Below, one piece after another: positions 1-64,000 of a stretch of DNA of 64,000 bases. The stretch covers positions 1,488,001 to 1,552,000 of the forward strand of contig NZ_AP025592.1 in assembly GCF_023169965.1 (NCBI RefSeq), written 5' to 3'. The notes under the pieces were generated by a model. That model was not told where the DNA came from, searched no databases, and saw nothing but the letters and a program-made list of their open reading frames with translations. The position numbers and the translations under genes were made by a program. Numbering within the stretch: the first letter of the stretch is position 1; each line of letters begins with the position of its first letter. This DNA comes from Anaeromyxobacter paludicola. Its GTDB lineage: Bacteria > Myxococcota > Myxococcia > Myxococcales > Anaeromyxobacteraceae.

Positions 1-96
1 CGCCGCGCGCGTCGAGCACGATGGGCGGCTCGCGCGAGGGCTCCGCGTCCCAGGCCGAGCTCGGGGCCTCCTGCGGCCTCTGCGGCCGGTCTCCGC

Positions 97-100
<4 letters not shown>
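1..100 (-). CDS. N-terminal fragment of an unidentified protein, cut by the window edge
   Basis: Only the first 33 codons are present. The ATG (98-100) overlaps the TGA of the Hsp70-like gene (97-99) as ATGA, so translation is probably coupled to it. The visible residues begin MSGDRPQRPQEAPSSAW and continue with a charged, Pro/Glu-rich stretch ending IVLDARG. No domain can be named from so little sequence. Its position makes it the third member of a J-domain/Hsp70 operon, so it could be a client, cofactor or regulator of that chaperone pair, but this is inference from position only. Confidence 0.6.
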
Positions 101-1712
<1,612 letters not shown>

Positions 1713-1716
<4 letters not shown>

Positions 1717-2675
1717 CCGAAGATCCTCCAGCGCAGCTTGCGCAGCTGCGCGCGCGCGGCCTCGAGCGAGCCGTCCGCCGCCAGGGCGCGGCGCAGGGCG
1801 CGCCGGGCCTCCTTCACCCGCCCGAGCTGCGCCAGCGCGAGCCCCAGCTCCTCCGCGGCGCGGGGGTCGGCCGGGGCGAGCCGCGCGGCCGCCTCGGCCC
1901 GAGAGAGCGCCTCGGCGTGATCGCCCTGGAGCCGCGCCAGCCGGGCGCAGCCGAGCTGCCACGGCGCCCCCTCGGGATCGAGCCCGGCCGCCTCGACCCA
2001 GAGCGCCCGCGCGGCCGAGAGCCTCCCGAGCGCCTCGGACTCGCGGGCCCGCTCCGCCACGCCCTGGGCCTGCGCCGCCGCGGCGCGGTGCCGCGCCTCG
2101 TGCGCGAGGTCGCGGGCCTCGGCGTTGCGCGGATCCATGGCGACGAGGGTGAGGAAGTCGTTCGCGGCGTCGGCGAACCGGCCCTCCTCGAGCGCGGCCC
2201 GGGCCCGCTTCATGATCTCGCCGCCCCGGGCGGCCCGCCCCACGAGCGACGCGCTCCGGGCCAGCCGGGCCCGGCGCTCCTGGGCCCGGAGCTCGTCGTC
2301 GAGCCGCTGCGCCTCGACCCGGGCCACCTCCTCCGGCGGCGCCGTCTCCCGGGCATAGGCGTCCCGGCGCGCCGGGTCCGCGAGGAGGTCGCGGGCCTCG
2401 GTGAGCCGCTGGACGATCCGGTCGAGCCGGACCTTGAAGGTGCCGAGCGAGCGCCCGTTGTAGCGGTCGGGGTGGAAGCGCCGGATCCGCTCCAGGTAGG
2501 CGGCGCGGGCCTCGGCGGGGCCGGCGTTCCAGGCGAGCCCCAGGACCTCCCAGTGCGTGCCGCGCACCCGGGCCTCCAGCTCTAGGATCTCCCGCCGCAG
2601 CTCGAGCGGGAGGTCCACCGGCTCGTAGAGCGCGGCCTCGTCGACGGCGGGCTTGGGCGGGAGGGGAGAGGTCAC
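1713..2675 (-). CDS. J-domain protein with C-terminal TPR repeats
   Basis: 320 residues from a GTG start. An N-terminal J-domain (about residues 38-110) carries the HPD tripeptide at 68-70 that stimulates Hsp70 ATPase activity. A charged linker follows, then Ala/Leu-rich helical pairs that read as TPRs (about 150-310, for example AANDFLTLVAMDPRNAEA). There is no G/F region or zinc finger, so this is not canonical DnaJ. Its stop overlaps the start of the Hsp70 gene, which makes it the likely dedicated co-chaperone. A good promoter lies at 2715-2743. GTG is the only reasonable start, although no strong Shine-Dalgarno precedes it. Confidence 0.9.
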
Positions 2676-2714
2676 GGCGGCGCGCGGCCCCCTTGTTCCT
2701 CGGGGCTTCTCGCG

Positions 2715-2743
2715 AGCTTAGCGGTGGCCCGGCGGGGGGTCAA
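2715..2743 (-). promoter_or_regulatory. Sigma70-type promoter of the J-domain/Hsp70 operon
   Basis: On the minus strand TTGACC (2743-2738) is separated by exactly 17 bp from TAAGCT (2720-2715). The predicted start of transcription is near 2708, leaving a leader of about 33 nt before the GTG at 2675. The -35 box matches consensus at 5 of 6 positions, the -10 box at 3 of 6. Confidence 0.5.
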
Positions 2744-2761
2744 ACGATGGGCCCGCCCGCC

Positions 2762-3688
2762 TCACCCCGCCAGCAGGAGCTCCAGGAGCGCCTTCTGGGC
2801 GTGCAGCCGGTTCTCGGCCTCGTCGAAGACCACCGAGCGCGGCCCCTCCAGCACCGCCTCCGAGATCTCCTCGCCGCGGTGGGCCGGCAGGCAGTGCAGG
2901 ACGATGGCGCGCGAGTCGGCGGCGGCGAGGAGCGCGTCGTCCACGATGTAGCCGGCGAAGTCGCGGATCCGCTTCGCCGCCTCCCCCTCCTGGCCCATGC
3001 TCGCCCAGACGTCGGTGTTGACGACGAGGGCCCCCTCCACCGCCTCCCGGGGCGTGCGGAAGACCCGGGCGTGCCGGCCGGCCTGCGCGAGCAGCGCGGG
3101 ATCGGGATCGTAGCCCTCGGGGCAGGCGAGCCGCAGGGTGAAGCCGAGCCGGGCGCAGGCCTCGAGCCAGCTGTTCGCCATGTTGTTGCCGTCGCCGATC
3201 CAGGCCACCGAGAGGTCCTCCCGGCCGATGGCGTCCTGCCCGAAGCGCTCGGCCACCGTGAGCAGGTCGGCCACGATCTGGCAGGGGTGCGAGGCGTCGG
3301 TGAGCGCGTTCACCACCGGGACGTCGGCCTGGCTCGCCAGCTCCTCGAGCTTGGCGTGCTCGAAGGTGCGGACCACGAGCGCGTCGAGGTAGCGCGACAG
3401 CACGCGGGCGGTGTCGCGGATCGGCTCGCCGCGGCCGAGCTGGGTGTCGCGCGGCGAGAGGAACATGGCGTTGCCGCCGAGCTGGTAGGCGGCGACCTCG
3501 AACGAGACGCGGGTGCGCGTCGAGGCCTTCTCGAAGATGAGCCCGAGCGTCATCCGGTCGAGCGGGCGCGGCCCGCCCTTCCCGAGCAGCTTCCACTCGG
3601 CGGCGCGCTCCACGAGCTCGGTCAGCTCCTCGCGGGAGAGGTCGGTGATGCGGAGGAAGTCGCGCTTCTTGCGGGCGATGCGGGACAT
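2762..3688 (-). CDS. argF: Ornithine carbamoyltransferase
   Basis: Transfers the carbamoyl group of carbamoyl phosphate to ornithine, giving citrulline in arginine synthesis; cytoplasmic. At 308 residues it is full length. Family signatures are present: STRTR (56-60, carbamoyl phosphate binding), HPCQ (134-137) and HCLP (265-268, ornithine side). I chose the ATG at 3688 because AAGGA lies 12 nt upstream; an alternative ATG at 3700 overlaps the argD stop as ATGA and adds only MIPP. It is directly downstream of argD, forming an arginine pair. Confidence 0.95.
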   Translation of the reverse strand: MSRIARKKRDFLRITDLSREELTELVERAAEWKLLGKGGPRPLDRMTLGLIFEKASTRTRVSFEVAAYQLGGNAMFLSPRDTQLGRGEPIRDTARVLSRYLDALVVRTFEHAKLEELASQADVPVVNALTDASHPCQIVADLLTVAERFGQDAIGREDLSVAWIGDGNNMANSWLEACARLGFTLRLACPEGYDPDPALLAQAGRHARVFRTPREAVEGALVVNTDVWASMGQEGEAAKRIRDFAGYIVDDALLAAADSRAIVLHCLPAHRGEEISEAVLEGPRSVVFDEAENRLHAQKALLELLLAG

Positions 3689-3696
3689 GGGCGGGA

Positions 3697-4899
3697 TCAT
3701 TCCTTGGCCGGCGCGGCCCGGAGGGCGGCGCCGAGCCGCTCGGCGGCCAGGTCGGCCTCGGCGGCGGTGAGGGTCAGGGCGGGGGCGAACCGGATCACCG
3801 AGTCGCCGATGGCGTTCACGAGGAGCCCCTGGGCGCGGGCGAGCTCGACCACCGCGCCGGCGGAGACCCCCTGGAGCAGGACCCCCTGCAGCATGCCGCG
3901 GCCGCGCACGCCCTTCACCCGGCCGGTGGCGCGCAGCGCCTCGAGCCGCTCCACCAGCCGGGCCGAGACGGCGCGCGAGGCCTCGAGCGCCCCGCCGCGC
4001 AGGACCTTCAGCACCGCGAGCGCCGCGGCGCACCCGAGCGCGTTGCCGCCGAAGGTGCTGGCGTGGCTGCCGGGGGTGAGGTGCGCGCCGACCTCCTCGG
4101 ACGCGAGCAGCGCGCCCATGGGGAAGCCGTTGGCGATCGCCTTCGCGGAGCTCATGAGGTCGGGGGCGACGCCGTCCCACTCGTGCGCCCACATCCGCCC
4201 GGTGCGGCCGACCCCGGTCTGCACCTCGTCGAAGCAGAGGAGCGCGCCGGCCTCGCGGGTGAGCGCCCGGGCCCGGGCGAGGTAGCCCTCCGGCGCGGGC
4301 ATCACCCCCGCCTCGCCCTGGATCGGCTCGACGATGAAGGCGGCGGTGCGCGGCCCGAGCGCGCCCCGGAGCGCCTCGACGTCGCCGTAGGGGACGTGGC
4401 GCACGCCCGGGACGAGGGGCTCGAAGCCGTGGTGGTACTTCTCCTGCCCGGTGCAGGAGAGGGCGAACATCGTCCGCCCGTGGAAGGAGCTCAGGCAGGC
4501 GACGATCTCGTTCCGCTCGGGGTGGCCGAGGTCGGCCTGGTACTTGCGGGCGAGCTTCAGCATCGCCTCGTTGGCCTCGGCGCCGCTGTTGCAGAAGAAG
4601 ACCCGCCTCGCGAACAGCGAGCCCTCCACCAGCGCCTCGGCCAGCTCCACCGCGCGCGGGTTGAAGAAGAGGTTGGAGACGTGCCACAGCTCGCGCGCCT
4701 GCGCCTCGAGCGCCGCGACCACCGCCGGGTGGCAGTGGCCGAGCGCGTTGACCGCGATGCCGCAGATGCAGTCGAGGTACTCCCTGCCGTCGGCGTCCCA
4801 CACGCGCGAGCCTTCGCCGCGCACCAGCGCCACCGGCGCCTGCCGGTAGTTGGGGGTGAGCACCGCCTTGCCCCGGGCCACGAGCGTTTCGTTGTTCAT
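3697..4899 (-). CDS. argD: Acetylornithine aminotransferase (PLP-dependent, class III)
   Basis: Converts N-acetylglutamate semialdehyde to N-acetylornithine using glutamate. The 400-residue protein has the class III aminotransferase signature. The cofactor-binding region is FDEVQTGVGRTG (223-234) and the Schiff-base lysine is K253 in SSAKAIANGFP. The gene lies 26 bp after hslU and immediately before argF. Members of this family can also act as succinyldiaminopimelate aminotransferase, but the argF neighbour favours the arginine role. Confidence 0.93.
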   Translation of the reverse strand: MNNETLVARGKAVLTPNYRQAPVALVRGEGSRVWDADGREYLDCICGIAVNALGHCHPAVVAALEAQARELWHVSNLFFNPRAVELAEALVEGSLFARRVFFCNSGAEANEAMLKLARKYQADLGHPERNEIVACLSSFHGRTMFALSCTGQEKYHHGFEPLVPGVRHVPYGDVEALRGALGPRTAAFIVEPIQGEAGVMPAPEGYLARARALTREAGALLCFDEVQTGVGRTGRMWAHEWDGVAPDLMSSAKAIANGFPMGALLASEEVGAHLTPGSHASTFGGNALGCAAALAVLKVLRGGALEASRAVSARLVERLEALRATGRVKGVRGRGMLQGVLLQGVSAGAVVELARAQGLLVNAIGDSVIRFAPALTLTAAEADLAAERLGAALRAAPAKE

Positions 4900-4925
4900 G
4901 CAATCGCCTGCATACCACAGGGCGG

Positions 4926-6326
4926 CTACAGGATGTAGCGGGAGAGGTCCTCGTCGCCGGCCACGCCGGCGAGCCGCTCCCGCACGTAGGCCGCGTCCAC
5001 CACGATCCGGCGGCCGGCCAGCGCCGGCGCGTCGAAGGAGACCTCCTCGAGGAGCTTCTCCATCACCGTGTGGAGCCGCCGCGCGCCGATGTCCTCGTTC
5101 CGCTCGTTCACCTCGGCGGCGAGCCGCGCCAGCTCGTCCACGGCGTCGTCGCCGATCTGCAGGTCCACCCCCTCGGTGGCGAGGAGCGCGGTGTACTGGC
5201 GCACCAGCGAGTTGCGGGGCTCCTTCAGGATGCGCACCAGCTCGTCGCGCCCGAGCGGGTCGAGCTCCACGCGGATGGGGAAGCGCCCCTGCAGCTCGGG
5301 GATGAGGTCCGACACCTTGGCCACGTGGAAGGCGCCCGCGGCGATGAAGAGGACGTGGTCGGTCTTGACCACGCCGTACTTGGTGTTGACGTTCGAGCCC
5401 TCGACGATGGGGAGGAGATCGCGCTGCACGCCGCCGCGCGAGACGTCGGGGCCGGCGCCGCCCTCGCCGCGCGCGGCGATCTTGTCCACCTCGTCGATGA
5501 AGACGATGCCGTGGTCCTGGGCCCGCTCGAGCGCCTCGCGCGTGACCCGCTCCATGTCCACCAGGCGGGCCGCCTCGTCCTGCGTGAGCAGCTCGAGCGC
5601 GTCCCGCACCCGGAGCTTGCGCTTCCGCTTCTTCGGGCCGCCGCCCAGCATCGAGACGAGCGGGTTGTTGCCGAGGCTCTGGAACATGTCGTTGAGCCCC
5701 TGCGCCATGTCCTCCATGCCCGGGCCGGCCACCATGGGCATGAGCGGCGCGGCCTTCTCGGCCACCTCGACCTCGACCTCGTCGTCGTCGAGCGTGCCGG
5801 CGCGGAGCTGCGCGCGCGCCTTCTCGCGCGGCGAGAGGCCCGGCTCCTCCCCCTCCCCCGCCACCCGCCGCACCGCGCTCCGGAAGCCGACCCCGAGGCC
5901 GCCGCCGTGCCCGAGCGCGTCGAGCACCTTCTCCTCGGCCGCCTCCCGGGCGCGGCCGCGGAGCTTCTCCATCTCCTCCTCCTTCACCAGCTTCACCGCG
6001 GCCTCGACGAGGTCGCGCACCATCGAGTCCACGTCGCGCCCGACGTAGCCCACCTCGGTGAACTTGGAGGCCTCCACCTTGACGAAGGGCGAGCCGGCGA
6101 GCCGGGCCAGCCGGCGCGCGATCTCGGTCTTCCCCACCCCGGTGGGCCCGATCATGATGATGTTCTTGGGGAGGATCTCGTCCTTCAGCTCGGGCGCGAC
6201 GCGCTGCCGGCGCCAGCGGTTCCGCAGCGCGATGGCCACCGCCTTCTTGGCCTTGGCCTGCCCGACGATGTACCGGTCGAGCTCGGCCACGATCTCCTTG
6301 GGCGACAGGTCCCGCGGCTCGGGCAT
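4926..6326 (-). CDS. hslU: HslU, ATPase subunit of the HslVU protease
   Basis: AAA+ unfoldase that feeds substrates to the HslV peptidase. The 466 residues contain Walker A GPTGVGKT (60-67), pore loop GYVG (93-96), a variable intermediate domain (about 110-240), Walker B FIDEVDK (276-282), and the C-terminal tail ending LSRYIL that docks into HslV to activate it. The start has GGGAG 7 nt upstream. That Shine-Dalgarno lies inside one arm of a large palindrome that fills the hslV-hslU gap, so HslU translation may depend on RNA structure. Confidence 0.97.
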
Positions 6327-6328
6327 GT

Positions 6329-6509
6329 TAGTGCTCCCACCCAGGCCTGCTGCCTACTGCGAGCGACGATCCTCTCGCTGCGGCGGGCGGCCTCGTCGGT
6401 GCGCTGCTCGGCGTAGCGCTGCTACGCCTCCGCGGCTCCCTCCTCGGGCGCCCACCTCGCGTCGGTCTCGTCGCTCTCGTCACGTCATCAGGCCTGGGTA
6501 GAAGCACTA
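6329..6509. repeat. 181-bp imperfect palindrome filling the hslV-hslU gap
   Basis: Outer arms of 24 bp at 6329-6352 and 6486-6509 match as inverted repeats at 21 of 24 positions (core ACCCAGGCCTG / CAGGCCTGGGT). A second pair, GAGCGACGA (6361-6369) and TCGTCGCTC (6468-6476), lies inside. A perfect hairpin GGCGTAGC-GCT-GCTACGCC sits at 6410-6428. All pairs centre on about 6419. The right arm contains the hslV stop codon and the left arm ends 2 bp before the hslU start codon, taking in the hslU Shine-Dalgarno. In the minus-strand transcript two of the three arm mismatches become G-U pairs. It could be a palindromic mobile relic or a regulatory RNA structure. Confidence 0.8.
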
Positions 6510-7046
6510 GAGCTCCTCGAAGGTGAGGTGGGTGTTGGTGTAGATGCAGATCTCGGCCGCCAGCTTGAGCGCCTCCTCCGCCACCTGCCGCGCCGGGAGG
6601 CTCGAGTGGGCGAGCAGCGCGCGGGCCGCGGCGAGCGCGTAGGGGGCGCCGGAGCCGACCGCCGCCACGCCGCCGCCCGGCACCTCGTCGGGCTCGATGA
6701 CGTCGCCCGCGCCGGAGAGCACGAGCGTGTGGTCGCGGTCGGCGACGACGAGCAGGGCCTCGAGCTTGCGCAGGAAGCGGTCGGTGCGCCACTGCTTCGC
6801 GAGCTCGACCGAGGCCCGCGGCAGCGAGCGGGCGTGCTCCTTCAGCTTCTTCTCGAAGAGCTCGAAGAGCTGGAAGGCGTCCGCGGTCGCGCCGGCGAAG
6901 CCGGCCAGCACCTGCCCCTCCGCGAGCCGCCGGACCTTCCGGGCCGTGGACTTCATCACCGTCTTGTCGAGCGTGACCTGCCCGTCGCCGGCGAGCACCA
7001 CCCGGCCCTCGCGGCGCACGCAGAGCACCGTCGTCCCGTGGAACAT
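6507..7046 (-). CDS. hslV: HslV, peptidase subunit of the HslVU protease
   Basis: Proteasome-like threonine peptidase that assembles into double hexamers capped by HslU. The 179-residue protein begins [12 protein letters not shown]. Thr5 is the expected catalytic N-terminal residue after removal of MFHG, a variant of the usual short propeptide. Conserved features include [13 protein letters not shown] and [10 protein letters not shown]. xerC lies upstream on the same strand, separated by an opposite-strand gene, and hslU follows after the palindrome. Confidence 0.96.
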
Positions 7047-7133
7047 CGGCTACACGTAGCGCGGCGGGCCGTTCGGGGCAATCGGCTCTTGGCGCTTGCG
7101 CGCGGCCGGGGCCGGCGCGAAGAACGGGCTGCC

Positions 7134-8012
7134 ATGCGGCCCGCGACCACCTCGGGGCGGACCCTCGGCGGCCCCGCGGCCGCCGCGCTCGCCCTGCTCC
7201 TCGCCGCCGCGCCGGCGCGCCCGCAGGATCGCGCGCTCGTCCCGGGGCGCATGGGGTACAACGCGCTCCCGGCCGTGCCGAACGAGGACCCCGCGGTGGG
7301 GGACGACGTCCTGGTCTCGCTGCAGCTGGCCGCGCAGGCCGCCGACCTCTCCGCCCGCGACGCCGCGGCGACGCCGTACCTCCGCGTGGAGGTGCCCTTC
7401 CGCGGCATCGCCGCCCTCTCCGTGGACGCCGTGCCGGTCGAGCTCTGGCGCGTGACCCCCGCGACCCAGCGGCGGCTGCAGGCGGCCTCGACCCGGGGCG
7501 TGGAGCTCGGCGACGTCCGGTTCGGCGCCCGCTTCCTCCTGGTCTCCGAGGCCGGCCTGCGGCCGGCGCTGGGGATCCGGCTCCTCACCAAGACCGCGAG
7601 CGGCAAGGGGCTCGAGAACCGGCGCTTCACCGCCGCCCCGGCGTACCTCGGCGACCTGCTCCTCGGGAAGGACCTCGCGAGCTGGCCGGGCGGCGCCCGG
7701 GTCCGCCTGCTCGCGAAGGCGGGGTTCCTCTCCTGGCAGCAGGGGGACGGGTGGCAGGACGACGGGCTCGACTACGGCGCGACCCTGCAGCTCCGCTCCG
7801 CCGGCGGCGCGCGGCTGGAGCTGGAGTGGCGCGGCTACACCGGCTACGAGCGCGACGACGAGCCGATGCTGGCGGGCCTCACCGCGGGCGTGCCGACGGG
7901 GCCGGTGGAGTGGGTCCTGACCGTCAACCGGGGGCTGCGCCACGAGGCGCCGCCGTGGGAGGTGCGGGCCGGCGCGGTCCTGCGGCTCCCCTCGCCCTGG
8001 CGCGCGCGGTAG
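7134..8012 (+). CDS. Putative outer-membrane or periplasmic beta-rich protein, function unknown
   Basis: 292 residues. The N terminus has an Ala/Leu-rich signal peptide (about residues 1-30, likely cut after AAAPARPQ). The rest alternates polar and hydrophobic residues in short beta-like strands (for example LRVEVPFRGIAAL, ATLQLRSAGGARLELEWRG), as in small outer-membrane barrels. I recognise no named family. It lies opposite to and between hslV and xerC. The start was chosen because the signal peptide begins there; a longer in-frame extension runs antisense through hslV and is not real. Confidence 0.7.
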   Translation: MRPATTSGRTLGGPAAAALALLLAAAPARPQDRALVPGRMGYNALPAVPNEDPAVGDDVLVSLQLAAQAADLSARDAAATPYLRVEVPFRGIAALSVDAVPVELWRVTPATQRRLQAASTRGVELGDVRFGARFLLVSEAGLRPALGIRLLTKTASGKGLENRRFTAAPAYLGDLLLGKDLASWPGGARVRLLAKAGFLSWQQGDGWQDDGLDYGATLQLRSAGGARLELEWRGYTGYERDDEPMLAGLTAGVPTGPVEWVLTVNRGLRHEAPPWEVRAGAVLRLPSPWRAR

Positions 8013-8051
8013 CCGGCTGCGCGCCGCGGCGGGCGGCCCCGGGCCGTGTCC

Positions 8052-8996
8052 TCACGCCTTGGCGCGCGGGTGGGCCTGGTCGTAGACCTCGGCGAGCCGC
8101 TTCCAGTCGAGGTGGGTGTAGCGCTGGGTCGTGGAGAGGGAGGCGTGCCCGAGGAGCTCCTGGATGGCGCGCAGGTCGGCGCCGTTCCCGAGGAGGTGGG
8201 TGGCGAAGCAGTGGCGGAGCACGTGCGGGTGGACGTGGCGCGGCAGACCGCTCGCGAGCACCCAGCCGTCGAGCCTTCGCGCCACCGAGCGGGTCGAGAG
8301 CCGCCCGCCCCGGTAGTTGAGGAAGACGGCGCGCCGCGCGCCGCCCGCGTGGTCCTTGCCGGCCGCGAGCGCCGGGCGGACCTCGTCGAGGTACCGCCGC
8401 AGCGCCCCGCGGGCCTCGGCGCCGAAGGGGACGATCCGCTCCTTGCGCCGCTTGCCGAGCACCCGCACCAGCCCCTCGCCCAGGTCGAGGTCGGGGAGGT
8501 CGAGGCCGCACAGCTCGGCGACGCGGAGCCCGGAGCCGTAGAGCAGCTCGAGGAAGGCGCGGTCGCGCAGCGCCAGCGGGGCCGAGGCCGGCTCCTCGCC
8601 CGCGGCGCGGCGGGTGGGCGTCTCGACCAGCGCGGCCACCTCCTCCTCCGGCAGCACGGTCGGGAGGTTCTTGGGGCGCTTCGGCGAGGCGACGGCGCGG
8701 GCCGGGTTGGCCTCGGCGAGCCCCTCGCGGACGAGGTAGCGGTAGAGGGTCCGGAGCGCGGAGAGCTTGCGGGCGACGCTCACCGGGCCGCAGCTCCCGG
8801 TGATCCGGGCCAGGAACCCGCGCACGACGGCGGGGGTGGCGCGCGCGGCCGGGAGCCCCAGCTCGGCGAGGTAGGCGGCGAACTGCGAGAGATCGACGAG
8901 GTAGGCCTTCGCCGTCCGGGGCGAGGCGCGCCGCTCGGTCTCGAGGTGCGCCAGGAAGCCCTGCAGCTCGGGCGGGAGCGTGGCGGCGTCGGCCAT
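8052..8996 (-). CDS. xerC: Tyrosine recombinase XerC
   Basis: Site-specific recombinase that resolves chromosome dimers at dif with a partner. The N-terminal SAM-like DNA-binding domain spans about residues 8-95 and the catalytic domain about 115-305. The catalytic set is visible: R158 (GSGLRVAEL), Lys in the beta-hairpin (GKRRKER, 181-187), H258 and R261 (HPHVLRH), H284 (LGHASL) and nucleophile Y293 (QRYTHL). It sits between trmFO and hslVU, which in Firmicutes is the classic XerC (CodV) position. Confidence 0.93.
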   Translation of the reverse strand: MADAATLPPELQGFLAHLETERRASPRTAKAYLVDLSQFAAYLAELGLPAARATPAVVRGFLARITGSCGPVSVARKLSALRTLYRYLVREGLAEANPARAVASPKRPKNLPTVLPEEEVAALVETPTRRAAGEEPASAPLALRDRAFLELLYGSGLRVAELCGLDLPDLDLGEGLVRVLGKRRKERIVPFGAEARGALRRYLDEVRPALAAGKDHAGGARRAVFLNYRGGRLSTRSVARRLDGWVLASGLPRHVHPHVLRHCFATHLLGNGADLRAIQELLGHASLSTTQRYTHLDWKRLAEVYDQAHPRAKA

Positions 8997-9102
8997 GGGG
9001 AGAGCGGTAGCAGAGGGGAGCGGGCGGGGGAAGTTCCTGGCCCGCGCGGCGGGGCGGCGCCGCCCGGCGGGCGCCGGCGCCCGGCCGGGGACGCGCCGCC
9101 GG

Positions 9103-10419
9103 CTAGAGCCAGGCCCCGAGCGCCTCGCGAGCGCGGGCCGCGTAGCCCTCCTTGCGCGCCTGCTTCCCGCGGAACCGGCCCTGCAGCGGCGGGAAGAGCG
9201 CGAAGATCACGTTGCTCGGCTGGTACGGGGTCCCCGGGGGGTGGGCCTCGCCGGTGAGGTGGCGGTGCAGGGCCCCGACGGCGGTCTCGGGCGGCGGCGG
9301 CCGGAAGTCGCGGCCGTCGAGCCGGTCGAGGATGGCGCGGGCCGCGAGGTGGCCGCAGGCCGCCGACTCCACGTAGCCCTCCACGCCGGTCATCTGCCCG
9401 GCGAAGAAGAGGTGCGGGCGGGCCCGGAGCGAGAGGTCGGGCGCGAGCAGGCGCGGGGCGTCGAGGAAGGTGTTGCGGTGGATCTGGCCGAGGCGGAGGA
9501 ACTCCGCCCGGGCGAGGCCCGGCAGGTGCTCGCGGAAGATCCGCTGCTGCGCCGGCCAGGTGAGCCGGGTCTGGAAGCCGACCAGGTTCCAGGCGGTCCC
9601 GGCCACGTCCTCGCGCCGGAGCTGCACCACGGCGTACGGGCGCCGCCCGGTGCGGGGGTCCTCGAGCCCGACCGGCTTCATGGGCCCGTAGGCGAGCACC
9701 TCCGGCCCGCGCTCGGCCATCACCTCGATCGGCAGGCAGCCCTCGAAGTAGCGCGGCTCCTCGAAGCCGTGCGCCGCGACCTTCTCGCCCTCGAGGAGCG
9801 CGGCGACGAAGGCGCGGTACTGCGGCTCGTCGAGCGGCAGGTTGAGGTAGTCGGCCCCCTCGCCCTTGTCGTACCGGCTCTTCCGGTAGGCGATCGCCAT
9901 GTCGATGGAGTCGGCGGAGACGATGGGGGCGATGGCGTCGTAGAAGGCGAGCCCGCCGCCGCAGGCCCGCTCGACGTCGCCCGCGAGGGCGTCGGCGGTG
10001 AGCGGCCCGGTGGCCACCAGCGCGAGGCCGGGCCCCTCGGGGAGCGCGGCCGCCTCGCGCTCCACCACGGCGACGCCGGGCGTGGCGCGGAGCCGCTCGG
10101 TGACGCGCGCGCTGAACCGCTCGCGATCCACCGCCAGGGCGTCGCCGGCGGGGACGCGCGTCTCGTCGGCGCAGCGGAGCACCAGGCTCCCGAGCCGGCG
10201 CAGCTCCTCGTGCAGGAGCCCGACCGCGTTGTGCGGGTTGTCCGAGCGGAGGGAGTTCGAGCAGACCAGCTCGGCGAGGCCGGGCAGGTGGTGCGCCGGG
10301 GAGCGCCGGCCGGGCTTCATCTCGAGGAGCTCGACCTCGACCCCCGCCGCCGCCAGCACCGCCGCGGCCTCGCTCCCGGCGAGCCCGCCGCCGATCACCG
10401 TCACGCGCCTGTCAGCCAT
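9103..10419 (-). CDS. trmFO: Folate-dependent tRNA m5U54 methyltransferase TrmFO
   Basis: Methylates U54 in the tRNA T-loop using methylenetetrahydrofolate and FAD. It is 438 residues from the ATG at 10419, which has GGGAGG 6 nt upstream and puts the FAD-binding motif IGGGLAGSE at the N terminus. A longer frame adds 32 low-complexity residues and was rejected. Family signatures include [10 protein letters not shown] and [15 protein letters not shown] near the C terminus. Neighbours topA, xerC and hslVU match the order in Bacillus, where this gene is gid. Confidence 0.96.
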
Positions 10420-10558
10420 CCGAACGCCTCCCTGCCCGCTTCGCCGCGGCGCGCCAGCGCGCCCCGGCCCTCCGGCGAGCGGCCCACCTTGCTGCAACCG
10501 CCGCCGGGTGTCCATGTTGAGGTCGCCGGACGTCCCGGCGCCAGGAAAGGTGAGCAGC

Positions 10559-10939
10559 GTGCGCGCACAAGAGCTCGAACGGATGAAGCGTCACCTCCAT
10601 CGACGCCGCAGCCAGATCCTGGAGACGAGCCGGCGCGCCCACGCCGAGCTCGACGCCCTGCGGAGCGCGGAGCGGGATCCGGAGTTCGAGGAGGGGGCGC
10701 AGAACGAGCACGCCCAGTACACGCTCACCGCCCTCACCGACGTGCACCGGCGGGAGATCGCCGCCATCGACGCGGCCCTCGCGCGCATGGAGAGCGGGGC
10801 CTACGGCGTCTGCCTCGACTGCGAGAGCGAGATCGACCCGAAGCGGCTGCACGCCCTGCCCTACGCCCTGCGCTGCGCCGACTGCGCGACGCGCCTCGAG
10901 CGGGGCCTGGTGGCCGAGACGGTGGGGCCCACGCTGTAG
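10559..10939 (+). CDS. DksA/TraR-family C4 zinc-finger protein
   Basis: 126 residues from a GTG start preceded by AGGAAAGG with 8 nt spacing. An earlier ATG (10514) lacks such a site. The N-terminal two thirds are a predicted alpha-helical coiled coil. The C terminus has a zinc finger with cysteine pairs CLDC and CADC around a helix. DksA/TraR proteins bind the RNA polymerase secondary channel and alter promoter response, often with ppGpp. It is shorter than E. coli DksA and probably a paralogue. It runs opposite to both flanking operons. Confidence 0.85.
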
Positions 10940-10949
10940 CCGGGGCGGC

Positions 10950-11522
10950 CTACTCGCCCTTCATCACCATCAGCTTGTACTCGCCGAGCTCGGCCTGGCC
11001 GGCCGTGTAGAGCACGTCCATCACGGTGCGGTACGGGATGCGCCGGTCGGCGATCACGTTCACGCGCCCGGTGAACGGCGCCTTCGGGTTGTAGCGGGCG
11101 ATGTACTTCTGCTTCTCCACCTCGCGGCGGAGCGACTGGAGCACCGCGGGGACGAGGTGGGCGTCGGCGCGGCCGTCCTTCGCCGCCGCCGGGATGACGC
11201 CGTCCTGCACCTTCACCGCCGGCCGGTCGTTCACCGCCACCTCCTCGAGCGAGATGGTGACGTTGATGTTGTCCTGCGGCGCGAGCTGGGTGGTGGACTG
11301 CGCCAGCTTGAGGGCCTCGGTCTGGTTCACGTTGAGCGCCGAGGCCGAGTAGCTCTTGAGCAGGAACACCAGGATGATGGTCATCATGTCCATCATCGCG
11401 GTGATGTTGAGCTCCTTGATCTCCCCGGCGCGCTCGCGGGCCTTGCGGCGCTCGCGGCGCAGCCGGGCGCGCTCGCGGGCGCGATCGGTCTTCGGGGCGG
11501 CGGTCGCGAGGGGCGTGGTCAT
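10950..11522 (-). CDS. ExbD/TolR-family protein, second copy
   Basis: 190 residues. A basic cytoplasmic N terminus (about residues 1-35, Arg-rich) precedes one transmembrane helix, LNITAMMDMMTIILVFLL, which carries the Asp expected to carry protons. A periplasmic domain of about 130 residues ends with the ExbD-type repeat (VNVIADRRIPYRTVMDVLYTA). It begins 2 bp after the first ExbD gene, and both follow an ExbB/TolQ gene. One TolQ-like plus two TolR-like genes is the arrangement of the AglRQS gliding motor in Myxococcus, but Tol or TonB energising roles are equally possible. Confidence 0.88.
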   Translation of the reverse strand: MTTPLATAAPKTDRARERARLRRERRKARERAGEIKELNITAMMDMMTIILVFLLKSYSASALNVNQTEALKLAQSTTQLAPQDNINVTISLEEVAVNDRPAVKVQDGVIPAAAKDGRADAHLVPAVLQSLRREVEKQKYIARYNPKAPFTGRVNVIADRRIPYRTVMDVLYTAGQAELGEYKLMVMKGE

Positions 11523-11524
11523 CG

Positions 11525-12055
11525 TCAGCCCAGGATCGACAGCGACACGTCGGGGAAGAGCTTGCGGTCCTGGGCGCCCTCGGCCGCCGCGCCGCGGAGT
11601 TCGCGGCAGGCGTCCATGGTCTGGACCAGCACCTCGTAGGGGACCTCGCCGTCGGCGGAGAGGATGAGGTTCGTCTCCTTGGGGAAGCGCGCCTTGATGC
11701 GCTTCATGTGCTCGGCGAGCGCGGCGTAGTCGTAGGCGCCGTCGGGCTTGCGGGCCACGGTCGGCGCGCGGGCCGCGTCGATCGACTTCTCCAGCCCCTC
11801 GAGCGCCCCGCCGGCGCTGGCGATGTAGAAGCCCTGCCGGGAGATGGCGACCGTGAGCAGCAGCTTCGGCTGCTCCGCGCCCTGGAGCGCGGCGCTCTCG
11901 CCGCCGATCCGCGGCGCGGAGACGTTGAGCACGCCGAGGCTCACGAGCCCGGTCATGCTGAGCAGCATGAACATCACGAGGTTCGTGACGATGTCGAGGT
12001 ACGGGACGATGTTGAGCTCGCCCGCCTCCTCCTGCTCCCGGATCCGCCGGCGCAT
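11525..12055 (-). CDS. ExbD/TolR-family protein, first copy
   Basis: 176 residues with a short charged N terminus and a single transmembrane helix, LNIVPYLDIVTNLVMFMLL, containing the conserved membrane Asp. The periplasmic region ends with ILSADGEVPYEVLVQTMDAC, the usual ExbD C-terminal unit. It starts 18 bp after the ExbB-like gene. Keeping the Asp in both ExbD copies suggests both contribute to the proton path of one motor. Confidence 0.88.
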   Translation of the reverse strand: MRRRIREQEEAGELNIVPYLDIVTNLVMFMLLSMTGLVSLGVLNVSAPRIGGESAALQGAEQPKLLLTVAISRQGFYIASAGGALEGLEKSIDAARAPTVARKPDGAYDYAALAEHMKRIKARFPKETNLILSADGEVPYEVLVQTMDACRELRGAAAEGAQDRKLFPDVSLSILG

Positions 12056-12073
12056 CGGCGCTCTCCCGACCGG

Positions 12074-12718
12074 CTAGGCGCCGCGGGCCTGGACCGCGGG
12101 CGCGGCCGCCAGGGCGTTCTCGAGCTTGAGCGCCGACGCCTCGATCTCCTCGACCATCGCCTTCGACTTCGAGGTGAGCATGAGGTGGGCCACGATGCAG
12201 GTCACCGCGATGCCGAGGCCGAAGGCGGTGTTGTTCATGGCCTCCGAGATGCCGCGGGAGAGCATGAGCTGCTTCATCTCGGGGCTGGCGGCGCCGAGCG
12301 ACTTGAAGGTGCCGATGAGGCCGGTGATGGTGCCGATGAGGCCGAGCAGCGTCGCGATGTTGGCGAGCGACCAGAGCGAGGAGATGCGCTTCGAGACGAG
12401 CGGGGTGGCGTCGAGGACCGCCTCCTCGAGCGCGCCGGCGACGTCCTCGCCGCGCTGGTGGGCGGCGAGGCCGGACCGGAGCACCGCGGCGAGCGGGGCC
12501 TTTCCGGCGGCGGCCGCGAACTGCTCGGCCGCGGCGACCCGCCCGGCCCGGACGTCCTCGACCACCTTGCCGACGAACGGCCCGGCGTCGACGTTCAGCT
12601 TGAACCCGAGCGCCACGAAGCGCTCCACGATGACGGCCACGGCCACCGCCGAGGCGACCAGGTTCACGAACATGAACGGTCCGCCTTCGCGGAAGAAATC
12701 GGCCAGGTGCTGGATCAT
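12074..12718 (-). CDS. ExbB/TolQ/MotA-family proton-channel protein
   Basis: 214-residue inner-membrane protein with three transmembrane segments: FMFVNLVASAVAVAVIVERF near the N terminus, SLANIATLLGLIGTITGLIG in the middle, and FGLGIAVTCIVAHLML near the end. The second and third match the MotA/TolQ/ExbB channel domain, including the Thr/Gly-rich stretch. It starts the three-gene cluster, with AAGGAG 8 nt upstream of the ATG and a long 5' leader containing a strong hairpin. Confidence 0.9.
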   Translation of the reverse strand: MIQHLADFFREGGPFMFVNLVASAVAVAVIVERFVALGFKLNVDAGPFVGKVVEDVRAGRVAAAEQFAAAAGKAPLAAVLRSGLAAHQRGEDVAGALEEAVLDATPLVSKRISSLWSLANIATLLGLIGTITGLIGTFKSLGAASPEMKQLMLSRGISEAMNNTAFGLGIAVTCIVAHLMLTSKSKAMVEEIEASALKLENALAAAPAVQARGA

Positions 12719-12738
12719 CGACCTCGCTCCTTGGAGGT

Positions 12739-12770
12739 AGGCGGGTCATCCCGAATCGGGAGACCCGCCT
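12739..12770 (-). promoter_or_regulatory. Hairpin in the exbB 5' leader
   Basis: Perfect 9-bp arms AGGCGGGTC (12739-12747) and GACCCGCCT (12762-12770) enclose an inner CCCG-AAT-CGGG stem. It lies between the predicted promoter (12787-12816) and the exbB start codon. No T-run follows in the direction of exbB transcription, so it is more likely a leader or processing structure than a simple terminator of topA. A smaller ACCTC/GAGGT stem just downstream puts the exbB Shine-Dalgarno AAGGAG in its loop. Confidence 0.6.
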
Positions 12771-12786
12771 GAAATCAGGAGCGATT

Positions 12787-12816
12787 TTCCTACCAGCCCC
12801 GGACGGAGGCTGTCAA
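12787..12816 (-). promoter_or_regulatory. Promoter of the exbB-exbD-exbD cluster
   Basis: A perfect -35 box TTGACA (12816-12811) is followed after 18 bp by TAGGAA (12792-12787). It lies just after the topA stop codon, so the motor cluster can be expressed independently of topA. Predicted transcription start is near 12780, about 60 nt before the exbB ATG. Confidence 0.55.
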
Positions 12817-12821
12817 GCGAG

Positions 12822-15251
12822 CTAGCCCCCGGCCGTGGAGCGCGCCGGCTCGTCCTTGGCCCGCCGGTAGTCGCACTCCTTGTTCGGGCAGGCGATGAAC
12901 GGGCCGTCCTTCTTCGAGTACTTCTCGACCAGGAAGGCGCTCCCGCAGGTCGGGCACGGCTCGTTCCGCGGCCGGTCCCAGGAGACGAAGTCGCAGGACG
13001 GGTACGAGGAGCAGCCGTAGAAGGTCCGGCCGCGCTTGGAGCGGCGCTCGCTGATGTAGCCGCCGCAGCCCTTCGGGCAGGACACGCCGATGCTGATGGG
13101 GCGCGAGGTCTTGCACTCGGGGTACTTGGAGCAGGCGAGGAAGCGGCCGAAGCGGCCCTTCTTCACCACCATCGGAGCGCCGCAGGTCGGGCACTTCTCG
13201 TCGGTGGTGATCTCCTCCTCCTTCTCGGGGACGATCTGCTCGCCGTCCCGCTTGAAGTTCATGGTGTTGCGGCACTCCGGGTAGCCGGAGCAGGCGAGGA
13301 ACTCGCCCATGCGGCCCCACTTGATGACCATCGGCTTGCCGCACTTCTCGCAGGCGTGCTCGGTCGGCGTCTCCTGCCGCTTCACGTCGCGCATCTGGAC
13401 CTCGGCCTTGGCGAGGTCCTCCTTGAAGCCCACGTAGAAGTCGCCGAGGACCGCCTGCCACTGCAGGTTGCCCTCCTCGATCTCGTCGAGCTTCTCCTCC
13501 ATCCCGGCGGTGAAGGTGACCTCCATCTCGCGCGGGAAGGCGCGCACCAGCTCGTCGGTGACCACGTTGCCGAGCTCGGTGGGCTTGAAGACCTTCTCCA
13601 CCTTCTCCACGTACTGCTTCTCCTGGATGGTGGAGAGGATGGCGGCGTAGGTGGACGGGCGGCCGATGCCCCGCTCCTCGAGCTCCTTGATGATGGAGGA
13701 CTCGTTGAAGCGCGGGGGCGGCTGGGTGAAGTGCTGCTCGGGGAGGAGCTTCCGGAGCTGGAGCGCCTGGCCCGCCTCGAGCGGCGGCAGCAGCTTCTCG
13801 GCGTTCTTGTCCTTCTCGTCGCCCTCCCCGGCGCTCTCCTCGGGGGCGGCGCCGGCCTCGTCCTCGGGGCGCTGCGCGCCGTAGACGGCGAGGTACCCCG
13901 GGTTCTTGAGCACCGAGCCCGTGGCGCGGAAGGTGGCGCGGCCGGCGGCGATGTCGGCGGTGGTCTGGTCGTAGACCGCCGGGATCATCTGGCAGGCGAC
14001 GAAGCGGTTCCAGATGAGCTCGTAGAGCCGGAACATGTCCCGCTCGCCCATCTCGTCGAAGTAGCCGGCCACGCGCTCCGGGGTCCAGTCGAGCGAGGTC
14101 GGGCGCACCGCCTCGTGGGCCTCCTGGGCCGCCTTCTGCTTCGTCTTGTAGACGTTCGGCTCGGCCGGGAGCAGGTCCTTGCCGTAGCGCTCGCCGATGT
14201 GGACGCGGACCGCGTCCACCGCCTCGGTGGAGAGCCGCACCGAGTCGGTGCGCATGTAGGTGATGAGGCCGACCGCGCCCTCGTCGCCCAGCTCCACGCC
14301 TTCGTAGAGCCGCTGCGCGAGCGTCATGGTCTTCTTGGCGGTGAAGCCGAGCCGGTTGGCCGCCTCCTGCTGCAGCTTGGCGGTGGTGAAGGGGGGCGGC
14401 GGGTTGCGCCGGCGCTCCTTCTTCTCCACGGTGGCGACCTGGAAGGCCGCGCCGTCGAGCTCCTTCACCAGCGCCCGGGTGGTCTCGCCCTCCTTCAGCT
14501 CCGCCTTCTTGCCGTCGAGCTTGGCGAGCCTGGCCCGGAACTCGGGCGGCAGGGCCGCCGCGAGGTCGGCCTCGAGGCTCCAGTACTCCTCGGGGACGAA
14601 CGCCTGGATCTCGCGCTCGCGCTCCACCACCAGGCGCACCGCCACCGACTGGACGCGCCCCGCCGAGAGGCCCCGGCGCACCTTCTTCCAGAGGATGGGG
14701 CTGATCTGGTAGCCGACGAGCCGGTCGAGGATCCGGCGGGCCTGCTGCGAGTCGAACTTCTTGCGGTCGAGGTCGATGGGGGCCTGGATGGCCTTCTGGA
14801 TCGCGTTCTTGGTGATCTCGTTGAAGAGCACCCGGCGCACGCGCTCGTCGCCGCCCTCCGCGCCGAGCTCCTCCGAGATGTGCCAGGCGATCGCCTCGCC
14901 CTCGCGATCGGGGTCGGTCGCGATGAAGACCCGCTCCGCCTTCTTGGCCGCCTTCTTGATGTCGGAGAGGACCTTGGCCTTGCCCTTGATGACGTCGTAC
15001 TCGGGCTGGAAGCCGTGCTCGACGTCCACGCCGATCTTCGACTTCGGCAGGTCCTTCACGTGGCCCACCGACGCCTTCACGTCGTAGGAGCGCCCCAGGT
15101 ACTTCTTGATGGTCTTGGCCTTCGCGGGGGACTCCACGATGACCAGGCTCGGTCCGCCCAGGGCGGCGGCGCCCTTCGCGGCCGGCTTCCTGGCCTTGGG
15201 GGCGCTCTTCTTCTTGGGGGCTTCGACGAGGCTGTCGGTCTTGGTCGTCAT
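12822..15251 (-). CDS. topA: DNA topoisomerase I
   Basis: Type IA enzyme that relaxes negative supercoils. 809 residues from the ATG at 15251, which has AAGGA 4 nt upstream; an earlier in-frame ATG adds only six residues. The Toprim domain has E40 (IVESPAKAK) and DPDRE (113-117). The nucleophile is Y332 in LITYMRTDS. The C terminus holds four cysteine-rich zinc ribbons (starting CEKCG, CPTCG, CPKGCG, CPTCG), near the top of the range for TopA. The N terminus has a basic Lys/Ala-rich tail of about 30 residues. It starts 21 bp after dprA. Confidence 0.97.
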   Translation of the reverse strand: MTTKTDSLVEAPKKKSAPKARKPAAKGAAALGGPSLVIVESPAKAKTIKKYLGRSYDVKASVGHVKDLPKSKIGVDVEHGFQPEYDVIKGKAKVLSDIKKAAKKAERVFIATDPDREGEAIAWHISEELGAEGGDERVRRVLFNEITKNAIQKAIQAPIDLDRKKFDSQQARRILDRLVGYQISPILWKKVRRGLSAGRVQSVAVRLVVEREREIQAFVPEEYWSLEADLAAALPPEFRARLAKLDGKKAELKEGETTRALVKELDGAAFQVATVEKKERRRNPPPPFTTAKLQQEAANRLGFTAKKTMTLAQRLYEGVELGDEGAVGLITYMRTDSVRLSTEAVDAVRVHIGERYGKDLLPAEPNVYKTKQKAAQEAHEAVRPTSLDWTPERVAGYFDEMGERDMFRLYELIWNRFVACQMIPAVYDQTTADIAAGRATFRATGSVLKNPGYLAVYGAQRPEDEAGAAPEESAGEGDEKDKNAEKLLPPLEAGQALQLRKLLPEQHFTQPPPRFNESSIIKELEERGIGRPSTYAAILSTIQEKQYVEKVEKVFKPTELGNVVTDELVRAFPREMEVTFTAGMEEKLDEIEEGNLQWQAVLGDFYVGFKEDLAKAEVQMRDVKRQETPTEHACEKCGKPMVIKWGRMGEFLACSGYPECRNTMNFKRDGEQIVPEKEEEITTDEKCPTCGAPMVVKKGRFGRFLACSKYPECKTSRPISIGVSCPKGCGGYISERRSKRGRTFYGCSSYPSCDFVSWDRPRNEPCPTCGSAFLVEKYSKKDGPFIACPNKECDYRRAKDEPARSTAGG

Positions 15252-15272
15252 CTCTTCCTTTTGGAGCAACCG

Positions 15273-16160
15273 CTAGGCGCTGCCGTCTTCGCGGCGCAGA
15301 AAGTAGTTTCCGGGCCGCTGCTCGCAAAGCCCCTGGAGCTCGAGCGAGAGCAGCCCGGCGAGGGCGGCCCCCGGCAGGAGCCCGGCCGCGGTCGCGACCT
15401 GCTCGGCGTGGCGCGGCGCGGCCCCGAGCGCGGCGAGGAGCGCGGTCTCGTCGGGCGGGAGCGGCGGCGCGGCGCGCGGCGCGGGCGGGACGAGCGGCAG
15501 CTGCGCGGCGATGCCGAGGACGGCGAGGACGTCGCGGGCCGAGGTGGCGACCCGGGCCCCGTCGCGCAGCAGCCCGAGCGGGCCCTCGGCGAGCGGGTCG
15601 CCCACCTGCCCGGGGACCGCGAACAGCGGCACCCCCTGCCGGCGAGCGCAGGCGGCGGTGATGAGGGCGCCGCTCCGGGCGCGGCAGCGGACCACCACCA
15701 CCGCCTCGCTCATGCCGCTCACGATCCGGTTTCGCTGCGGGAAGGTGGACCGCGCCGGGTGGGCGCCGTCGGCGTACTCGGAGCAGAGGGCGCCGCCGCC
15801 CGCCAGGATCCGGTCGAAGAGGCCGGCGTGGTGCGGCGGGTAGACCACGTCCACGCCGCACCCGAGGACCGCGACGGTGTGGCCGCCGGCCGCGAGCGCG
15901 CCCTCGTGGGCGGCCGCGTCCACGCCGTCGGCGCCGCCCGAGACGACGGTGGCGCCCGCCCGGGCGAGGTCGCGCCCGAGGGCGCGGGCCATGGCGAGCC
16001 CGTACTCGTCCGAGTGCCGGGAGCCGACCACGGCCACCCGGCGCGCCGCCGCGGGGCCGAGCTCACCCCGGACCCGCAGCCACGCCGGCGCCCCCGGGAC
16101 GTCCCGGAGCCGTGCCGGGAAGCCGGGATCGTCGCGCAGGATGGTGCGGGCGTCCCCCAT
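15273..16160 (-). CDS. dprA: DNA-processing protein DprA
   Basis: Binds incoming single-stranded DNA and loads RecA in natural transformation. 295 residues from the ATG at 16160. The Rossmann-like core shows VVGSRHSDEYG and VVSGGADGVDAAAHEGAL, and the C terminus is a winged-helix-like region (LAALGAAPRHAEQVATAAG). A TTG 13 codons upstream would also keep frame, but those bases form a good -35 box, so I prefer the ATG. The usual N-terminal SAM-like domain is largely absent. It leads the dprA-topA operon. Confidence 0.9.
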   Translation of the reverse strand: MGDARTILRDDPGFPARLRDVPGAPAWLRVRGELGPAAARRVAVVGSRHSDEYGLAMARALGRDLARAGATVVSGGADGVDAAAHEGALAAGGHTVAVLGCGVDVVYPPHHAGLFDRILAGGGALCSEYADGAHPARSTFPQRNRIVSGMSEAVVVVRCRARSGALITAACARRQGVPLFAVPGQVGDPLAEGPLGLLRDGARVATSARDVLAVLGIAAQLPLVPPAPRAAPPLPPDETALLAALGAAPRHAEQVATAAGLLPGAALAGLLSLELQGLCEQRPGNYFLRREDGSA

Positions 16161-16170
16161 GAGGTCGGGC

Positions 16171-16199
16171 CATATACTCGCGGGGTCCGACAGCGTCAA
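16171..16199 (-). promoter_or_regulatory. Promoter of dprA-topA, predicted leaderless
   Basis: TTGACG (16199-16194), 17-bp spacer, TATATG (16176-16171) on the minus strand. Transcription would begin about 16166-16162, only a few bases before the dprA ATG at 16160. No Shine-Dalgarno can fit between, which fits a leaderless or nearly leaderless message. Confidence 0.6.
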
Positions 16200-16283
16200 G
16201 ACGGGGCCGCGCGGCCGAGGGAGCGCCGGCCAGGACCCGCCGAGGGCAGCAAGCCCCTGAAAACCTCGCGAATTCGGCGCGGG

Positions 16284-17591
16284 TCAGTTGGAGCCGGCGC
16301 CCGACTGGGCGGTCGCGGGCACCCGCATCTCCACCCGGTCGCCGACCACCAGCTCGAGCACGGTGCGGGTGACGAGCGCGGTCGAGGAGTGCTCGCGCGC
16401 GTCCACCACGACCAGGCTCCCGACCACCTCGTCGGGCAGCGGCTTGCGGTCGAGCTGCTGGACGGTGCGCACGTTCACCGGGTCGCCGTTGCGGACCACG
16501 GTGAAGACGTTCCCGTCCTCGACGCCGTCGGTGGTGCCCTTGTCCACGAAGACGAACTCGTTGTTGCCGATCTGGGTGGTGTCGTCGAGCTGCGCCGCGA
16601 CGATCACGCCCTTCACGGCGGCGCGGTTCGCCTTCTCGACCACGCGCCCGGTGAGCCGGTCGGCGTAGGGGGCGACGAGCGCGCCGCGCTCGATGGGGCC
16701 GTAGGCGCTGGCGATGCGGACCGTGGCGACGGGGCCGTCCATGGAGAGCACCTGCGCGGTGCCGATGATCGACGTGCGCAGGCCGAAGGGCTGCCGGGTC
16801 ACCGGGTGGAGCACCTGCAGGCCCGGCTCGAAGACGAGGTAGCGCTGCCCGGGCTGGACCGCCCCCTCGTGCGAGAACCGGACGTAGGCCCGGTCGTCGG
16901 TCGAGAGGAGGAACTTCTCCTCGAAGGCGGAGGTGATCGACCCGGACTGCTCGAGCTCCTTCTTGGTGATGAAGGTGTCGCGACGGACGGCCCGCCCGCT
17001 CACCGGGGCGAGCCCGATCTTGTACGGGCCGACGACCTTCACGTCGTCGTTCGCCATCTCCGGCATGCGGAGGTCGCCCTTGGAGAGGTCCTCGGTCTCG
17101 CGCGCCGGCGCGTCCTCGGCCACCTCCGGCGCCGCCGGCGCGGCCGCCGGCTTGCCCGCCGGACCGAGCCGGATCTCCTGCCCGGGGTTGATCCGGTGCG
17201 GGTTCGCGATCTCCGGGTTGTAGGACCAGACCTTCGGCCAGGCGTAGGGGTCCTGGAGGTACTTGCCGGTGATGTCCCAGAGGGTGTCGCCCTTCTGGAC
17301 GGTGTGCTTGTCGGCGACGTCGGCGGCGGGCGCGCCCGCCACCTCGACGGCGGAGACCTCGCCCGACTCGAGCTTCTCCGCGGCGCGCCCCAGGTCGAGG
17401 CTCCCGTCGCCCGGCTTGCCCTTCTGGCCGCCGGCCTCCTCTGCGAGCGCCGCGTCGGCGGCCCGCGTATGGCGCGCCGTCCCCGCCGCCTGGACCGCGC
17501 CCGCCTTGCGGGCCGCGTCGAGGGCTTGCGTCTGTGCGAGCGCCACCGCCGGGACGAGGGCGAGGAGTGCGATCGTGCGGCTCGGGCTCAT
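16284..17591 (-). CDS. Secreted LysM-domain protein, function unknown
   Basis: 435 residues. A signal peptide is clear (about residues 1-20, MSPSRTIALLALVPAVALAQ). One LysM domain at about 95-150 (HTVQKGDTLWDITGKY ... INPGQEIRL) should bind peptidoglycan or another GlcNAc polymer. The remaining 280 residues are beta-rich and include three or four similar stretches around conserved Gly/Val, resembling LysM-linked envelope proteins found in delta-type bacteria; I do not know their function. AAGGAG lies 8 nt before the ATG. It is a single gene between dprA and pgeF. Confidence 0.87.
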   Translation of the reverse strand: MSPSRTIALLALVPAVALAQTQALDAARKAGAVQAAGTARHTRAADAALAEEAGGQKGKPGDGSLDLGRAAEKLESGEVSAVEVAGAPAADVADKHTVQKGDTLWDITGKYLQDPYAWPKVWSYNPEIANPHRINPGQEIRLGPAGKPAAAPAAPEVAEDAPARETEDLSKGDLRMPEMANDDVKVVGPYKIGLAPVSGRAVRRDTFITKKELEQSGSITSAFEEKFLLSTDDRAYVRFSHEGAVQPGQRYLVFEPGLQVLHPVTRQPFGLRTSIIGTAQVLSMDGPVATVRIASAYGPIERGALVAPYADRLTGRVVEKANRAAVKGVIVAAQLDDTTQIGNNEFVFVDKGTTDGVEDGNVFTVVRNGDPVNVRTVQQLDRKPLPDEVVGSLVVVDAREHSSTALVTRTVLELVVGDRVEMRVPATAQSGAGSN

Positions 17592-17633
17592 GGGACGGGC
17601 TCCTTCGAGGGTCTCGCCAGAAAAATCCCGAGA

Positions 17634-17662
17634 ATCTTCAAGCTAAACGGGGGGCGAGTCAA
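17634..17662 (-). promoter_or_regulatory. Candidate promoter of the LysM gene
   Basis: TTGACT (17662-17657), 17-bp spacer, GAAGAT (17639-17634). The -10 box is weak (3 of 6). It overlaps the last codon of pgeF, so it would give the LysM gene its own transcript. Confidence 0.35.
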
Positions 17663-18390
17663 GGAAGGGGGGCGATGAAGCCGGCCTGCCGCCCGGTCCG
17701 TCCCGCGTCGCGCCGGTGAGAGAAGAAGCGGCGCCGGTCGCACGCCGTGCAGAGGCCGAGAACCTCGACGTTTTCCGGACGGAGGCCGAGGGCGACGAGC
17801 GCCTGCACGTTCGCCTGCCAGAGATCGAGGTGCGGGGTTTCGGCCTGCGCGACCACCCCGGCCCCGAACGCGCCGGTGAAGCGATCGGCCAGGTCGGGAG
17901 AGACCTCGTAGCAGCAGCGCCCGATCGAAGGCCCGACCGCCGCCCGCAGCGATCCCACGGGGGTCCCGGTCAGGCGCGAAAGGGTCGCCGCCGTCTCGGC
18001 CGCGATCCGCGCCAGGGTGCCGCGCCAGCCGGCGTGCGCCGCCGCCACCGCGCCCGTCTCCGGGTCCGCGAGGAGCACCGGGACGCAGTCGGCGACCGAG
18101 ACGCAGGCGGCGAGCCCCCGGCGCCTCGAGACCACCGCGTCGGCCGGCTCGCGCGGCGCGTCCGGATCCGGCTCGACCACCACCCGCGCGCCGTGGACCT
18201 GATCGACGCGGGCGAAGCGCAGGCCCGTCTCGCGCCCGAGCCGGGCCCAGTTCCCGGCGACGGCCGCCGGGTCGTCCCCGACCCCGCCGCCGAGGTTGAG
18301 CGCGTCGTAGGGAGGCGCGGAGGCGCCGCCGTCGCGCGTGGTGAAGCCGTGCGGGAAGGCGGCGAGCAGGCGGCTCTTCACGATCTCCAT
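17659..18390 (-). CDS. pgeF: Multicopper-oxidase-like purine nucleosidase/phosphorylase-family protein (PgeF/YfiH, formerly laccase domain)
   Basis: 243 residues, full length for the family. The zinc-binding His and Cys residues are in DQVHGARVV, SVADCVPVLLADP and AAHAGWRGTLA. E. coli YfiH corrects misincorporated L-Ser in peptidoglycan precursors, and other members act on purine nucleosides; which applies here cannot be read from sequence. The ATG at 18390 matches the family N terminus. It diverges from the HAMP/GAF gene across 73 bp. Confidence 0.9.
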   Translation of the reverse strand: MEIVKSRLLAAFPHGFTTRDGGASAPPYDALNLGGGVGDDPAAVAGNWARLGRETGLRFARVDQVHGARVVVEPDPDAPREPADAVVSRRRGLAACVSVADCVPVLLADPETGAVAAAHAGWRGTLARIAAETAATLSRLTGTPVGSLRAAVGPSIGRCCYEVSPDLADRFTGAFGAGVVAQAETPHLDLWQANVQALVALGLRPENVEVLGLCTACDRRRFFSHRRDAGRTGRQAGFIAPLP

Positions 18391-18463
18391 GGCCGGGAGC
18401 CTAGCGCGCCCCGCGCCTTGTGGCGCGCGAAACCCCGGTGGTACGCTTTCGCGCTCGCGACCC

Positions 18464-19456
18464 ATGAACGCCTTCATCGAGAAGTCCATCGGCAGGAAGC
18501 TCCTCCTCGCCGTCGGCCTGCCCTCGGCCGTCATCGCCGGCGCCGGGCTCCTCTGGCTGCGCGCCGAGACCGCCCACCTCTCGCCCCACCTCGCGGAGGC
18601 CGTGCTCGCGGCCGTGGCCGTGCTCGCGCTCGCCATGTCGGCGGCCCACTTCCTCGCGGTGCGGCTCCTGGTCGAGCGGCCCCTGCGGAGCCTGGCCGCC
18701 GGCATGCGCCGGGCCGAGGAGGGCGATTTCCTCTTCCGCATGCCGGTGGCGAGCCGGGACGAGCTCGGCCAGCTCGCCGAGCGGTACAACGCCATGCTCG
18801 CCGCCATCACCGACCTGCACGCGCTCCGGCTCGACGACGCGCGGGCCATGGACTTCCTCCAGCGCGAGGTGGCGCTGAAGCGCGAGCTCGAGGCCCAGCA
18901 CCGGCTCCTCGACGACACGAACCGAAGGCTCGAGGCGCGCCTCAACGAGCTCACCCTCCTCCACGACCTGGGGCGCACCCTCGCCTCGACGCTGCGGCTC
19001 GACGAGCTGCTCCGCTACGTGGTGGATCACCTGGGGCAGGCGCTCGGCTACGAGCGCTTCGTCATCTTCCTGGCCGAGGGCTCGGGGGACCTCGTGGCGG
19101 CGGAGAGCTACGGCGTGCGGGCCGAGATCACGGGGACGCGCCTCCCGCCGGGCGAGGGCGTGGCCCAGGCGGCCGCCGTCTCCCGCGAGCTCGTGCTGGT
19201 GCGGGACACCGCCCGGGACTCGCGGCTGCAGGGGTCGCGGGTGGCCGACTCGCAGGGCTCGCTGGTGGCGCTGCCGATGCTCTACAAGGGCGAGTGCGTG
19301 GGGGTGCTCGACCTCTTCCGCCCGGTGCTCGACGGCTTCTCGGCGGAGGAGCTGCAGCTCCTGCAGTCGGTCGCGAGCCAGGCGGCGATGGCCATCTCCC
19401 ACGCGCGGCTGCTCGAGCACGCGCTCGGCTCCGAGCAGGCCGCCGCCGGCGGCTAG
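18464..19456 (+). CDS. Membrane HAMP/GAF sensor-like protein without an output domain
   Basis: 330 residues. Two transmembrane segments lie in the first 70 residues (LLLAVGLPSAVIAGAGLLWL and LAAVAVLALAMSAAHFLAV). A HAMP linker (about 70-125, RPLRSLAAGMRRAEEGDFLFRM), a coiled coil (about 130-165) and a GAF domain (about 165-315) follow. There is no kinase, cyclase or methyl-accepting domain, so any signal must pass to a partner. Its stop codon shares the palindromic CTAG (19453-19456) with the convergent pseudo-receiver gene. Confidence 0.85.
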   Translation: MNAFIEKSIGRKLLLAVGLPSAVIAGAGLLWLRAETAHLSPHLAEAVLAAVAVLALAMSAAHFLAVRLLVERPLRSLAAGMRRAEEGDFLFRMPVASRDELGQLAERYNAMLAAITDLHALRLDDARAMDFLQREVALKRELEAQHRLLDDTNRRLEARLNELTLLHDLGRTLASTLRLDELLRYVVDHLGQALGYERFVIFLAEGSGDLVAAESYGVRAEITGTRLPPGEGVAQAAAVSRELVLVRDTARDSRLQGSRVADSQGSLVALPMLYKGECVGVLDLFRPVLDGFSAEELQLLQSVASQAAMAISHARLLEHALGSEQAAAGG

Positions 19457-22400
19457 GGGACCTCCACCGCCCGGTTCACGTCGGGCTCCGGGCCGCCGCG
19501 CCGGGCGCGCTCCAGCTCGAGCTCGGCGAGGCGCAGCCGCCGGGCCTTGTCCTGCAGCGCCGCCTGGAGCCGCTCCGCCTCCTCGGCCCGCGCCGCGTCG
19601 CGCCGCGCCAGCTCCTCCCGCGCCCGCTCCCGGGCCTGCTCGAGGGCGGCGCGCGCCCGCGCGGCGGCCTCGTCCCCGGTCCGCGCCGCGAGCGCCGCCC
19701 GCCGCTCCGCCTCGGCCGCGCGCGCCTCGGCCGCCGCCGCCCGCCCGGCCGCCTCCCGCTCGGCCTGCTCCCGCCGGGCGCGCTCCGCCTCGACGAGCGC
19801 CTCGGCCTCGCGCTCGCGCGCGTCCCGCGCCGCCCGCACGCCCTCGAGCTCCTCCCCGAGCGCCCGCAGCCGCTCCTCGGCCTCGCGCGCCCGGGCCTCG
19901 CCCCGCTCGGCGCGCGCGGCGAGCTCGGCGGCGGCCCGCTCCCGCTCGCCCGCCAGCCGCGCCTCGCGCTCGGCCAGCGCCGCCGCCCGCGCCTCCGCCG
20001 CCTGGGCCGCGCGCCCGAGCTCGGCCCGATCGGCGGCCCGCGCCGCCTCGGCGGCCGCGAGGCGCGACTGGAGCGCCGCGACCCGCGCCTCGAGGGAGGC
20101 CCGCCCCTTCTCGGCCTCGCCGCGGGTCGCCTCCAGCCGCTCGGCCGAGGCCCGCGCCGCGGCGGCCGCCTCGGCCGCGAGCGCCTCGGCCCGCCGCTCC
20201 GCCACCGCGCGCGCCTCGGCCGCCTCCGCGAGGTCGCGCCGGAGCGCCTCCTCGCGCCGGCCCCGCTCGCCCCCCTCGGCCCGCACGACGCGGTCGAGCT
20301 CGGCGAGCGCGTCGGTCTTGCGCGCCAGCTCCGCCAGGAGCTCCTCCTCGCGCTCGGACTGCGCCAGCGCGGCCGCCTCGTCGCGGGCCCCGAGCGCGGC
20401 CTCCGCCTCGCGCCGGGCGCCCGCCTCGGCCTCGAGCGCCGCCGAGAGCCGGGCCCGCTCCTTGGCGGCCGCGGCGAGCCGGGCCTCGAGCTCGCGCCCG
20501 CGCTGGACGGCGGCCGCCGCCTGGGCGCGGCCGTCCTCGGCCGCCGAGGTGGCCTGGAGCAGCGCCGCCCGCAGCTCCTCCGCGTCGCGGGCCGCCGCCG
20601 CGAGCGCCTCCCCGGAGGCGGCGCGCGCCCGCTCCGCCTCGAGCGAGGCGCCCTCGAGCGCCGCCTTCAGGTCCGCGAGCTCGCTCTCCGCCTCGCGCGC
20701 GCGCGCCGCCGCGGGCGCGAGCCCCTCGGCCCGGCGCCGCTCGGCCTCGCGCGCCGCCTCGAGCTCGCCCACCCGGGCGCGGAGCTCCCCGGCCGCCGCC
20801 TCCGCCTGCTCGGCCCGGGCGCGCGCCGCCTCGGCGTGGCGCGTGAGGGCCGCGAGCTGCCCGGCCGCCGCGGCCACCCGCTCCTCGAGCGCGCGGCGGC
20901 GCTCCTCCGCGTCGCGCAGCGCCGCGGCGAGCGCGCCGGCCCGCCCGCGCTCCGCCTCGGCGGCGGCGCGGAGCTCCGCCTCGCGCGCGGCCTGGGCCTG
21001 CCGCTCGTCCTCGAGGGCGCAGAGCGCGGCCGCCGCGGCGTCCCGCTCCCGCGCCAGCTCGCCGGCGCGCGTCCGCTCCGCCTCCAGGCTCGCCGCGTGC
21101 GCGGCCCGCTCCGCCGCCCGCCCGCCCCGCTCCCGCTCCAGGCCGGCCCGGGCCTGCTCCAGGGCCCGCGAGGCCTCCTGCTCGCCCGCCGAGGCCTGCG
21201 CCGCCCGGGCCTCGAGCTCGCGCGCCCGCCGGGCCGCCTCCTCCCGCTGCCGCGCCGCCTCGGCGCCGGCCCCCGCCAGCGCCGACCTGAGCTCCGCCTC
21301 GACGCGCCGCCGCTCGCGGGCGCCCTGCTCCACCTCGGCCTGCAGCGCCCCCACCTCCTCGGCGCGGCGGGCCAGCGCCCGGGCGAGCTCGGCGGCGCGC
21401 GCCTCGAGCTGCTCGCGCGCGCCCGTCAGCTCCGCGCCCGCCGACCGCGCCCGCTCCTCCAGCTCGGCGAGCGCCGCCTCGGCGCGCCCGGCCCGCTCCA
21501 GCGCCGCCTCCGCGCCCGCCTCCGCCGCGCGCCGGGCCTCCTCGGCCGCCGCCCTCCCCCGCTCCGAGTCCTGCAGCCGCGCCGCCCGGTCCGCCTCCCG
21601 CGCGGCCGCCGCCTCGCGCTCGCGGCGGAGCTCCTCCTCGAGCGCGGCCTCGCGGGCCTGGCGCTCCGCCCGCGCGCTCGCCGCCCCCTCCTCGGCGGCC
21701 CGGGCCTCGCGCCGGGCCTCCGCGAGCGCCGCGTCGGCCGCCCGCGCCGCGCCCTCGGCCTCCCGGGCGCGCCGCTCCGCCTCCTCGAGGAGGCGGCCCT
21801 GCCCGGCGGCGAGCGCCTCGGCGCGCGCGCGCGCCTCCGCGAGCTCCGCGCCCCTCGCCTCCAGCTCGGCCGCGAGCCGCGCCGCCCGCTCCTCCGCCTC
21901 GGCGAGCGCGGCGCCCTGCCCCATCCGCTCGCGCGCCTCCGCCGCGCGCGCCCGCTCCCCGCCCTCGCGGGCCTCGACCAGCGCCGCCTCCAGCGCGCGG
22001 CGCCCGTCCGCGGCCTCCGCGAGCTCCCGGCCGCGGCGCGCCTCCGCCTCGCGGAGGGCCCGATCCAGGGCGAGCTTCTCGAGCATGAGCCGCTCGAGCG
22101 CCGCGGCGTGCTCGCGCTCGCGCTCGGCGAAGCGGGCCCGCTCCTCGGAGAGCCGCTGCAGCAGCTCCCGGAGGTCGGCGCCCGGTGCGTCGTCGGCGGG
22201 GGGCGCCCCGAGCAGCCGCCGGAGCAGCGCCGCGAGGTCCCCCGGCTCGAGCGGGAGGCCCAGGTAGGCGTCGGCGGCGGCCGGGCCGCGCGCGTGCGCG
22301 GCGATCGCCTCGGCCGGCGCCTCCGACGAGAGCAGCACGATCGGGAGCTCGGCGGTGCGCGCGTCGCGCCGGAGCGCGGCGCAGAGCCCGAACCCGCTCC

Positions 22401-22578
22401 GGTCGGGCAGCTCCGCCCGCAGGAGCAAGAGGTCGGCGGCGTCCCGGGCGAGGGCCGCCTCCGCCTCGGCGGCGGTCGTCGCCCGCGCCGGCTCACAGCC
22501 CTCGGCGGCGGCGATGGCCGCGAGCTGGCGCGCCGCCGCGGCGTCCGGCTCGACGATGAGAACGCGTCTGGAGTCCAT
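19453..22578 (-). CDS. Pseudo-receiver domain protein with a very long coiled coil (FrzS-like architecture)
   Basis: 1041 residues. Residues 1-125 form a response-regulator receiver fold (RRVLIVEPD ... LPIVLLSSEAP ... YLGLPLEP). The usual phospho-acceptor Asp is Arg54 (LLLLRAELPDRSGFG) and the conserved Lys is Leu108, so phosphorylation is unlikely. From about 130 to the end it is an almost unbroken Ala/Glu/Arg-rich heptad coiled coil of roughly 900 residues, long enough to span over 100 nm. Myxococcus FrzS, a polar motility protein, also joins a non-canonical receiver to a coiled coil, though it is shorter. The high-GC repeats create long antisense frames that are not genes. Confidence 0.85.
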   Translation of the reverse strand: MDSRRVLIVEPDAAAARQLAAIAAAEGCEPARATTAAEAEAALARDAADLLLLRAELPDRSGFGLCAALRRDARTAELPIVLLSSEAPAEAIAAHARGPAAADAYLGLPLEPGDLAALLRRLLGAPPADDAPGADLRELLQRLSEERARFAEREREHAAALERLMLEKLALDRALREAEARRGRELAEAADGRRALEAALVEAREGGERARAAEARERMGQGAALAEAEERAARLAAELEARGAELAEARARAEALAAGQGRLLEEAERRAREAEGAARAADAALAEARREARAAEEGAASARAERQAREAALEEELRREREAAAAREADRAARLQDSERGRAAAEEARRAAEAGAEAALERAGRAEAALAELEERARSAGAELTGAREQLEARAAELARALARRAEEVGALQAEVEQGARERRRVEAELRSALAGAGAEAARQREEAARRARELEARAAQASAGEQEASRALEQARAGLERERGGRAAERAAHAASLEAERTRAGELARERDAAAAALCALEDERQAQAAREAELRAAAEAERGRAGALAAALRDAEERRRALEERVAAAAGQLAALTRHAEAARARAEQAEAAAGELRARVGELEAAREAERRRAEGLAPAAARAREAESELADLKAALEGASLEAERARAASGEALAAAARDAEELRAALLQATSAAEDGRAQAAAAVQRGRELEARLAAAAKERARLSAALEAEAGARREAEAALGARDEAAALAQSEREEELLAELARKTDALAELDRVVRAEGGERGRREEALRRDLAEAAEARAVAERRAEALAAEAAAAARASAERLEATRGEAEKGRASLEARVAALQSRLAAAEAARAADRAELGRAAQAAEARAAALAEREARLAGERERAAAELAARAERGEARAREAEERLRALGEELEGVRAARDAREREAEALVEAERARREQAEREAAGRAAAAEARAAEAERRAALAARTGDEAAARARAALEQARERAREELARRDAARAEEAERLQAALQDKARRLRLAELELERARRGGPEPDVNRAVEVP

Positions 22579-22738
22579 CGCGCCGCCTGCCCCTCCGCGG
22601 GGCGGGAGGGCCGTCGCTGCGCACCCTCCTGCCGTCCAGCCGGCAATCTAGGCACGCGGGCGGGCTCGGGCGCCTGCCCCTCGTCGAGCCCCCGGGCGAG
22701 CGAGCGCCCCCACGACCGTCGTGGTGGCGCGCCGCCGG

Positions 22739-23647
22739 TCAGCCCTCGACGATCTGCCGCAGCTCTCCGCGCACGCGCTCGGCGTCGGTCTCGTGCTTGA
22801 GGAGCAGCGAGAGCGTCTCGCCCGCGACGGCCGGGTCGAGCGCCTCGGCCCCGAGCAGGACCAGCCCGCGCACCCAGTCGAGCGTCTCGGCGATCGAGGG
22901 CGGCTTGCGCAGGTCGAGCCGGCGCACCCGGGCCACCGCGGCGACCACCTGCCGCGCCAGCGCCTCCCGGGCCTCGGGGGCCCGCGCCCGGAGGATGGCG
23001 AGCTCGCGCTCGAGCGTGGGGTAGTCGATGTGCAGGTGGAGGCAGCGCCGGCGCAAGGCGTCGGAGAGGTCGCGGGCCGCGTTCGAGGTGAGCACCACCC
23101 GCGGCGGGTGGCGCGCGCGGAAGGTGCCGAGCTCCGGGACGGTCACCGCCCCCTCGGCGAGCACCTCCAGGAGGAAGGCCTCGAACTCCGGATCGGCCTT
23201 GTCCACCTCGTCCACGAGGAGGAGCGCCGGGGCCTCGCTCGTCACCGCCTGCAGGATGGGGCGCGGCACGAGGAAGCGCTCGCTGAAGAAGACGTTGCCC
23301 TCGGCCGCGAGCCGGTCGGCCGCCTCGGAGAGGCTCGCCGCCCCGCCGAGCGCGTCGCCGATCCGGTCGCGCAGGAGCTGGGTGTAGAGGAGCTGCTTCG
23401 CGTACTCCCACTCGTAGAGGGCCTTGGCCTCGTCGAGCCCCTCGTAGCACTGCAGCCGGAGGAAGCGGCGCCCGGCCGCGGCGGCGAAGGCGCGGGCGAG
23501 CTCGGTCTTGCCCACGCCCGCCGGCCCCTCCACCAGCAGCGGCTTGTCGAGCCCCTCCGCGAGGAAGACGGCGGTGGCGATCTCGCGCGAGGCGAGGTAC
23601 CCCGCCGCCTCGAGCCCCTGGCGCGCGCTCTCCACGGTCGCGATCAC
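22739..23647 (-). CDS. MoxR-family AAA+ ATPase
   Basis: 302 residues from a GTG start. Walker A GPAGVGKT (41-48), Walker [12 protein letters not shown] and sensor region [19 protein letters not shown] are all present. MoxR ATPases act as chaperones, usually with a VWA or DUF58 partner encoded next door. No such partner lies downstream here: the next 160 bp hold no gene and are followed by the pseudo-receiver gene. The role is therefore open. Confidence 0.93.
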
Positions 23648-23739
23648 CCTGCGTTCATAGCGGAGCAGGCGCTCGGCCGCCAGCGTCGCGGCGGGGCCGG
23701 GCGTTGCCTCCCGAACGGCGCCCGGCCAGCTTTTCTCGC

Positions 23740-24855
23740 ATGGAAGCCTGCGAGATCCAGCCTTCCGGCGCGTGGGGCGCCGGCGAGCCCGAGCCGTTCG
23801 CGGCGCTCGCCGAGCTGGTGCGCCGGGCGCGCGCCGAGCCCCCCTCGCCGGGCGCCCTCGGCCCCGAGCCGCTCCGGCCCGGGGACCTGGCCGCGCTGCC
23901 GGGGTCCGGCTCGCCCGAGGAGGCGCGCGTCCGGCGGATGGGAGAGGCCGCGATCGCCCGCGGCGAGGTCGGCTGCGTCGTCGTCGCCGGCGGCGCCGGC
24001 ACCCGCTTCGGCGGCTGTGTGAAGGCCCTCGTCCCGGTGCTGGGCGGCCGGACCTTCCTCGATCTGAAGCTGGAGGACGCGCGGCGGGCGGCGCGACGGG
24101 CGGGCGGCCGCGTCCCCGTGGCGGTGATGACCTCGCCCCTCACCCACGCCGCCATCGCGGCGCACCTCGCGCGGCGCGGCGCGCACGGGGAGGTCGTGCT
24201 CTTCACGCAGCGCATGCTCCCCCGGGTCACGCCGGAGGGCGAGGTCGTCCGGGACGCCGGCGGGGCGCCCTCGCTCGCGCCGGCCGGCCACGGCGACTTC
24301 TTCAGGGCCCTCCGGGAGAGCGGCGCGGGCGAGGCGCTGCGGCGGCGAGGGGTGCGCCACCTCTGCTTCAGCAACGTGGACAACCTCGCCGCCACGGTGG
24401 ACGCGCGGGTGGTGGGGGTGCACCTGTCGCTCGGGCGAGCCATGACGGTGGAGGTGACGCGGCGCCGCTCGCCGTGCGGCGGGCTCGACGCGGGCGCGGC
24501 GCCGGTCCGGGCCGGCGGGCGGCTGCTCCTCCTGGAGAAGGTCGATCCGACCGCCCACCCGCTCATCTCGACCAACAACCTCCTCTTCGAGCTGGCGCCG
24601 CTGCTCGACGAGCCGTTCACGCTCCCGTGGCGGGCGGTCGAGAAGACGGTGGGCGGGCGGCGCGTGCTCCAGCTCGAGCAGGTCACCGCCGAGGTGACCA
24701 CCCTCGCCCGCCCCGACGGCCGGCCGGTGCTCCCGGTCGCCTTCGTCGAGGTGCCGCGAGACGACCCGGGCGCGAGCCGGTTCGAGCCGGTGAAGGCGCG
24801 AGAGGACCTGGCCCGCGTCGCCGCGCGGCTGCGGCGCCGCTTCCCGGCGGAGTGA
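23740..24855 (+). CDS. UDP-sugar pyrophosphorylase-like nucleotidyltransferase
   Basis: 371 residues. The nucleotide-binding loop [12 protein letters not shown] (81-92) with the downstream Lys (CVKALVPV), the GHGDFF motif (183-188) and SNVDN (211-215, likely metal-binding Asp) place it in the UDPGP/UAP1 fold. Such enzymes make UDP-glucose or UDP-GlcNAc from the sugar 1-phosphate and UTP. It is shorter than typical eukaryotic-type members and its substrate cannot be read. The start is the ATG at 23740; a TTG 12 codons earlier keeps frame. It converges on the debranching-enzyme gene, suggesting a role in sugar storage. Confidence 0.8.
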
Positions 24856-24913
24856 GCGCCCGGCCGCGGCGCTCGGCGCGTGAAGGGACTCCCCGCGGTC
24901 GCTCCACCGGCGC

Positions 24914-27124
24914 TCAGCGCAGCAGGTCGATCCGGACGTGCAGCGGTCCACCGGTGACGTTGGTCACCGCGACGAAGGTCCCGCCGCCGCTCCGGGTGAA
25001 GCGCAGGTCGGCCCGCGCCCGCCCCACGCGCAGCCCCTGGAGCGTGAGCTCGTCGAGCCACTCCGGGAGCCGCGGCGAGGAGATGTGGAGCGCGTGCCGG
25101 GGGGCGTCGGGGAAGACGCCGAGGGCGCCGCGCAGGAGCAGGAAGAAGGCCCCGCTCGCCCAGGCCTGCGGCGAGCACGCCACCGGGTAGTGGACCGGGA
25201 ACGCCTGCCCCGCCCGGTCGAGGCCGCAGAAGAGCTCGGGGAGGCGCAGGTGGCGGAAGTGCTGCGCCGCCTCCCAGAGCCCGTCGAGCACCCGCACCGC
25301 CTCGGCGGTCCGCCCGAAGCAGGCGAGGCCGAAGGCCGCCATCGAGTTGTCGTGCGGCCAGATGGTGCCGTTGTGGTAGCTGAGCGGGTTGTAGGCGCGC
25401 TGGTCGCGCGCCAGGGTCCGGATGCCCCACCCGCTCCACATCCCTTCCGAGAGCAGCGAGGCCGCCACCTGGTCCGCCCGCTCCCGGGAGAGCGCGCGGG
25501 AGAAGAGGAGGTGGCCGGGGTTGCTCGTGATCGCGTCCACCTGCCGCCCGTCGCGGTCGAGCGCGATGGCGTAGGTCCCCCGGGACGGCATCCAGAACCG
25601 CTCCTCGATGCGCTGCGCCAGCCGGCGCGAGCGGGCGGCGAGCCGGGTCGCCTCGTCCACGTTCCCCCGGCGCCGGTACAGGCGGGCCATGCGGCGCAGC
25701 GCGTCCACCGCGTAGCCCTGGACCTCCACGAGCGAGATGGGCGGCTCCGCCGGCGTGCCGGCGGCGAAGGGGACGCCGTCGGAGCTGTCCTTCCAGCCCT
25801 GGTTGCGCAGGCCGCGCGGCGTGCGCCGCTCGTAGGCGATGAAGCCGCCGCCCGCCTCGAGCTGCCGCTCGATCCAGCCCACCGCCGCCTCGGCCGCGGG
25901 GAGGAGCGCGTCCACGGTGGCGCGGTCGCCCGTCCAGAGCTCGTACTCGGTGAGGAGCACGAGGAAGAGCGGGGTCGCGTCCACGGAGCCGTAGTACGGC
26001 GTGTGCGGCACCTCCCCGGCGCGCGCCATCTCGCCGAACCGGATCTCGTGGGGGATCTTGCCCGGCTCCTCGTCGCGCGACGGATCGTCCCGGGTCCCCT
26101 GCAGCCGGGCCAGGAACTGCAGCGCGTGGCAGGCCACCTGCGGCGTCGCGAGCAGGGCCTGGAAGCCGGTGATGAGCGCGTCGCGGCCGAACGGGCAGGT
26201 GTACCAGGGGATCCCGGCCGAGATGACCGGCTGGCCGAAGTGGAACACCTTCAGCGCCTTCAGGTCCGCCACCCCCTGCGCGAGCGCCAGGTCGAAGAGG
26301 TCGTTCGAGGAGCGGAACCGGGTGCAGCTCTCGGCCCATCGGCCGTAGTCCTCCCGCGAGGCGCGGGCCAGCTCCGGGTACGGGCGCGGCGGGCGCGGCG
26401 GTGCCCCGCCCTGCCCGGCCAGCACGGCGAAGGTGACCTCCCGGTGCTCGCCCGGCTCGAGGTGGAAGGTGACGCGCGCCCCCGCGCCGTCGAGCCGCTC
26501 CAGGGCCACCGGCCCCTCGTCGCGGGCGCCCTCGACGTGGACCTCGGTCAGGTAGGCCCGGCGGTCGGTGCCTTCGTAACGCAGCCGCACCACGCCGGGG
26601 GCCGTCACCTCCGGGGCCTCGAAGGTCCCCCGCCGCAGCCGGCGCGCGCCGCGGATCTCGAACACGTCGGCGAAGTCGGCGGCCCAGGCGAGCTCGATCC
26701 AGTAGTCGATGGGCCGCCCGAGGAAGTTCGTGAGGACGAACCGGTCCACGAAGGCCTCGTCGATGAGCTGGTCGCGGCGCAGGTGGACGTAGTTGACCGG
26801 CTCGGCCCCGAGGAGATCGCCCTGGTGCAGGCTGGTCACGGTGAAGTCCACCTGGGCGACGTAGTCGGTGGAGACCTGGGTGGAGAGGCAGAGCGGCGGT
26901 CCGCCCTGCACCGTGAGCCGCCACCCGGAGAGGTGGCGGGTGTCGGTGAGGAAGAGCCCGAGATCGCGCACGCCGAAGGGCGAGAGGTCGCCGAGCCGGT
27001 TCGCGACGAGGAAGAGGTTGCCCCGCTTCAGCACCAGCTTCTCGACCCCGGTGGCCTCGGGCCGCGCCGAGGGGTCGGTGTAGCCGAGGAGCTCCGCCGG
27101 TTCGGTGCGCGCTGGCTCGCCCAT
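24914..27124 (-). CDS. Glycogen-debranching-type enzyme (amylo-alpha-1,6-glucosidase family)
   Basis: 736 residues. The N-terminal domain (about 25-240, LFLVANRLGDLSPFG ... FLTDTRHLSGW) matches the bacterial GDE_N_bis type. The C-terminal part is an (alpha/alpha)6 glycosidase barrel with SAGIPWYTCPFGRDALITG, GWKDSSDGVPFA and WPHDNSMAAFG, where the Asp residues are likely catalytic. The predicted role is removing alpha-1,6 branches or trimming related oligosaccharides in the cytoplasm. GAGG lies just upstream of the ATG. It follows the GT4 gene by 20 bp, so the two are probably one operon. Confidence 0.88.
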   Translation of the reverse strand: MGEPARTEPAELLGYTDPSARPEATGVEKLVLKRGNLFLVANRLGDLSPFGVRDLGLFLTDTRHLSGWRLTVQGGPPLCLSTQVSTDYVAQVDFTVTSLHQGDLLGAEPVNYVHLRRDQLIDEAFVDRFVLTNFLGRPIDYWIELAWAADFADVFEIRGARRLRRGTFEAPEVTAPGVVRLRYEGTDRRAYLTEVHVEGARDEGPVALERLDGAGARVTFHLEPGEHREVTFAVLAGQGGAPPRPPRPYPELARASREDYGRWAESCTRFRSSNDLFDLALAQGVADLKALKVFHFGQPVISAGIPWYTCPFGRDALITGFQALLATPQVACHALQFLARLQGTRDDPSRDEEPGKIPHEIRFGEMARAGEVPHTPYYGSVDATPLFLVLLTEYELWTGDRATVDALLPAAEAAVGWIERQLEAGGGFIAYERRTPRGLRNQGWKDSSDGVPFAAGTPAEPPISLVEVQGYAVDALRRMARLYRRRGNVDEATRLAARSRRLAQRIEERFWMPSRGTYAIALDRDGRQVDAITSNPGHLLFSRALSRERADQVAASLLSEGMWSGWGIRTLARDQRAYNPLSYHNGTIWPHDNSMAAFGLACFGRTAEAVRVLDGLWEAAQHFRHLRLPELFCGLDRAGQAFPVHYPVACSPQAWASGAFFLLLRGALGVFPDAPRHALHISSPRLPEWLDELTLQGLRVGRARADLRFTRSGGGTFVAVTNVTGGPLHVRIDLLR

Positions 27125-27144
27125 GGTCCTCGCCTCCGGCGGCG

Positions 27145-28215
27145 TCAGATCGCCTCGGTGGTCCCGGCGGCGGCGCCGGCCACCCCGGCCCGCGCCGCCG
27201 CCCGGGCGCTCGCGTACACGGCGAGGTAGTCCCTGATCATCCGGTCCGAGGAGAACCGCTCCAGGGCCCGCCGGCGGCAGGCCGCCCGGTCGAAGCGCTC
27301 GAGGCGGGCCAGGGCGCGGGCCATCTCCTCGACCCCGTCCACCAGGTAGCCGGTCACGCCGTCGTCCACCAGCTCGGGCGCGGCGCCGCGCGGGTAGGCC
27401 AGCACCGGGCAGCCGGCCAGCATCGCCTCCACCAGGAAGAGGCCGAACGGCTCCTCCCACCGGAGCGGCGCCAGCAGCGCCCGCGCGCCGGCGAAGGCGC
27501 GCCGCTTCGCCGCCAGATCCGCCGGGCCGATCCAGCGCACGCCCGGCCGCGCCAGCGCGGGGCGCAGCACCTCCTCCTCCCAGCCGGGCGGGTTGTCCGC
27601 GCCGTGGGGCTTGCCGGCGACGATCAGCTCGAGCCCGGCCCGGCCGGCGGCCTCGACCGCCAGCTCCGGCCCCTTGCACCAGGCCAGCCGCCCGAGGAAG
27701 AAGGCGAAGGGGCGGCCACCCGCCGGCTCGAGGGCGATCGGGCGGTAGAGCGACGGGTCGAGCCCGTGGTGGACGACGTCGCAGGCGAGCCCCGTCTCGA
27801 GCTCGGCCTGCCGGCGGGAGATGGCGACGTAGCGGACGGACGGGCGCCAGCCGTAGTAGCGGGAGAGCCGCTCCTCCCGGACGTGGTGGAGCGTGTAGAC
27901 GAGCGGGGCCCCGAGCTGCTCGGCGAAGGCCAGGAGCGCGGGGCTGTGGGCGTGCACGAGGTCGAAGTCCCCGGCCGCGATCTCGCGGGCGGCGTGGGCG
28001 CAGTGGAGGAGCTCGGCGTGGGGGTCTGGCGGCCAGACCGGCCGCTCGAAGGCGTAGCGGACGTCGGGGCCGCGCGAGTCCCCCGTGGCGAACAGGGTGA
28101 CCTCGTGGCCCGCCCGCGACAGCCCGCGCGCCAGCTCGCCCACGACCAGTTCGGTCCCGCCATAGGTCCTCGGGGGCACGGGGACGAAGGGCGTCGAGAC
28201 GAGGGCGATCCGCAC
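27145..28215 (-). CDS. Family 4 glycosyltransferase
   Basis: 356 residues from a GTG start. It has a GT-B fold: a Gly-rich N-terminal loop (PRTYGGTELVVGELARGL), the second-domain start (AFFLGRLAWCKGPELAVEA) and the donor-binding motif EPFGLFLVEAMLAGCPV with the E-x7-E Glu pair. The substrate is unknown. The 20-bp gap to the debranching-enzyme gene suggests joint action on an alpha-glucan or maltooligosaccharide. A 76-bp divergent region separates it from the PilT-like gene. Confidence 0.88.
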   Translation of the reverse strand: MRIALVSTPFVPVPPRTYGGTELVVGELARGLSRAGHEVTLFATGDSRGPDVRYAFERPVWPPDPHAELLHCAHAAREIAAGDFDLVHAHSPALLAFAEQLGAPLVYTLHHVREERLSRYYGWRPSVRYVAISRRQAELETGLACDVVHHGLDPSLYRPIALEPAGGRPFAFFLGRLAWCKGPELAVEAAGRAGLELIVAGKPHGADNPPGWEEEVLRPALARPGVRWIGPADLAAKRRAFAGARALLAPLRWEEPFGLFLVEAMLAGCPVLAYPRGAAPELVDDGVTGYLVDGVEEMARALARLERFDRAACRRRALERFSSDRMIRDYLAVYASARAAARAGVAGAAAGTTEAI

Positions 28216-28291
28216 CCTCGAAAGCTAGGGACCGGCACGCGAAGATGCCGTTGGCCGAGCGAAGGCCCGCCGCGCTAGACTCGTGGTCGCC

Positions 28292-29410
28292 ATGGACGGA
28301 CAGACGCAAGGGCCCCTGAGCCAGGAGACGTTCCACTCGTTCCTGCAGCTGGCCGTGAAGCGGCAGGCGAGCGACGTCCACTTCGAGGTCGGCTACCCGC
28401 CCACCTACCGCGTGTTCGGCGATCTGCTGAGCGCCAAGTACCCGCCGCTCACCGAGGCGGACACCGAGGCGATCGCCGGCTACCTCCTGTCCGCGCCGGG
28501 GGCCGGGTTCACGCCGCTCGACTTTCGCGAGGTGGATCGCAGCTACGCCATCCCGGGGGTCTCGCGCTTCCGCGCCAGCATCTTCAAGCAGCGCGGCAGC
28601 TGGGGCGCCATCCTGCGCACCATCCCCTTCTCCATCCCCGACTTCTCCACGCTCAACCTGCCCCAGGTGGTCCGGACCATCGCCGACGCACGCCGCGGGC
28701 TGGTGCTCGTCACCGGCGCCACCGGCAACGGCAAGTCCACCACCATCGCCGCGATCATCCACCACATCATCCAGCAGGAGCGGCTCCACGTCGTCACCGT
28801 GGAGGACCCGATCGAGTTCGTCTTCAGCTCGGCGAAGGGGCTCGTCATCCAGCGCGAGGTGGGCACCGACACCGCGAGCTACGCCGACGCGCTCAAGGCG
28901 GCGCTCCGGCAGGACCCCGACCTCATCATGGTCGGCGAGCTGCGGGATCGGGAGTCGGTGGACATCTGCCTCAAGGCGGCCGAGACGGGGCACCTCGTCA
29001 TCAGCTCCCTCCACACCCCGGACGTCCCGCGCGCCGTCGGCCGCGTGGTGGGGCTCTTCCCGGCGGAGGAGCAGGAGACGGTCCGGGCCCGGCTCGCCGA
29101 GAACCTGCAGGCGGTGCTGGCGCTCAGGCTCCTCGTCCGCTCCGACGCGAACGGGCTCATCCCCGCCGTGGAGGCCCTGCTCGCGACCAGCACCGTCCGC
29201 GAGGCCATCCGGAGCGGCGCCAAGATGGAGGAGCTGCGCCACTACATGGAGACCGCCGGGGCGGACCTCGGCATGCACTCCTTCGACCAGTACCTGTACA
29301 AGCTCCACGAGGCGAAGCGGATCTCGCTCGACACCGCGCTCTCCAACGCCACCGTCCGGGCCGACCTCGAGCGCCGCCTCCTCATCGAGGCCGGGGGCCG
29401 CGGAGCCTGA
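28292..29410 (+). CDS. PilT-like type IV pilus retraction ATPase
   Basis: 372 residues. Walker A GATGNGKS (142-149), the Asp box (VTVEDPIEFVF), Walker B LIMVGELRD (211-219) and a His box (ISSLHTPD) are all present, and the N-terminal PAS-like domain shows ASDVHFEVG. The PilT C-terminal AIRNLIRE signature is altered to AIRSGAKMEE, so this may be a paralogue such as PilU rather than the main PilT. The start is the ATG at 28292. It is translationally coupled to the PilZ gene, since TGATG shares one base. Confidence 0.92.
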   Translation: MDGQTQGPLSQETFHSFLQLAVKRQASDVHFEVGYPPTYRVFGDLLSAKYPPLTEADTEAIAGYLLSAPGAGFTPLDFREVDRSYAIPGVSRFRASIFKQRGSWGAILRTIPFSIPDFSTLNLPQVVRTIADARRGLVLVTGATGNGKSTTIAAIIHHIIQQERLHVVTVEDPIEFVFSSAKGLVIQREVGTDTASYADALKAALRQDPDLIMVGELRDRESVDICLKAAETGHLVISSLHTPDVPRAVGRVVGLFPAEEQETVRARLAENLQAVLALRLLVRSDANGLIPAVEALLATSTVREAIRSGAKMEELRHYMETAGADLGMHSFDQYLYKLHEAKRISLDTALSNATVRADLERRLLIEAGGRGA

Positions 29411-30294
29411 TGGCCGGCGCCTCCTCCAGCCTGCGGGTGCTCGCGGTCGGCGCCGATCCGGAGCTGGCGGCCGCGCTGCACCTGCACCTGGCGCGGGCGG
29501 GCCACGCGGTCTACGCCGTGCCCGCCCCGGCGGAGCTCGACCTGTTCCTCCGGGCGGCGGCGCCGCACCTCGTCGTGCTCATGCTGCCGGCGTCGCCCGA
29601 CGCGGCCTGGGGCGGCGCCCTCACCACCGCCGCCAGCGCGGCCCGGGTGGGCGTGCGGGTGGTCCTGGTGGCGCCGTCGCGCGAGGTGGTCGAGCCGCTC
29701 GCGGCGGTCGCCGGCGCGGAGCGGGCCTACGCCCGCGCGGACCTGCTGGCGCGCCCGCTGGCGCTCCTGGACGGCGGCGCCGCGCGCCCGGCGCCGCGCT
29801 TCCCCGCCCCGGCGGCGCCTGCCCACGCCGCGCCCTGGCCCGCGGAGGCGCTCGCCCTCGAGGAGCCGGACGCGCCGCCGCCCGAGCGCCCCGCGCCCCG
29901 GCGCGCCGTGGACCTCTCGGCGCTGATCGAGGAGGAGCTGCTCGGGGAGGCCCCGCGCCCCCGGGTCACGCGCGTCGAGGTGAACGTGAGCCTGGTGTCG
30001 GACCACAACTTCTTCGTGGGGACGACGCGCCGGGTCGACTCGGGTGGGGTCTTCATCGCCACCCAGCTCCCGCCGCCGGTGGGCACCCGGCTCCAGGTCC
30101 GGCTCGGGCTCGCCGACGGGCGCAAGCTCGACCTCGAGGGCGAGGTCGCCTTCGTGCGCGAGAAGGGGGCGACCACCGGCCGCCAGCCCTCCGGCTGCGG
30201 GGTGCGCCTCGAGGGGCTCCCGGGGTGGGCGGTCGAGGCGATCGACCGCTTCACGCTGGCGCGGCAGCCGATCCTGGTCGGCGCGGACCGCTGA
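29410..30294 (+). CDS. PilZ-domain protein with a degenerate receiver-like N terminus
   Basis: 294 residues. The N-terminal 115 residues resemble a receiver fold (LRVLAVGADPELAAAL ... LVVLMLPAS ... VRVVLVAPS) but lack the phospho-acceptor Asp. A Pro/Ala-rich linker follows to about 165. The C-terminal 120 residues are a PilZ domain of the myxobacterial TIGR02266 type (SDHNFFVGTTRRVDSGGVFI, EGEVAFVRE). The canonical RxxxR and D/NxSxxG motifs for c-di-GMP are altered, so binding is uncertain. Its ATG overlaps the stop of the PilT-like gene by one base. Confidence 0.85.
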   Translation: MAGASSSLRVLAVGADPELAAALHLHLARAGHAVYAVPAPAELDLFLRAAAPHLVVLMLPASPDAAWGGALTTAASAARVGVRVVLVAPSREVVEPLAAVAGAERAYARADLLARPLALLDGGAARPAPRFPAPAAPAHAAPWPAEALALEEPDAPPPERPAPRRAVDLSALIEEELLGEAPRPRVTRVEVNVSLVSDHNFFVGTTRRVDSGGVFIATQLPPPVGTRLQVRLGLADGRKLDLEGEVAFVREKGATTGRQPSGCGVRLEGLPGWAVEAIDRFTLARQPILVGADR

Positions 30295-30310
30295 GGCGGC
30301 CCGCCGGCCG

Positions 30311-31430
30311 CTACTCGTCCACGCTCCGGTCGGTGCGGCGCACGCCGAGCAGGTACGGGTAGACGAACTGGTCGAGGTCGCCGTCGAGGACGTCCTCCAC
30401 CTTGCCGGTCTCGATCCCGCTCCGCAGGTCCTTCACCAGCCGGTACGGCGCGAGGACGTAGCTGCGGATCTGCGAGCCGAAGTTGATGTCCTTCTTCTGC
30501 GCCTCGACCGCGTCGAGGGCCGCCTGCCGCTTCTTCTCCTCGTGCTCGTAGAGCCGCGAGCGGAGGATCTTCCAGGCCATGGAGCGGTTCTTCTGCTGGC
30601 TGCGCTCGTTCTGCATCGCCACCACGATGCCGGTGGGCAGGTGGGTGATGCGGACGGCGGAGTCGGTCTTGTTCACCTTCTGGCCGCCGGCGCCGGAGGA
30701 CCGGTAGGTGTCGATGCGGACGTCGGCCTCCTTGATGTCGATGACGATGTCGTCCTCGATCTCGGGGGTCACGTCCACGGCCGCGAAGCTGGTCTGGCGG
30801 CGCGCCGCCTGGTCGAAGGGGCTGATGCGCACCAGCCGGTGCACGCCCTTCTCGGCCTTGAGGAAGCCGTAGGCGTGGTCGCCGCGGGCGATGAACGAGG
30901 CGGAGGAGATGCCGGCCTCCTCGCCCGCGACCAGATCGGCCGGCTCGACCTCCCAGCCCTTCCGCTCGCAGTAACGCGTGTACATCCGGTAGAGCATCGC
31001 GGCCCAGTCCATGGCCTCGATGCCCCCGGCGCCGCTCTTCACCTCGACGATGGCCCCGGCCCGGTCGTGCGGCCCGGAGAGCATCTTCTCGAACTCCAGC
31101 GACTCGACCTGCCTCACCATCGCCCCGGCCGCCCCGGCCGCCTCGGCGCGGGTGGCCTCGTCGTCGGCCTCCTCGGCGAGATCGTGGAGGGCGCGGGCGT
31201 CGTCGAGCCCGCGGGCCACCCGGTCGAAGGCCCCGACCGCGGCCTCGAGCTGCGCCTTCTCCTTGAGGAGCGCCTGCGCCTTGGCGTTGTCGGACCAGAG
31301 CGCCGGGTCCTCGGCGAGCCGGGTCAGCTCGGCGGCGCGCGACCGCTTGCGCTCGACGTCAAAGGGACCCCCGGAGCCCGTCGAGACGGCTCGTGAGGTC
31401 CTGGAGGAGCTCGGTGGTGGGTGCGGCCAT
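30311..31430 (-). CDS. prfB: Peptide chain release factor 2, expressed by programmed +1 frameshift
   Basis: Recognises UGA and UAA stop codons. Codons 1-23 are read from the ATG at 31430 to CTT (31364-31362). An in-frame TGA follows (31361-31359). The site reads GGGGG-TCC-CTT-TGA-C, the RF2 autoregulatory slippery site with its internal Shine-Dalgarno-like run. After a +1 shift, 349 further residues run to 30311, giving 372 in total. The SPF tripeptide (RISPFDQ) sets UGA specificity and GGQ (GAGGQKVN) is the catalytic loop. GGAGG lies 5 nt before the ATG. Both parts are needed and it is not a pseudogene. Confidence 0.97.
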
Positions 31431-31478
31431 GGCGACCTCCATACCCTCCGCCGGGTCGCGTGGCAAGGCGCCGGCGCG

Positions 31479-32618
31479 CTACCGCGGCGCCCGGGCGGCC
31501 CGCGCGGCGAAGCGGGCCACCTCGCGCCAGATCGCCTCGAACTGCGGCCGATCGAAGCCGGTCCCGGAGGCCACCCAGTCGAAGTGCGGGGGCACGTGGG
31601 TGGGCCGGTGGAAGTGGCCGATGACGTCGTGGTGGTCGGCCCAGACCGCTCCCACCATCTCCCCCCAGACCTGCGACAGGGTCGGCACGATGCCGTCGTT
31701 GGCGCGGGAGTCGGGGATCCGGCCGAAGGCCTGGCGCAGCATGGCGGCGTGGGCGCGGTCGAGCCTCGGCCCCCGGCCCGGCGCGCCCCGCGAGGCGAGC
31801 CGGTACAGCGCGACGTAGAGCGCGTGGGTCGCCTGGGCGTAGCCGTCGAGCCCGGCCTTCATCGCCGAGCGCAGCCCGGGCTTCCGGCCGCGGGTCACCA
31901 CGCAGCCGTAGGCCACCCCCGGCCGGTCCTCGGTCGAGGCGTTGAAGAGGTCCATCCCGGCGGGCGTGATCTGGGCGACGAGGTCCTGGTCCTGGCCCAC
32001 GTTCCGGAAGAACTCCTCGATGGCCTCCCGGCGGTCGAGCGAGAAGTCGGCGAGGAGCTGCATCACGAGCTGGTCGATGACGCCCGACGGCCGCGCGCCG
32101 CGCCCGCGCAGGAGCGCCGCGAACTTGAGCGCCACGCGCAGCGGGAGCCGGCCGGCGCGCAGGCTGTAGATGGTGCTGAGCGAGAGCAGGTGGAGCAGCT
32201 GCTGGCCGAGGAGGCTGTTGAAGAGGTGCGCCAGCGGGGTGCCGTAGTGCGGGGTCGAGACGGTGACCACGGCCCGCACCGCGCGCGCGCACCGCTCCAC
32301 GTCGGCCGGGGTGGGCAGCGACACCTGGGGCGTCACCACCAGGCGCGCGTCGAGGCCGCCGCTCGAGTGGCCGACGAGGGTCACGTCCCCGTCGGCGAGG
32401 TCGAGCACCTCGTCGATGGTCTCGGCCACCAGCGCGGCCCGCTTGCGCAGCGACGCGGTCGGCACGGTGCGGACCACCCGCAGCTCGCCGGTGAGCCCGG
32501 CGCGGGGGCCGATCTCGGCGAGGTAGTCCCGGACGTGGGCGAAGTAGGCGAAGTCGCCGAGGTTCGCGAAGCCGAAGAAGCCGGGGACGAGCAGGACGTG
32601 GTGCGGGCGGGACGGCAC
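31479..32618 (-). CDS. Alpha/beta hydrolase, lipase-like
   Basis: 379 residues from a GTG start. The N terminus has the oxyanion strand VLLVPGFFGF, and the nucleophile elbow is GHSSGG (LVGHSSGGLDARL). A candidate acid and His follow in the C-terminal third (NDGIVPTLSQVWGE; VIGHFHRP). This fits class 2 lipase-like enzymes. There is no signal peptide, so a cytoplasmic role is likely. It lies between lnt and prfB on the same strand with gaps of 39 and 48 bp. Substrate unknown. Confidence 0.82.
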   Translation of the reverse strand: MPSRPHHVLLVPGFFGFANLGDFAYFAHVRDYLAEIGPRAGLTGELRVVRTVPTASLRKRAALVAETIDEVLDLADGDVTLVGHSSGGLDARLVVTPQVSLPTPADVERCARAVRAVVTVSTPHYGTPLAHLFNSLLGQQLLHLLSLSTIYSLRAGRLPLRVALKFAALLRGRGARPSGVIDQLVMQLLADFSLDRREAIEEFFRNVGQDQDLVAQITPAGMDLFNASTEDRPGVAYGCVVTRGRKPGLRSAMKAGLDGYAQATHALYVALYRLASRGAPGRGPRLDRAHAAMLRQAFGRIPDSRANDGIVPTLSQVWGEMVGAVWADHHDVIGHFHRPTHVPPHFDWVASGTGFDRPQFEAIWREVARFAARAARAPR

Positions 32619-32657
32619 GGGGGGAGTCTACCGCCACGGACCGCGGCCGGAGGAAAG

Positions 32658-34337
32658 TTACGGGCCCGGCGCGCGCGCCGGGTGGGGCGCGGCGCTCCGC
32701 TCGCGCCGCCGCATCGCGAGCGTGGCGAGCCCGGCCAGGGTGAAGGCGACGCAGGCGTAGGCGAACACGTCGCCGGTCCGCGTGTAGAGGGTCTCGCCGG
32801 ACATGCGCGGCACCTCCCCCACGAGCAGCCTCGCGGGCTCCTCGGGATCGGGCGCGAGGTCGGGGTCCACCGGGCCGAGGTCGATGGCGCCGGGGGCGAG
32901 CTCGCCGGTGGGGAGCACGAGCGCGCTCACGCCGGCGTAGGCGGGGCGCGCCACGGCGCGCATGGTCTCGATGGCGCGCAGGCGGACGATGGCGAGGAAC
33001 TGGTAGGGGCCGGAGGAGTAGCCGTACCAGGCGTCGTTGGTCGGGTTCACGAGCAGGTCGGGCCGCTGCCGCGCGAGGGCGACGCTCACCTCCGGGAAGA
33101 TGGCGTCGAAGCAGATCATCGGCGCGATCCGCACCTCGCCCTCGGCGCCCCGGTACGACAGCGTCCGGAGCTGCGCGCCGGGGACCTGCGGCACCATGGG
33201 CGGCACCACCTGGCGGATGAACGGCAGGTACTCCTGGAGCGGCACGTACTCGCCGAAGGGGACGAGGTGGTGCTTCTGGTAACGGCCGAGCACCTTCAGG
33301 TCGGGGCCGGCGAGGAAGACGCTGTTGCCGCCGACGAGCTCGCGGCGGCCGTCCTCCTTCACCACCGTGCCGCTCGTCACCGCGCCGAGCAGGAGGTGGG
33401 CGTGCGTCAGCCTCGGGAACCGGAGCGTCGGGAGCTCGAACGTCCCGAGCTCGGGCGAGACGAGCCACGGGAAGCTCGCCTCGGGCCAGGCGACGAGGTC
33501 GGCCCCGCGGCGGTCGGCCTCGGCGGTGAGCGGCAGGAACCGTCCGAGGATGAAGCTCCCGTGCTGCCGCATCTCGTTCTTCACCGACTGGTTCACGTTC
33601 CCCTGCACCAGGCCGACCTTGAGCTTCGGGGCGGCGGCCGCGGCGGCGCGGACCTGGCGGAGGTGGACGGCGCCCCAGCCGAGCGAGAGCGCCACGGCGG
33701 CGGCGCCGGCGCCGGCGACGCGCCAGGGCACCGGGCGGCGCGCCAGCCGAGCCTCCAGCAGCGCGTGGACGACGCCGTTCACGAGGACCAGGAGCGCGGC
33801 GACGAGGTACACGCCGCCGAGGGCGGCGAGCTGCGAGGGCAGCGGGTGGCGCGCCTGCAGGTACCCGAGGTTGGCCCAGGGGAAGCCGGTGAAGAGGTAG
33901 TTGCGCGAGAGCTCGGCGGCGACCCAGACCGGCGGCAGCACCGCCCAGAGCGGCCACCGCAGCCGGGCGCCGATGGCGCGGGCCAGGGCGAAGGCGAGCG
34001 CCCAGTGGAACGCCATGTAGAGGACGAGCAGCGACAGGCCGGCGAGCGCGGTCGGGAGCGGCACGCCGCCGAAGGACGTCATCGCGTGGTTGACCCACCA
34101 GATGGCGGCGTAGAAGTAGGCGAGGCCGGCGGCGAGGCCGAGCGCGAAGGCGCTCTTCCAGCCGGGGGCGCGCTGCAGGGCGAAGAGCGCGGGGACGAGC
34201 CCCACCCAGGCGAGCCACTCGAGGTGGCCGGCGGGATCGAGCTCGTGGAGCGAGACGAAGGGGATCGCGAGCGGCAGCGCGAGCGCGAGGAGGAGGCCCG
34301 AGGCGACGCAGAGCGCGAGGGAGCGGGGCCAGCTCAT
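32658..34337 (-). CDS. lnt: Apolipoprotein N-acyltransferase
   Basis: Adds the third acyl chain to lipoproteins in the inner membrane. 559 residues with about seven hydrophobic segments in the first 220 and one near the C terminus. A nitrilase-like periplasmic domain holds the triad E286 (WPEASFPW), K355 (GRYQKHHLVPFGEY) and C409 (APMICFDAIFPE). The ATG overlaps the ybeY stop as ATGA. It is slightly longer than E. coli Lnt. Confidence 0.96.
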   Translation of the reverse strand: MSWPRSLALCVASGLLLALALPLAIPFVSLHELDPAGHLEWLAWVGLVPALFALQRAPGWKSAFALGLAAGLAYFYAAIWWVNHAMTSFGGVPLPTALAGLSLLVLYMAFHWALAFALARAIGARLRWPLWAVLPPVWVAAELSRNYLFTGFPWANLGYLQARHPLPSQLAALGGVYLVAALLVLVNGVVHALLEARLARRPVPWRVAGAGAAAVALSLGWGAVHLRQVRAAAAAAPKLKVGLVQGNVNQSVKNEMRQHGSFILGRFLPLTAEADRRGADLVAWPEASFPWLVSPELGTFELPTLRFPRLTHAHLLLGAVTSGTVVKEDGRRELVGGNSVFLAGPDLKVLGRYQKHHLVPFGEYVPLQEYLPFIRQVVPPMVPQVPGAQLRTLSYRGAEGEVRIAPMICFDAIFPEVSVALARQRPDLLVNPTNDAWYGYSSGPYQFLAIVRLRAIETMRAVARPAYAGVSALVLPTGELAPGAIDLGPVDPDLAPDPEEPARLLVGEVPRMSGETLYTRTGDVFAYACVAFTLAGLATLAMRRRERSAAPHPARAPGP

Positions 34338-34909
34338 CGGCGGGGGCTCCGGGCGCGCCGGGAGGCCGCGGATCGCCCCTCTCCGGCCCTCCCCGCCGGG
34401 CGGGGAGGGGGTGCCGCCGGGGACCGCTGGGAGCTGGGGGGCGCCGCGGAGCGCGCGGGCTGGCGCGAGGCCGCGCCGGCCGCGGCCACCATCCCCTCCC
34501 CCCGCAGCAGCGCCTCCTCCGCCTCGGCCATCCGGGCCGCGTCGCGGGGGCGCTCGTGGTCGTGGCCGAGCAGGTGCAGGATCCCGTGCGCCAGGTAGCG
34601 GTCGAGCTCCGCGCCGAGCGGCCGCCCGTCCTGGGCGGCGCGCCGCTCGGCGGTGTCGAGCGAGACCACCACGTCGCCGAGCCAGGGCCCGGCGCCGGCG
34701 GGCTCGGTGAGCGGGAAGCTGAGGACGTCGGTCGGCCGGTCCTTCCCGCGCCACTCGCGGTTGAGCCGGCGGATGGCGGCGTCGGAGCAGACCAGGATCG
34801 AGAGCTCGGCGCCGTCGCGGCCGAGGGCGCCGAGGAAGCGGCGCGCCTTCCGTGCGAGCCGCCGCGCCGCGGCGTCGCCGCGGCGGTGATCGTTGCGAAC
34901 GCGGACCAT
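34334..34909 (-). CDS. ybeY: Endoribonuclease YbeY with a low-complexity tail
   Basis: Zinc RNase for 16S rRNA 3' maturation and ribosome quality control. 191 residues. The zinc motif HGILHLLGHDH is near residue 120. Family members usually end near residue 155; here about 45 Pro/Ser/Arg-rich residues follow. The start overlaps the stop of the 7TM-HD gene by one base (TGATG) and the stop overlaps the lnt start, so translation is coupled on both sides. The order phoH, HD, ybeY, lnt is typical. Confidence 0.95.
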   Translation of the reverse strand: MVRVRNDHRRGDAAARRLARKARRFLGALGRDGAELSILVCSDAAIRRLNREWRGKDRPTDVLSFPLTEPAGAGPWLGDVVVSLDTAERRAAQDGRPLGAELDRYLAHGILHLLGHDHERPRDAARMAEAEEALLRGEGMVAAAGAASRQPARSAAPPSSQRSPAAPPPRPAGRAGEGRSAASRRARSPRR

Positions 34910-37227
34910 CAGGGCTGGACCTTGCCGGACACGAGCGAGAGCTGCGCGGGCTCGCGGCCGCTCTTGCCCGGGTACTCCGGGCGGCTGTGGTAGACCGCCT
35001 CCAGCCCGCGGACCATGGCGGCCGCGATGAGGGAGAGGTCCTTCAGGGTGAGGCTGCACTCGTCGAGCTGCCCGTCGCCGAAGATCTCGTCGATCCGCTT
35101 CTTCACGAGCCCGCGCAGCGCCTCGGGCGTGGGCTCGGCGAGGGCGCGGGCGGAGGCCTCGCAGGCGTCGGCGATCATCACCAGCGCGGCCTCACGGGTC
35201 TGCGGGCGCGGCCCGCCGTAGCGGAAGAGGCTCTCCTCCTCCCAGCCGGCGCGGGCGCCGTCGGGCTTGCCCGCCTCCTCGCGCGCCAGCCCCTGCTGCC
35301 GGACCCAGAAGTAGGTGATGAGCCGCGTCCCGTGGTGCTGCGGGATGACGTCGGCCACCACCCTCGGCAGCTTGTACTGGCGCACCAGCTCGAGCCCGTC
35401 GGTCACGTGGCGCTTCAGGATGAGGGCGCTCATGGTCGGCGCGAGCCCCACGTGCTTGTTCTCGCTGCGCTGGTTCTCGGCGAAGTAGAGCGGGTTCCTT
35501 ATCTTCCCGAGGTCGTGGTAGTAGGCGCAGACCCTCGCCAGGAGGGGGTTGGCGCCGATGGCCTGCGCCGCCGACTCCACGAGCGCGCCCATCACCACCG
35601 AGTGGTGGTAGGTCCCCGGCGCCTGCACGATGAGCTCCTTCAGCGCGGGGTGGTTGAGGTTGGCGAGCTCGAGCAGCCGGGCGTCGGTGACGTAGCCGAA
35701 GACCGACTCGAGCGCCGGCGCGAGCACCAGCACCACCGCCGGGAGCACCAGCGTGCCGCCGAGCAGGGCCGCCCCGGCGGCCGGGGCCGCCTCGGCGAGG
35801 GTGCGGCCCGCCAGCAGCCGGAAGCCGACCGCGAGCAGCGCGCCGACGAGCCCGACCGCGAGCCCGGCCCGCAGGAGCGCGCCCCGCCGCGCCACCTGCG
35901 GCGCGAGGATGCAGGCGGCGAGGGCGCCGAGGAGCGTCTTCACCTCGAAGTAGAGCGAGTTGCCGGCCCCGAGCCCGGCCACGGCCGCCGCCGCGACCGC
36001 GAAGAGCAGCGCCGCCTCGGCCGGGAGCACCGCGCGCACCAGGAGCACGCCCGCCGCCACCGGCACGAGCTCGTAGAGGGTGGTCACCGCCACGCCGCTG
36101 AAGCGGTCGTGCAGCGCCTCGGCGAGCGCGAAGCCGCCGCTCGTGAGCGCCACCGTCCCGGCGAGCAGGGTGGCGAGCAGCAGGGCGTCCTTGCCGCCGG
36201 GGCGGAACCCGGGCAGCGCCGCCCGGCCGAACGCCCAGAGCAGGAGCGCCACGAGCGCGGTCACGGCGGCGCCGCCGGCCCGGCCGCGGAGCAGGTCGAG
36301 CTGCCGGGTCTGGGCGCGGATGCCGTCGAGCAGGACGAGGTGCCGCGGCTCGATCCGCTCCCCCTCCCCCAGGATCCGCTCGCCGCGCTTCACCGAGACG
36401 ATGACCGGCTTCACGCGCGCGGCGGCGTCGCGCTGGCGCGCCACCGTCTCGGCGTGGTCGTAGGCGAGCGTGGGGCGGACCGAGTCGGCCGCGAGGCGCA
36501 GGAGCGCGGCCCGCACCTCCGCCGGCTCCTGGCGCGGCAGCGCGGCGCCGGCCCGCTCCACGTCGGCCCGGGCCTGCGAGAGGTCGCGGACCAGCCCGAG
36601 GTCCGAGATGACGTGCTCGCCCTCGGAGACGCCGCCCCGGAGCGAGCGGACCACGATCCCCTGCTCCCGCCCGGCGACGGCCCGCTCGCCGTCGGCGAGC
36701 ACCATGCCGGAGAGCCCGCGGGCGACGAGCCCCACCGCCTCGCGCTCGAGCGGCTCGGCGAAGCGCGCGCTCCAGAGGGTCTGGAAGTCGGCCTCGCGCA
36801 CCGGCGCGCCGAGGCGCGCCTCGAAGAGGCTGCGGGCCGCCGCGAGCGCGATGGCGCCGGGGCGGCCGGGGGACTCGGCCATGGCGGCGCGCATGAGCCG
36901 GAAGGCGGCGCGCACCCGGGCCGCGCTCGACTCGAGCGCCCCCTCGTCGAGGTCGAAGACCGCCCGCGAGTCCTCGGCCGCCTCGGCGCGCAGCCGGGCG
37001 GTCGCCTCCGGGTCCTGGAGGTCGTAGTCGCGGGTCGCCCGCACGGTGGCGGTGGCGAGGCTGCCGAGGGCGTCGTGCCCGGGGAGGCGCGAGAGGCCGG
37101 TCCCCGGCGTGAGGAACCAGCCGGCCGCGGCCGCCACCAGCACGAGCAGGAGCGCCCGCCAGGCGCGACCGGTCCAGTCGGCGCCGGCGGGGCGCTTGCC
37201 GTCCTCTGCCGGCGGGGGGCTGCTCAC
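34909..37227 (-). CDS. 7TM-HD membrane phosphohydrolase (PgpH/YqfF type)
   Basis: 772 residues from a GTG with GAGGAGG 5 nt upstream. One N-terminal transmembrane helix, a large extracytoplasmic 7TMR-HDED domain (about 50-300), seven helices (about 310-520), and a cytoplasmic HD domain (about 530-720) with YYHDLGKIRNPLYF and PQHHGT. PgpH-type proteins degrade c-di-AMP; relatives may act on other nucleotides, so the substrate here is inferred. It lies between phoH and ybeY, a common arrangement. Confidence 0.92.
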   Translation of the reverse strand: MSSPPPAEDGKRPAGADWTGRAWRALLLVLVAAAAGWFLTPGTGLSRLPGHDALGSLATATVRATRDYDLQDPEATARLRAEAAEDSRAVFDLDEGALESSAARVRAAFRLMRAAMAESPGRPGAIALAAARSLFEARLGAPVREADFQTLWSARFAEPLEREAVGLVARGLSGMVLADGERAVAGREQGIVVRSLRGGVSEGEHVISDLGLVRDLSQARADVERAGAALPRQEPAEVRAALLRLAADSVRPTLAYDHAETVARQRDAAARVKPVIVSVKRGERILGEGERIEPRHLVLLDGIRAQTRQLDLLRGRAGGAAVTALVALLLWAFGRAALPGFRPGGKDALLLATLLAGTVALTSGGFALAEALHDRFSGVAVTTLYELVPVAAGVLLVRAVLPAEAALLFAVAAAAVAGLGAGNSLYFEVKTLLGALAACILAPQVARRGALLRAGLAVGLVGALLAVGFRLLAGRTLAEAAPAAGAALLGGTLVLPAVVLVLAPALESVFGYVTDARLLELANLNHPALKELIVQAPGTYHHSVVMGALVESAAQAIGANPLLARVCAYYHDLGKIRNPLYFAENQRSENKHVGLAPTMSALILKRHVTDGLELVRQYKLPRVVADVIPQHHGTRLITYFWVRQQGLAREEAGKPDGARAGWEEESLFRYGGPRPQTREAALVMIADACEASARALAEPTPEALRGLVKKRIDEIFGDGQLDECSLTLKDLSLIAAAMVRGLEAVYHSRPEYPGKSGREPAQLSLVSGKVQP

Positions 37228-37295
37228 GGGATCCTCCTCGGGGGCGCAGGGTTGCACCCGCGACCGCGAAAGGCAACGGGGAAGGGGCGCCGCGC

Positions 37296-38327
37296 TCAGG
37301 GCTGCGCCGCGGACGGCCCGGCGGCCCCGCGGGGCGGCTCGGCCGGCCTGCGCCGCTCCGCCTCGAACGCGTCGTAGGCCTTCACCACCTCCTGCACCAG
37401 CGGGTGGCGGACCACGTCCACCTCGGTGAAGGTGCAGAAGCCGATCCCCTCGACCCCCTTGAGCACCCGCTGCACCTCCAGCAGGCCGCTCGCCCGGCCG
37501 GTCGGCAGGTCCACCTGGGTCACGTCCCCGGTGATGACCGCCTTCGACCCGTAGCCGAGCCGGGTCAGGAACATCTTCATCTGCTCGCTGGTGGTGTTCT
37601 GGGCCTCGTCGAGGATGATGAAGGAGTCGTTGAGCGTGCGGCCGCGCATGAAGGCGAGCGGCGCCACCTCGACCGTCCCGCGCTCGATGAAGGCCGACGC
37701 CTTCTCGTAGTCCACCATGTCGAAGAGGGCGTCGTAGAGCGGGCGCAGGTAGGGGTTCACCTTCTCGGCGATGTCGCCCGGCAGGAACCCGAGCTTCTCG
37801 CCCGCCTCCACCGCCGGCCGGCAGAGCACGATCCGCTTCACCCGGCGCTCGACCAGCGCCGAGACCGCCATCGCCATGGCGAGGTAGGTCTTGCCGGTGC
37901 CGGCCGGGCCGATGCCGAAGACGATGTCGTCGTCCCGGATGGCCTGGATGTAGCGCTTCTGCCCCACGCCCTTGGGCGTGATGATCCGGTGGCGCGCCGA
38001 CACGTAGACCGTGTCGCCGAAGATCTCCTTCAGCGGGACGTTCTGGCCGGCGAGCTTGGTCGCCTGGTCCACGTCCTCGAGGTAGAGCGGGTAGCCGCCC
38101 GCGGCGAGCTCGTAGAGCTCGTTGAGGAGCCGCTCCGCGGTGGCGACCTTCTCGACGTCCTGGCCGGCGACGACGAGCTGCCCGCCGCGGGAGCCGACCT
38201 GGACCCCGAGCCGCTTCTCGATGAGCTTGAGGTTCTCGTTGTGCGCGCCGCACAGCACGCGCACCTTGTCGTTGTCTGGAAACTCGATGCGGCGGGTCTC
38301 GAGGGACGGCGCGGCGCTCGAACTCAA
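37296..38327 (-). CDS. PhoH-like ATPase (YbeZ)
   Basis: 343 residues. An N-terminal KH-like region (about 15-85) precedes a P-loop ATPase with [13 protein letters not shown] and Walker [12 protein letters not shown]. YbeZ works with YbeY in RNA metabolism, and here both are in one operon. There is no ATG near the expected N terminus; TTG at 38327 with GGAGG 9 nt upstream gives the usual length. Confidence 0.93.
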
Positions 38328-38347
38328 AGTGTGGGACCTCCGGTCAG

Positions 38348-39565
38348 CTACTCGGCGGGCGGGAGGAGGACGTAACCGCCCTCCCCCTTCCGGCGGTAAT
38401 AGTAATCCTCCGACCAGGGGTACTTCAGGTCCGCCGGGGTGGCCAGCCCGGTCTCGACCAGCGCCGAGAGCCCCGGCGGGTACTCGCCCTTCTCCAGCCG
38501 GTAGATCTCGAGGGCGCCGCGCAGCCGCGCCAGCTCCGCCCGCGACACGAAGCGGTGGGCGCCGTTGTCGCGCAGGACGCGCCCGGCGCCGGGATCGGCG
38601 AAGGAGAGCCCGCGGTCGTTCGCCTGGAACGCCAGGAAGGCGAGCACCGCCGCGATCGCGCCGGTGGCGAGGACGCGGGCCACGCCCTCCTTGATCCGCT
38701 CGCGCCAGTCGCGGGTGTAGGCGCCCACGCTGGCCGCGGCCGAGCGGCGCGGCGGGGGGATCGCCCCGAGGAGCCCCTGGTTCACGAGGTTGAGGAGCGC
38801 CTTGCAGGTCTCGAACTCGCCGAGCCGGGAGAGGTCGATGATCTTCTCGACCGGGCGCCCGGGGGTGGCGAGGGCGTAGACGCGCCGGTCGTTGCGGGTG
38901 AGCGCGTCCTCGCCCGAGGCGTCGTCGCCGCCCGCGCCGCCGCCGTCGAAGGCGTCGAAGGCCGCGTCCACGTCGTCGCCCGGCTGCGCCGGCGCGCCCG
39001 GGCCCGGGGGCGGCGGCTCCGGGGCGAGCTCGCGCAGCCGCTCGAAGGTCATCGCCGTCGAGGTGATCTTCTTGCGGACGAGGGGCCACTCGTCCACCTG
39101 GCGGAAGCCCTCCATCAGCACCGACTCGGCGCGGATGGGGCTCATGGTCTCGGGGTCGTACTCGACCTCGCCGGGCTCGAAGGCGTAGGTGCCGCTGCGC
39201 CAGTGGAAGAGCTTGAAGACCGTCTCCGTGGTCTGGAGCGAGGTCATCTGGCGCAGCTCGTCCTTCTGGACCGCGCCCATCTCCACCAGGATGTCGCCGA
39301 GCCGGCGGAGGCTGCGCTTCTGCTGCTCGAGCGCCGTCCGCAGCTGCTGGCGGCTGATGATCTCGGCGCGGACGAGGAGGTTGCCGAGCCGCTCCTTGGC
39401 CTTGCGCCCGGCGTACTCGGCCGAGACCACGTTCCCGTCGGACATGACGATGTGGATCTCGTCGTCCTTCGAGGAGAGGTGCAGCACGCCGCTCTTGGCC
39501 TGCTGGCCGATGAGCTGGAGGATCTCGGCGATCCCGAAGTCCTTGAGGGTGCCCTTGAGCGCCAT
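38348..39565 (-). CDS. DUF4388 protein with a membrane helix and a pseudopilin-like C-terminal domain
   Basis: 405 residues. Residues 1-55 match DUF4388 (MALKGTLKDFGIAEILQLIG). Residues 60-135 resemble the N-terminal domain of type II secretion or pilus ATPases (RLGDILVEMGAVQKDEL). An acidic Gly-rich linker (185-225) leads to a transmembrane helix (296-313). Residues 343-405 resemble the C-terminal part of GspG-type pseudopilins (ALEIYRLEKGEYPPGLSALV then YPWSEDYYYRR). This combination is unusual and its function is unknown. It starts 3 bp after the TPR membrane protein gene, and phoH follows after 20 bp. Confidence 0.85.
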   Translation of the reverse strand: MALKGTLKDFGIAEILQLIGQQAKSGVLHLSSKDDEIHIVMSDGNVVSAEYAGRKAKERLGNLLVRAEIISRQQLRTALEQQKRSLRRLGDILVEMGAVQKDELRQMTSLQTTETVFKLFHWRSGTYAFEPGEVEYDPETMSPIRAESVLMEGFRQVDEWPLVRKKITSTAMTFERLRELAPEPPPPGPGAPAQPGDDVDAAFDAFDGGGAGGDDASGEDALTRNDRRVYALATPGRPVEKIIDLSRLGEFETCKALLNLVNQGLLGAIPPPRRSAAASVGAYTRDWRERIKEGVARVLATGAIAAVLAFLAFQANDRGLSFADPGAGRVLRDNGAHRFVSRAELARLRGALEIYRLEKGEYPPGLSALVETGLATPADLKYPWSEDYYYRRKGEGGYVLLPPAE

Positions 39566-39568
39566 GGG

Positions 39569-41785
39569 TCAGCGCCTCCCCTTCCGGAAGGCGTCGCGCA
39601 CGGCGACGAGGTGGACCGCCGCCGCGAGCGGCAGCGAGAGCGCGAGCTTGAGCCCCGGCGCGTAGGCCGAGGGGACCTGGGCGGGCAGCACGCCGCGCCA
39701 GCTCCAGGCGGCGAAGGCGAGCGCGGCGAAGAGGACGAGGTAGGCCGACCCGCGCACGGCGCGCCCGGCCCAGACGTGCCCCGCCCCGCCGCCGAGGACG
39801 GCCAGCGCGCGCGCCGTCCAGGCGCTCACGCGGGCGTGGCGCTTCACCTGCGCCTCCTTGCGGAGCCGGTCGCGCACCTCCACCACGCCCTTCTGCACGA
39901 AGACGTTGACGCACTGGCCGCAGAGCGCGCCCTGGAGGTGGTCGCAGCGCCGGCAGGCGGGCCGGCCGCACTTCTCGCAGGTGTGGCTCGGCGAGAGCCA
40001 GCGCCCCGCGAGCGCGAGCGCCCAGAGCAGCGCGAGCAGCGCCCCCGGCGCCCAGGGCCAGAGCTCGCCCGGGATCCAGCGCGCCAGCCTGGCCCGGACC
40101 GCCTCGCGGACCGCGGGCTGCGCGCCGGCGTCGGCGAGGGCATCGAGCTCGCCCGGGGGCACGGGCACGTCCACGAGGTAGCGGTTGGCCCGGAAGTCGT
40201 CGTCCGAGCCGTAGCGGTCGAGCAGCTCGTGATCCTCGAGCACGGCGCGCTTGCGCGCCTCCTGCGCCTGCTCCAGCGCCGACTGGCGAAGGTAGATCTT
40301 GGAGAGGCCGTAGTGGGCCGCCGCGAGCGTGGTCACCTCGGCGGGCGCGCGATCCGCCGCCGAGAGGTAGGCCGCCTTGGCGGCGTCGAGGTCGCCCTCG
40401 AGGAACGAGACGTTGCCGAGGTTCACGAGCACCGCGCCCGAGCGCGGGTCGGCCGCGGCGGCCTTCTCGTACCAGGCGCGGGCCCGGTCGAGCGCCCCGC
40501 GCCGCTTCTCCCAGCGGCCGAGCGCCGCCAGCGCCGGCGCGGGCAGCGACTCCGCCTCCGCCCGCGCGGCGAGCCGCGCCGCGGTCTCCTCGGCCCCGCC
40601 GGCGCGCTCGAGCTCCCAGACCTGCTCGCCGAGGGTCCCGCTGAACGCCGTCGCCCGGGCCGAGAGCGCCGACAGCCCGGGGAGCGCGATCACCACGGCG
40701 AGGGCGGCGGTCGCGAGGAGCCGCTCGGCGAGCGAGAGGTAGAGGAAGGCCGCGAGGGCGAAGGCCGCGAGCACCGCGAGCGGCCCGAGCCGGAAGACCA
40801 CCGGCAGCGAGAGCAGCACCACGGCGAGGAAGCCGGCCTGGACCGAGGTGCCTCCCCGGACGACCGGGAGGTGGTGGAAGTCGTGCAGGAACAGCCGCAG
40901 CGTCCGGGCGAAGAGCACCACCACGAGCAGCGCCGCCGCGGCCAGGAGGCCGGCGAGCGCGGCACCGAGCAGGTCGGCCAGCAGGGCCCGCCGCGCGTGC
41001 GGCTCGCGCAGCGCCGCCCCCGCGGCCTCGCGGAGCGCGTCCAGCGCGGCCAGGGGACGCCCCGGCTCCCGCGCCAGCCGGGCGTGGGCGAGCGCGAGCC
41101 AGCCGTCGGGCAGGTCGGGGGCGAGCTGGACCGCGAGCTCGGCGTGCGAGACCGCGTCGGCGGGGGCGCGGGCGTCGAGCGCGCGCTCGGCGTCGCGCGC
41201 CTCGGCGGCCGCCTCGGGCACGAGGTTCTCGATCCCGAGCTCGCGCATGCCGGAGAGGATCGCCTTCTGGGCCGAGAGCGCCGTCGGGAGGTCCTGCTCG
41301 CGCAGCGCGCGGCGGCGCTCCTGCCACCGCGCGGCGAGGTCGGCGCGGGTGGCCCGGACCGGCTCGATGGCGCGGGTCGCGCTCGGGTCGGGCCTGGGCG
41401 GGGCGGCGGCCGGCGCAGCCGGCGCGGCGGCGGCTGGGGCCGTCTGGGAGGCCGCGGGCGCGCCCACCTGCGGGGCGGCGGCGGCCGGCGCCGAGGTGCC
41501 CGCCGCGGCGCGAGGCGCGGAGGGCGTGGCCGGGAGGGCCGGGGCGGCGCGCTCGCGCGCCCGCTCGGGGGCGGCCCGGTCCTCCGGAGCGGCCGCCTGC
41601 GACGGCGGCTGGGGCTCCTCCTCCTGCTGCAGGTCGTCGGTGACGAGCGAGGGCGCCGCCACCTGGGCGAGCGCGGGCGCCGTCCACAGGCCGGCGGCGA
41701 GCAGGAGGAGGCCGGCGCAACGGCGCGATGCGACGCGCGTCGTTCGCCGGGGCGACGGGGCGGGTGTTCTGGGCGACCCTCTCAA
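39569..41785 (-). CDS. Membrane protein with TPR repeats and a C-terminal zinc ribbon, function unknown
   Basis: 738 residues from a TTG start. An N-terminal signal sequence (about 20-41, CAGLLLLAAGLWTAPALAQ) is followed by a Pro/Ala-rich region to about 130, helical repeats, a hydrophobic block (about 270-375), TPR-like repeats (about 410-500), another helix, a CEKCG/CRRCD/CGQC zinc ribbon near 620-640, and two final helices. It heads the run to phoH and ybeY. The start is uncertain because there is no ATG or clear Shine-Dalgarno. No established role is known to me. Confidence 0.75.
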   Translation of the reverse strand: MRGSPRTPAPSPRRTTRVASRRCAGLLLLAAGLWTAPALAQVAAPSLVTDDLQQEEEPQPPSQAAAPEDRAAPERARERAAPALPATPSAPRAAAGTSAPAAAAPQVGAPAASQTAPAAAAPAAPAAAPPRPDPSATRAIEPVRATRADLAARWQERRRALREQDLPTALSAQKAILSGMRELGIENLVPEAAAEARDAERALDARAPADAVSHAELAVQLAPDLPDGWLALAHARLAREPGRPLAALDALREAAGAALREPHARRALLADLLGAALAGLLAAAALLVVVLFARTLRLFLHDFHHLPVVRGGTSVQAGFLAVVLLSLPVVFRLGPLAVLAAFALAAFLYLSLAERLLATAALAVVIALPGLSALSARATAFSGTLGEQVWELERAGGAEETAARLAARAEAESLPAPALAALGRWEKRRGALDRARAWYEKAAAADPRSGAVLVNLGNVSFLEGDLDAAKAAYLSAADRAPAEVTTLAAAHYGLSKIYLRQSALEQAQEARKRAVLEDHELLDRYGSDDDFRANRYLVDVPVPPGELDALADAGAQPAVREAVRARLARWIPGELWPWAPGALLALLWALALAGRWLSPSHTCEKCGRPACRRCDHLQGALCGQCVNVFVQKGVVEVRDRLRKEAQVKRHARVSAWTARALAVLGGGAGHVWAGRAVRGSAYLVLFAALAFAAWSWRGVLPAQVPSAYAPGLKLALSLPLAAAVHLVAVRDAFRKGRR

Positions 41786-41833
41786 GCGAGTTCGGATGCT
41801 AGCACGGGCCCGTTTGGGCTAGAAAACTCCGGC

Positions 41834-42643
41834 ATGAGCCGATCGACGGAAGCGATGGAGAGGCTGCTCGGGATCATGTCGCGCCTGCGCGGCCCGGGCG
41901 GCTGCCCCTGGGACCGCGAGCAGACGATGGACTCGCTGCGGCCGTACGTGCTCGAGGAGACCTACGAGGTGCTCGAGGCGATGCAGTCGGGCGATCCCCG
42001 GGCGCACTGCGAGGAGCTCGGAGACCTCCTCCTCCAGATCGTCTTCCAGGCCGAGCTGGCGAGCGAGCAGCGGCAGTTCGACTTCGCCGACGTGGCGGAG
42101 GCGATCTCGCAGAAGCTCGTCTACCGCCACCCGCACGTGTTCGGCGGGGCCGAGGTGAAGGACTCGGCGGCGGTGCTGCAGCAGTGGGCGGCGCTGAAGC
42201 GGAAGGAGAAGCAGGCCAGGGGCGGCGGGAAGAGCGTCCTCGAGGGCGTGCCGCGCGAGCTGCCGTCGCTCGCGCGCGCCGAGCGGCTCACCGAGAAGGC
42301 GAGCCGCATCGGCTTCGACTGGCCGGAGGTGGCCGGGGCGCGAGCCAAGGTGGACGAGGAGCTCGCCGAGCTCGACGAGGCCCTCGCGGGCGACGACCGG
42401 CGCCGCGTCGAGGAGGAGCTCGGGGACGTGCTGTTCGCGCTCGCCAACGTGGCCCGCAAGCTCTCGATCCCGCCGGAGGAGGCCCTGCGCGGGGCCGTGG
42501 ACCGCTTCGTCGCCCGTTTCCAGTACATCGAGGAGGAGCTGGAGCGGCGCGGCATCCCTCACGCGGGGGCCTCTCTCGAAGAGATGGAGGCGCTCTGGCA
42601 GGAGGCCAAGCGGAAGTTTTCCCAAGAGGGGAAGGGGAGCTAG
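41834..42643 (+). CDS. mazG: Nucleoside triphosphate pyrophosphohydrolase MazG
   Basis: Hydrolyses non-canonical or excess NTPs to NMP and PPi. 269 residues in two MazG repeats: the first with GGCPWDREQT and EELGDLLLQIVFQAE, the second with VEEELGDVLFALANVAR. The EExxE/ExxD metal-binding pattern is in both. It diverges from the TPR protein gene across 48 bp. TAGAAA at 41820-41825 may serve as a -10 box only 9 nt before the ATG. Confidence 0.95.
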   Translation: MSRSTEAMERLLGIMSRLRGPGGCPWDREQTMDSLRPYVLEETYEVLEAMQSGDPRAHCEELGDLLLQIVFQAELASEQRQFDFADVAEAISQKLVYRHPHVFGGAEVKDSAAVLQQWAALKRKEKQARGGGKSVLEGVPRELPSLARAERLTEKASRIGFDWPEVAGARAKVDEELAELDEALAGDDRRRVEEELGDVLFALANVARKLSIPPEEALRGAVDRFVARFQYIEEELERRGIPHAGASLEEMEALWQEAKRKFSQEGKGS

Positions 42644-42684
42644 CCGACTCCCGCCAAGCGGCCGCCCCCGTCAAGACCGAAGTT

Positions 42685-42693
42685 TGTGGATAA
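42685..42693 (+). promoter_or_regulatory. DnaA box (perfect match)
   Basis: TGTGGATAA is the reverse complement of the strong DnaA box TTATCCACA. It lies 42 bp after the mazG stop and has two weaker same-orientation neighbours in the same intergenic region. Confidence 0.55.
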
Positions 42694-43218
42694 CTGGTGG
42701 AGAAACTCGGCGTGGCCTGCGCGACACCCTGTCGTTTCCTCCACGTCACGGCTTTGCAAGCGCGGTTCCTACCCATGAAGCTGCTGGAATAACGGTGTCT
42801 TGGACCGATACCGCTCGCCTGCCTGGCCGGGCCATCATCCCTGCCGGGTGCCGCGCCCCCCCCGCTTTCATCCTGGGTGGATAACTCAGAGCGCAGCCGC
42901 CCCGGACCCGTCGCGAGATGTGGGCAATCGGCCCACCTCACGCCAGTTCCTTGACGCTCAAGCCAGAGCCGGGCGCCTGCCCGGCTCCCCCGCTCCGCCG
43001 TAGGGCGAGCGCAGCACGCGTCGCTGCCGGCCACGTGGCACAAGCGCTCGCCACGCACCCTCGGCGCACGGCGCGGCCGGAGCGGGCCGCGCCGGCGGCC
43101 CCACCCTCCCCGCTCCCTCCCGCCGGCGCGACGTCGCGGCGCAACCCGCGTCGCGAGCGCGATCCGGACCCGCGCCGTCTGCCGGCCCGGGAAAGCAGCC
43201 GAGAGGCCTCGTACCTGC

Positions 43219-43247
43219 TTGACGTCGCGCGCGCCGGAAGGTAGAGA
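43219..43247 (+). promoter_or_regulatory. rpsT promoter
   Basis: TTGACG (43219-43224), 17-bp spacer, TAGAGA (43242-43247). Transcription should start near 43254, leaving a leader of about 32 nt that ends in the hairpin at 43274-43285. Confidence 0.55.
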
Positions 43248-43273
43248 ACGCCGCTCTCTATCTATCTGATTCT

Positions 43274-43285
43274 CGGAGAACTCCG
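43274..43285 (+). promoter_or_regulatory. Hairpin covering the rpsT Shine-Dalgarno
   Basis: CGGAGAACTCCG is a perfect inverted repeat (CGGA-GAAC-TCCG) that contains the Shine-Dalgarno GGAG and ends at the base before the UUG start codon. It could mask the ribosome site and take part in S20 autoregulation. Confidence 0.5.
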
Positions 43286-43555
43286 TTGGCCAACACCCGC
43301 TCGGCTGAGAAGCGCAACCGTCAGGCGCAGAAGCGCCGCACCCGCAACGTCCACGTCCGTACGAGCGTGAAGGGCGCCGTCAAGAAGGCTCGCGAGGCCA
43401 TCGCCCAGGGCGGTGACACGAAGCAGGCCGTCGTCGAGGCCTCTCGCGCGCTCTCGAAGGCCGCCTCGAAGGGCGTCCTGCACAAGAACGCGGTCTCGCG
43501 CCGCATCTCGCGCCTCGCCAAGGCCGCGGCCAAGGCCGCGAAGCCCCAGGCGTAA
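43286..43555 (+). CDS. rpsT: 30S ribosomal protein S20, UUG start
   Basis: Primary 16S rRNA-binding protein of the small subunit. 89 residues, Lys/Arg/Ala-rich, beginning MANTRSAEKRNRQAQK, the typical S20 N terminus. The start codon is TTG, with GGAG 7 nt upstream. E. coli rpsT also starts with UUG, where this takes part in translational feedback. It has its own promoter and terminator, so it is a single-gene unit. Confidence 0.96.
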   Translation: MANTRSAEKRNRQAQKRRTRNVHVRTSVKGAVKKAREAIAQGGDTKQAVVEASRALSKAASKGVLHKNAVSRRISRLAKAAAKAAKPQA

Positions 43556-43582
43556 GGCGCCGTTCGACCGCGCCTCACCGCA

Positions 43583-43624
43583 CGAGCGGCCTGACCCCTC
43601 GGGTCACGGCCGCTCGAGCTTTTC
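43583..43624 (+). terminator. Rho-independent terminator of rpsT
   Basis: A long stem pairs CGAGCGGCC-TGACCC with GGGTCA-C-GGCCGCTCG around a CTC loop (43583-43616), with one bulged C, and is followed by a short T-run (43620-43623). It overlaps the last codons of the convergent lptE gene, whose stop codon lies in the right arm. Confidence 0.8.
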
Positions 43625-44122
43625 CACCAGATCCCGCCCCAGCGCCTCGGCCGCCCTTCGCAGGGCGAGCCGCCGCCGGCCCTCGGTCTCGAGGGGATCC
43701 TGGCCGGCGACGTACTCCTCGTTGCGGGCCAGCGGGAGCTCCGCGACCGGCTTGCCGTCCACGGCGAGCCGGGCCCGGACCGCCAGCGTGAGCACGAAGG
43801 TGGTGCCCGCCGGCAGGAAGCGGATCGTCTCCACCTCCCCCTCGATGCGGGCCCGGTCCCCCGGCCGGCCCGACGCGCCGCGGCGCGCCAGCTCCTGGCG
43901 GACGGCCGCCGCCACCCAGGCGCCCGCCTCGGCGTCGGAGGAGCGGTTGTCGAAGGGCGGCACGAAGATCCGCTCCGCCCCGGGGGGCAGCCGGCCGGCG
44001 CCGGAGGTGAACCCGTAGCCGCAGCCCGCGGCGAGGAGCAGCGCGGCGAGGAGCCCGGCGCGCGCCGCCGCGAGCCGCCGGGGCGGCGCGAGGCGGCGGG
44101 CGGCTGGCGCGGCGCGGGCCAT
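43604..44122 (-). CDS. lptE: LPS assembly lipoprotein LptE
   Basis: 172 residues. A basic N terminus and hydrophobic segment lead to the lipobox LLLAAGC (Cys near residue 34), so it is a lipoprotein. The mature part starts with GYGFTSGAGRLPPGAERIFV, the LptE/RlpB pattern, and includes PPFDNRSSDAEAG. LptE plugs the LptD barrel to deliver LPS to the outer membrane. It follows leuS by 5 bp, an arrangement shared with many Gram-negatives. Confidence 0.87.
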   Translation of the reverse strand: MARAAPAARRLAPPRRLAAARAGLLAALLLAAGCGYGFTSGAGRLPPGAERIFVPPFDNRSSDAEAGAWVAAAVRQELARRGASGRPGDRARIEGEVETIRFLPAGTTFVLTLAVRARLAVDGKPVAELPLARNEEYVAGQDPLETEGRRRLALRRAAEALGRDLVEKLERP

Positions 44123-44127
44123 CGGCC

Positions 44128-46620
44128 CTACCCGACCACGAAGTTCACGAGCCGGCGGGGCACGAAGACCACCTTGCGGACGGTCTTGCCGGCGAGGTGG
44201 GCCTGCACCTTCTCGAGCCCCTCGGCGAGGGCCCGGACCTCGGCCTCCGCCGCGCCCACCGGCGCCTGCACCTCGCCGCGGAGCTTGCCGTTCACCTGGA
44301 CCGCGATGGTCACCACGTCGGCGGCGCAGAGCGCGGGGTCGAAGCCGGGCCACGGCGCCTCGGCGAGCAGCTTCCCCTCGGCGACCGGCCCGAGCACGGC
44401 GTGCCAGAGCTCCTCGGCCACGTGCGGCGCGAAGGGCGCGAGCAGCGCCGCCGCGGCCGCCAGGGCCTCGCGCACCGCCGCCCGGTCGGCCTCCGAGCCG
44501 GGCTCGAAGGCGTACAGCGCGTTCACGAGCTCCATCAGCGCGGCGATGCCGGTGTTGAACTTGAGGTCGCCCTCGAAGCCCTCGGTGACCCGCTTGATGG
44601 TCCGGTGCGTCCGCCGGCGCAGCTCGAGCGCCTCGCCGGAGGCGTCCGCCAGCGCCGCCTCGGACGCGCCGAAGCAGCCCTCGCGCGCCACGAAGATGCG
44701 CCAGACGCGCGAGAGGAACCGGAAGAGCCCCTCCACCTGCTCGTCCGACCAGTCGATGTCCTTCTCCGGCGGGGCGGCGAAGAGCATGAAGAGCCGCACC
44801 GTGTCGGCGCCGAAGCGCGACACCATCGGCCCCGGAGCGACCACGTTGCCCCAGCGCTTCGACATCTTCCGGCCGTCGGGGCCGTTCACGATCCCCTGGG
44901 TGACGAGCCGCTTCACCGGCTCGGCGCAGGGGACGAGCCCGAGCTCCTGCATCACCCGGTTCCAGAACCGGAAGTAGAGCAGGTGCATGACGGCGTGCTC
45001 GGGGCCGCCCACGTACACGTCCACCGGGAGCCAGCGCCGCGCCGCCTCGGGGTCGAACGGGCGCTGGTCGTCCTTCGGCGACAGGTAGCGCGCGTAGTAC
45101 CAGGAGGAGTCGACGAAGGTGTCCATCGTCTCCGTCTCGCGCTTCGCCGGCTTGCCGCAGGTCGGGCAGGTGGTGTTCACGAAGGACGGCACCTTCGCGA
45201 GCGGCGGCTCGCCGGTGCCGGTGATGATCGCCTCGTCGGGCAGGACCACCGGGAGCTGGTCCACGGGCACCGGCACCGCGCCGTGGTCCTCGCAGTAGAC
45301 GATGGGGATGGGCGTGCCCCAGTAGCGCTGGCGCGAGAAGCCCCAGTCGCGCAGGTGCCAGCGGACGGTCGGGGCGCCGAAGCCCCTCTCCTTCGCCTCC
45401 GCCGAGAGCCGCCGGCGCGCCTCGGCGCTGGTGAGCCCGGTGGCGGTCCCGCTGCTCACGAGCCGCCCGTCGTCGGTGAAGGCCGCCTCGAGGCGGGCCT
45501 CCTCCACCGGCTCGCCCACGGCCGGCTGGATCACCACCCGGATCGGCAGGCCGTACTTCCTCGCGAACTCGAAGTCGCGCTGGTCGTGGGCCGGCACGCT
45601 CATGACGGCGCCGGTGCCGTACTCGGCGAGCACGAAGTTGGCGACCCAGATCGGCACCTCCTCGCCGGTGAACGGGTTCACCGCGTGGGCGCCGGTGAAG
45701 ACGCCCTCCTTCGGCGCGCCCTCGCCGGTGCGCTCGGCGGCGTCGGTCCGGCGCATCCGCTCCACGAACGCCTGCACCGCCTCGCGCTGGGCCGGGGTGG
45801 TGAGCTCGGCGGTGAGCGGGTGCTCGGGGGCGAGCACCACGTAGGTGCAGCCGTGGATGGTGTCCACCCGCGTGGTGAAGACCTTCACCGTCCGGCCGGA
45901 GCCGGCCACGGCGAAGTCCACCTCGGCGCCCTCGCTCTTGCCGATCCAGTTCCGCTGCATGGTGGTGACGCGCTCGGGCCACTCGGTGAGCCCGTCGAGC
46001 CCGTCGAGGAGATCCTGGGCGTAGGCGGTGATGCGGAAGGCCCACTCCGGGATCTGCTTCTCGAGCACCTTCGACCCGCAGCGCTCGCAGGTCTCGTCCA
46101 CCACCTGCTCGTTGGCGATGACGGTGTTGCAGCCGGTGCACCAGTTGGCCTTGCCGACGCGCCGGTAGACGATGCCCTTCTCGAGCATCTTCACGAAGAA
46201 CCACTGGTTCCAGCGGTAGTAGGAGGGATCGGCGGTGACGATCTCCCGGTCCCAGTCGAAGGAGTAGCCGAGGCTCTTCATCTCGGCGCGGAAGCTGACG
46301 ATGTTCTCCTCGGTGCGGGCGCGCGGGTGCTTGCCGTCCTTGATGGCGGCGTTCTCGGCCGGGAGCCCCAGGGCGTCGAAGCCGATGGGGTGGAGGACGT
46401 CGAAGCCCTTCATGCGCAGGTGGCGGGCCAGCGCGTCGCCGATGGTGTAGACGCGGGCGTGCCCCATGTGCATGGCGCCGGAGGGATAGGGGAACATCTC
46501 GAGGACGTACCGCTCCTCGGCCTGGGGGCGGCGGCCGGCGTGGAAGACGCCGGCGTCGCGCCAGCGCCCCTGCCAGCGGGACTCGATCGACTGCGGCTCG
46601 TAACGCTCGTTCATGGACAT
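44128..46620 (-). CDS. leuS: Leucyl-tRNA synthetase
   Basis: Class I synthetase charging tRNA-Leu. 830 residues, full length. The HIGH motif is HMGH ([19 protein letters not shown]) near residue 50 and KMSKR ([11 protein letters not shown]) near 590. The editing domain (about 225-420) lies between, and CxxC zinc ribbons occur (CTGCN, CERCG; CPTCG). A second ATG two codons later (MNERY) is an alternative start; neither has a clear Shine-Dalgarno. It leads leuS-lptE. Confidence 0.97.
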
Positions 46621-46641
46621 GGTCGGTTCTCGGGGCCGGGG

Positions 46642-46670
46642 ATATTACCGCGAGCCCAGGGCTTTTCCAC
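46642..46670 (-). promoter_or_regulatory. leuS promoter
   Basis: GTGGAA (46670-46665), 17-bp spacer, TAATAT (46647-46642). The predicted start near 46635 leaves about 15 nt before the first leuS ATG. Confidence 0.45.
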
Positions 46671-46706
46671 GACGGAACGCCGCGGGCTTCCGCGCGCGAC
46701 CTCGGG

Positions 46707-46712
46707 TATATT
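46707..46712 (+). promoter_or_regulatory. asnS -10 box
   Basis: TATATT matches the -10 consensus at 5 of 6 positions. The region 17 bp upstream (GGGCTT) is a poor -35. GGAGGG lies 6 nt before the asnS ATG, giving a leader of about 18 nt. Confidence 0.4.
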
Positions 46713-46736
46713 GCGCCCGCCCCGGAGGGAACCGAC

Positions 46737-48041
<1,305 letters not shown>

Positions 48042-48064
48042 TCGCGGGCGGCCCCCGCCATTCC

Positions 48065-48118
48065 CGAAACGGACGCTGGCCCCCGCGAGCCCTGTCTCCC
48101 GGGGGCCGCCTCGTTTCG
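48065..48118 (+). terminator. Nested inverted repeat after asnS, possible terminator
   Basis: Outer arms CGAAACG (48065-48071) and CGTTTCG (48112-48118) enclose inner arms GGCCCCCG (48078-48085) and CGGGGGCC (48100-48107), both centred near 48092. No T-run follows, so if it ends transcription it may do so with help from Rho, or act only as a 3' stabiliser. Confidence 0.45.
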
Positions 48119-48198
48119 AGGGCCGCGCGCCCTTGCCCGGCCCGCCGCGCTGCGCAGATCTCCCGCGCCGCCACTCCCGGCGGCGGAGGAGGCAAGCC

Positions 48199-48675
48199 AT
48201 GGCGATGGACATCAAGCAGGCGCAGCGCCGGTTGATCGAGGAGGCCTTCGGCAAGGGGAACTTCGACGTCTACGACGAGCTCTGCGATCCCTCGTACCGC
48301 GCCCACGACCCGCTCACCGGCGACGCCGACCTGGCGCAGGAGCGCGAGCTCGTGCGGGGCTACCGGACCGCCTTCCCGGATCTCAAGCCGACCATCCTGC
48401 AGTCCTGGGTGGACGCCGACGGCGACACCTGCTTCACCCGCTGGCGCATGACCGGCACGCACCGCGCCCCGCTCATGGGGATCGCCCCGACCGGCAAGTC
48501 CTGCACGGTCGAGGGGATCTCCATCTCCCACTTCAAGGGCGGGAAGGTCGCCGAGGAGTGGTCCCAGTGGGACGCCCTCGGCCTCATGCGGCAGCTCGGG
48601 CAGGGGGCGGGGATGGGCGCCCAGCAGCAGGGTCGCGGCGCCGGGTTGGGCCAGACGGCGCAGCAGCCGCACTGA
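48199..48675 (+). CDS. SnoaL-like/ester cyclase-family protein
   Basis: 158 residues with GGAGGAGG upstream of the ATG. The cone-shaped SnoaL/NTF2-like fold is suggested by YDELCDPSYRAHDPLTG, HRAPLMGIAPTGKSCTVEGI and KVAEEWSQWDALGLMRQLG. Such proteins can be polyketide cyclases, isomerases or non-enzymatic binders; here the substrate is unknown. The last 25 residues are Gln/Gly-rich and probably disordered. Confidence 0.82.
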   Translation: MAMDIKQAQRRLIEEAFGKGNFDVYDELCDPSYRAHDPLTGDADLAQERELVRGYRTAFPDLKPTILQSWVDADGDTCFTRWRMTGTHRAPLMGIAPTGKSCTVEGISISHFKGGKVAEEWSQWDALGLMRQLGQGAGMGAQQQGRGAGLGQTAQQPH

Positions 48676-48702
48676 GCCAGCGCGCGGGCCTGCTCGGCCC
48701 GG

Positions 48703-48876
48703 TCACCCCTCGGTCGGCGCGGCGGCAGCGGTGCGGAGCCCGCCGCGCCGATCGAGCTCCTGCAGCTCCTCGTAGCCGCCGACGGCGCGGTCCCCGAAGA
48801 AGATCTGCGCGAAGAAGATCTGCGGCAAGGTGGTGCGCCCCCCGGCCGCCCGGGCCAGCGCTTCGCGCTCCTCGGT
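48703..48876 (-). pseudogene. 3' fragment of a glutaredoxin gene
   Basis: An open stretch of 57 codons ends at TGA (48705-48703). It reads like the C-terminal half of a glutaredoxin: RTTLPQIFF ... FGDRAVGGYEELQELDRRG, the cis-Pro (LPQIF) and GG-x-x-x-L region. The CPYC active-site half is absent; upstream there is an in-frame stop (48879-48877) followed by transposase-region DNA. A perfect 15-bp tandem repeat (48795-48809 and 48810-48824) inserts QIFFA before the second QIFF. It is a dead remnant. Confidence 0.75.
48795..48824. repeat. Tandem 15-bp duplication in the glutaredoxin remnant
   Basis: CGAAGAAGATCTGCG occurs twice with no gap. On the minus strand it encodes a repeated QIFF(A) unit. 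Confidence 0.9.
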
Positions 48877-48923
48877 TCAACGTGCCGAGTCCGCGCAAAG
48901 GGCCTGACCGAGCACCGCTCCGC

Positions 48924-49699
48924 TCACGCCGCGATCGCGTACGCCGCCTCCGGTTCCCGCACCTTCCAGACGGAAGGAGCGCCCCCCTCCGCGCCCTCCA
49001 GCGGGATCGGGCCGCCCGCCCTCTTCCAACCACCGCGCAAGAGCCAGGTCCGCGCCGGCGCCGTGACCGCCTCGGGCGCGCCGCTGGCCGCGTGCGCCGT
49101 GCGGCTCGGGCGGTAGCGGGCTGTTCGATGGCCCACCCGTCGAAGGCCGCCGCCGAGGAGCAGGGATCGAGCCATCCCGCGGGCACCGGCTCGCCGCTGC
49201 GCCGCGCGTGGGACGCGAAGTTCCCGAGCACGTAGGCGAGGGCGCGGCGGGTCTCGGTCGGCGTGGTGAGCGGGCGCAGGTGGTAGCGGTCGGAGAACAC
49301 CGGACCGCGCCCCCGCATGAGCCGGTTCAGCCCCTTCGCGAGCCGGATGACGAGCGAGCGCGCGCCGGCGCGGAGCGCCACCGCGTCGTCGGCCTCGACG
49401 AGCAGGTGGAGATGGTTCGTCTGCACCGAGAAGTGGACCACCCGGAAGCCGGTCCGAGCCGACATCGAACCGCGGAGCGCGCGACGCACCAGCTCGAGCT
49501 GGCGTGGCGAGCGCAGGCTCCAGACGTGCGGCAGCGCGCGAACGGTGAGGTGGAAGGGGTGGCGCCCGCTCACCTCGGGCCGGGGCACGTGGGCGACCCC
49601 CGCCGTCGCGCCGCGCGGCTTTCGCCCGGCCCCATCGCGGCGGCCACCCCACGTGCGCAGGTCGAGCGGGAGCTGACGTGGGCCGGTGCGCTTCGACAT
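48924..49699 (-). pseudogene. Frameshifted REP-associated tyrosine transposase (IS200-like fold)
   Basis: The N-terminal part from the ATG at 49699 has the Y1 transposase pattern: HPFHLTVRALPHVWSL, the metal-binding HxH in QTNHLHLLVE, and a Tyr in FSDRYHLRPL. It then reaches SAAAFDGWA. The expected C terminus (AVTAPARTWLLRGGWKR) is read in a different frame, ending at the stop 48924. The frame must change around 49100-49150, so the gene looks inactive. These transposases are often single-copy domesticated genes tied to REP palindromes. Confidence 0.8.
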
Positions 49700-50248
49700 G
49701 GCCCGCATCATCGCACGAATACGGAACACGCGTTCAGCCCCATTGGGTGCGCGAGCGTCCCGGCGCCGAACGCTGGTTGCCCGCACGTCGGAGCGCAGCG
49801 GATGCCCTGTCGGCCCTTCACCACCAGAACATACGCCGAATCAAGAATGTCGGGACGAGCCCCACTCGCCCTCGGACTCGGACCTCGGAGGCACTCTCTT
49901 CGACCCTCTTACGGATCGCTGGCGCTTCGACAAGCGATGCGACCTGCTGCCCGGCGCCCGATCCCGCGGCTGAGCCCAGTAGCACCGTGTGCGCCGGCCA
50001 TCGCCCTGCCGAGCCCTGAGCGTGAGCGAGGACTGCCCGCGGACGCCGCCGCGGGTGGCGGCCGAGTCCCGCATCGCGCCCCGCGGACCCGAGCGCGCGG
50101 GCGGGGCGTGCGGAACCCGGCCGGCGCGGAGCTCAGCGCCCGGAGGACACCCCAGCGCGGGAGCGCAGCCGCTCGACCTGCTGGGCCGGAATCCGCGGCC
50201 ATCAAGCGATGGTCCCGTTCGGCCGCTTCAAGTGAGCGCGCGCCCCGT
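49700..50248. other. 549-bp stretch with no recognisable gene
   Basis: Open frames here are short and overlapping and match no family I know. Composition is somewhat less GC-extreme in the first half. I found no clear terminal inverted repeats, tRNA or att site. It lies between the broken transposase and the beta-lactamase and is probably part of an acquired segment. Confidence 0.5.
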
Positions 50249-51178
50249 TCACCTCTGCTCGCTCGTGAACACCTCCACGATGATGCGGCCGACCTCGGCA
50301 ATCACCGCATCACGGTCGTCCGCCGGTGCGTCGGAGCCGGTGAGGTAGACGGCGACGGCGATCGGTGCGCGCCCGGGGGGCCGCAGGAGCGCGACGTCGT
50401 TCGAGGTCCCGCGCGCGCCGGTCCCGGTCTTGTCCGCGATCGACCAGCTCCCGGGCATGCCGGCCCGGAGGCGCTTGGAGCCGGTCACGGAAGCGGTCAT
50501 CCAGCGTTCGAGCCGACGCGCCGAGCCGGGCGAGAGCCGCCCGGCGAGGAGCAGCCGGCGCAGATCGTCCACCATCGCCGCGGGGCTGGTGGTGTCGCGC
50601 GGGTCGCCGGGGAGCGCCGTGTTGAGCTCCGGCTCGGTCCGGTCCAGGCGGGTGACCCGGTCATCGAGCGAGCGCGCGAAGTCGGTGAGCGCGGGAGGCC
50701 CGCCGAGCGCGTTGAGGAGGAGGTTCGCGGCCGAGTTGTCGCTCACCTCGATGCTCGCCGCGCAGTGCGCCTCCACCGGGAGCGCGCCCTCTCCGGCGTG
50801 CGCGCGCACGACCGGGGCGTGATCCAGCACGTCCTCGGGGGTGAAGGCGATGCGCCGCCCGAGCCGTTCCTCTCCGCGATCCACCCGCTGGAGGACGGCG
50901 CCGGCGAGGAGCACCTTGAAGGTGCTGCACATCGGGAATCGCTCGCCGCTCCGGTACTCGAGGCGGCGGCCGGAGCCCGTGTCGATCGCCGCGACCCCGA
51001 GGCGCCCTCTCACCTGCGCCTCGAGCGCCGCCAGCCGGGTGGCCGCGGGTCGAGCGGACGAGCCATCTGCGGCGACCGGAACGGCGAGCGCCAGGAGGAG
51101 CGCGACCGCCGCGACGCGAGCCGCAGCGGCTACGGCGCGGAGTCGTCGCCGGTGGGGGCCGATGGCTCGGGCAGGCAT
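50249..51178 (-). CDS. Class A serine beta-lactamase
   Basis: Predicted periplasmic enzyme hydrolysing beta-lactams. 309 residues. An Arg-rich N terminus and an Ala/Leu signal (about 10-37, ending VPVAADG) are followed by S85-TFK88 (Ambler S70/K73), S146-D-N148 (130 loop), E182-PELN (E166 omega loop) and K250-TG (234-236). All catalytic residues are intact, and a Cys precedes the Ser as in CTX-M and KPC types. An ATG four codons upstream (51190) is an alternative start. It sits in an accessory patch beside a broken transposase. Spectrum cannot be read from this. Confidence 0.93.
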   Translation of the reverse strand: MPARAIGPHRRRLRAVAAAARVAAVALLLALAVPVAADGSSARPAATRLAALEAQVRGRLGVAAIDTGSGRRLEYRSGERFPMCSTFKVLLAGAVLQRVDRGEERLGRRIAFTPEDVLDHAPVVRAHAGEGALPVEAHCAASIEVSDNSAANLLLNALGGPPALTDFARSLDDRVTRLDRTEPELNTALPGDPRDTTSPAAMVDDLRRLLLAGRLSPGSARRLERWMTASVTGSKRLRAGMPGSWSIADKTGTGARGTSNDVALLRPPGRAPIAVAVYLTGSDAPADDRDAVIAEVGRIIVEVFTSEQR

Positions 51179-51460
51179 GGCCCCCACCATGAACCCAAGC
51201 CCGCGGCCCGTCCACACCTCACCCCGGCGCATGGCCTGGCAAACGGAGGGCTCGCTCCGCGACCGTGTGGCGGCGAGCCCGTCGGCGCGGGGCGGCCCGT
51301 GTCCCGCGGCCGCCCTGCCCTTCCACGTCCGGCTCGAGCGCGATCTCGAGCCGGCACCTTCCAGCATCGGGGCCTCGCGCGCGCCGCTCCCGGCGCCTCG
51401 TCGGTGGCGCGCCGGGGATGGCGCGAAGCCGCGGGCCGGGAACCTTCTCGCCCAAGGCCC

Positions 51461-51787
51461 TCACGCCGTCGGCGCCAGGCTCTCCTCGATCCAGCGCAGG
51501 TAGGCGGCGCTCCCCCCCTCGACGCGCAGCGCGATCACCTCCGGCACCTGGTACGGGTGGAGGGCCAGCACGCGGTCGCGCAGCCGCGGGAAGAGCTCGC
51601 GGCTGGTCTTGAGGACCAGCAGCACCTCGGGCTCGTCCGCCACCTTCCCCTCCCATCGGTAGATGGAGCGCACGCCCGGGAGCACGTTGCCGCAGGCGGC
51701 GAGCCGCTCCTCCACCAGCGTACGCGCCAGCTCGGCCGCCTTGTCGGCGGTCGGCGCGGTGACGATCACGGCCAGGGCGTCGGTCAT
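51461..51787 (-). CDS. cutA: CutA1 divalent-cation tolerance protein
   Basis: 108 residues, the usual size. CutA forms a very stable trimer linked to metal tolerance. Signatures are VIVTAPTADKAAELARTLVE, LAACGNVLPGVRSIYRWEGK and HPYQVPEVIAL. It begins 23 bp after the acyl-CoA dehydrogenase gene, so they likely share a transcript; no functional link is evident. Confidence 0.94.
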   Translation of the reverse strand: MTDALAVIVTAPTADKAAELARTLVEERLAACGNVLPGVRSIYRWEGKVADEPEVLLVLKTSRELFPRLRDRVLALHPYQVPEVIALRVEGGSAAYLRWIEESLAPTA

Positions 51788-51810
51788 CTCTACCCCTCCT
51801 CGGGCGCGGT

Positions 51811-52959
51811 CTACCACCCCTCGGCGCGCGAGACGAGCTCGCGCATGATCTCGCTCGTCCCGCCGGCGATGGTGAGGAGCCGCAGGTCGCGCCAGGCCCG
51901 CGCGACGTCGCTCTCCAGCACGTACCCCATGCCGCCGTGGAGCTGCATGCAGTCGTAGGCGACCCGCTGCGCGAGCTCGCAGGCGAGGAGCTTCGCCATC
52001 GAGATCTCGCGCTGCGCCGGCTCGCCGCGATCGAAGAGATCGCACGCGCGGTAGGTGAGCCAGCGCGCCGCCTCCACCTCCGTCGAGAGCTGCGCCAGGC
52101 GGTGGCGCCAGGCCTGCATCGACGAGAGCGGCCGGCCGAAGGCGCGCCGCTCCTCGCCGTACCGCCGCGCGTCCTCGAGGAGCAGCCGCGCCCCCGCCAC
52201 CGCGATCACCGCCGCCACCAGCCGCTCCCCCTGGAAGTTCTCCATGAGGTAGCCGAAGCCGCGGTCCGGCTCGCCGAGCAGGAAGCGCGCCGGCACCCGG
52301 CAGTCCTCGAAGAAGAGGAGCGCCGTGTCGGAGGCGTGGTTGCCGATCTTCTCGAGCCGGCGCGAGACCTGGAACCCCTTCACGTCGGTGGGGAAGGTGA
52401 GGAGCGACAGCCCGCCCGCGCCCGGCTCCCCGGTGCGCGCGAGCAGCGTGAGGAAGTCGGCCCGGGTGCCGTTCGTGATCCAGGTCTTGGCCCCGTTCAC
52501 CACGAGCTCGTCGCCGTCCCGCCGCGCGGTGGTCCGGATGGCGGCCACGTCCGAGCCGGCGTCGGGCTCCGAGATGGCGAGCGCCGCCACCTTCTCGCCG
52601 CGCAGGGCCGGGGCCAGGAACTCGCGCTTCTGCTCGTCGGTGCCGAGCGCGCCGATGACCGGGGTCGCCATCTCCCCCTGCACCAGCATGGCCATGTCGA
52701 GCCCGGCGCAGCGGGAGCGGCAGAGCTCCTCGGCGTAGGCGACGACGTACCAGTAGTCGAGCCCGGAGCCGCCCCAGGCGGTGGGGTGCCGGATCCCGAA
52801 GAGCCCGAGCTCGCCGAAGCGGCGGAAGAGCGCGCGCGGGAAGATCCCCGCCTCGTCCCAGGCGCGCGCGTGCGGCCGGAGCTCCGCCTCCACGAAGGCG
52901 CGGACGGTGCGGCGGAACGCCTGGTGCTCCTCGCCGAAGGGCTCGAGACGGGCGGGCAT
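51811..52959 (-). CDS. Acyl-CoA dehydrogenase family protein
   Basis: FAD enzyme introducing a 2,3 double bond in an acyl-CoA. 382 residues with the three-domain fold; signatures ALAISEPDAGSDVAAI and the C-terminal MQLHGGMGYVLESDVARAWRD. The C-terminal position that holds Glu in medium-chain enzymes is Gly here (TIAGGTSEIMR). A Glu in FQGERLVAA matches the alternative catalytic Glu of isovaleryl-CoA and long-chain dehydrogenases. Substrate unknown; a branched or long acyl chain is plausible. Confidence 0.92.
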   Translation of the reverse strand: MPARLEPFGEEHQAFRRTVRAFVEAELRPHARAWDEAGIFPRALFRRFGELGLFGIRHPTAWGGSGLDYWYVVAYAEELCRSRCAGLDMAMLVQGEMATPVIGALGTDEQKREFLAPALRGEKVAALAISEPDAGSDVAAIRTTARRDGDELVVNGAKTWITNGTRADFLTLLARTGEPGAGGLSLLTFPTDVKGFQVSRRLEKIGNHASDTALLFFEDCRVPARFLLGEPDRGFGYLMENFQGERLVAAVIAVAGARLLLEDARRYGEERRAFGRPLSSMQAWRHRLAQLSTEVEAARWLTYRACDLFDRGEPAQREISMAKLLACELAQRVAYDCMQLHGGMGYVLESDVARAWRDLRLLTIAGGTSEIMRELVSRAEGW

Positions 52960-53084
52960 GAGGCCTCACCGGGGACGCCTCTCCTCTACCGGCGGGCGGG
53001 CGCGGCCGCCAATCGGAACGTGCGCCCCCTTCGGTCCTCGCCAGGGCGCCCCGGTGGTGCTTCACTCACCGGATGGAGGCCGCC

Positions 53085-54014
53085 ATGTCCGCCCGCCCCA
53101 CCTTCGCCATGCTCGCCGTCTCGCTCGCAGCCTGCTCGGGGGCGTCCTGCGCCTCCAACGCCGCCCGCCAGGCGGACGGGGGCGCCGCGCCCGGGGCCGA
53201 GCAGGTCGCGCTCCGCTTCGCCTGGCCCGACGGCTTCCGCGCCCGCGTGGCGCTGGAGCACCAGACCCTGCGCGAGGGCGATCCCCCCACCCGGGCGGTG
53301 GTGCGCCACGAGCTCACCACCGAGCGCAAGGGCGGGGAGATCTTCGTCCGCACCTCGGGGACCGAGGGCGAGGGCGACGAGCCGGAGCTGCAGCTCAACC
53401 TCGCCATCGGCGAGGCGCTGGTGCAGGTGGTGGGGCGCGACGGCGCCTTCAAGCGCGCCGAGGGGATCGACCGCGCGGTGGAGCTCCTGCGGCGCGGCGG
53501 CGCGGACGAGCCCAGCGGCAGGACCGCCCGCGACAGCATCGGCCGGCAGGTGCGCGAGGACTGGGAGATGACCGTCGGCGCCTGGCGCGGCCGGTCCCTC
53601 GCCGCCGGCCGCCCGGTCACCTCGCAGCAGGAGGGCGCCCTCGCCCTCCTCCCGGCGGTCACCGGGACCATGGACGTGGAGCTCCTCTTCCACAAGCGCG
53701 TCCCCTGCGAGGAGGGGCAGGCCGAGGCGCGCTGCGTGGAGCTGGCCCGCACCGTCCGGCCGGCGAAGAAGAGCGAGCAGGAGATCCTGGCGCAGGTCGC
53801 GGCCGCCCTGCCGGGCCCCCAGGGCGCGGCGCTCAAGTCGGTGTCCGCCAGCTCCGAGCAGGTGCTCACCACCGAGCCCGACACGCTCGTGCCGCACCGG
53901 CTGCTGCTCCGGGACCAGGTCATCCTGACGCTGACCGGCCCCGACGGCGCGCCGCGGGTGGTGACCGAGCGGAGCGAGGACGCCTACCGGTTCGCGCCCG
54001 AGCTGGATTTGTAG
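53085..54014 (+). CDS. Predicted lipoprotein, function unknown
   Basis: 309 residues from the ATG with GGAGG upstream; an ATG 4 codons earlier is less well placed. The lipobox is LAVSLAAC (Cys near residue 17). The mature protein is beta-rich (VALEHQTLREGD, MTVGAWRGRSLAAG) with a possible disulphide pair (VPCEEGQAEARC). I recognise no family. It diverges from the acyl-CoA dehydrogenase gene and converges with the DUF4105 gene. Confidence 0.8.
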   Translation: MSARPTFAMLAVSLAACSGASCASNAARQADGGAAPGAEQVALRFAWPDGFRARVALEHQTLREGDPPTRAVVRHELTTERKGGEIFVRTSGTEGEGDEPELQLNLAIGEALVQVVGRDGAFKRAEGIDRAVELLRRGGADEPSGRTARDSIGRQVREDWEMTVGAWRGRSLAAGRPVTSQQEGALALLPAVTGTMDVELLFHKRVPCEEGQAEARCVELARTVRPAKKSEQEILAQVAAALPGPQGAALKSVSASSEQVLTTEPDTLVPHRLLLRDQVILTLTGPDGAPRVVTERSEDAYRFAPELDL

Positions 54015-54024
54015 GGCTGCGCCG

Positions 54025-55983
54025 TCACCGGTAGAGCAGGAGCGAGAGCTCGCCCTCGTGGGCGAGCGGCGTCTTCCGCCAGTCGAGGGCGAGCGAGACC
54101 GGCCCGAGGTGGAGCCGCCCCCCCGCCCCGAGGGCGAACCCCGTGTCCGGCGCCGCCCACGGCTGGAAGCGCCAGCCGGCGCTCGCCTGCAGCGCGCCGC
54201 GCGCGCCCGCGAGCCGCAGCGTGGCCGTCGGGCCGACCCCGAGCCGCAGCCCCGACCCGAAGGCGCCCCGGAGCGAAGGCGTGCCCGCGAGCTCGCTGTC
54301 GGCCGAGAGCCAGGCGGTGACCGCGCCGCCGCCGCCCACCACCGCCGGGCCGCCGCCGAGCTCGAGGAGGCCGGCCAGACAGCCCCGGCAGCCCCCGTCG
54401 CGCAGCGTGGTCGCGCCGGCGCGCATGTGCCAGGAGACGCGCCGGTCGAAGCGGTCGAGCGGGTTGGTCGAGACCACGTCCACGAAGGAGAAGTCCTCGA
54501 GCCGGAGCCGCTGCGACCGGGTCTCGACCCGGAGCCGCGTCACCAGGAACTCGAGCTGGCTCCCCGGCGAGAAGCCCGCCGGCGGATCGAGGAGATCGTG
54601 GAGCGCCGCGCGCCAGCCGAGCGAGAGGAACGGGCCCGCGTCGCTCGACGCGCCGCCGCCCACCGTGAACCGGGCCGAGCCGTGCCCCACCTCCGGCCCG
54701 CCGTGCGCCGGCGGCGGCACCGTGAGCGGCGCGCTCTGCACCGGCACGCCGCTGCGGCGCGCGAGCAGCGCCTGGCGCGCCTCGGCGACGCCGGCCCGCC
54801 CCTCCACCAGCGCGCGGGCGTGGCGCATGTCGTAGAGGTCCACCGCCGCGTCGAGGACCGCCGCCTCCGCCTCGGGCGCGAGCCCCGCCGGCGAGGGGCG
54901 CGCCGGGTCCTCGGCGAGCGCCTCCACCGCGTCGTGGAGGCGCGGGTCGAGCGCCGCCGCCCGCTGGCGGAACTGGGAGCGGATCGAGGGGCGGAACCGC
55001 ACGCCGCGCACGAGGCCGGGGTTGTCGTAGAGCGCCTGCACCGTCGCGGCCGGGAGCACCACCGGGGCGAGCCGCGAGAGCAGGTCGAGCCGGGGCGCCG
55101 CCGCCTCCAGCGCGCCGAGGATGTGGTACGAGCAGTTCTCCGACAGGTAGTAGTAGTCGAACCAGGTCGAGCCGAGCTCCCAGACGTGCGCCACCAGCAT
55201 GGCGACCTCGTCCGGCTCGAGCGCGAGGTCGTACTCCCACACGTCCCGCGACTCGTAGTCGGCGTACTCGCGGACCTTGTAGAAGTAGGGCAGCGCCGTG
55301 AACTCGCCCTTGAAGAGCCCGACGAGCCCCTTCACCGCGTAGAGCACGGCGTTGCCGGTGTCGGCGGTCGCGGCGTAGTTCACCCCCTGGTCGAGCAGCT
55401 CCTCGCGCTCTCCGCGCCCCCCCGCCCCGCCCTTGTCGAGCCGCAGGAAGGTGTGCCCGAAGGCCGAGGCGGGGTTGTCGAGGAAGTAGGACGAGAAGAC
55501 CAGGGTGACGCCGCGCGCCTGCGTCCGCTCCCAGAAGCGCTCCAGCTTCTCGCAGCGCCGGGGCGGCAGCCGGGACACGTCGATGCCGAGGCGCCGGACG
55601 AGGAAGGCGAAGCGGGCCGGGAACTGGCACTGCGGGTGCTGGCGCTCCGGGTCCTTCGGCTCCGGGGCGAAGAGCCCGCGCACGGTGGCGGCGAGCTCGG
55701 CCTCCGGATCGGTCTTCCCCCGGGCCGAGAGGAAGAAGCCCGGCCCGTCGGCCTCGCTCTCGAAGCCGCCCGCGGCCCGCTCGCGCCAGTGGCCGAGCCG
55801 CAGCCACTGGCGATCGCGCGCCAGCCCCGCCGCGCGCGCCTCGCCCACGAGCTCCTCGCGGTAGCTCGGCCCGGCCGCCGCCGCGACGGCCGGGAGCGCG
55901 GCCGCGAGGAGGAGGGCGAGGAGGGGCGCTCGCCTCGGGCGGAGACGCGAAGAGCCCCGCGGACGGGGCTCTCCGGGCCTCAC
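54025..55983 (-). CDS. DUF4105-domain exported protein
   Basis: 652 residues from a GTG start. A signal peptide (about 18-40, LLALLLAAALPAVAAAA) precedes a DUF4105 domain (about 170-330) with FGHTFLRLDKGG, NYAATADTG and SENCSYHILGALEAA. The His and the Cys of NCSYH fit an NlpC-like thiol hydrolase fold. The C-terminal 280 residues are beta-rich and barrel-like, ending in an aromatic-containing strand (LSLLLYR). Probably an envelope protein; function not established. The first codons overlap a strong hairpin (55951-55972). The start is uncertain but nothing else retains the signal peptide. Confidence 0.82.
   Translation of the reverse strand: MRPGEPRPRGSSRLRPRRAPLLALLLAAALPAVAAAAGPSYREELVGEARAAGLARDRQWLRLGHWRERAAGGFESEADGPGFFLSARGKTDPEAELAATVRGLFAPEPKDPERQHPQCQFPARFAFLVRRLGIDVSRLPPRRCEKLERFWERTQARGVTLVFSSYFLDNPASAFGHTFLRLDKGGAGGRGEREELLDQGVNYAATADTGNAVLYAVKGLVGLFKGEFTALPYFYKVREYADYESRDVWEYDLALEPDEVAMLVAHVWELGSTWFDYYYLSENCSYHILGALEAAAPRLDLLSRLAPVVLPAATVQALYDNPGLVRGVRFRPSIRSQFRQRAAALDPRLHDAVEALAEDPARPSPAGLAPEAEAAVLDAAVDLYDMRHARALVEGRAGVAEARQALLARRSGVPVQSAPLTVPPPAHGGPEVGHGSARFTVGGGASSDAGPFLSLGWRAALHDLLDPPAGFSPGSQLEFLVTRLRVETRSQRLRLEDFSFVDVVSTNPLDRFDRRVSWHMRAGATTLRDGGCRGCLAGLLELGGGPAVVGGGGAVTAWLSADSELAGTPSLRGAFGSGLRLGVGPTATLRLAGARGALQASAGWRFQPWAAPDTGFALGAGGRLHLGPVSLALDWRKTPLAHEGELSLLLYR
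55951..55972 (-). terminator. Hairpin after the DUF3015 gene, inside the start of the DUF4105 gene
   Basis: AGAGCCCCG and CGGGGCTCT form a perfect 9-bp stem around a 4-nt loop. It lies about 30 bp after the DUF3015 stop and within codons 4-11 of the DUF4105 gene. The T-run behind it is short (TCTTCG), so it would at most attenuate transcription into the DUF4105 gene. Confidence 0.45.
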
Positions 55984-56000
55984 GGCGCCAGCGCCGGAAG

Positions 56001-56501
56001 CTAGCCCAGCTCGGAGCAGGAGAGCGCCTTGTCGGCCTTGAGCGTCGAGATCACGTTGGCGGAGACCGCCTCGTCCGAGATCGACTGCTCCGGGAAGACC
56101 GCCTGGAAGCTCTGCTGCAGCTTCGCGCCCACGGCCTGGGCGTCGGCGCAGCCGGCGAGGTGCGTGAGGGCGGAGATGGTCTCACCGGAGCCGCGCGACA
56201 TGTCCTTCGCGAGCGCCTCGCGGTTCGCCTCGATGAAGGTCTTCGTGCCGGAGAGGCCCACCGCCGACTCGCCGCAGTTGGAGGTGCCGGAGGTGATCCC
56301 GAAGGTCTGGGTGCCGAAGAGGCCGTTGGTGGTCGCGGCCAGGATCTGGATCGCGCCCTTCTGGTTGCCGAAGGCCATCGAGCCGAGGCCGCAGCCGGCC
56401 GTGCCGTAGGTGCCGCTCCCCTTGATGCCGCCGCCGCCCTGCGCCGCCGAAGCGTTGCCCGCCATCGCCAGGATCGCCAGCGCGATCATCATCTTCCGCA
56501 T
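56001..56501 (-). CDS. DUF3015-family exported protein
   Basis: 166 residues. Signal peptide (1-19, [19 protein letters not shown]), then Gly-rich sequence and the family core [31 protein letters not shown] and [19 protein letters not shown]. Two cysteines may pair. Found in many myxobacteria and other Gram-negatives; function unknown. GAGGAGG lies 5 nt before the ATG. Its leader contains a 7-bp hairpin (56537-56554). Confidence 0.9.
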
Positions 56502-56536
56502 GTGTGCCTCCTCGGTTCTCGTTGGAGTTCATGGGA

Positions 56537-56554
56537 GGGCGGGGCTTCCCGCCC
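56537..56554 (-). promoter_or_regulatory. Hairpin in the DUF3015 gene leader
   Basis: GGGCGGG (56537-56543) and CCCGCCC (56548-56554) form a perfect stem around a 4-nt loop, about 36 nt before the start codon. It could end transcription from the upstream EamA gene or shape the leader. Confidence 0.4.
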
Positions 56555-56648
56555 CCCGAGCCCTTCATGCTGCCATGCTGCACGAACAGCCAGTCGAACA
56601 CCAGCACGCTCCCCCGTCCGGGCGGCGTTCGATCGGGACGGCGCCCGC

Positions 56649-57569
56649 TCACCTCCCCGGCTGGGGCTCGGCGCCGCCGCGGCGCGCGGGCGCGTGCCCG
56701 AGGACGGACCCGTAGGCCACGCCCGCCACCCCGATCACCACGCCCGCGAGGCCGGCGGCGGTGGGGCGCTCGCCGAGGAGCGGCACCGCGAGCAGGTAGG
56801 TGGCGAGCGGCGTGAGCTGGAGCCAGACGGCCGCCTCGCCCACGCTGAGCGCCCCGTAGGCCTCGGTCATGAGCACCTGCGCGGCCATCGACACCGCGCC
56901 GAGCGCGGCGGCCCCGGCCCAGGCGCCGGCCCCGGCGGGCCAGGCGGTGAGCGCGAAGGGGAGCGCCACCGGCATCCCGCCCAGGCAGAACCAGAAGAAG
57001 ATGGTCGGCGCGTTGTCGGTGGCGCGCATGGCGCGGATGACCACCGCCGAGGTGGCCGCGAAGACGGCGGCGCCGAGCGCCAGCAGCTCCCCCAGCCCGA
57101 GGCCGAGGCGCGCCGCGCCGGCGTCGCCCGAGAGCACGAGCCCCACGCCGGCGGTCGCCACCCCGAGCGCCGCGACGAGGTGCGCCGTGGGCCGCTCGCC
57201 GAACGCGAAGAAGCTCATCCCGGTGGCGATGACCGGGAACAGGTTGTAGAGCAGGCTCGCCTCGCCGGCCGGGATGCGGGCGAGGGCGCTGAAGTAGAGC
57301 ACCACCACCAGGCCGCCCGAGATCCCGCGCGAGAAGAGCAGCCGCCGGTTCACGGGGCGGTAGGTGCCGGGCCGCAGCCGGAAGTAGGCGAGGCTCGCGG
57401 CGGCGCCGAAGACGAAGCGGACCACCGTGAGCTGGCCGGCGGTGAAGTGGGCCGGGCCGCGCGAGAGCAGGCGCGCCAGCACCGCCATCAGGCCGAAGCA
57501 GACGCCGGAGGCCAGCATCGCCAGCCGGGCCAGCGACCGCGACCCTCCTCGCCCGGCGCGCGCGTCCAT
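56649..57569 (-). CDS. EamA-family (DMT) transporter
   Basis: 306 residues with ten predicted transmembrane helices in two EamA repeats. The first includes MLASGVCFGLMAVLARLLSR and the second LLALGAAVFAATSAVVIRAM. Such carriers export amino acids or other small metabolites; the substrate is not readable. It diverges from uvrA across 67 bp. Confidence 0.9.
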   Translation of the reverse strand: MDARAGRGGSRSLARLAMLASGVCFGLMAVLARLLSRGPAHFTAGQLTVVRFVFGAAASLAYFRLRPGTYRPVNRRLLFSRGISGGLVVVLYFSALARIPAGEASLLYNLFPVIATGMSFFAFGERPTAHLVAALGVATAGVGLVLSGDAGAARLGLGLGELLALGAAVFAATSAVVIRAMRATDNAPTIFFWFCLGGMPVALPFALTAWPAGAGAWAGAAALGAVSMAAQVLMTEAYGALSVGEAAVWLQLTPLATYLLAVPLLGERPTAAGLAGVVIGVAGVAYGSVLGHAPARRGGAEPQPGR

Positions 57570-57636
57570 GCGCCCGTGTTAGCGCGTCCGGCTCGCGCTG
57601 GCCAGCGGGGCCTCCATGCATTAAGAGAGGCGGACC

Positions 57637-60525
<2,889 letters not shown>

Positions 60526-60642
60526 GGGCCCGGAGGACCTCCCTCACCGGCCCCGCGCCGGCCAGGGCGGCCCCTCCGGCCCGCGATCCGCGGCGCGCGG
60601 AAATGCGGTAAGGAGTTCCTCCCACCTTCCTCCGGAGGACCC

Positions 60643-61140
60643 ATGCCCACCACCAACGAGAACCTCGAGATCGCCTTCGCCGGCGAGAGCCAGGCCAACC
60701 GCAAGTACCTCGCCTTCGCGAAGAAGGCCGACAAGGAGGGGCTGCCGGCCATCGCCCGGCTCTTCCGCGCCGCCGCCGAGGCCGAGACCATCCACGCCCT
60801 CGCCCACTTCGCCAACGCCGGCCACGTCGGCTCCACCCTCGAGAACCTGAAGGCCGCCGTCGCCGGCGAGACCTACGAGTTCAGCGAGATGTACCCGCCC
60901 ATGGTGGAGCAGGCCAGGCAGGAGGGGCACCGCGGCCAGAAGATGCTCGGGTTCGCCAACGAGGTCGAGAAGGTGCACGCGCGCCTCTTCCAGCAGGCGC
61001 TCGCGGCCCTCGAGGGCGGCCAGGACCTCTCGCAGATGCAGGTCTACCTCTGCCCGGTCTGCGGCGACCTCGAGTTCGGCGTCCCCGAGAAGTGCCCGGT
61101 CTGCGGCCTCCCGGGCGAGAAGTTCCAGAAGGTGGCGTAG
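60643..61140 (+). CDS. Rubrerythrin
   Basis: Peroxide-reducing diiron protein. 165 residues. The four-helix bundle has Glu ligands in LEIAFAGESQANRKY, AAEAETIHA and AAVAGETYEFSEMYP, and the C-terminal rubredoxin-like knot has CPVCG twice. Fits an anaerobic or microaerophilic lifestyle. The Shine-Dalgarno GGAGG lies in a 10-bp palindrome CCTCCGGAGG just before the start. Confidence 0.95.
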   Translation: MPTTNENLEIAFAGESQANRKYLAFAKKADKEGLPAIARLFRAAAEAETIHALAHFANAGHVGSTLENLKAAVAGETYEFSEMYPPMVEQARQEGHRGQKMLGFANEVEKVHARLFQQALAALEGGQDLSQMQVYLCPVCGDLEFGVPEKCPVCGLPGEKFQKVA

Positions 61141-61161
61141 CGCCGCGCCGGCGCGAAACAA

Positions 61162-61190
61162 TTGAGGGAGAGGGCGCCCGCGGCTAGAGT
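61162..61190 (+). promoter_or_regulatory. Promoter of the 61200 gene, nearly leaderless
   Basis: TTGAGG (61162-61167), 17-bp spacer, TAGAGT (61185-61190). The predicted start of transcription (about 61196-61198) is only 2-4 nt before the ATG at 61200. No Shine-Dalgarno can fit. Confidence 0.55.
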
Positions 61191-61199
61191 CCGCTCGCC

Positions 61200-62384
61200 A
61201 TGACCCCACTCCCCGACCCCGACGCCGTGCTGGCGCTTCTCAAGGATCCCAACGTGGAGTCCCAGGAGATCGCCACCGCCACCGGCGCGCCCCGGGAGGA
61301 GGCCGGCCGCGCCTGCCGGATCGTGCTCGCGATCGCCCGCGCCAAGCCCGAGGAGGTGCAGTCCCTCCCGGCGCCGCTCGCGCTGGCGGTCCTGCGCGCC
61401 GCCCTGCAGGCGGGCCGCGCCGACCTGCTCGCCGCCGCCGCCGCCCACCCCTCGAAGGACGTGGCCAAGGAGGGGAAGCGCTGCCTCCACCTCCTCAAGG
61501 CCCGCGGCGTCTCCGTCCCGGAGCCGGCCCGGCCGCCGCCTCCCGCTCCCGTCGCCGTCGTCGAGCCGGAGTTCCCCTGCTACGCCTCGGTGGTGGACGG
61601 GCACGGCGAGCGCGCCGTCTGGATCGCCCGCAACCAGCCCGGCCGCGGCGTCGAGGTGGCCCAGCTCATCCTCTCCGACGCCCAGGGCCTCCTCGAGTTC
61701 CAGGTCGGGGTCCTCGGGCGCAAGGAGTTCCGCGCCTTCGCGCACGACCTCGAGGAGCGGGGGCGCGTGCTCGGCATCGACGAGGTCGATCGCGGGACGG
61801 CGCAGGCGCTGGTCGCGCAGGCGCGCCGGCTGAACGGCGAGGCGAAGCCGCCGCCCGAGGGGGCCGACCTCTGGCTCTCGAAGCTCGGGCCCGCCGGGGA
61901 GGCGCCCGACCTGCCCGCCCGCTTCCCGCCGCTGCCCGAGCCCGAGGAGCGCGCCGCCCTCGAGGCGTCCGGCCGGCTCCACGCCCTGCCGCTGCTCCGC
62001 TCGTGGCTCGCCGATGAGGACGCCCTGCGCGCGCTCGCGGCCCGCCTCGACGAGATCGCGGTCTCGCCGCTCTACCTCGACGAGCAGCAGCGCGAGGAGC
62101 AGTCGGCCCGCGCCGTCGCCGAGGCGGCCGAGGCCTGGCTCGACGCGCCCCGCCGCGCGCTGCTCGCGGCCCGGCTCCGCACGGTGGCCGATCACCTCGA
62201 GCGGACCGGCCGCCCGGACGACGCGCGCGCCGCCGCCGCGGCCGCCCGCGCCCTCGAGGCCGGCCGGCCCGCCGCCGAGATCCCCTTCGCGCGCCTCCTC
62301 GTCGAGAAGGCCTTCCCGGCCCGCCCCGAGGGCGGCGCGGGGACCGGCCGCGAGGCGCCGCTCATCGTCGGGCCGGGAGCCTGA
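61200..62384 (+). CDS. Hypothetical protein with helical repeats
   Basis: 394 residues. The N-terminal 100 residues are Ala/Leu-rich helices resembling HEAT-type repeats ([28 protein letters not shown]). A Pro-rich hinge (about 108-120) precedes a mixed alpha/beta middle ([20 protein letters not shown]) and a helical C terminus. No signal peptide and no known family that I recognise. It leads the NUDIX-AMMECR1-protease run, separated from the NUDIX gene by 2 bp. Confidence 0.8.
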
Positions 62385-62386
62385 GC

Positions 62387-62809
62387 GTGGCCGAGTACCG
62401 GAACCCCACCCCCACCGTGGACCTGGTGGTGCTCCTGCCCGGCGATCGGGTGGTGCTGGTCGAGCGCAAGGGGGAGCCGCGCGGCTGGGCCCTCCCCGGC
62501 GGCTTCGTGGACGAGGGCGAGTCGCTCGAGGCCGCCGCGGTGCGCGAGGCGCGCGAGGAGATCGGGCTCGAGGTGACGCTGGAGGAGCAGTTCCACGCCT
62601 ACTCCGACCCGCGCCGCGATCCCCGCCGCCACACCGTGACCACGGTCTTCATCGGCCGGGCCGAGGGCGAGCCGGTCGGCGGCGACGACGCCGCGCAGGC
62701 CCGCCCCTTCCCCTGGACGGCGCTCCCCTCGCCGCTCTGCTTCGACCACGCCGAGATCCTGGGGGACGTCCGGCGCTACCTCCTCACCGGGCAGCGGAGG
62801 CGCCTGTGA
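62387..62809 (+). CDS. NUDIX hydrolase
   Basis: 140 residues from a GTG with GGGAG upstream. The Nudix box [24 protein letters not shown] is complete with its metal-binding Glu residues (shown here split: [12 protein letters not shown] then [11 protein letters not shown]). The proteins hydrolyse nucleoside diphosphates linked to another group; the N-terminal [12 protein letters not shown] resembles ADP-ribose pyrophosphatase-like members. Its stop overlaps the next start as GTGA. Confidence 0.9.
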
Positions 62810-63366
62810 TCGACCTCGTCCCCGAGGAGCGCGCCGCGCTCCTCCTCGTCGCCCGCGCCGCGCTGGCGCGGGCCCTCGGCGCTCCCGCCGACCCGCCCGC
62901 CGCGCCCGGCCGGCTCGCCTCGCTGCGGGCCGGCGTCTTCGTGAGCTGGACGGTGGACGGCGAGCGGCGCGGCAGCCTCGGCGCCATCGCCCCCTCGGCC
63001 CCGCTCCTCGAGGAGACCGCCGCCATGGCGGTGCGCGCCGCCCTCGAGGACCCGCGCACCCCGCCCGTCACCGCGGCGGAGCTGCCGCGGGCCCGCTGCA
63101 CGGTCGCGCTCGCGGCCGCGCCGGAGCCGCTCGACGACCCGGGCCGGCTCGACCCGGCCCGCCAGGGCCTCTCGGTCACCCACGGCGACCACGCCGCCGT
63201 GCTGCTGCCGGCGGCGGCCGCGGGCCAGGGCTGGGGGGCCGCCGAGTACCTGAAGCACGCCTGCCTGCGCGCCGGGCTGCGCGCCGACGCCGCCGCGCTG
63301 CCCGGCACCCGGGTGCTCGCCTTCGAGGTGCTGGAGGTCGGGGACGTGATAGGAACTGCCGGATGA
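62806..63366 (+). CDS. AMMECR1-domain protein
   Basis: 186 residues from a GTG with GGAGG 5 nt upstream. The AMMECR1 pattern is present: [21 protein letters not shown]-type helix replaced by [17 protein letters not shown], and the [19 protein letters not shown] region. Its molecular role is not established; related genes often neighbour radical-SAM or redox genes. Its start and stop overlap both neighbours, so all three are probably coupled. Confidence 0.88.
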
Positions 63367-64000
63367 TCCCTGCCGTGGCCCTCTCCGCGGCGGCGAGCTT
63401 CCTCGCCGTCGCGCTGGTCGTCGTCCTCGCGTTCTCCTTCCTCATCGTGATCCACGAGGCCGGCCACTTCGCCGTGGCCCGGGCGTGCGGGATGCGCGTC
63501 GAGCGCTTCAGCGTGGGGTACGGGCCGGTGGTCTGGTCCACCCGCCGGGGCGAGACCGAGTACGCCATCTCGATCCTGCCGTTCGGCGGCTACGTGAAGA
63601 TCGCCGGCATGGCGCCGGACGAGGAGATCGCGCCGGGCGACCCGGCCGCCTACTCGAACCAGCCCGCCTGGCGACGCTTCCTCGTCATCCTCACCGGCCC
63701 GGCCATGAACTACGTGGGCGCGGTGCTGCTCGCGTGGGCCATGATCGCGACCACCGGCATCCGCGAGCCCGACCCGGCGCCGGCGGTGGGCGAGGTGGTG
63801 GCCGGGAGCGCCGCCGAGCGCGCCGGGCTGCGCGAGGGCGATCGGATCGTGGCGGTGGACGGGGCGCCGGTCGGCTCGTGGGCGGCGCTGGTCTCGGCGG
63901 TGCAGGCCCGCCCCTCGCGGCCGGTCCGGCTGGACGTGGAGCGGGGCGGCGCGCCGCTCGCGCTCACCGCGGTGCCGGACGCGATCGGCGGCCGCGGCCG
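63363..64000 (+). CDS. rseP: RseP-type site-2 protease, N-terminal part (runs off the window)
   Basis: 212 codons are visible. The first transmembrane helix carries the zinc motif HEAGH (31-35), followed by SVGYGPVVWST and LPFGGYVKI, typical of M50 intramembrane proteases. A second helix (about 105-130) and the start of a PDZ domain (about 140 onward, AERAGLREGDRIVAVDG) follow. These enzymes cut anti-sigma factors or signal peptides in the membrane. The ATG overlaps the AMMECR1 stop as ATGA. The LDG-type second metal motif lies beyond the window. Confidence 0.92.
   Translation, partial: MIPAVALSAAASFLAVALVVVLAFSFLIVIHEAGHFAVARACGMRVERFSVGYGPVVWSTRRGETEYAISILPFGGYVKIAGMAPDEEIAPGDPAAYSNQPAWRRFLVILTGPAMNYVGAVLLAWAMIATTGIREPDPAPAVGEVVAGSAAERAGLREGDRIVAVDGAPVGSWAALVSAVQARPSRPVRLDVERGGAPLALTAVPDAIGGRG

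Follow-up and report, generated by a model that had tools for sequence, protein, structure and literature searches.

An AglZ-type pseudo-receiver coiled-coil protein of Anaeromyxobacter paludicola and the absence of a conserved AglZ module from its genus

We analyzed a 64,000-nucleotide stretch of the Anaeromyxobacter paludicola genome (the window), in which a gene at 19453..22578 on the minus strand encodes a 1041-residue protein with an N-terminal pseudo-receiver and a long coiled coil. The protein is probably (about 0.7) an AglZ orthologue that would serve the Agl-Glt machine as a scaffold, linked to MglA, independent of phosphorylation and with altered contacts. It is of a known AglZ type and represents no new type of protein. 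The lack of a phosphorylation site in the receivers of AglZ and FrzS, and the long coil of AglZ, have already been published (PMC4546325); the genus-wide deletion of a module from AglZ is new. The comparison also yields a testable product, namely a defined AglZ module of about 104 residues.

The aglZ-like open reading frame is genuine. It starts with ATG, lies in a complete genome of 4.59 Mb, and has GC contents of 0.95/0.62/0.99 at the three codon positions. Orthologues were present in 18 of the 24 genomes of the family. The very high GC content and the long antisense frames might suggest that the coil is a GC-skew artefact read in the wrong frame, but this explanation has a negligible probability: orthologues exist, the hydrophobic periodicity is that of a coil (z=15), and the protein blocks conserved at both ends of the frame already refute it. 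The long frames antisense to aglZ are themselves GC artefacts.

A receiver fold without a phosphorylation site

The pseudo-receiver comprises residues 1–125 (22204..22578, minus strand, as for all aglZ features below). Pfam Response_reg matched residues 6–117 with E=3.6e-9, and an AlphaFold2 model (mean pLDDT 82, from a two-row alignment) showed receiver topology, with Z of about 19–20 against solved receivers including that of FrzS. In the model, strand b3 (residues 50–54) ended on Arg54 (codon 22417..22419), which alignments also placed at the phospho-acceptor position, and strand b5 (residues 104–107) was followed by Leu108 (22255..22257), aligned with the conserved Lys. The acid pair is represented by Glu10-Pro11, with Pro11 (22546..22548) replacing the second Mg-binding acid (CheY Asp13). 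The protein thus has none of the canonical acceptor Asp, Lys and intact acid pair of response-regulator receivers. The preliminary description had proposed a preserved receiver fold with Arg54 and Leu108 at the two key positions, to be checked by structure prediction; Pfam, the model and the alignments all agreed with it, and Pro11 is a further replacement. Replacement of the acceptor, of the Lys and of one Mg ligand predicts that the usual Asp-phosphate chemistry cannot take place.

Phosphorylation might instead occur on a neighboring acid, Glu56 and Asp59 being close to the acceptor position. We regard this as very improbable, since the receiver has also lost the Lys and one Mg acid and Asp59 is the usual residue of the "LPD" motif of canonical receivers. 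FrzS, moreover, does not bind Mg and does not need its nearest Asp (PMC1974792). Ser84/85, His95 (22294..22296) and Tyr105 (22264..22266) were retained in the window receiver. The last two are invariant in the alignments and correspond to His92 and Tyr102 of FrzS, for which roles on the output face have been reported (PMC1974792). By extension from Myxococcus xanthus, the pseudo-receiver would be a constitutive binding platform that uses its a4-b5-a5 face, as in FrzS.

Assignment to the AglZ clade

Guzzo et al. described AglZ (MXAN_2991) as a receiver followed by a coil of 1076 residues, and AglZ and FrzS as paralogues that both lack a functional phosphosite and are both linked to MglA-GTP (PMC4546325). 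The window protein has the same organization as M. xanthus AglZ, an N-terminal receiver without phosphosite and a long coil, although its coil is shorter (about 890 residues). In a tree built from receivers only (128 columns), the AglZ clade, named by architecture, was supported at 100/100 (30 rows) with FrzS-like proteins as its sister; the window protein fell within the subclade of its family (99/99) and the FrzS-like rows fell outside the AglZ clade. Members of this clade occurred as a single long protein per genome across Myxococcales, mostly of 1100–1560 residues. A receiver profile gave one strong match in nearly every genome of families f5–f9, usually within an open frame of 1100–1560 residues, and only weak FrzS-like matches in families f2–f4. 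When genome contigs were scanned with the receiver, the sole match was a distant locus in a Candidatus Obscuribacterales MAG.

The likeness of the window protein to the AglZ clade extends to the acceptor Arg, to the output-face residues His and Tyr, which are conserved throughout the clade, and to a conserved C-terminal coil block. Close homologues that keep Asp and Lys had been named beforehand as evidence that would count against a receiver lacking its phosphorylation site; Arg occupied the acceptor position in all sampled members of the clade, and the Lys was absent from every one of them. The clade is equated with MXAN_2991 on the grounds of its architecture, its length, its single copy in each genome and its approximate position, with aglZ near 3.5 Mb in two Myxococcus-sized genomes (G118 and G103).

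The preliminary description compared the protein with FrzS, and the comparison was sound in kind, in that both are coiled-coil proteins with a non-canonical receiver, as in a scaffold or polar protein of motility; FrzS is a paralogue, however, and the protein itself is orthologous to AglZ, which acts in gliding (A-) motility. M. xanthus FrzS (MXAN_4149, structure 2GKG) has in common with it the pseudo-receiver fold, the equivalents of His92 and Tyr102, and a coiled coil, and 2GKG was among the matches of the window receiver (E=6e-9), with the same domain order. Orthology with FrzS, which would make this a polar protein acting on type IV pili, is nevertheless highly unlikely and was rejected on the receiver tree, which places the protein in the AglZ clade at 100/100. 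FrzS belongs to the paralogous clade, serves type IV pilus motility, and has Ala rather than Arg at the acceptor position and a coil of 235 rather than about 890 residues. Furthermore, a separate gene at another place in the genome (G000:C1, 397 kb) is its FrzS-like copy; it matched 2GKG with E=1e-24 and was 40.8% identical to the FrzS receiver. A third subfamily of pseudo-receiver/coiled-coil proteins, of about 810–900 residues, was observed in Anaeromyxobacteraceae (L087, L088 and L091), with weak similarity (10–16 bits) to the AglZ module described below.

Should the M. xanthus scheme apply to the AglZ of the window, MglA-GTP would recruit the protein, and its coil would form a rod or filament by which the Agl-Glt gliding machinery is positioned at focal adhesions and the leading pole. 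Binding to MglA-GTP and localization to focal adhesions are accordingly predicted by analogy.

The coiled coil and the missing module

The coiled coil spans residues ~136–1029 (19492..22173). After residue ~136 the protein consists largely of A (34%), E (19%), R (19%) and L (10%), and only one Pro (residue 622) occurs between there and residue 1030. The hydrophobic power at a period of 3.5 residues was 4.0, compared with 1.0 in shuffled sequences (z=15), as expected of a heptad coil and in line with the coiled coil that had been proposed. The coil had also been called exceptionally long, which is true of coils in general and does not hold within the AglZ family, given the longer coil of M. xanthus AglZ (PMC4546325). 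Both ends of the coil are conserved. Block B, the conserved start (residues 139–187; 22018..22164), reached 21.0 bits, with 1000 heptad-block shuffles giving no more than 9.4; in G012, the one further genome of the genus, it scored 25.4 bits. The C-terminal coil block (residues 975–1037; 19468..19656), common to the Myxococcus-type AglZ, scored 38 bits with a profile built solely from other families, against no more than 12.9 in 2000 shuffles. In genera g5 and g6, AglZ orthologues of only 359–517 residues were observed (L033, L038 and L041), which keep the receiver, the module and the coil start and lack most of the coil together with the C-terminal block.

In all other AglZ proteins whose contig extends far enough, a Pro-rich linker comes after the receiver, and then a conserved module of about 104 residues and the conserved start of the coil. 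The module has the consensus RRS..TDEDRxFLDRxFQSIADRKAELLAESR..RPPPRREL..TPEGK.Q.LREELK.REAQ.ARLSEIW..REREL... and scored 126–175 bits in these proteins compared with −1.2 bits in the window protein, where a junction of 13 residues (22165..22203) replaces both linker and module. The module is weak or absent in FrzS-like proteins. A profile search of the whole genome found neither the module nor a second AglZ candidate carrying it, and tblastn gave chance matches only, so that we rejected a copy in a different reading frame or at some other locus of this genome.

Of 145 genomes searched, all those with an AglZ receiver also had the module, apart from G000 (the genome of the window), G012, G020 and G021, as judged by comparing the receiver and module genome lists by eye; the contigs of G020 and G021 end just past the receiver. 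The module was kept across families f1 and f5–f9 of the order and was missing in one genus, both genomes of which (G000 and G012) retain the flanking blocks. An assembly error is an unlikely source of the junction because two independent assemblies share it. The window protein also lacks the acidic/aromatic C-terminal tail, which was present in families f5–f9 (in Myxococcus-like genomes, DDDWTALVDELDK) and in no member of the window's own family. Module and tail were defined by the present comparison and not by published AglZ criteria.

Because the AglZ of the genus has lost the module and the tail (the latter family-wide), the complex probably departs from the Myxococcus arrangement in one or more of its cytoplasmic contacts. 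Cytoplasmic motifs of GltJ are reported to bind MglA-GTP and AglZ, and the Pro-rich linker and the module are therefore plausible docking sites. Neither AglZ nor FrzS has had its MglA-binding site mapped (PMC4546325), which makes the module a concrete candidate for a docking site. That the module docks MglA or Agl-Glt, and that the genus is a natural deletion mutant with gliding rewired or uncoupled from MglA, is a tentative and rather unlikely proposal.

Gene neighborhood and the gliding machinery

A gene for a MoxR/MadB-like AAA ATPase (22739..23647, minus strand; NF047784 E=1e-108, below its cut-off) lies 160 bp upstream of aglZ, probably in the same operon. On the other side, a gene for a HAMP-GAF membrane protein without output domain (18338..19456, plus strand) converges on aglZ with a 4-bp overlap at the stop codons (19453–19456). 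The family synteny is yfiH-(HAMP/GAF, convergent)-aglZ-MoxR. The HAMP/GAF gene was conserved beside aglZ in family f5 and in f1 with the exception of genus g5, and was not beside aglZ in g5 or in Myxococcus-like genomes. The preliminary description was right that this neighbor adjoins the gene and lacks an output domain; the convergent orientation and the gaps in synteny leave only a weak functional tie, which we rejected as a link, and the protein is probably outside the AglZ system.

The adjacency of aglZ and MoxR is conserved in the family and hints at a functional tie. MoxR also adjoins aglZ in Myxococcus-like genomes, with the gene order reversed (L075:3122-9119 and L078:6765-12164). An obligate partnership was rejected: MoxR was adjacent in the family and in some f6 genomes (order reversed) and was not near aglZ in several others. 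A literature search on MadB/MoxR returned nothing relevant.

Surface motility and A-motility genes have been reported in Anaeromyxobacter dehalogenans by Thomas et al. (PMC2330069). The genome of A. paludicola has a syntenic glt cluster containing GltC (510 bits; cut-off 450), GltG (607 bits; cut-off 650), a GltI-like TPR protein, and a diverged GltJ (163 bits against a cut-off of 450) that has its zinc ribbon, its GYF_2 and its C-terminal domain. Loss of the GltJ GYF domain along with the module was thus rejected. GltE was strongly diverged: at the syntenic place (L125:3995-4576, equivalent to G000:C1:1998994-1999575), part of the profile matched with 80 bits, compared with 247 or more for most of the family. 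The genome also contains mglB with an adjoining Arf-like match, a candidate MglA. The loss of module and tail, the weak GltE and the diverged GltJ allow for gliding being altered or lost in this organism.

These losses could also mean that AglZ is a relict or has been repurposed, the genus no longer gliding by Agl-Glt and the receiver-coil rod acting as a scaffold for a different purpose, perhaps together with the MoxR ATPase. The genus-wide loss of the module, the divergence of GltJ and GltE and the conserved MoxR adjacency in the family are in accord with this, as is genus g4 of the same family, which lacks AglZ and whose GltJ-like frame has no C-terminal domain. We nevertheless consider it unlikely, if still worth weighing, since conservation persists in the receiver, block B and the C-terminal block, the genome retains GltC, GltG, GltI-like, GltJ and the mglB/mglA candidates, and several families have no MoxR next to aglZ. 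An AglZ scaffold with altered contacts remains our preferred reading.

In g4, AglZ was absent from four genomes. The GltJ-like frame of this genus (L113:6925-7698 in G016) encodes a hydrophobic segment besides the zinc ribbon and GYF_2 and lacks the periplasmic C-terminal domain; similar matches were present in G014 and G015.
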